The position numbers and the translations under genes are program-made. Shown here piece after piece: positions 1 through 21,454 of a stretch of 21,454 bases of DNA. Source of the stretch: a candidate division TA06 bacterium SM23_40 (lineage in GTDB: Bacteria > LJUI01 > SM1-40); contig LJUI01000053.1 of assembly GCA_001303705.1 (NCBI GenBank), forward strand, positions 1 through 21,454. Reading direction: 5' to 3'. The notes under the pieces are model-generated. The model searched no databases and was not told the DNA's origin. It saw only the letters and a list, made by a program, of their open reading frames with translations. Position 1 is the first letter of the stretch, and every line of letters begins with the position of its first letter.

Positions 1-943
1 CAACGATGACATCGGATCCGGCCCCTATCACCACGGCTGTAGGCAATGCGAAGAGTATTGACACCCGCAGAGCCGTTTCGTATGTCCGCTTCGTCGCCTC
101 CACAGACCTGGCGAAGCGAGCAGCCATATTGGGCAACAGAGTCCCGCTCAAACTGCCCTGAAAGATGCGTATGACACGGAGAAACCGGAAGGCGACACCG
201 TACAGCCCGACGCTCGTGACGCCAGTCATGAAGGAGAGCATGATGATATCGATTCTCTGCGTTATCAAGCCCATTGCCTGGATCAGGGCGATGGGCAAAC
301 CATCCGTGAACAGCCGAAAGCAGAACTTGATGTCGATGTTGAACCGAAACCGCGCAAAGTAGCGCCCTACGACCACCAGGAGAGCGAATGTCCACAGGAA
401 GGAGGCGGCAATAGCCAACACGACCTGAGCCTCCAGACCGTACCCGGCTATGAGGAGGCCGATCGCGATCACAGTCTGACCCACGGAGAATAACAGGTTG
501 AGCCCGGTAGTGATCTCCATTCGCTCAAACGCCCTGATGATGCTGGCACTCGATTGTCGCATGCCGTGGAGAAGAATCGTCGAGCAGGCGAGGGCGATCA
601 GCCGCACGATCCGCGGCTCGTAGTCAACCATCAGCGTTGCAATGATTGCCACCGCCCAGGCGACGATACTGAAGACCGTCATCATCGTCAGCGCGTTTGA
701 GTAGATGTAGTCCACATCCTCCTTCGACCGCGATACGGCCCGCACGATAACAGGCCCGAGTCCGAAGTTCGCGAGAAGCCCGCCGAAGAATATGAACGAG
801 AAGATTGTCGTAAACACGCCGTAGTCTGTCGCACCGAGGTACCGTGCGAGAAAGATGGCCAGCACGAAGTGCGTCACCATCTCAGACGCACGCCCCACCA
901 CGAGGACGACGAAGTTCTTGGTTATGGTCGCAGCCTGACGCAT
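1..943 (-). CDS. Polysaccharide/oligosaccharide flippase, 3' part cut off by window edge
   Basis: Reading the minus strand from an ATG at 943 gives 314 codons that run off the left edge without a stop. The product is strongly hydrophobic, with repeated transmembrane stretches. It opens with the layout typical of Wzx-like flippases of the MATE/MVF superfamily: an amphipathic N-terminus with a conserved RASEM segment, then ARYLGATDYG close to residue 35, then a glycine/phenylalanine-rich second helix. Such proteins move undecaprenyl-linked glycans across the inner membrane. The start is backed by GAGGAGAGAG about 6 nt upstream. It lies 131 nt downstream of the last AlkP-like gene with no terminator seen between them, so it probably belongs to the same operon. 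The substrate cannot be told from sequence. A teichuronic or O-antigen-type flippase is equally possible. Confidence 0.85.
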   Translation of the reverse strand, partial: MRQAATITKNFVVLVVGRASEMVTHFVLAIFLARYLGATDYGVFTTIFSFIFFGGLLANFGLGPVIVRAVSRSKEDVDYIYSNALTMMTVFSIVAWAVAIIATLMVDYEPRIVRLIALACSTILLHGMRQSSASIIRAFERMEITTGLNLLFSVGQTVIAIGLLIAGYGLEAQVVLAIAASFLWTFALLVVVGRYFARFRFNIDIKFCFRLFTDGLPIALIQAMGLITQRIDIIMLSFMTGVTSVGLYGVAFRFLRVIRIFQGSLSGTLLPNMAARFARSVEATKRTYETALRVSILFALPTAVVIGAGSDVIV

Positions 944-1074
944 GATCGATACTCTCTCCTCATCCCATCGAGCCCCGGGACCCTCCATCCCCCTGGCAGA
1001 TCTCGGCCGGCGTCTCGCTCCTTGCGCGGAGAGCCAAATCCATCTCCAGACGGACAGATTCTCTGCTCGTGCGC

Positions 1075-2769
1075 TTACCCAACATATCCAAGCCCCCTCA
1101 GCATCTCCTCAACCTTATCTTCCTCCTGATCCGAGTAGGAGAAGCGCCTCTCGGCTCCCGTCCCAGGAATATCCTGTGGCTCCTCGGAGGCGGGCGGATG
1201 GTCACGCAGGTACTCGTCCCTGATACCTCCCTCCAGAATGCGACCGTCCATGTCGCCGGGGACCGGCAGACCCATCAGATAGAGGATAGTGGGCGCTATA
1301 TCAACGATCTTTGCCCCCTGGAGCCGTCTGTTCTGTCCGGTCGCCGGCCCGGCCATGATGATCATCCCGTTCAACCGGTGTGTCGCGCAATGGTGATAGG
1401 CCGGCTTCTGGAGCACAGGTCCGACCGTAGGATCGTTGCGCGGAACATACCGCAGTCCTTTCAGGAGGTAGATGATATCGGGCGCACCTTCGACATATGG
1501 ACCGGCGTACAACTCCTCCCGCCGCTTGACCAGCTCCACGATGGGCGTCCCGTCGGAACCATTCGTGAGGCAGGCGAGCCGCTCGATGATCGAGTCACGA
1601 AGCCGCTCATACTCTTCGCCGGGCGTGACGATCCCCTCTCGCTCCCTCCCCGCGACATTGAGAACGATACTCCCGCCGCAGCCACCGATAAGCGGGGCAT
1701 AGGCCACAGTGCGGCCCCAATCTATATGCGCGAGGCGATCCCGTCTGCGACGCGGAAGACGGGGATGCATGCGTCTCATCGATCCCGGGACGAGGCGCCC
1801 GATACGCCCGAGCCGGCGGCCGCGCAGTATATCCTCCAGCGTCTTCGTTGTCCGGCGGACCTGGTAGCGCGGAAGACGGCCCACCCGCCGCAGCCGGAGC
1901 AACCCCTCTTTCATCAGCCACCTGTTGCAGAAGAAGTAGTGGCTGAACGGACCCGCCCCATGATCAGACATGACGACGACGGAGACATCCTCTCCCACCT
2001 TCTCCAATATCTTCTCTATGGCTCGGTCCACAGCTCGGTACATCTGTGGTATGACAGAATCGTACTTAGCAGACTCCTCGGGGTTGAGTCGACGGTATTC
2101 CTCGTTCCAGAATCTCCACGCGGTGTGCTGCACGATGTCTGTGGCACGAAAGACAACGGCCGCCAGATCCCAATCATGGTTCGTGAGGAGATATATCGCG
2201 GTCTCCATCTTTCTCCTCACATTACCGAACATGTGCTCGAGGCACTCGATCGGCCCAAGTTTGCCGCGCACATAGGAGGGCACGATCTGGTCCTCGAACG
2301 GATACTGACCGACATGGGCCACGATCTCTGCGTGAAGTTCGGGCGGCATCGTGATGATGGTCTCTCTGGACGGGGCGAGAAAGGTAGCGATCATCAGGCC
2401 ATTGATCCGCCAGGGAGGGAAGGTCATCGGGACATCGATGACGATGGAGCGACGGTCCTTTGAACCGGCGATATCCCAGAGAGTTGGGGCACTGATCGAT
2501 CGCGACGTCGCGACAGGCCAATCGTACGTCTCCGGCTCGCGCACACGAAAGCCATACACGCCGTGCTTCCCTGGACTCTTGCCGGTCATGAACGAGGTCC
2601 AGGCAGGCCCCGTCATCGGAGGAATGGTCGATTCGAGCTCGCCCCACGCACCTTGCTCCATGAGGCGGGCCAGCGTAGGGACGAGGCCTTGCTCGATCAG
2701 CGGCCCGATGACATCGAATGTGCCGCCATCGAGTCCGAAGATGACCAATCTATTCCTCTGCCTACTCAC
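1075..2769 (-). CDS. AlkP-superfamily phosphohydrolase/phosphomutase-like enzyme 1 (COG3379 type)
   Basis: 564 aa from a GTG start preceded by GGAGG at 7 nt spacing. There is no signal peptide: the first strand of the catalytic fold starts at residue 8, so the enzyme is probably cytosolic. Metal and catalytic residues fall in the order expected for the nucleotide pyrophosphatase/phosphodiesterase branch of the alkaline phosphatase superfamily: Asp14 in FGLDGG, nucleophile Thr53 in PPMTGPAW, Asp211 and His215 in DIVQH, Asp269-His270 in SDHGAG, His464 in ATHRLNG. A long insert with a basic, Arg-rich patch (about 295-345) lies between the fourth and fifth motifs. After the catalytic domain (about 1-515) comes a variable linker, then a 19-residue acidic tail (YSDQEEDKV...LGYV) shared with neighbouring enzymes. 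The substrate is unknown: phosphodiester, phosphomonoester or sulfate ester hydrolysis, or group transfer, are all possible in this superfamily. Confidence 0.9.
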   Translation of the reverse strand: MSRQRNRLVIFGLDGGTFDVIGPLIEQGLVPTLARLMEQGAWGELESTIPPMTGPAWTSFMTGKSPGKHGVYGFRVREPETYDWPVATSRSISAPTLWDIAGSKDRRSIVIDVPMTFPPWRINGLMIATFLAPSRETIITMPPELHAEIVAHVGQYPFEDQIVPSYVRGKLGPIECLEHMFGNVRRKMETAIYLLTNHDWDLAAVVFRATDIVQHTAWRFWNEEYRRLNPEESAKYDSVIPQMYRAVDRAIEKILEKVGEDVSVVVMSDHGAGPFSHYFFCNRWLMKEGLLRLRRVGRLPRYQVRRTTKTLEDILRGRRLGRIGRLVPGSMRRMHPRLPRRRRDRLAHIDWGRTVAYAPLIGGCGGSIVLNVAGREREGIVTPGEEYERLRDSIIERLACLTNGSDGTPIVELVKRREELYAGPYVEGAPDIIYLLKGLRYVPRNDPTVGPVLQKPAYHHCATHRLNGMIIMAGPATGQNRRLQGAKIVDIAPTILYLMGLPVPGDMDGRILEGGIRDEYLRDHPPASEEPQDIPGTGAERRFSYSDQEEDKVEEMLRGLGYVG

Positions 2770-2870
2770 GGATCCGCCTCCATTCCTCTGAGCACCTCAG
2801 CATCTGCCCACATGGCATCGCTCCAGGCACGTATCCAGCCCCGGCCGGCATATCCACGCTCCGCCTACTC

Positions 2871-4556
2871 CTAGCCGAGATATCCCAATTCGCCGAGGTC
2901 CCTCTTGATGCGCCGACGTTCCTCTTGTGAGAAGACCTCCCGGGCGGTATCTGCCTCACCTGCCGGCTCTTCTTTTGCCACAGACCACCGTTCCGGATGC
3001 CGGGCCGCATACTCCTCGCGCAGCGCCCCGGTCAGTACGGCCCCGTCCATGTCGGAGGGGATCTCCATTTCCAGTAAATGCAGGACCGTCGGTGCCAGGT
3101 CCACGATCTGCGCTTCCGCCAACTCAAATCCACTTCTGATGGCAGGCCCCCTCATCATGAGGACGCCTTCCATACGATGCATGCCCAGTCGCTCCTCATC
3201 CGGCTCAGTGATCAGCGCGCGGGCATACGGTAGTACCTGACAGCGGAACTTATGATCGGTCGTCAAGAACGTGATATCCGGAGCCTTGTGTGCCAGGGGC
3301 CCGGTATAGATATCCTCCGGCACCCAGACCTGAGAGATCACCGGCTCGCCTGTTGCAGGATCCCGCAGGGAGCGCAGGCCCTCAATGATCTCCCGGCGCA
3401 GCCTCTCACGCTCTTCTCGTCCCACCTGCTTTCCCCGCTTTCCGAGACTCGGAGTGTTGATGGTGATCTTTATGGGACTCGACACAACGTTCGCAAACGC
3501 CCGGGTGCGGGACCAGTTGACAATCTGTGTCCGATCGCGGCGCAATCGGGGAAAGGGTAGCCTGACGTCACCCAGACGTGCGGGGAGCGCGCGGCCCACC
3601 GCCGCCAGGCCGAGCTTGTCCAGCGCCGCCCGGATCGCGGCCCACCTCACATGAAGCCGGAGAGTCGCAACTGACGGCCATGGCTTCAGTGCGAGGAACC
3701 CTTCATTGTGCAGCCACTTGTTGACATGGAAGCACCGCTTGACCGGGCCAGCACCGTGATCGGACATGATCACCGCCGTTGTACCATCGCCGACGGCGTC
3801 GAGCAATTCGGCAACAACTCCATCGAGAACCTCATAGTACTGATCGATCATCTTGTGGTACATCGCCGTCTCATGCGGGCGTTCGCGCCTATACTCCTCA
3901 TCCGTGTACCGAAAGCCATAGTGCTGAATGACGTCCGGCCCGCGAAACACCACCGCGAAGAAGTCGACGTCATACTTCCTCAGCAGATAGAGAGCTGCCT
4001 GCTTCCGCTTCTCTGTATGGTCGCAGACGCTCCTCAGACCGCCGAGAATGTCGCCGGCGGCGAACGATCCAACGAGCTCCCGCTCCATTGGATAAGAACC
4101 GATCTCCTTGAGCAGATCGGTCTGAAGTGTGGCAGGATAGGTGAATTCGCTCTCCTGCGACGGCGTGAACATTCCCGCAACCATGTACCCGTTGACAGGG
4201 GTGGGCGGGAATGTCATCGGGATATCGATCACCCCGACACGCATACCGCGCTCGCCGATCAGGTCCCAGAGCGTCTTCCCCTGCACCCAGGTAGCATTCG
4301 GCCACAACACTTCCTTGTCGGCGCCAACACAGATCATATCGAATACGCCGTGTTTGCCCGGGTTCTTCCCGGTCATGAACGAGGCCCAGGCAGGCGGCGT
4401 CACTGGCGGCACGGTCGACTGGAGTACTCCCCATGTCCCCTCTTCCATGAACCGACGGAATGTCGGCAGTCGCCCTGCCTCTGCCAAAGGGCGTATAATG
4501 TCGAGGGTGGCTCCGTCCAGACCTATGACCAGTACCTTAACGTTCCTCCCGGCCAC
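2871..4556 (-). CDS. AlkP-superfamily phosphohydrolase/phosphomutase-like enzyme 2 (COG3379 type)
   Basis: 561 aa from the GTG at 4556. I prefer this to the longer GTG at 4622 because GGAGAGGAG lies about 9 nt upstream, and because it puts the first metal ligand at residue 14, exactly as in enzyme 1. The longer start would overlap the preceding gene by 19 nt. All signature residues are present: Asp14 in GLDGAT, nucleophile Thr53 in PPVTPPAW, Asp208/His212 in DVIQH, Asp266-His267 in SDHGAG, and the final His in MHRMEG. No signal peptide. The C-terminus ends in the shared tail (FSQEERRRI...LGELGYLG). It sits 47 nt downstream of enzyme 3 and 101 nt upstream of enzyme 1. Equal length and motif spacing to enzyme 1 suggest a relatively close duplicate. 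The substrate is unknown. Confidence 0.88.
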   Translation of the reverse strand: MAGRNVKVLVIGLDGATLDIIRPLAEAGRLPTFRRFMEEGTWGVLQSTVPPVTPPAWASFMTGKNPGKHGVFDMICVGADKEVLWPNATWVQGKTLWDLIGERGMRVGVIDIPMTFPPTPVNGYMVAGMFTPSQESEFTYPATLQTDLLKEIGSYPMERELVGSFAAGDILGGLRSVCDHTEKRKQAALYLLRKYDVDFFAVVFRGPDVIQHYGFRYTDEEYRRERPHETAMYHKMIDQYYEVLDGVVAELLDAVGDGTTAVIMSDHGAGPVKRCFHVNKWLHNEGFLALKPWPSVATLRLHVRWAAIRAALDKLGLAAVGRALPARLGDVRLPFPRLRRDRTQIVNWSRTRAFANVVSSPIKITINTPSLGKRGKQVGREERERLRREIIEGLRSLRDPATGEPVISQVWVPEDIYTGPLAHKAPDITFLTTDHKFRCQVLPYARALITEPDEERLGMHRMEGVLMMRGPAIRSGFELAEAQIVDLAPTVLHLLEMEIPSDMDGAVLTGALREEYAARHPERWSVAKEEPAGEADTAREVFSQEERRRIKRDLGELGYLG

Positions 4557-4603
4557 GCTCTCGGTCTCCTCTCCCTGAAGGGAGCCATCAACGAGATCCA
4601 GAT

Positions 4604-6301
4604 CTATCCCAGATATCCCCACCCACGGAGTCGCTCGCGGACCTCCTCAGCCTCTTCCTCGCTCACCGCCTCCCGTTCCTCGCGCGCCTCAGTGGCTGCC
4701 ACACCTCGCTCCTCGTACACCACCGGATGGTGCGCCCGATACGACGGGGTCATGGCCTCCTCGAGCGGTCGTCCCTCCATCGCCTCGGGGACGGGAACGC
4801 CCAGGAGATGGAGTACTGTCGGCGCCACGTCCACAATCTTGGCTCCGTCCAGCCGTGCACCGGCCTCGACCCCCTCACCCATCACAAGCAATATCCCCTC
4901 CTCGCGGTGCGATCCCGAGTGCCACCGCTCCGTCTCGATGAGATGACGGGGATAGATGTAATCAGTCAGCTTGCAGCCATAATCTTCTGCGCGCACGATC
5001 AGATCCGGTGAAGACCCGCTCTGCTCGCCCCTGAACACTTCTTCCTTTCGGTACACACGATCTACGACCTGCTCACCCGTCTGCGGATCCCGCAGCGCGA
5101 GCAGACCGCGTTCGATCTCCTCGCAGACTTTGCGGTACTCTCCGTCCGGTTCGACAATGCCTTCCGGCTCACGACCGCGCACATTGACGTAGATGGCTTG
5201 CTCCGCGAGGCTTCCCCCATAGGCGCGCGTCCGTGCCCAGTCTATGACCTTGTACGGATTGATCGCTTTGCGCGGATCCAGATCCTTCCAATTCCCACCT
5301 CGTAGCCCGGGGAAAAGCCGCCGTGTCGTGAAGTACCGCACCCCCATCTTCGACAGCAACTTGTAGAGGATTGCGGGGAGCCGGATCCGCCACAGAGGAT
5401 AGGAAATCGGACGCAGGCGCAACAGGCCCTGTTGTCGCAGCCAGACGTTCATATGGAACATCTTGGTGTTGGGCCCTGCCCCGTGATCAGAAAGGACGAC
5501 GACAGTCGTCCCCTCTCCTGCGCGATCGATGATCTCCCCGAGTGCGGTATCGAGGAATTCGTAGAATCCGTGTATCACGCCGCCGTACCGCTCTGCGAGC
5601 ACTGAATCAAAGGCCGGGTGCGCCCGATCCATGTACTTCCAGAAGAAGTGCTGAACGCGATCTAGAGAAATGAAGACAGCAGTAAGGAGATCCCATTCGT
5701 AGCGATCCATCAGGTAGAGCGTAGCCTGCTTCCTCTGCTCCTCAACACGATAGAACTTCTCGATCAATTCCTCTTTCTCATCCGTGAAGAAGAAGGGTAG
5801 CGTATCGACCTCGGGAAGATAGCTTCCAAGCCGACCGCGCACTTCGTCGAGGAGCCCCGGCGGATGGGTGGCGGTCTCGCGCCTCAGCCCTGCGGCGCCC
5901 ATGAAGCCGGGAAGGACGAACCCATCGATCACTTCGGGCGGATAGGTGAAGGGAACGTTGATCGCTCCCACGCGCCTCCCATTGCGGCTGGCCACTCCAA
6001 ACAGGCTCTCCCCCCGCATGGTGAGACGGCTCGTCACCTCCCGCCGGAATCTGCCGCGCAGCGGGCCGAAAAACCCGAAGATCCCGTGGCTTCCCGGGTT
6101 CTTCCCGGTGAGAAACGATGCCCACGCAGGTGCCGAGAAGGGGGGTACTGTCGAGCGCAGTCTCCCCCACGCCCCCCCTTCCATCATGCGTGCGAAGGTC
6201 GGCAGCTTGCTATCCGCTACGAGTGGTTCTATGACGTCGAAGGTGGCTGAGTCGAATCCAATGACGAGCACCTTCCTGCCAGTTCGCCCCTGCTCCGCCA
6301 A
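4604..6301 (-). CDS. AlkP-superfamily phosphohydrolase/phosphomutase-like enzyme 3, Ser nucleophile (COG3379 type)
   Basis: 565 aa from a TTG at 6301, which follows AGGAGAAAGGA at good spacing. The alternative is a GTG at 6346, abutting the previous stop codon but with a poor ribosome binding site; it would add 15 residues. Motifs: Asp17 in GFDSAT, Ser56 in PPFSAPAW where enzymes 1, 2, 4 and 6 have Thr, Asp214/His218 in DRVQH, Asp272-His273 in SDHGAG, and the late His in GSHREEG. Ser at the nucleophile position is tolerated in the superfamily, where classical alkaline phosphatase uses Ser, so activity is expected but specificity may differ. The C-terminus is very acidic and ends in the shared tail with Trp replacing the first Leu (RGWGYLG). 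No signal peptide. It lies 45 nt downstream of enzyme 4. Confidence 0.87.
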   Translation of the reverse strand: MAEQGRTGRKVLVIGFDSATFDVIEPLVADSKLPTFARMMEGGAWGRLRSTVPPFSAPAWASFLTGKNPGSHGIFGFFGPLRGRFRREVTSRLTMRGESLFGVASRNGRRVGAINVPFTYPPEVIDGFVLPGFMGAAGLRRETATHPPGLLDEVRGRLGSYLPEVDTLPFFFTDEKEELIEKFYRVEEQRKQATLYLMDRYEWDLLTAVFISLDRVQHFFWKYMDRAHPAFDSVLAERYGGVIHGFYEFLDTALGEIIDRAGEGTTVVVLSDHGAGPNTKMFHMNVWLRQQGLLRLRPISYPLWRIRLPAILYKLLSKMGVRYFTTRRLFPGLRGGNWKDLDPRKAINPYKVIDWARTRAYGGSLAEQAIYVNVRGREPEGIVEPDGEYRKVCEEIERGLLALRDPQTGEQVVDRVYRKEEVFRGEQSGSSPDLIVRAEDYGCKLTDYIYPRHLIETERWHSGSHREEGILLVMGEGVEAGARLDGAKIVDVAPTVLHLLGVPVPEAMEGRPLEEAMTPSYRAHHPVVYEERGVAATEAREEREAVSEEEAEEVRERLRGWGYLG

Positions 6302-6346
6302 GATTTCCTTTCTCCTCCATGCCAGCACGCCGAGCTCGGGGCTCAC

Positions 6347-7969
6347 CTAATCGAGATACCCCAGGCCTGCAAGCTGTCTCATTATGGCTTCCTCTTCGTC
6401 CTTCCTATATCCTCTCTCCTCGAGGTCGATCCTCGCAATCTCGGCCTCCGTCACCTTCACTTCCCTGCTTCTGAGCAGCTCCTCATCGAGCCCCTCTATC
6501 AGGACGCGACCGTCCATAGCGGCCGGGACCGGCAGTCCGAGGAGGTAGAGGAGCGTCGGAGCGATGTCGACCAGAGATGCCTTCTCGAATCGAGCGCCGG
6601 ACGCTGCGTGCGGCCCGGCAGCGATCAATATGCCGTCCATCCGGTGTGTTCCGCCCGTCTGGGTGGTGAAGAGCTCCCGGCACGTCGGCCTATTGTGCTG
6701 TTGATACCTCATCTCCTTCATCTGAAATAGTATATCAGGGGCCAGCTCCGCGAATTCGCCACAATAGACCTCCTCTCGGAACGAGATCGTATCGACCACA
6801 CACTCGCCAGTCTCTAGATCGACCAGCCGTTCGAGCTCGCTCGCGATGCGGCGGCGCAGGTCCCCGTACTCACCACCCCCACTCGCCGCCCCTGCCCCGC
6901 CGTCACGCACATTGATATAGATGCCGAAGTTCCCCGCAAAGGCATCGCTCTTCTCCCAGTCGATCCCGTTCCCGCCCGTGCGAAGCATCGGCAACCGGAC
7001 GACGATCCCCTGGAACCGGTCCGGAAGTCTGGCCGCCAGCCCGCCGAACCCGCATCGCGAAAGAATCCTGCCCACCGTCGCCCGCCTTACCGCCAGCCCC
7101 GCTCCAATCCCCGGCCAGCGGGGCTTCGCATAGCAGAGAAATCCGTGCTCGTTGAGCCAACGGGTGGTGCAGAAGGCTTTGTCGAGATCCCCGAAGCCAT
7201 GATCTGACATCACGAGGACGGTTGTCTCGTCACCGACCTTTGCCATCAATTCGCCAATCCACCGATCGACTGTACGATATGCCTCGGGTATCGCCTCCTC
7301 GAGAGCGCCGCCATGTCGGTAGTGACTCCAACACAGGTGCTGAATCCGGTCGGTCAGTCCGTACACCACGACGAACAGATCCCATTCATCTCGATCGATG
7401 AGATAGGTTGCCGCACGGTGTCGCTGCTCTTCGATCCCCCGGTACCTCCGCGTCCACTCGTTCAGATCGACAGGTACTCCCCGCGGCGGATTCTGCTCCA
7501 GCGGATACTCGCCGAGCGCATTCTCTAACGCAGAGAGAAGTGCGGGCGGATGGACGAAAGCATCGTCCTTTGTCGGCGCGGGCACGCCGGAGATCATGCA
7601 TCCTCGGATCGGCCAACAGGGATAGGTGACCGGCACGTTGATGGCCACAGTGCGCCCGCCGGCCCGGTCGACGATCTCCCAGATAGTAGGCGACTTGATG
7701 GAACGAGATGTTATGAGATGGCGCACTCCACGCCTGATAGCATCGGGAGAGAGCTCGGAGAAGTTGAATATCCCATGCTTCCCCGGATTGACGCCAGTCA
7801 TGAACGACACCCACGCCGGCGCGGTGACCGGGGGAATTGACGATTCGAGGGTACCACGTGCCCCCCGATCGAGCACCCGTGCCATGTTGGGAAGCTCGCC
7901 CCGCGCGACCATCGGATCGATCACATCGAATGTCGCGCCATCGAGCCCGATCACAACTGCCCGATCCAC
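6347..7969 (-). CDS. AlkP-superfamily phosphohydrolase/phosphomutase-like enzyme 4 (COG3379 type)
   Basis: 540 aa from the GTG at 7969, chosen because a near-perfect GGAGGTGA stands 8 nt upstream. An open frame continues upstream to a TTG at 8029, but that start has no comparable site. Signature residues: Asp10 in GLDGAT, nucleophile Thr49 in PPVTAPAW, Asp207/His211 in DRIQH, Asp256-His257 in SDHGFG, and the last His in GTHRMDG. It lacks a signal peptide and should act in the cytosol. The tail after the catalytic domain is shorter than in enzymes 1-3 but keeps the shared ending, with Asp as last residue (LAGLGYLD). It is separated from enzyme 5 by 99 nt holding a small hairpin and a TATAAA element. 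The substrate is unknown. Confidence 0.88.
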   Translation of the reverse strand: MDRAVVIGLDGATFDVIDPMVARGELPNMARVLDRGARGTLESSIPPVTAPAWVSFMTGVNPGKHGIFNFSELSPDAIRRGVRHLITSRSIKSPTIWEIVDRAGGRTVAINVPVTYPCWPIRGCMISGVPAPTKDDAFVHPPALLSALENALGEYPLEQNPPRGVPVDLNEWTRRYRGIEEQRHRAATYLIDRDEWDLFVVVYGLTDRIQHLCWSHYRHGGALEEAIPEAYRTVDRWIGELMAKVGDETTVLVMSDHGFGDLDKAFCTTRWLNEHGFLCYAKPRWPGIGAGLAVRRATVGRILSRCGFGGLAARLPDRFQGIVVRLPMLRTGGNGIDWEKSDAFAGNFGIYINVRDGGAGAASGGGEYGDLRRRIASELERLVDLETGECVVDTISFREEVYCGEFAELAPDILFQMKEMRYQQHNRPTCRELFTTQTGGTHRMDGILIAAGPHAASGARFEKASLVDIAPTLLYLLGLPVPAAMDGRVLIEGLDEELLRSREVKVTEAEIARIDLEERGYRKDEEEAIMRQLAGLGYLD

Positions 7970-8012
7970 CGTTCTCGTCACCTCCCACAGGCCGTCGACA
8001 CCGTGGATTCTC

Positions 8013-8030
8013 GTTGCCGGAAGAGGCAAC
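8013..8030 (-). promoter_or_regulatory. Short hairpin in the gap between AlkP-like genes 5 and 4
   Basis: GTTGCC and GGCAAC form a 6-bp stem with a 6-nt loop. A TATAAA element lies just upstream on the minus strand, but no good -35 box stands at the right distance. It could be a leader structure of an internal promoter or a processing site. Weak evidence. Confidence 0.2.
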
Positions 8031-8068
8031 GCACAGATAGAAGTCTTTTATACAGCATAGAGGAATTC

Positions 8069-9424
8069 TCAGTCGACGAGGGACCGCCCGTCCACATCTG
8101 ACGGAATGGGCACCCTGAGCAGGGAAAGCACGGTCGGCATCACATCGACGATCGAGAACTCGTCACGCGTGATCTCTTCTCCTCTGATGAATAGAAACGC
8201 ATCCTCAAAGGTGTGCATCCCGACAAGCTCTCCCTTATGCGTCAGCTCGGGCCTGTTCAGCGCTCCCTTCAGATCGTAGCCCCTCCGGGGTACGGCAATC
8301 AGATCCGGCGCCGCGTCGAATGAATCACCGAAATATATCTCCTCTCTCTTCACAACCTTCTCGATCATCTGTTCGCCACTGTCGGGATCAGTCAGCTCGG
8401 CGAGTCCCTCGGCGAGCTCGGCCCGCACCCTTTCGTACTCATCCCCCGGTGCCACGCTCCCCTTCGGCTCCCTCCCACGAAGATTCACATAGATGCGACC
8501 CGGGTCGAGGCTGAACGCCCGGGACCGCTCGTCGATCTCCTTGATGGACTGCTCGTTCTGATTATCGAAGACGAGCCATCCCCCATCGACAAGCCAATGG
8601 TTGATGTACACTTCCTTCTTCAGGGTGCAGAATCCATGGTCCGAGAGCACTGCCAACGTTGTTCTCCCATCGAGTCGGGAGACCAGGCCCGCGATCATCT
8701 CATCGATCTTCCGGTAGTAATCAAGAAATGCGGCAGCGTACGGCCCTTCACCAAGCTCCATCTGTTCCCAGAGAAAGTGATTGATCCTGTCCGTGCCCAT
8801 GAAGTGGGTCATGAAGAAGTCCCACTCTTCGTGTTCCATGAGGTAGAACATCGTCGCCGCCCGTCTCGACAAGACTTCGTTGAGGTCATCCAGAAACGGC
8901 GTCTTGTCCTTCTCCCTTCCCTTCCATGGATCGACATCGATGCGATATCCGAGTTCCGAGAGTTTCCGCGCGAGCTGCCGAGGATACGTTGCCTTGTTGA
9001 GGTCCGGGGACAGAAAGCAGCCGACGAGGAAGCCGTTAACCTCGCGAGGCGGATACGTCACGGGAACGTTCATCACACCCACGCGTCTGCCGGTCCGCCC
9101 GATCACCTCCCACAGCGTGTCGCTCTTCATATCGGTGGAGAGCGGTATGTAGGTATCATAGGTTCGAGGCCGCCGATCCTGGAATCCGTATATGTTGTGT
9201 TTCCCCGGATTCTTCCCTGTCATGAACGACGACCACGCCACCGAGGAAACGGTAGGCAGCACGGAGTTCATCCGCTTCCACGAACCATCCCCGAACAGGC
9301 GACCGAGATGGGAGAAGACACTCTCTCCGATCATCCTGTTGACAAACGAATAGGGCACCCCATCGAGGCCCACAACCACCACACGTCTCTTTCCTCCTCT
9401 CCGCAATCCTCCCAGAAATCGCAT
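8069..9424 (-). CDS. AlkP-superfamily phosphohydrolase-like enzyme 5, short form without C-terminal tail
   Basis: 451 aa from an ATG with GAGGAG upstream. About 90-130 residues shorter than enzymes 1-4: the insert after the SDHG motif is compact, and the protein ends at the close of the catalytic domain (DVDGRSLVD), with no acidic LGY tail. Motifs are complete: Asp21 in GLDGVP, Ser60 as nucleophile in LPTVSSVAW, Asp212/His216 in DRINH, Asp262-His263 in SDHGFC, late His in GMHTFED. The N-terminus is basic (two Arg/Lys-Gly runs before the first strand) but has no hydrophobic core, so it is probably cytosolic. It lies 89 nt downstream of cysC. Together with enzyme 6 it forms a second, shorter subgroup. 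The substrate is unknown. Confidence 0.87.
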   Translation of the reverse strand: MRFLGGLRRGGKRRVVVVGLDGVPYSFVNRMIGESVFSHLGRLFGDGSWKRMNSVLPTVSSVAWSSFMTGKNPGKHNIYGFQDRRPRTYDTYIPLSTDMKSDTLWEVIGRTGRRVGVMNVPVTYPPREVNGFLVGCFLSPDLNKATYPRQLARKLSELGYRIDVDPWKGREKDKTPFLDDLNEVLSRRAATMFYLMEHEEWDFFMTHFMGTDRINHFLWEQMELGEGPYAAAFLDYYRKIDEMIAGLVSRLDGRTTLAVLSDHGFCTLKKEVYINHWLVDGGWLVFDNQNEQSIKEIDERSRAFSLDPGRIYVNLRGREPKGSVAPGDEYERVRAELAEGLAELTDPDSGEQMIEKVVKREEIYFGDSFDAAPDLIAVPRRGYDLKGALNRPELTHKGELVGMHTFEDAFLFIRGEEITRDEFSIVDVMPTVLSLLRVPIPSDVDGRSLVD

Positions 9425-9513
9425 AACTCACTTTCTCCTCAAGCCCTGAGTGCGATCAAGCGAGCTGCCAACGAGAACGGCCACCCGCGGCCCGCGGATA
9501 GCCAGAAAGAGAC

Positions 9514-10131
9514 CTAGAGATACCCGAGGTTTGTCAATCGTTCCTTGACTTTCTCCTCCTCCTCCTTGGTATAGACTCCCTCTCCGCCTTCGGCCGTCTC
9601 CCCCTCCCCGAGGTACCCGAGCTCACGCAGCTTAGCCATCACCTTCTGCGCACTCTCCCCGGGAGCCTCTTTGTCAGTATCGACGACTACCTCCGGGGCG
9701 AGCGGCTCTTCATATGGATCGTCTATCCCTGTGAATCCCTGTATCTCACCGGCGCGGGCCTTCTTGTACATGCCCTTCACATCCCTCTGCTCGCATACCT
9801 CCACCGGGCAGCGGACATACACCTCCACGAAATTACCGATCTCCATACGCGCGTGGTCGCGGATCGCCCGATAGGGTGAGATCGCAGCGGCGATGGTGGC
9901 AGCGCCGTTTCGGGTGAGGAGCTTGCAGACAAACGCGATCCGCTTGATGTTCGTATCCCGGTCCTCTTTGCTGAAGCCCAGTCCCTTGCTCAGGTTTGTG
10001 CGCACCACGTCGCCATCCAACACTTCGACGTTTCGACCGGTCGCTCGGATCTCTTTCTCCACGATCTGCGAGACGGTTGTCTTGCCCGAACACGGCAACC
10101 CGGTGAACCAGACAGTGAACCCCTTGGCCAT
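9514..10131 (-). CDS. cysC: Adenylyl-sulfate (APS) kinase with an added C-terminal LGYL tail
   Basis: 205 aa, ATG start with AAAGGAG 6 nt upstream. It phosphorylates APS with ATP to give PAPS, the universal sulfate donor. Evidence: P-loop GLPCSGKTT at 11-19, the DGD motif at 39-41, the [16 protein letters not shown] segment at 50-65, the SPYRAIRD segment at 85-92, and the [14 protein letters not shown](Q)[10 protein letters not shown] region at about 117-141 that binds APS. The usual APS kinase fold ends at about residue 174 (KLRELGYLG). Then follow about 12 Gly/Glu-rich residues and an extra 19-residue segment (187-205) that matches the tails of the neighbouring AlkP-like enzymes. It lies 22 nt downstream of enzyme 6, in the same operon as sat. 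No sulfate-reduction genes are seen, so PAPS is more likely used for sulfation. Confidence 0.93.
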
Positions 10132-10153
10132 TCTCGACTCCTTTCCTCTTCGC

Positions 10154-11542
10154 TCAACTGATGGCCTTCCCTTCCATATCGCCGGGGATATCGATACCTA
10201 ACAGACTGAGGACTGTCGGCCCGCAATCTACGATGTGCAACCCCTCGAGCCTGCCCTTCGGCGCTCCATCCGGATTGTGCATGATGAAGATGCCGTACTC
10301 CGCGTGGTTCGCGTCGTCCGGGCCGGTATCGTTCTCAAAGGTATGCACGGTATCGAGGCCGATGCTCCCCACCGACCGCCAATCGAGATCGCCGAAGTAG
10401 ACGATGAGATCTGGAGGAATCCCCTTCACCTCTGAATAGATCTCCTGAGGCCTGAAGACGCGCGTTCCGATATTGCGCCCCTCGGGATCTTCGATCGCCT
10501 CCAACTTCTCCTTCAGCTCATCCCGCACCTTCTCGTAGTCCTGAGGAGCAATGATGCCGGCCGGCTCCCGATTCTTCACGTTCAGGAACAGCCGGCCGTA
10601 GTAACCTCCATCCCCCCAAGCCATGGTATTCGCCCAGTCTATATCGTCCGGCTCGAGCCGTCGGACCCGGTCCGGCCTCTTCTTCAGGCGGAGATAGCCC
10701 TCCCGGATCAGCCACTCATTGAAACAGATGCCGCCATCCATCTTCTTGGCGCCATGATCGGATACGACCATTACCGCGGTGCGATCATCGACGAGATCGA
10801 GTGTCTTGCCGACCTCGTCGTCCACATACCGGTAGTAGTCGAGGATGGCAGACTCATAGCGTGACCCTCGTTGGTACTTCGGATGCTCTGTGTCGAAGTA
10901 CTTCCAGAATCCATGGTGTATCCTGTCGATTCCCATGTCGACCACCATGAAGAAGTCCCATGGCTTCTTTCGCATAAGGTATCTCGTCAACTCGAACCGG
11001 TTGGCTGTCATCTCGTAGATCTGCTTCAGCAGGGAATCTTTGTCGTCTGTGCGGAAGTTGTCTACGTCGAGGATATATCCGCCAATTGCTTCATTGATCT
11101 CCTGCTTCAGGCTTGCCGGATAGGTGTACTCGCTGTCAGTACTCGGCGTGAGGAAGCACGTCACCAGGTACCCATTGACTGGTTTGGGCGGATAGGTCTG
11201 AGGCACACCCAGGACCACCACGTCCCTGCCGTGACGCGACAGGATATCCCAGACTGCATCCTCCCTCACCAGCGTCGAATTGGCGAAAACAAGCTTGCTG
11301 TATGAGTAGTCGCCCCGGTTTCGGAAGCCATAGAATCCAAGCCTTCCCGGATTCTTGCTCGTCATCATTGACGTCCACGCAGGGACAGTGATCGGCGGCA
11401 CGATCGTCTGGAGTGGTCCGTACGCCCCTCGCGCCATCACACTGCTGAGGTTCGGGAGCCGATCCCGCCACCGATCGAAGACAAGCTGCGGAGTGGCACA
11501 GTCCAGTCCGATCACAAGAACCCTCTTCGTTTCACTTCCCAT
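10154..11542 (-). CDS. AlkP-superfamily phosphohydrolase-like enzyme 6, short form, between sat and cysC
   Basis: 462 aa, ATG start with GGAGGTCA 7 nt upstream. Motifs: Asp14 in GLDCAT (Cys where the others have Gly or Ser), nucleophile Thr52 in PPITVPAW, Asp206/His210 in DRIHH, Asp262-His263 in SDHGAK, late His in ANHAEYG. The otherwise frequent TGK after the nucleophile helix is TSK here. The protein stops right after the catalytic domain (DMEGKAIS), so it lacks the shared tail, although the next gene, cysC, has it. Its place between the two PAPS-forming genes (33 nt after sat, 22 nt before cysC) makes it the family member most likely to act on a sulfate-activation intermediate or by-product such as APS, PAPS or PAP. 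That role is inferred from position only. No signal peptide. Confidence 0.88.
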
Positions 11543-11575
11543 CGTTCACTGACCTCCGGCATTCAGGCGATGCAA

Positions 11576-12736
11576 TCACAATTGCTGATAGTATTCGCGG
11601 AGTATCTCCACAACCTCCGGCCGCGAGAATTCCACCGGCAGATCCTCACCCTTCTTGAGGAGCTCACGAACCTTCGTGCCGCTCAGGTACACGTGATCGG
11701 ACTCTTTGTGAGGACACGTCTTGAACGAAGCCATAGTCTGACATCTCTTGCAATAGAATGCGTTGTCGAAAAAGAGCGGCCTGATACCCAATTCCTCTTC
11801 GGTGAAGTCGTCGAATATCTTCTGGGCATCGAATGGGCCGTAGTACTTCCCGACGCCCGCGTGGTCGCGGCCGACGATGAAGTGGGTGCAGCCATAGTTC
11901 TTCCGCATGATCGAATGGAAGATCGCCTCCATGGGACCGGCGTAGCGCATCGCAGCCGGCAGCACGATGAGCGCCGTCCTGTCCCCTGGATAGTAACCCT
12001 CGAGCAAGACCTCATAGCATCGCATGCGGACCTCGGCCGGGATGTCATCCTTTTTCGTCTCCCCGACAAGAGGATGAAGCAGGAGGCCGTCGCATATCTC
12101 CAGGGCACACTTCTGTATATATTCGTGAGCCCGATGGACCGGATTTCTCGTCTGGAAGCCCACAACCGTCTCCCAGCCCTTCGACCTGAACAGCTCCCTC
12201 GATTGGGCGGGATCGAGCCGATACTTCTTGAAGTCGTCGTGCCGCGGCCTCTCGAGAACAGTAACCTTACCGCCCAGCGTGATCTCTGCTGTCTCATACA
12301 GGCGAGCAACCCCGGGATGATTGGCATCGGTCGTCCCGAAGACCGCCTGCGCCTCCTCCTCTCTATTCCGTCTATAGACGTCCTCCACCTCGATAATGCC
12401 GAGGCGCTTCCCGGTGTCATCGACCAGGGCTACATCCACTCCCTCCTTAATCTTGGCCGCCTCCTCCTGCGTCGCTGAGAGCGTGATCGGAATGGTCCAG
12501 ACAGTCCCGTCGACAAGGCGGTGCTCTCTCACCACTGTACGGTAGTCCTTCTCACACATGTAGCCCTCGAGAGGGCTGAATCCTCCGATGGCGAGCAGCT
12601 CGAGATCCGAGAGTTCGGTGCCCTTCAAACGGATCGCAGGCAGCTCACCAATGCGCGCACTCAGCCCCTCCCGAGCCTCACCATCGACCAGTCGGTTGAC
12701 TAATTTCCCACCGTGTGGCGAGATCTGCTCGTGCAT
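11576..12736 (-). CDS. sat: Sulfate adenylyltransferase (ATP sulfurylase), homo-oligomeric Sat/Met3 type
   Basis: 386 aa. It makes APS and pyrophosphate from ATP and sulfate, the first step of sulfate activation. The chosen ATG at 12736 has GGAGGAAG directly upstream; an open frame extends to 12799 but encodes an atypical N-terminus. Signatures: the catalytic [10 protein letters not shown] loop at 195-204 (HxxH nucleotidyltransferase motif) and GRDHAGVG at 289-296. Near the C-terminus C329-x2-C332-x8-C341-P-H343 resembles the zinc-binding knot known from thermophilic and many bacterial ATP sulfurylases. There is no fused APS-kinase domain; a separate cysC follows two genes later. This is the single-subunit family, distinct from the CysD/CysN heterodimer. 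It lies 63 nt after the lipoprotein gene and 33 nt before AlkP-like enzyme 6. Confidence 0.95.
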
Positions 12737-12799
12737 CGTCTTCCTCCACACTGTCAGGAGCGGACGCTGACCCGCGGCTGCCCTACAGCAGCGCCGCAA

Positions 12800-14071
12800 T
12801 CATCCGCCGCTCGTCGTCACCGCCACCTCCTCATTACCAGTTGAAAGCCCGTACGTATCGTACACAAACAGCCTGAAGTAGTACGTCGTCGCCGGAATCA
12901 GACTCCGGACGGTATAAGACGTTGCCCCCACATCCGTGATCGAGACGATCAGCTCCCCGTTCTCCTCGGTGACGCCCGGTTCAGGCCCCATGTAGAGATT
13001 GTAGGAGGCAAAGTCCACGTCCCCCGACTCGCTCCAGAAGAGGCGAACGGTATCCGGCCCGACGACGAATGGCGGAGCGAACTCGACGCCATGCGGGGGC
13101 TCATTGATCGTTATCCTGCTCGAGGCAGCCACGGGTGTCGCCTGGTTCATGGCTACATCAGTGAAGGCCCCGACAACAAGCGCGTCGAAGACCTCATCAC
13201 CGGACTGCACAACGTAGTCTACCTCGTATACCCCATCGTCCGGCTGTACATCACCACCCGTACCATCATCCCACAGAAAGATGAAGTGCTGATCTCGGAA
13301 CGCTACCCGTGCTGTCCCGCCTGGCTCCCCTGCGACGACCGTGAAGTGTATGATATCGCCAACCAACATAACCTCTCCGCCCGTATCCTCTGTCACCTCA
13401 TCGATATGTGCGTAGGTGTCGAGGATGATACTGTCCGAGACGGGAGCGGTCGCCAGGCCGCCGCCATCGCGGAACCGGGCGTAGCTGTACTTCATTCCAT
13501 CCCCTGCCGTCAGCGTCCAATCGATAGGTCCCTCAGAAAACGGCTGCCACTCGGCTCCCTGGAAGGTCTCGTCATTGCTCAGAATCATCTCGACGATATC
13601 GGCGAAGGCAGAGAGGGTGAGGACGACGGATCGTGAGTTCGTGTACGCCTCGCCACCATTGATGGTGATGGAATAGCTACGGGGCACGGCCGATACGGGA
13701 CCAGCACGATGCCCCTCGATCCCGCGTTCATCGACCGCGCCTACGAGGTACGAGAACTCAATACCGTTGACCAGACCCTCGTCCACATACGAGAGGTCAG
13801 TCGTGGCGGCGAGCCTCCTGGGCCCCCCGGATCCAATGTGACTGCGATAGACTAGGAAATGATCGACAGCCGAGAGATCGCCGTACCGCCAGCTCAGCGT
13901 CACACTGCGATTCCCCGGCACCGCAACGAGTGAGTCCGGCGCCGGCAATGCAGAGCCACCGCCGTCTGGATCCCCGGGGTTAAGAAAGACCGGCGGTGCA
14001 TGCTGCTTGTCACAGGAGACAAGCCCTGCCAGCGCCAACAGGCCGCTGGCAAGACTCAGAGCGATCTTCAT
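12800..14071 (-). CDS. Lipoprotein with fibronectin type III and Ig-like domains
   Basis: 423 aa, ATG start with GGGAG upstream. The signal sequence ends in the lipobox LVSC, with Cys20 as lipidation site. Asp at the +2 position would favour inner-membrane retention by the rule known from E. coli; whether that rule holds here is uncertain. A short Pro/Gly-rich spacer leads to a first FN3 domain (about 44-130, with SVTLSW and FLVYRS). Next comes a region (about 136-215) beginning INGGEAYTNS that resembles a repeat common in secreted proteins of environmental bacteria. A beta-rich segment containing DDGVYEVDY (about 225-320) and a second FN3 domain (about 325-420, with TYYFRLFVYD) follow. It probably acts as a structural or binding protein on the periplasmic or outer face. 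Its position directly before sat is unusual, and a link to sulfation is only inferred. Confidence 0.8.
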   Translation of the reverse strand: MKIALSLASGLLALAGLVSCDKQHAPPVFLNPGDPDGGGSALPAPDSLVAVPGNRSVTLSWRYGDLSAVDHFLVYRSHIGSGGPRRLAATTDLSYVDEGLVNGIEFSYLVGAVDERGIEGHRAGPVSAVPRSYSITINGGEAYTNSRSVVLTLSAFADIVEMILSNDETFQGAEWQPFSEGPIDWTLTAGDGMKYSYARFRDGGGLATAPVSDSIILDTYAHIDEVTEDTGGEVMLVGDIIHFTVVAGEPGGTARVAFRDQHFIFLWDDGTGGDVQPDDGVYEVDYVVQSGDEVFDALVVGAFTDVAMNQATPVAASSRITINEPPHGVEFAPPFVVGPDTVRLFWSESGDVDFASYNLYMGPEPGVTEENGELIVSITDVGATSYTVRSLIPATTYYFRLFVYDTYGLSTGNEEVAVTTSGG

Positions 14072-14135
14072 CGACTACTCCCTACAGAGCCAATCTTTGC
14101 GCCAGCGGGGGATGACGCAGATGAGAGAGCGCAGG

Positions 14136-14945
14136 TCAATGGCAGGGCCACCACTGGAATGCGATACTGACACCGAGCGAGAAGTCCATCGGTTCCGGCG
14201 CAGCGCCGCCACTCGAAACCGAGCTATAGCGGCCAGCGCTGACGCCTACCTCCACGCCAGCCGGGTCGTACACGACAGCGTCAATGACGGCAATCGCCCA
14301 GATTCCGGCGGCGACATAGGTGGCGTAGTTCATGTAGTCATGTGAACGTTCCACATTCCGATAGTTCTTCTCAACTTCCTGCCGAAGCCTCACAATATCG
14401 CCAACATAGGTGGCCTCTTCATACCGAAGTACCGACTCTTCGTATCGCTCGACTTCGTCCTGGTAGTTCCGCCTCAGTAGATACGCCGATCCGGCGGCGA
14501 GTATCTCGCCGCAAATGAAGGTCCAGCCTTTTCGGTTCTCTCCCGCGTACAACTGCCCCCATCCCGGTATGACGAGCGAACGGGCCGCGGCGCTCATCCT
14601 GCTCTTGGGCGCAAGGGCAAAGGCTAGACGCAGCGTGTCGCCGGCGACAAGTCCTACGTCGAGCGTCCTCGTCTCAAATCTCGGATGCTCGATCGTCAGA
14701 CGGTAGCTTCCTCCGGGCAAGTCACTGCAGCGAAACGGAGTATATCCCCTCACCGTCAGTATGCCGGACAGGCACACCGAAGTTCTCGCCGGTGCTGTAT
14801 CCAGCACGATCGCAGCGCCATCATAGCCGAGCCCGCCTCCCGAGATTCCACCTACCGCCGCGGCAGATCCAGCGCACCCCTCACCCCACATGCCCGTGAT
14901 GAAAAAGGCCAAACACACGACAGCCAACGTCGGAAGCATCTTCAC
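14136..14945 (-). CDS. PEGA-domain plus DUF5683-like membrane-associated protein
   Basis: 269 aa from the GTG at 14945, with GAGGGAAG 6 nt upstream. An open frame reaches 15098 but lacks a signal peptide and a ribosome site. Residues 1-24 are a signal peptide or membrane anchor ending in a Cys (GEGC), a poor lipobox. Residues about 45-112 look like a PEGA-type surface beta domain (LPGGSYRLTIEH). Residues about 121-160 carry the RSLVIPGWGQLYAGENRKGW signature of DUF5683-type proteins, running into a hydrophobic helix. A charged, Tyr/Glu-rich coiled-coil-like stretch (about 161-205) precedes another hydrophobic helix (about 207-226). Function is unknown. It is first in the operon behind a strong promoter and a structured leader. 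The final residues (WWPCH) include an unpaired Cys. Confidence 0.78.
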   Translation of the reverse strand: MKMLPTLAVVCLAFFITGMWGEGCAGSAAAVGGISGGGLGYDGAAIVLDTAPARTSVCLSGILTVRGYTPFRCSDLPGGSYRLTIEHPRFETRTLDVGLVAGDTLRLAFALAPKSRMSAAARSLVIPGWGQLYAGENRKGWTFICGEILAAGSAYLLRRNYQDEVERYEESVLRYEEATYVGDIVRLRQEVEKNYRNVERSHDYMNYATYVAAGIWAIAVIDAVVYDPAGVEVGVSAGRYSSVSSGGAAPEPMDFSLGVSIAFQWWPCH

Positions 14946-15165
14946 GATCGTCTTCCCTCGCTTTGAGCTGCATGTCTGCGTCAAGCGGCCCGAAGGCCCT
15001 GCCCCCCTGTCATCCGGCGCCAATTGCAGATCGGGACGTTCGACCCCTGCAATAAAAGGTGGTGCAACAGATTGGCGCTGCACCAACGAGGCACACAATC
15101 TTCGCTGATTGGCCTAGGTCTCTGCAGCGACAGGCGTTCCGTCCCTGGGGAGAAACGCCACACGT
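14946..15165 (-). promoter_or_regulatory. About 217-nt structured 5' leader of the PEGA-to-flippase operon
   Basis: This untranslated stretch lies between the promoter at 15169-15198 and the GTG at 14945. On the minus strand TGGTGCA (15079-15085 region) pairs with TGCACCA (15060-15066) to give a 7-bp hairpin, followed within 2 nt by TTTT and then ATT, so it is a weak terminator-like element. The loop of that hairpin holds GCGCCAAT (15071-15078), which is perfectly complementary to ATTGGCGC further downstream (15017-15024). The two pairings could compete or form a pseudoknot, as in transcription-attenuation or riboswitch leaders. No known riboswitch consensus was recognised. Confidence 0.4.
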
Positions 15166-15168
15166 CTA

Positions 15169-15198
15169 AGTATGCCACTGTCATAGACTAGTTGTCAA
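15169..15198 (-). promoter_or_regulatory. Sigma70-type promoter for the PEGA/sat/cysC operon
   Basis: On the minus strand a perfect TTGACA -35 box (15193-15198) is followed after 18 bp by CATACT (15169-15174). The predicted start is near 15162, giving a leader of about 217 nt. It lies between the broken glycosylphosphotransferase gene and the first gene of the long operon, where a promoter is expected. Confidence 0.6.
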
Positions 15199-15216
15199 TA
15201 GCGAAAACCCCTGCTC

Positions 15217-15301
15217 GGCCTGTCGGGGCCGCAGGCCTCTGTCCACGTAGCAAAGCGGCCGCCTCACTGGACGGCCAGTCGGATAGACGCGCAAATGCGC
15301 G
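15217..15301. promoter_or_regulatory. Two inverted repeats upstream of the operon promoter
   Basis: GGCCTG and CAGGCC (15217-15222 and 15232-15237) form a stem about 19 bp upstream of the -35 box. On the minus strand a TTTT follows some way after it, so it may be a weak terminator of the upstream gene. Farther up, CGCGCA-AA-TGCGCG (15288-15301) is a perfect 6+6 inverted repeat. Either could be an operator or the end of the upstream transcript. Evidence is structural only. Confidence 0.25.
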
Positions 15302-15348
15302 CCCATTCTGGTCAGTGCACACGCCAATCGCCACCCAGAGGCAGGCGG

Positions 15349-16664
15349 CTATGCCGCGCCGTTGCCCCTGATGACGGCCGGAATCGTCCGGAGCATGATC
15401 GCCAAGTCGAGCTTTAGCGACCAGTTATCTATATACTTGAGATCGAGGTTAACCCACTCGCGGAACGGCGTATCGCTTCTCCCCCCTACCTGCCACAGAC
15501 AGGTGAGCCCCGGCCTCATCGACAGCCTCCTCTGCTGCCACCAGTCGTAATGCTCCACTTCCGCAGGGATGGGCGGACGGGGACCGACAAGGCTCATTTC
15601 ACCCTTCAGAACGTTGAACAACTGGGGCAGCTCATCAAGGCTGGTCTTCCTCAAGAACTTACCCATTCTCGTGATGCGAGGATCGTCCCGTATCTTGAAC
15701 ACCGGCCCGGTCCCCTCGTTCAGACAGAGGTCAGCTTGATGAGCAGCGCTACGAGCAGGAGAAGCGGAGAGAGCAGGATAAGAAGGAAGGACGAGACAGC
15801 GATGTCGATGAGTCTCTTGATCTGAAAGCTCAACCCGGCACGCGGCCCGCTGGAGATGTCCAACAGCGGGATGTCGTCGAGAACAGCGAACGAGTCTGTT
15901 GCCACCTTCAGGCGGAAGAGGTCTGAAGGTACACGTACCGGCACCCCACACTCCTCGCAGAGCGCCACGATCTCCTCGATACGTTTGTAGAACGATTTGA
16001 TCGGCAGGGTGATGTACACCTCGTCGATCACGTATCGGTGAAGCACATCTTCGAACTCTTTCAGATTCCCGATTATCGTGACATCATCGTTGACGAAGGG
16101 CGTCCGGTGGGGCCCTTCGGTGTCGTCGATGTAGCCGAGCAAGTGGAGCCCGTAACCGCGGTTGTCGGTGATCTTCTTGCCCAGACGCCGAGACCGGTTG
16201 TTCGTTCCTATGATGACGACATTACGGTAATTGTAGCCGAGCTTCCTGAGTGTTCGGAGACTTCCCCGTATCACCACCCGCGAGACCCCGAGAACGCTCG
16301 TATCGATCAACCAGAAAATCAACAGGAAGGTCTTGTCCAGACGCAATGGATTGAGGAGAAGTACGACCAATGCTCCCGCCGCGATGGAGATCGTTGTAAC
16401 CTTTGCGATGTCGAGATACTCTCTCCTCAGTTTGGTCGTTCTCTTCGACGAGTAGAGGTGAAAACGATCCGAGACCACCAGCCACGCCACTATGTAGACG
16501 AGAAGTAGCAGCACGCCGCTACCCACGAAAGCCCTGCGTTCGTACTGCAGCGGCGAGAACTGCCACTCCCAGATCGCCCAGCTGACGCCGAACGCGAGAC
16601 CGGCGATCAACAGATCAGCGCCCGTCAGTATTCCCGTCAGTAAGTTCGCATACCGCTTAAGCAC
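15349..16664 (-). pseudogene. Polyprenyl glycosylphosphotransferase (WbaP/WcaJ type), broken by an out-of-frame deletion
   Basis: Starting from a GTG at 16664 with GGAGG upstream, the first 312 codons encode the normal N-terminal part. There are several membrane helices (about 10-115), a Rossmann-like CoA-binding domain (IIGTNNRSRRLG, about 151-162), and the membrane-associated catalytic start QIKRLIDI (281-288, the KRxxD motif). At about 15730 the frame runs into a stop right after LIKLTS. The rest continues in another frame from [15 protein letters not shown] and includes the catalytic Asp-Glu of [13 protein letters not shown] and PGLTCLWQV, to a stop at 15349. Family members normally have roughly 45 residues between these points, covering the PGPVFF, VGLNG and KFRSM motifs. 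These are absent here. So this is not a simple frameshift but a deletion. The gene would normally load the first sugar phosphate onto undecaprenyl phosphate. Confidence 0.85.
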
Positions 16665-16702
16665 CGCCCCAGCCCTCCATCGTTACGCCACCCACTGCTA
16701 AT

Positions 16703-17829
16703 CTAGCGCCTCGAATCTGGTGGATCGACGACCCGGAGCACAAACAGGTCCAGGCTCGATGATATCCACGGATAGGTCCCCACCTTGGTGCAGATAAGGT
16801 AGTATCCCTTGCCCAGAGGAACCTTGGCCTGATCATACACCTCCAGACTACCACCTTCCAGCTCTCGAACTCCTGGACGGAGGTCGTGTTATTGACGTAC
16901 GTAAGGCTCCAGTGCAGTGTATCGCCACGGGTGATAGTCGTCGTATCCGGAGAGAAGATGACGGAGACATCCGGCTGCCAGTGTGTCAGGTAGATGTCCT
17001 GATCGCCCACACCGCCGGGCTTATTTGAGGCGAAGCCCATAGTGAGCCCGTCGAGGGTCCTTGTGGCGCAGTTGTCGTCGGCTGTCGTGTTGACGGGTGC
17101 TCCGAGATTCACCGGCTGTGTCCACTCTGAGCCGTTCCAGTACGAGGACCAGAGATCCTGCCCGCCCATCGTCCCCGGCCGCGTCGAGGTGAGGATAATA
17201 CGGCTATCGTCGAACGAAATGACCGGGTGACGTTCATCCCATGCAGAGTTGAGTTCGTAGACATTCTCCGGCTCGCTCCATCCCGACGGGGTCCATTCAG
17301 TGCGCCAGATATCGTTCCCGCCATACGTGCCGGGCCTTTCCGAAGCGAAGTACATAACACGTCCATCTGCAGTGACGGTGGGGGCGGCGTCTTCCCAGAT
17401 AGTGTTTATGGCCGGCCCGAATGAGATGGGCACGCCCCACTCGCCGCCAGAGCGTATGGACTTGAAGATGTCGCGACCGCCCATTGCCTCGGACCGGTCG
17501 GAGCTGAGGTAGACGATACTGCCCCCGGCTGAGACACAGCTCACTGCATCGAGAGCGCTGGAGTTCAACTGCTCGCCCAGGTTCTGCGGGGATGACCACG
17601 CCGCACCGGTCCAACCGGAGACCCAGACATCGATACCGCCTGATCCGCCCGGCCGTGCACTGCCCAGGAAGATCGAGTCCCCCCACGCACTGAGCGCGGG
17701 TGACATTTCCGTATAGGGAGTATTGAGCTCAACCTGGTTCACCGGCACGCTCCACCCCCCGAACGCCACCCCACACGCCATACTCCCCACCCCGAGGAGA
17801 ACCGCAGCAACGACCGATAGACGTCTCAT
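16703..17829 (-). pseudogene. PD40 beta-propeller secreted protein with a C-terminal frame break
   Basis: The ATG at 17829 follows AAAGGAG at 9 nt. Residues 1-24 form a signal peptide. About five PD40/WD40-like propeller repeats follow (about 35-280), each with a variant of SxRPGxxGGxDxW, for instance near residues 57-69, 163-175 and 215-227. A beta-sandwich-like C-terminal region begins near residue 287 (RGDTLHWSLTYVNNTT). At about 16850-16870 the frame changes. The continuous frame turns into Trp/Arg-rich nonsense that overruns the next gene's start, to 16657. The alternative frame reads sensibly (LEVYDQAKVPLGKGYY, then ICTKVGTYP) and stops at 16703, leaving a clean 38-nt gap to the next gene. 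It is either a real lesion or a sequence/assembly error. The propeller is probably periplasmic or secreted; its ligand is unknown. Confidence 0.75.
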
Positions 17830-17861
17830 CAACAACAACTCCTTTGCCAATTGTCCCTTGC

Positions 17862-17878
17862 GTGAGCCGCGAGCTCAC
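17862..17878 (-). other. Small hairpin in the intergenic space before the PD40 gene
   Basis: GTGAGC and GCTCAC form a 6-bp stem with a 5-nt loop, with no T-tract after it. It lies in the 119-nt gap between the BNR hydrolase gene and the PD40 gene. It might affect mRNA processing. No promoter was recognised in this gap. Confidence 0.2.
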
Positions 17879-17948
17879 CTCGCCCGACCACACCGCAACC
17901 AAGAAGCTCCCTGCATTTTGGCCCGCAACGCAGAGCCACTATCGATTG

Positions 17949-20174
17949 TCATCGATAACCGAGGCCAGAAGGGTCCCTTCCGGTATGTCGTACATCCTCG
18001 ACCACCGCTCTCTGCTCTGATTCCGGGACTGGACGGAGATAGATCTCCCAATTCCCATCACGATTGTCCTGCCAGGCAACGAACGCCTGGCCATCGGCGA
18101 CGTCGATTGCGGGGTTGATGGAGAGCATAGTTCCCGCTGAGAGCGCCGCTTCTGTGCTCCACGTATCGCCTCCGTCCGTGCTCTCCTTCCAGAAGATCTC
18201 CCCCCTCCCTGACTCGTAGTCCGTCCAGACGATCCAGAGGTGTTGCCCGGAACAGGCCAGCCGTGGAGAGAGCGCTCCCTCCGCCGAATTCGTCAACTGC
18301 TCGGCCGTCAGCCAGGTGTCCCCACCGTCGGTGCTCTTCCGAAACAGAATCTGCCACTTCTCATCCACTTGCTCGGACCAGACCGCGTAGGCAGTCGTGT
18401 CGTCGACGGCGATGTCGGACAGCCGGGATGCCTCGGCTGACTGACTCAGATTCTCCTCATGCACCCAGGTCGCACCACCATCAGTACTCCTCGTATAGTA
18501 CGTCTCCCAATTCTCATCGACAAAACTGGTGTAAACGGCATGTATCGCGGCACCTCCGTGGCCAACGCCTCCCGGCTGAGCATGGCACAACTCCAGCACT
18601 TCCCTGGCGCGGATCATGGTATCCCATGTCACGCCGGTATCGCTCGATGCGACGAATGCCGGCTGCATCGCCTTCTGCCTCTGGGGATGTTTGGGCAGGC
18701 CTGTGACGAAGCAAGCAACGTCCCCGCCCGATGCCGCCATGGTAGGGAAGAAAGTGCCGTACTTCTCGGGCGTCAGGTGAGCCGGCTCGGACCAGTTGAG
18801 CCCGCTGTCGGTGCTCCGGCTATGCCGGAGCTCCCAATCCAACGTCGTCGGCGACCCCGGTCTGATTACGAACTCGACCCAGGCGAGATGGAGCACGCCT
18901 GCATCTACCGCAAGCAGCGGCGCTATCGCATACGCATCGACGAGCAGGGTGTCGGGCGACCACGTATTCCCCCCATCGGCGCTCTGCTTGAAGTAGATGT
19001 GAGAAAGCCCATCTCGGGTGTCAGCCCATGCAACATACAGGCTCTCTCCATCACAGGCAAAACTCGGCGACTCGGAACGCGCGCCGTCGTCGGTGAGCCG
19101 CGCCTCATCGAGCCGCCCCATGGAGGATCCGTTCCGATCGAGCGCGGGTTCTCCGATCCAGCGACCTGGAATGAACATCTCGTCCATCACGCCCCCCTGA
19201 GCATATGGCGTATCGATGCCCATGAGGGCGGCGATCGTTGTGCAGATGTCGATGTGATCATGGGCAACGGTCACCACTTCATCGGCCATGACATCCGGAC
19301 CCAGCCCGAGGAAGATGAGGCGCCGGCTGCCGATATCCGACTTCGTATGATGGTGGTAGTCGGCCTGATCGCGCCCGTGGTCGGTGGTGAGCAACATCGT
19401 CGTCTTGTCTTTGTAATACGTATCGGTATACGGCGGGATCGCCTGTATCTTCTTCCAGAACTCGAAGATCAGTGAGTCGACGTGCTCGATCGCCGCGATG
19501 TACTCGTCCCAGTTCCGGTGCCCACCCAGATCGACAGCAAAGAAATTGACCATCATGAGGTCCGGCCGCTCATCGTCCATCACCTGCTGAACCCACGCCC
19601 AGACCGTATCGTCCTCGGCATGCAGGGAGTCGGCGTCATACCGCAAGTACGCCCCAAGGCTGTCGCCATACGTGGGATAGAGGCTCCGGTCCAGATCACG
19701 CAGGACACCATTGCCGGTCAGGATCCAGCATCTGTTCCGCGGAGCGCCGGTCTGCTTCCGATAAAGCTCGAACAGGGTCGGGTACAGCGGCAGATCTGTG
19801 TCCGGCGGATTCCAATGATTGTTCGGGGCCCACCCATCGAGCCGGTTCCCATTGAGCATGAGACCATGGGATGGCGTCGACTGCGTCTTCAGGGTGTTGT
19901 ACAGATTCTTGTACATCGTCCCATGGGGAACGAGGCTATCCCAGATGACCGGGATATGCTGGTGTGTCGGGTCCCCAAAGGATTCACTCCAACGCAGGCC
20001 GTCGATCACCACGAGAAAGACGTATTCCGTCAGGAACTCGTCTGCGGCGTGCGCTCCCCGAAGGGGAACGATGAGCCACACAATACCGAATGTCAGCATC
20101 GCAATGGCTCTCCACGCGCGCCGGGCACCACTTCTCGTCACCCGTTCGACTGTCATTTGCATCTTGCTATACAC
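17949..20174 (-). CDS. Secreted AlkP-superfamily hydrolase fused to BNR/Asp-box repeats
   Basis: 741 aa from a GTG with AAGGAG 8 nt upstream. An N-terminal basic stretch and a hydrophobic core ending AHA|AD (about residue 44) form a signal peptide, so unlike the other AlkP-like enzymes this one is exported. The catalytic domain (about 48-340) has Asp58 in VVIDGLRW, a Thr nucleophile near 97-100 in KTQSTPSHG, Asp215/His219 in VDLGGH, Asp265-His266 in TTDHGRD, and a later His pair near 305-307. It is closer to sulfatase/phosphodiesterase-like proteins than to the cytosolic six. From about 365 to 720 come six Asp-box motifs: SADGGNTW, STDSGLNW, SSDTGVTW, STDGGATW, and STDGGDTW twice. These are typical of sialidase-like propellers and may bind glycans. 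It could remove phosphate or sulfate esters from surface glycans. The upstream leader contains a 16-bp tandem repeat. Confidence 0.85.
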   Translation of the reverse strand: MYSKMQMTVERVTRSGARRAWRAIAMLTFGIVWLIVPLRGAHAADEFLTEYVFLVVIDGLRWSESFGDPTHQHIPVIWDSLVPHGTMYKNLYNTLKTQSTPSHGLMLNGNRLDGWAPNNHWNPPDTDLPLYPTLFELYRKQTGAPRNRCWILTGNGVLRDLDRSLYPTYGDSLGAYLRYDADSLHAEDDTVWAWVQQVMDDERPDLMMVNFFAVDLGGHRNWDEYIAAIEHVDSLIFEFWKKIQAIPPYTDTYYKDKTTMLLTTDHGRDQADYHHHTKSDIGSRRLIFLGLGPDVMADEVVTVAHDHIDICTTIAALMGIDTPYAQGGVMDEMFIPGRWIGEPALDRNGSSMGRLDEARLTDDGARSESPSFACDGESLYVAWADTRDGLSHIYFKQSADGGNTWSPDTLLVDAYAIAPLLAVDAGVLHLAWVEFVIRPGSPTTLDWELRHSRSTDSGLNWSEPAHLTPEKYGTFFPTMAASGGDVACFVTGLPKHPQRQKAMQPAFVASSDTGVTWDTMIRAREVLELCHAQPGGVGHGGAAIHAVYTSFVDENWETYYTRSTDGGATWVHEENLSQSAEASRLSDIAVDDTTAYAVWSEQVDEKWQILFRKSTDGGDTWLTAEQLTNSAEGALSPRLACSGQHLWIVWTDYESGRGEIFWKESTDGGDTWSTEAALSAGTMLSINPAIDVADGQAFVAWQDNRDGNWEIYLRPVPESEQRAVVEDVRHTGRDPSGLGYR

Positions 20175-20178
20175 GGAC

Positions 20179-20290
20179 CTTGCTCCTTCTCCAGATTGTT
20201 CCTGCTCAGGATTGCTCCTACTTCAGATCGCTCCTACTCCAGATTGTTCCTACTCCAGATTGTCCCTTCTCCAGATCGTCTCTACTCCAG
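20179..20290. repeat. Seven-unit 16-bp tandem repeat in the leader of the BNR hydrolase gene
   Basis: Seven head-to-tail 16-bp units with no spacer cover 20179-20290. The plus-strand consensus is ATTGTTCCTACTCCAG, and units differ at 1-5 positions. On the transcribed (minus) strand each unit reads about CTGGAGTAGGAGCAAT, carrying one or two GGA/AGGAG cores. The last unit supplies the ribosome binding site of the GTG start at 20174. The unit length is not a multiple of three and no coding frame uses it. Confidence 0.9.
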
Positions 20291-20952
20291 ATATAACCGT
20301 TCTCCCCGGACAGATGTTCCTGCGCGGCTGCATATGACCCCGGGACCCGGGCAACGTGCTCACACACGCCAGACGCCGATACATATGGAAAAAGACGAAG
20401 GGCAACCAGGATGTCAAGAAGTGAGAAGCCCGGTTCGCTTCTGTGTTGCCCCTACGCCAAGCGCGTGAGGCTCCTACACCTTGGTTGCCCCATATCCTAT
20501 CCGCTATCCTACAGATTCAGAGGCGGAGAATTGGAGGTGTACTCCTCTCTATCCTTCTGCCATCAGGCTCCCTGCCCGGGCACCACGGCATGACCGCGGA
20601 CCGAGCTGCAGCAGATACGGGCCAGAATCCAGGCTCTCTATCGCTTCTCCCCGGCCTCTCACAGCTCTTCATTCCCCTGGAATCGCATTACCTCAGGGGA
20701 GCAAGAAATATGCCACGGCAGCCGACTGTCTGGGCCGGAATCCACTGTTGTCTAAGTGCCAAGCCCCCAATATGTTGGTGCGCCGCGCCCGGCAGGTACC
20801 ATGAGACCGATCGATCACGATCTCGTCAGCCTGCACGCCTCCTACACACGGCAGCACAAATTATGCAACTGGCTGCACATATCGTGACCCTCACCTCACC
20901 GAAGGGCTGCCGGGGGCGCAGGCTGCCGCAATGCGGAGACACGATCGAGCGC

Positions 20953-20999
20953 AAAAAAAAGGCCTCCCTACGCACGCTTGCCGCGGCAGTGAAGGCCCC
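20953..20999 (-). terminator. Intrinsic terminator
   Basis: On the minus strand GGCCTTC pairs with GGGAGGCC in a stem of about 7 bp, including one G-U pair. The loop contains the self-complementary TGCCGCGGCA, and the stem is followed directly by eight T residues (20953-20960). This is a standard rho-independent layout and fits the promoter 65 nt upstream of the stem. Confidence 0.65.
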
Positions 21000-21058
21000 A
21001 TTCGCTCCATCCTCTCCTCATAGCAGCACCCACCCTTTGCTTCTCCCTTCTTGACTGT
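20953..21058 (-). ncRNA. Candidate small RNA (about 100 nt), or attenuated leader
   Basis: A strong promoter at 21064-21092 predicts a transcript starting near 21058. The RNA is purine-rich in its first 60 nt, with five GGA cores, then forms a GC-rich stem followed by eight U residues. Length and layout fit an independent small RNA. A short frame inside (ATGAGGAGAGGATGGAGC..., 17 codons, two Trp codons) ends at a TAG just before the terminator's 3' arm, so a leader-peptide attenuator is an alternative. The motifs of 4.5S, 6S and tmRNA were not recognised. The next gene is about 780 nt away, which favours a stand-alone RNA. Confidence 0.45.
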
Positions 21059-21063
21059 TCCCC

Positions 21064-21092
21064 ATTCTACCCTCAAGAACCGCTTTTGTCAA
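21064..21092 (-). promoter_or_regulatory. Near-consensus sigma70-type promoter
   Basis: On the minus strand TTGACA (21087-21092), a 17-bp spacer and TAGAAT (21064-21069), followed by GGGGAACAG. It matches consensus at 11 of 12 positions with ideal spacing. It is the best promoter in the window, and no gene follows it directly. Confidence 0.75.
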
Positions 21093-21293
21093 GCAAAAAT
21101 TTCACACACGCCAGAGGCTGCGCCGGGGCCACAGAAACCCGATTCCGCACATTTCCTTGCGGTAGGCAAGGGCCTCAACCCTCGACGGCGACGGATCAGA
21201 TTACCCACCTGCCAAGCCCGAAACACGGCGGCGGATGCCGGGCGGAATGGTCGCCACGCAGAAGATGCCTGGGATCTGTTTGTCGCGTATCGG

Positions 21294-21332
21294 GGCTGCC
21301 GTTGGGATGTCGCGACATCGGAGACGGCAGCC
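21294..21332. repeat. 39-bp two-part inverted repeat with a perfect 14-bp central palindrome
   Basis: The outer arms GGCTGCCGT (21294-21302) and ACGGCAGCC (21324-21332) are perfectly complementary. Inside them lies the perfect palindrome GATGTCGCGACATC (21306-21319), offset by 3 and 4 nt. It could form a cruciform or bind a dimeric regulator. No T-tract follows on either side, so it is not a terminator. Confidence 0.5.
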
Positions 21333-21454
21333 ACCATCTCCGCCCGCACCATGATCATAGGGCCTGTCGAATAAGGCGTACCACCCCCCTGCCCGGAAAC
21401 AGGATCCGCGTCCGTGCATTCGTGGCCGCAGGCGTCGTCATCGAAGAGAGGATG

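Follow-up and report, generated by a model that had tools for sequence, protein, structure and literature searches.

Why should an APS kinase and several AlkP-like enzymes, proteins of unrelated folds, end in the same short peptide? The question is raised by a minus-strand operon in the window, that is, the whole stretch of 21,454 nucleotides analyzed here, which encodes six AlkP-like enzymes of the PF01663 family together with the APS kinase CysC and the ATP sulfurylase Sat. A sequence-only reading of this DNA had described a common tail at the ends of enzymes 1 to 4 and of CysC, and had proposed that it is a portable peptide that docks these enzymes on a common scaffold. We located the five tails at the C-termini where they had been reported, all on the minus strand. 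The features of the operon are listed below.

1075-2769, minus strand: AlkP-like enzyme 1, PF01663, 564 aa, tailed (profile match)
1081-1137, minus strand: tail of enzyme 1, YSDQEEDKVEEMLRGLGYV (profile; AlphaFold helix), followed by G and the stop codon at 1075-1080
1138-1179, minus strand: linker preceding the tail of enzyme 1, about residues 531-544 (low pLDDT)
2871-4622, minus strand: AlkP-like enzyme 2, PF01663, with tail FSQEERRRIKRDLGELGYL at 2877-2933
4604-6346, minus strand: AlkP-like enzyme 3, PF01663, with tail VSEEEAEEVRERLRGWGYL at 4610-4666
6347-8029, minus strand: AlkP-like enzyme 4, PF01663, with tail YRKDEEEAIMRQLAGLGYL at 6353-6409
8069-9424, minus strand: AlkP-like enzyme 5, PF01663, without tail
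9517-9573, minus strand: tail of CysC, at its extreme C-terminus (profile; AlphaFold helix, residues 189-202)
9574-9609, minus strand: disordered linker of CysC, residues 175-186 (pLDDT below 50 at 178-185)
9610-10131, minus strand: complete APS-kinase domain of CysC, residues 1-174 (PF01583, 2e-64)
10154-11542, minus strand: AlkP-like enzyme 6, PF01663, without tail
11576-12799, minus strand: ATP sulfurylase (Sat), without tail (PF01747, 4e-100)

As called, the gene of enzyme 2 shares 19 bases (window 4604-4622) with that of enzyme 3, and the latter abuts the gene of enzyme 4, an arrangement that suggests one transcript. Elsewhere in the window, positions 17949-20174 encode a protein of 741 residues, whose N-terminal part is AlkP/sulfatase-like and which also has BNR repeats.

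The tail as a module of CysC and the AlkP-like enzymes

All six AlkP-like enzymes match PF01663 at 131-178 bits, against a curated cut-off of 23, and the conserved metal-site residues D14, D211, H215, D269, H270 and H464 are invariant among them. The catalytic fold and the conserved Asp and His residues are thus those of the PF01663 type I phosphodiesterases; the nearest solved folds to enzyme 1 are phosphonoacetate hydrolase and Xac NPP, at a sequence identity of only ~12-16%. Unlike enzymes 1 to 4, none of the solved AlkP-superfamily chains carries the tail, and a search for it in PDB chains at large found none, the only matches being weak ones to ribosomal L13, L7/L12, Skp1 and similar proteins.

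The tail follows the approximate consensus [YF][ST]xEEEx[IV]xxRLxxLGY[LIV], after which the chain ends within 0-2 residues. The identity of enzyme 1 and CysC at 10 of 19 tail positions, given in the earlier reading, was reproduced, and the same count was obtained for CysC against enzyme 3 and against enzyme 4. Because none of 20,000 composition-preserving shuffles equalled the identity between enzyme 1 and CysC, the tail is real and not a product of chance. Two details had been missed: enzymes 5 and 6 have no tail, and one residue (G or D) lies beyond the motif in enzymes 1 to 4. The peptide is built as a helix with a Ser/Thr N-cap, an acidic start, a hydrophobic face of I10, L14 and L17, and a Gly-Tyr-Leu/Ile end; L14, G18 and Y19 are invariant across all carrier classes counted, and position 17 is Leu except in a few AlkP tails. 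Its roughly 20 residues cannot tell common descent from convergence.

In CysC, the PF01583 profile is covered at 152 of 152 positions (2e-64) and the P-loop GLPCSGKTT is intact, so residues 1-174 form a normal APS kinase (PF01583, NF002059). Solved APS kinases align with residues 3-174 and end there, and they lack the 31-residue, tail-bearing extension that follows the kinase. A second, weaker LGYL is found at window 9610-9651, where the last kinase helix ends LRELGYL; this copy is the normal APS-kinase end, since the solved kinases align exactly up to it. Among tailed CysC proteins the L..LGY of the tail is invariant, while the LGYL copy of the core drifts. In the AlphaFold model, pLDDT is 90-98 over most of the core and lower in some loops, falls below 50 in the linker at residues 178-185, and is 83-87 in a separate helix at residues 189-202. 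Enzyme 1 is similarly organized, with a core mostly above 90, pLDDT of 59-74 in blocks 531-550 and below 50 at residues 538-541, and a tail predicted as a separate helix (residues 547-559) behind the low-confidence linker. Linker lengths of 4-18 residues in tailed CysC homologues agree with the earlier description of a linker of varied length before the tail. Untailed proteins make up the majority of the CysC loci compared. The alignment limit at residue 174, this untailed majority and the separate helix behind a linker show that the tail is no normal part of an APS kinase and lies outside the kinase fold; an outcome that would have refuted the original proposal did not occur.

Within 32 tailed CysC proteins the tail carries 3.15 bits per column, against 3.39 in the core and 1.48 in the linker, the tail value being partly ascertained because the rows were selected for having a tail. 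On a tree of 102 CysC proteins, 12 tail changes are needed, at least four of which are forced by well-supported branches; the tail was gained or lost several times. Two CysC remnants (L171:4556-4975 and L174:about 3560-3979), ~139 residues long, have lost ~60 residues and have no P-loop, and they keep the tail; this retention argues that the tail has a function beyond that of the kinase. Aminicenantes and one Acidobacterium have, between kinase and tail, a segment that is ribbon-helix-helix (RHH)-like by resemblance, with no Pfam match.

Carriers of the tail and their gene neighbourhoods

Genome-wide work was done by profile searches. The organism's own genome (G000, candidate division TA06 bacterium SM23_40, about 90% complete) is the only representative of its phylum in our genome collection, and its six-frame search returned the five window tails as the five best matches (E 4e-9 to 2e-7). 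After these came the ends of other AlkP-superfamily proteins, three of them on contig C59, then C50 and, further down, C88 and C62. In this genome the profile search found the tail on AlkP-superfamily proteins and CysC only, and found no RHH or DUF2061 carrier.

When the profile was applied to 386 genomes of other groups, 78 were matched at E 0.01 or better; among the C-termini read, from 10,279 ORFs, 129 distinct ones matched. These comprise 49 CysC proteins (a few of which, such as L047 and L102, match by the kinase's own LGYL ending only), 35 AlkP-like enzymes and about 35 RHH-like mini-proteins; the remainder are sulfatases, the membrane protein type DUF2061, the pair of CysC remnants, two CysD-like proteins and a single plainly unrelated match, ribosomal L7/L12. 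At least five unrelated protein families thus end in the tail, across many bacterial phyla. Eight genomes of one further phylum gave the same carriers again, namely CysC, AlkP, sulfatase-like, RHH-A, RHH-B and DUF2061 proteins. The CysD-like matches (L169, L172) were set aside as probably ordinary CysD C-termini, which presumably end in GYF or similar. The earlier reading had thought the sharing with APS kinase unusual; the sharing holds, and it is no local oddity, since it recurs across many phyla.

Some carriers are small. The RHH-like mini-proteins, of roughly 60-100 residues, consist of little beyond an RHH-like domain and the tail, and fall into two types with the patterns VTIKIPRPLY...FIVYVLRDLV (RHH-A) and MFGGxKIKL...EFITHALEKEL (RHH-B). 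RHH-A matches RHH_1 (PF01402) weakly, at 0.0002 to 0.0057; the RHH-B protein tested had no Pfam match, and its type is named by resemblance. Compared with CopG-type RHH proteins (PF01402), RHH-A is weakly alike but carries the enzyme tail and occurs in sulfate-activation operons. Among tailed DUF2061 proteins (PF09834), L160 and L176 are confirmed by Pfam, and L209, L212 and L220 are assigned by resemblance. Within the AlkP-like proteins, the tail is present in 19 of the 20 that come nearest to enzymes 1 to 4 and have 500-640 residues, and in none of 28 enzyme-5 type or 33 enzyme-6 type proteins.

The carriers also keep company with one another. Several phyla show the gene order RHH-A-tail, Sat, enzyme-6 type, CysC-tail and enzyme-5 type. 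Often the series continues with two larger AlkP-like proteins, RHH-B-tail and a protein of 272 residues that has no Pfam match and resembles a membrane protein. Of 33 small tailed proteins, 31 have an AlkP gene within 3 kb, as do 30 of 40 CysC matches; about a quarter of the tailed CysC loci lack one. An enzyme-5 type gene was found within 4 kb of 21/32 tailed and 0/45 untailed CysC genes (Fisher 3e-11), an association limited by relatedness to only four phylogenetically independent contrasts, of which two to three agree and none opposes; the corresponding counts for the enzyme-6 type are 24/32 and 6/45. At L176, DUF2061-tail is followed by the enzyme-5 type and then by a CysD-like and a CysN-like protein, so that the position next to enzyme 5 is occupied by a tailed DUF2061 protein instead of CysC. 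With carriers confined to few classes and a strong neighbourhood signal with AlkP genes, the profile matches are not the random C-termini that would have spoken against the original proposal.

Two other gene products were observed at such loci. A protein of ~270 residues repeatedly adjoins RHH-B (L035:16450-17268, L181:3015-3839, L190:6-830 and L163:4053-4853); it is apparently membrane-bound, and its L035 copy has no Pfam match. A predicted PHP-domain phosphoesterase lies between Sat and the enzyme-6 type at L183:1764-2651 and L184:14270-15160. Known substrates of PHP-domain phosphoesterases include 3',5'-bisphosphate nucleotides, and for this reason the protein might recycle PAP.

A proposed docking helix and the alternatives

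With moderate confidence, we take the tail to be a portable docking helix at the C-terminus that gathers its carriers at a common partner. One short motif is found on unrelated folds, behind a flexible linker and within one pathway or neighbourhood. The portable part of the earlier proposal is well borne out by the five or more unrelated families, the variable linker, the core-level conservation and the repeated gain or loss on the CysC tree; its docking part is the reading that fits best, and both the binding by the tail and the single partner for all carriers are what we infer. In the proposed mechanism, the tail helix, by way of its flexible linker, would dock to the common partner the sulfate-activating CysC, whose operon also encodes Sat, as well as AlkP-like enzymes, RHH mini-proteins and, in certain lineages, DUF2061 proteins, and through this docking PAPS would be made next to the AlkP-like enzymes. 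Since AlkP-superfamily proteins are either tailed themselves or adjoin a carrier, an AlkP surface is our first candidate for the partner. Our best guess is the untailed enzymes 5 and 6, which would receive the tail in trans, since the enzyme-5 type has tailed CysC and, at L176, tailed DUF2061 as its immediate neighbour. An obligatory scaffold of RHH proteins is excluded, because no RHH carrier was found in the organism's own genome.

The main rival to a docking helix is self-association, in which the tail helices would bundle and join all carriers without a dedicated receptor, the RHH mini-proteins serving as multivalent hubs. RHH proteins are dimers by family, both mini-protein types are barely more than an RHH-like domain with a tail, some CysC proteins carry an RHH-like segment just ahead of the tail, and no receptor family was found. 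The tail helix is moreover amphipathic, with a mean moment above that of shuffled sequences in every class; the excess is modest, however, and the invariant Gly-Tyr at the chain end suggests recognition of an end rather than a coiled coil. RHH proteins are, in addition, missing from the matches in the organism's own genome, and we regard self-association as unlikely. Degradation and functionless copying are less likely still. A C-degron or quality-control signal common to co-regulated proteins would agree with a hydrophobic C-terminus that is exposed behind a flexible linker, with 0-2 residues after the motif, but C-degrons usually need only a short stretch, and the conservation of the N-cap, the acidic run, I10 and L14 extends far past it; since the carriers also group by pathway and AlkP neighbours, a degron seems very unlikely to us. 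Just as improbable, in our view, is an ordinary C-terminal element of the AlkP superfamily that was recombined onto neighbouring genes with no shared function. Nearly all AlkP-like enzymes of the 500-640-residue class do have the tail (19/20), and sulfatases carry it too, but in tailed CysC its conservation is on the level of the core, the CysC remnants retain it, the model of enzyme 1 shows it as a helix of its own, and it is seen again on RHH and DUF2061 proteins of different phyla.

Known cargo peptides offer the closest parallel to a docking helix. Microcompartment encapsulation peptides are short terminal amphipathic helices on a linker. Like the tail, they are flexibly linked to unrelated enzymes of one pathway; the tail differs from them in sequence and is also carried by small RHH and membrane proteins. 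Encapsulin cargo-loading peptides share with it the character of a portable C-terminal tag on unrelated cargo proteins, but differ in sequence and anatomy, and encapsulin is absent from 18/20 tail-rich genomes. Bacterial microcompartment encapsulation peptides are treated in PMC11157265 and PMC7221423. Despite the similar anatomy, we give next to no credence to a cargo-loading peptide for microcompartments or encapsulins: the organism's own genome has neither a BMC shell protein (PF00936) nor an encapsulin (PF04454), and among the 20 tail-rich genomes shell proteins occur in 8 and encapsulin in 2. This explanation is excluded for the organism itself and rejected, for lack of shell genes, for most carriers. 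The tail works like known cargo peptides and belongs to none of them. In the literature searched we found no paper describing the motif, none on such an operon, and nothing useful on DUF2061.

Sulfate activation and the meaning of the tail

The proposed docking helix may bear on the use of activated sulfate. In 6 of the 20 tail-rich genomes (G000, G272, G219, G077, G103 and G040, drafts that are 86-96% complete), no match was found to the PAPS sulfotransferase families PF13469 and PF00685 or to PAPS reductase (PF01507); a search with PF03567 carries no weight, as it matched none of the control genomes. Judged from their genes, Sat and the tailed CysC should make PAPS in these six genomes, and given the missing PF13469, PF00685 and PF01507, nothing else recognised there would consume it. 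The absence of PAPS consumers is a lead and not a result, because the genomes are drafts and other sulfotransferase families are possible. A further-reaching picture, which we consider quite unlikely as it stands, is a phylum-spanning cytoplasmic sulfation system in which the tail would hold a Sat/CysC complex for PAPS and AlkP types 5 and 6 would act as a non-classical sulfotransferase or PAPS-dependent transferase.

The tag probably holds an undescribed sulfate-using enzyme system together. It points to PAPS use in bacteria where the common PAPS consumers were not found, and a single 19-residue motif links an APS kinase, AlkP-like enzymes, sulfatases, RHH mini-proteins and a membrane protein across phyla. 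The tail may also be a portable tag for building enzyme assemblies. As a handle on so far unnamed proteins, it indicates that its carriers belong together, and their common partner could be sought by one pull-down.
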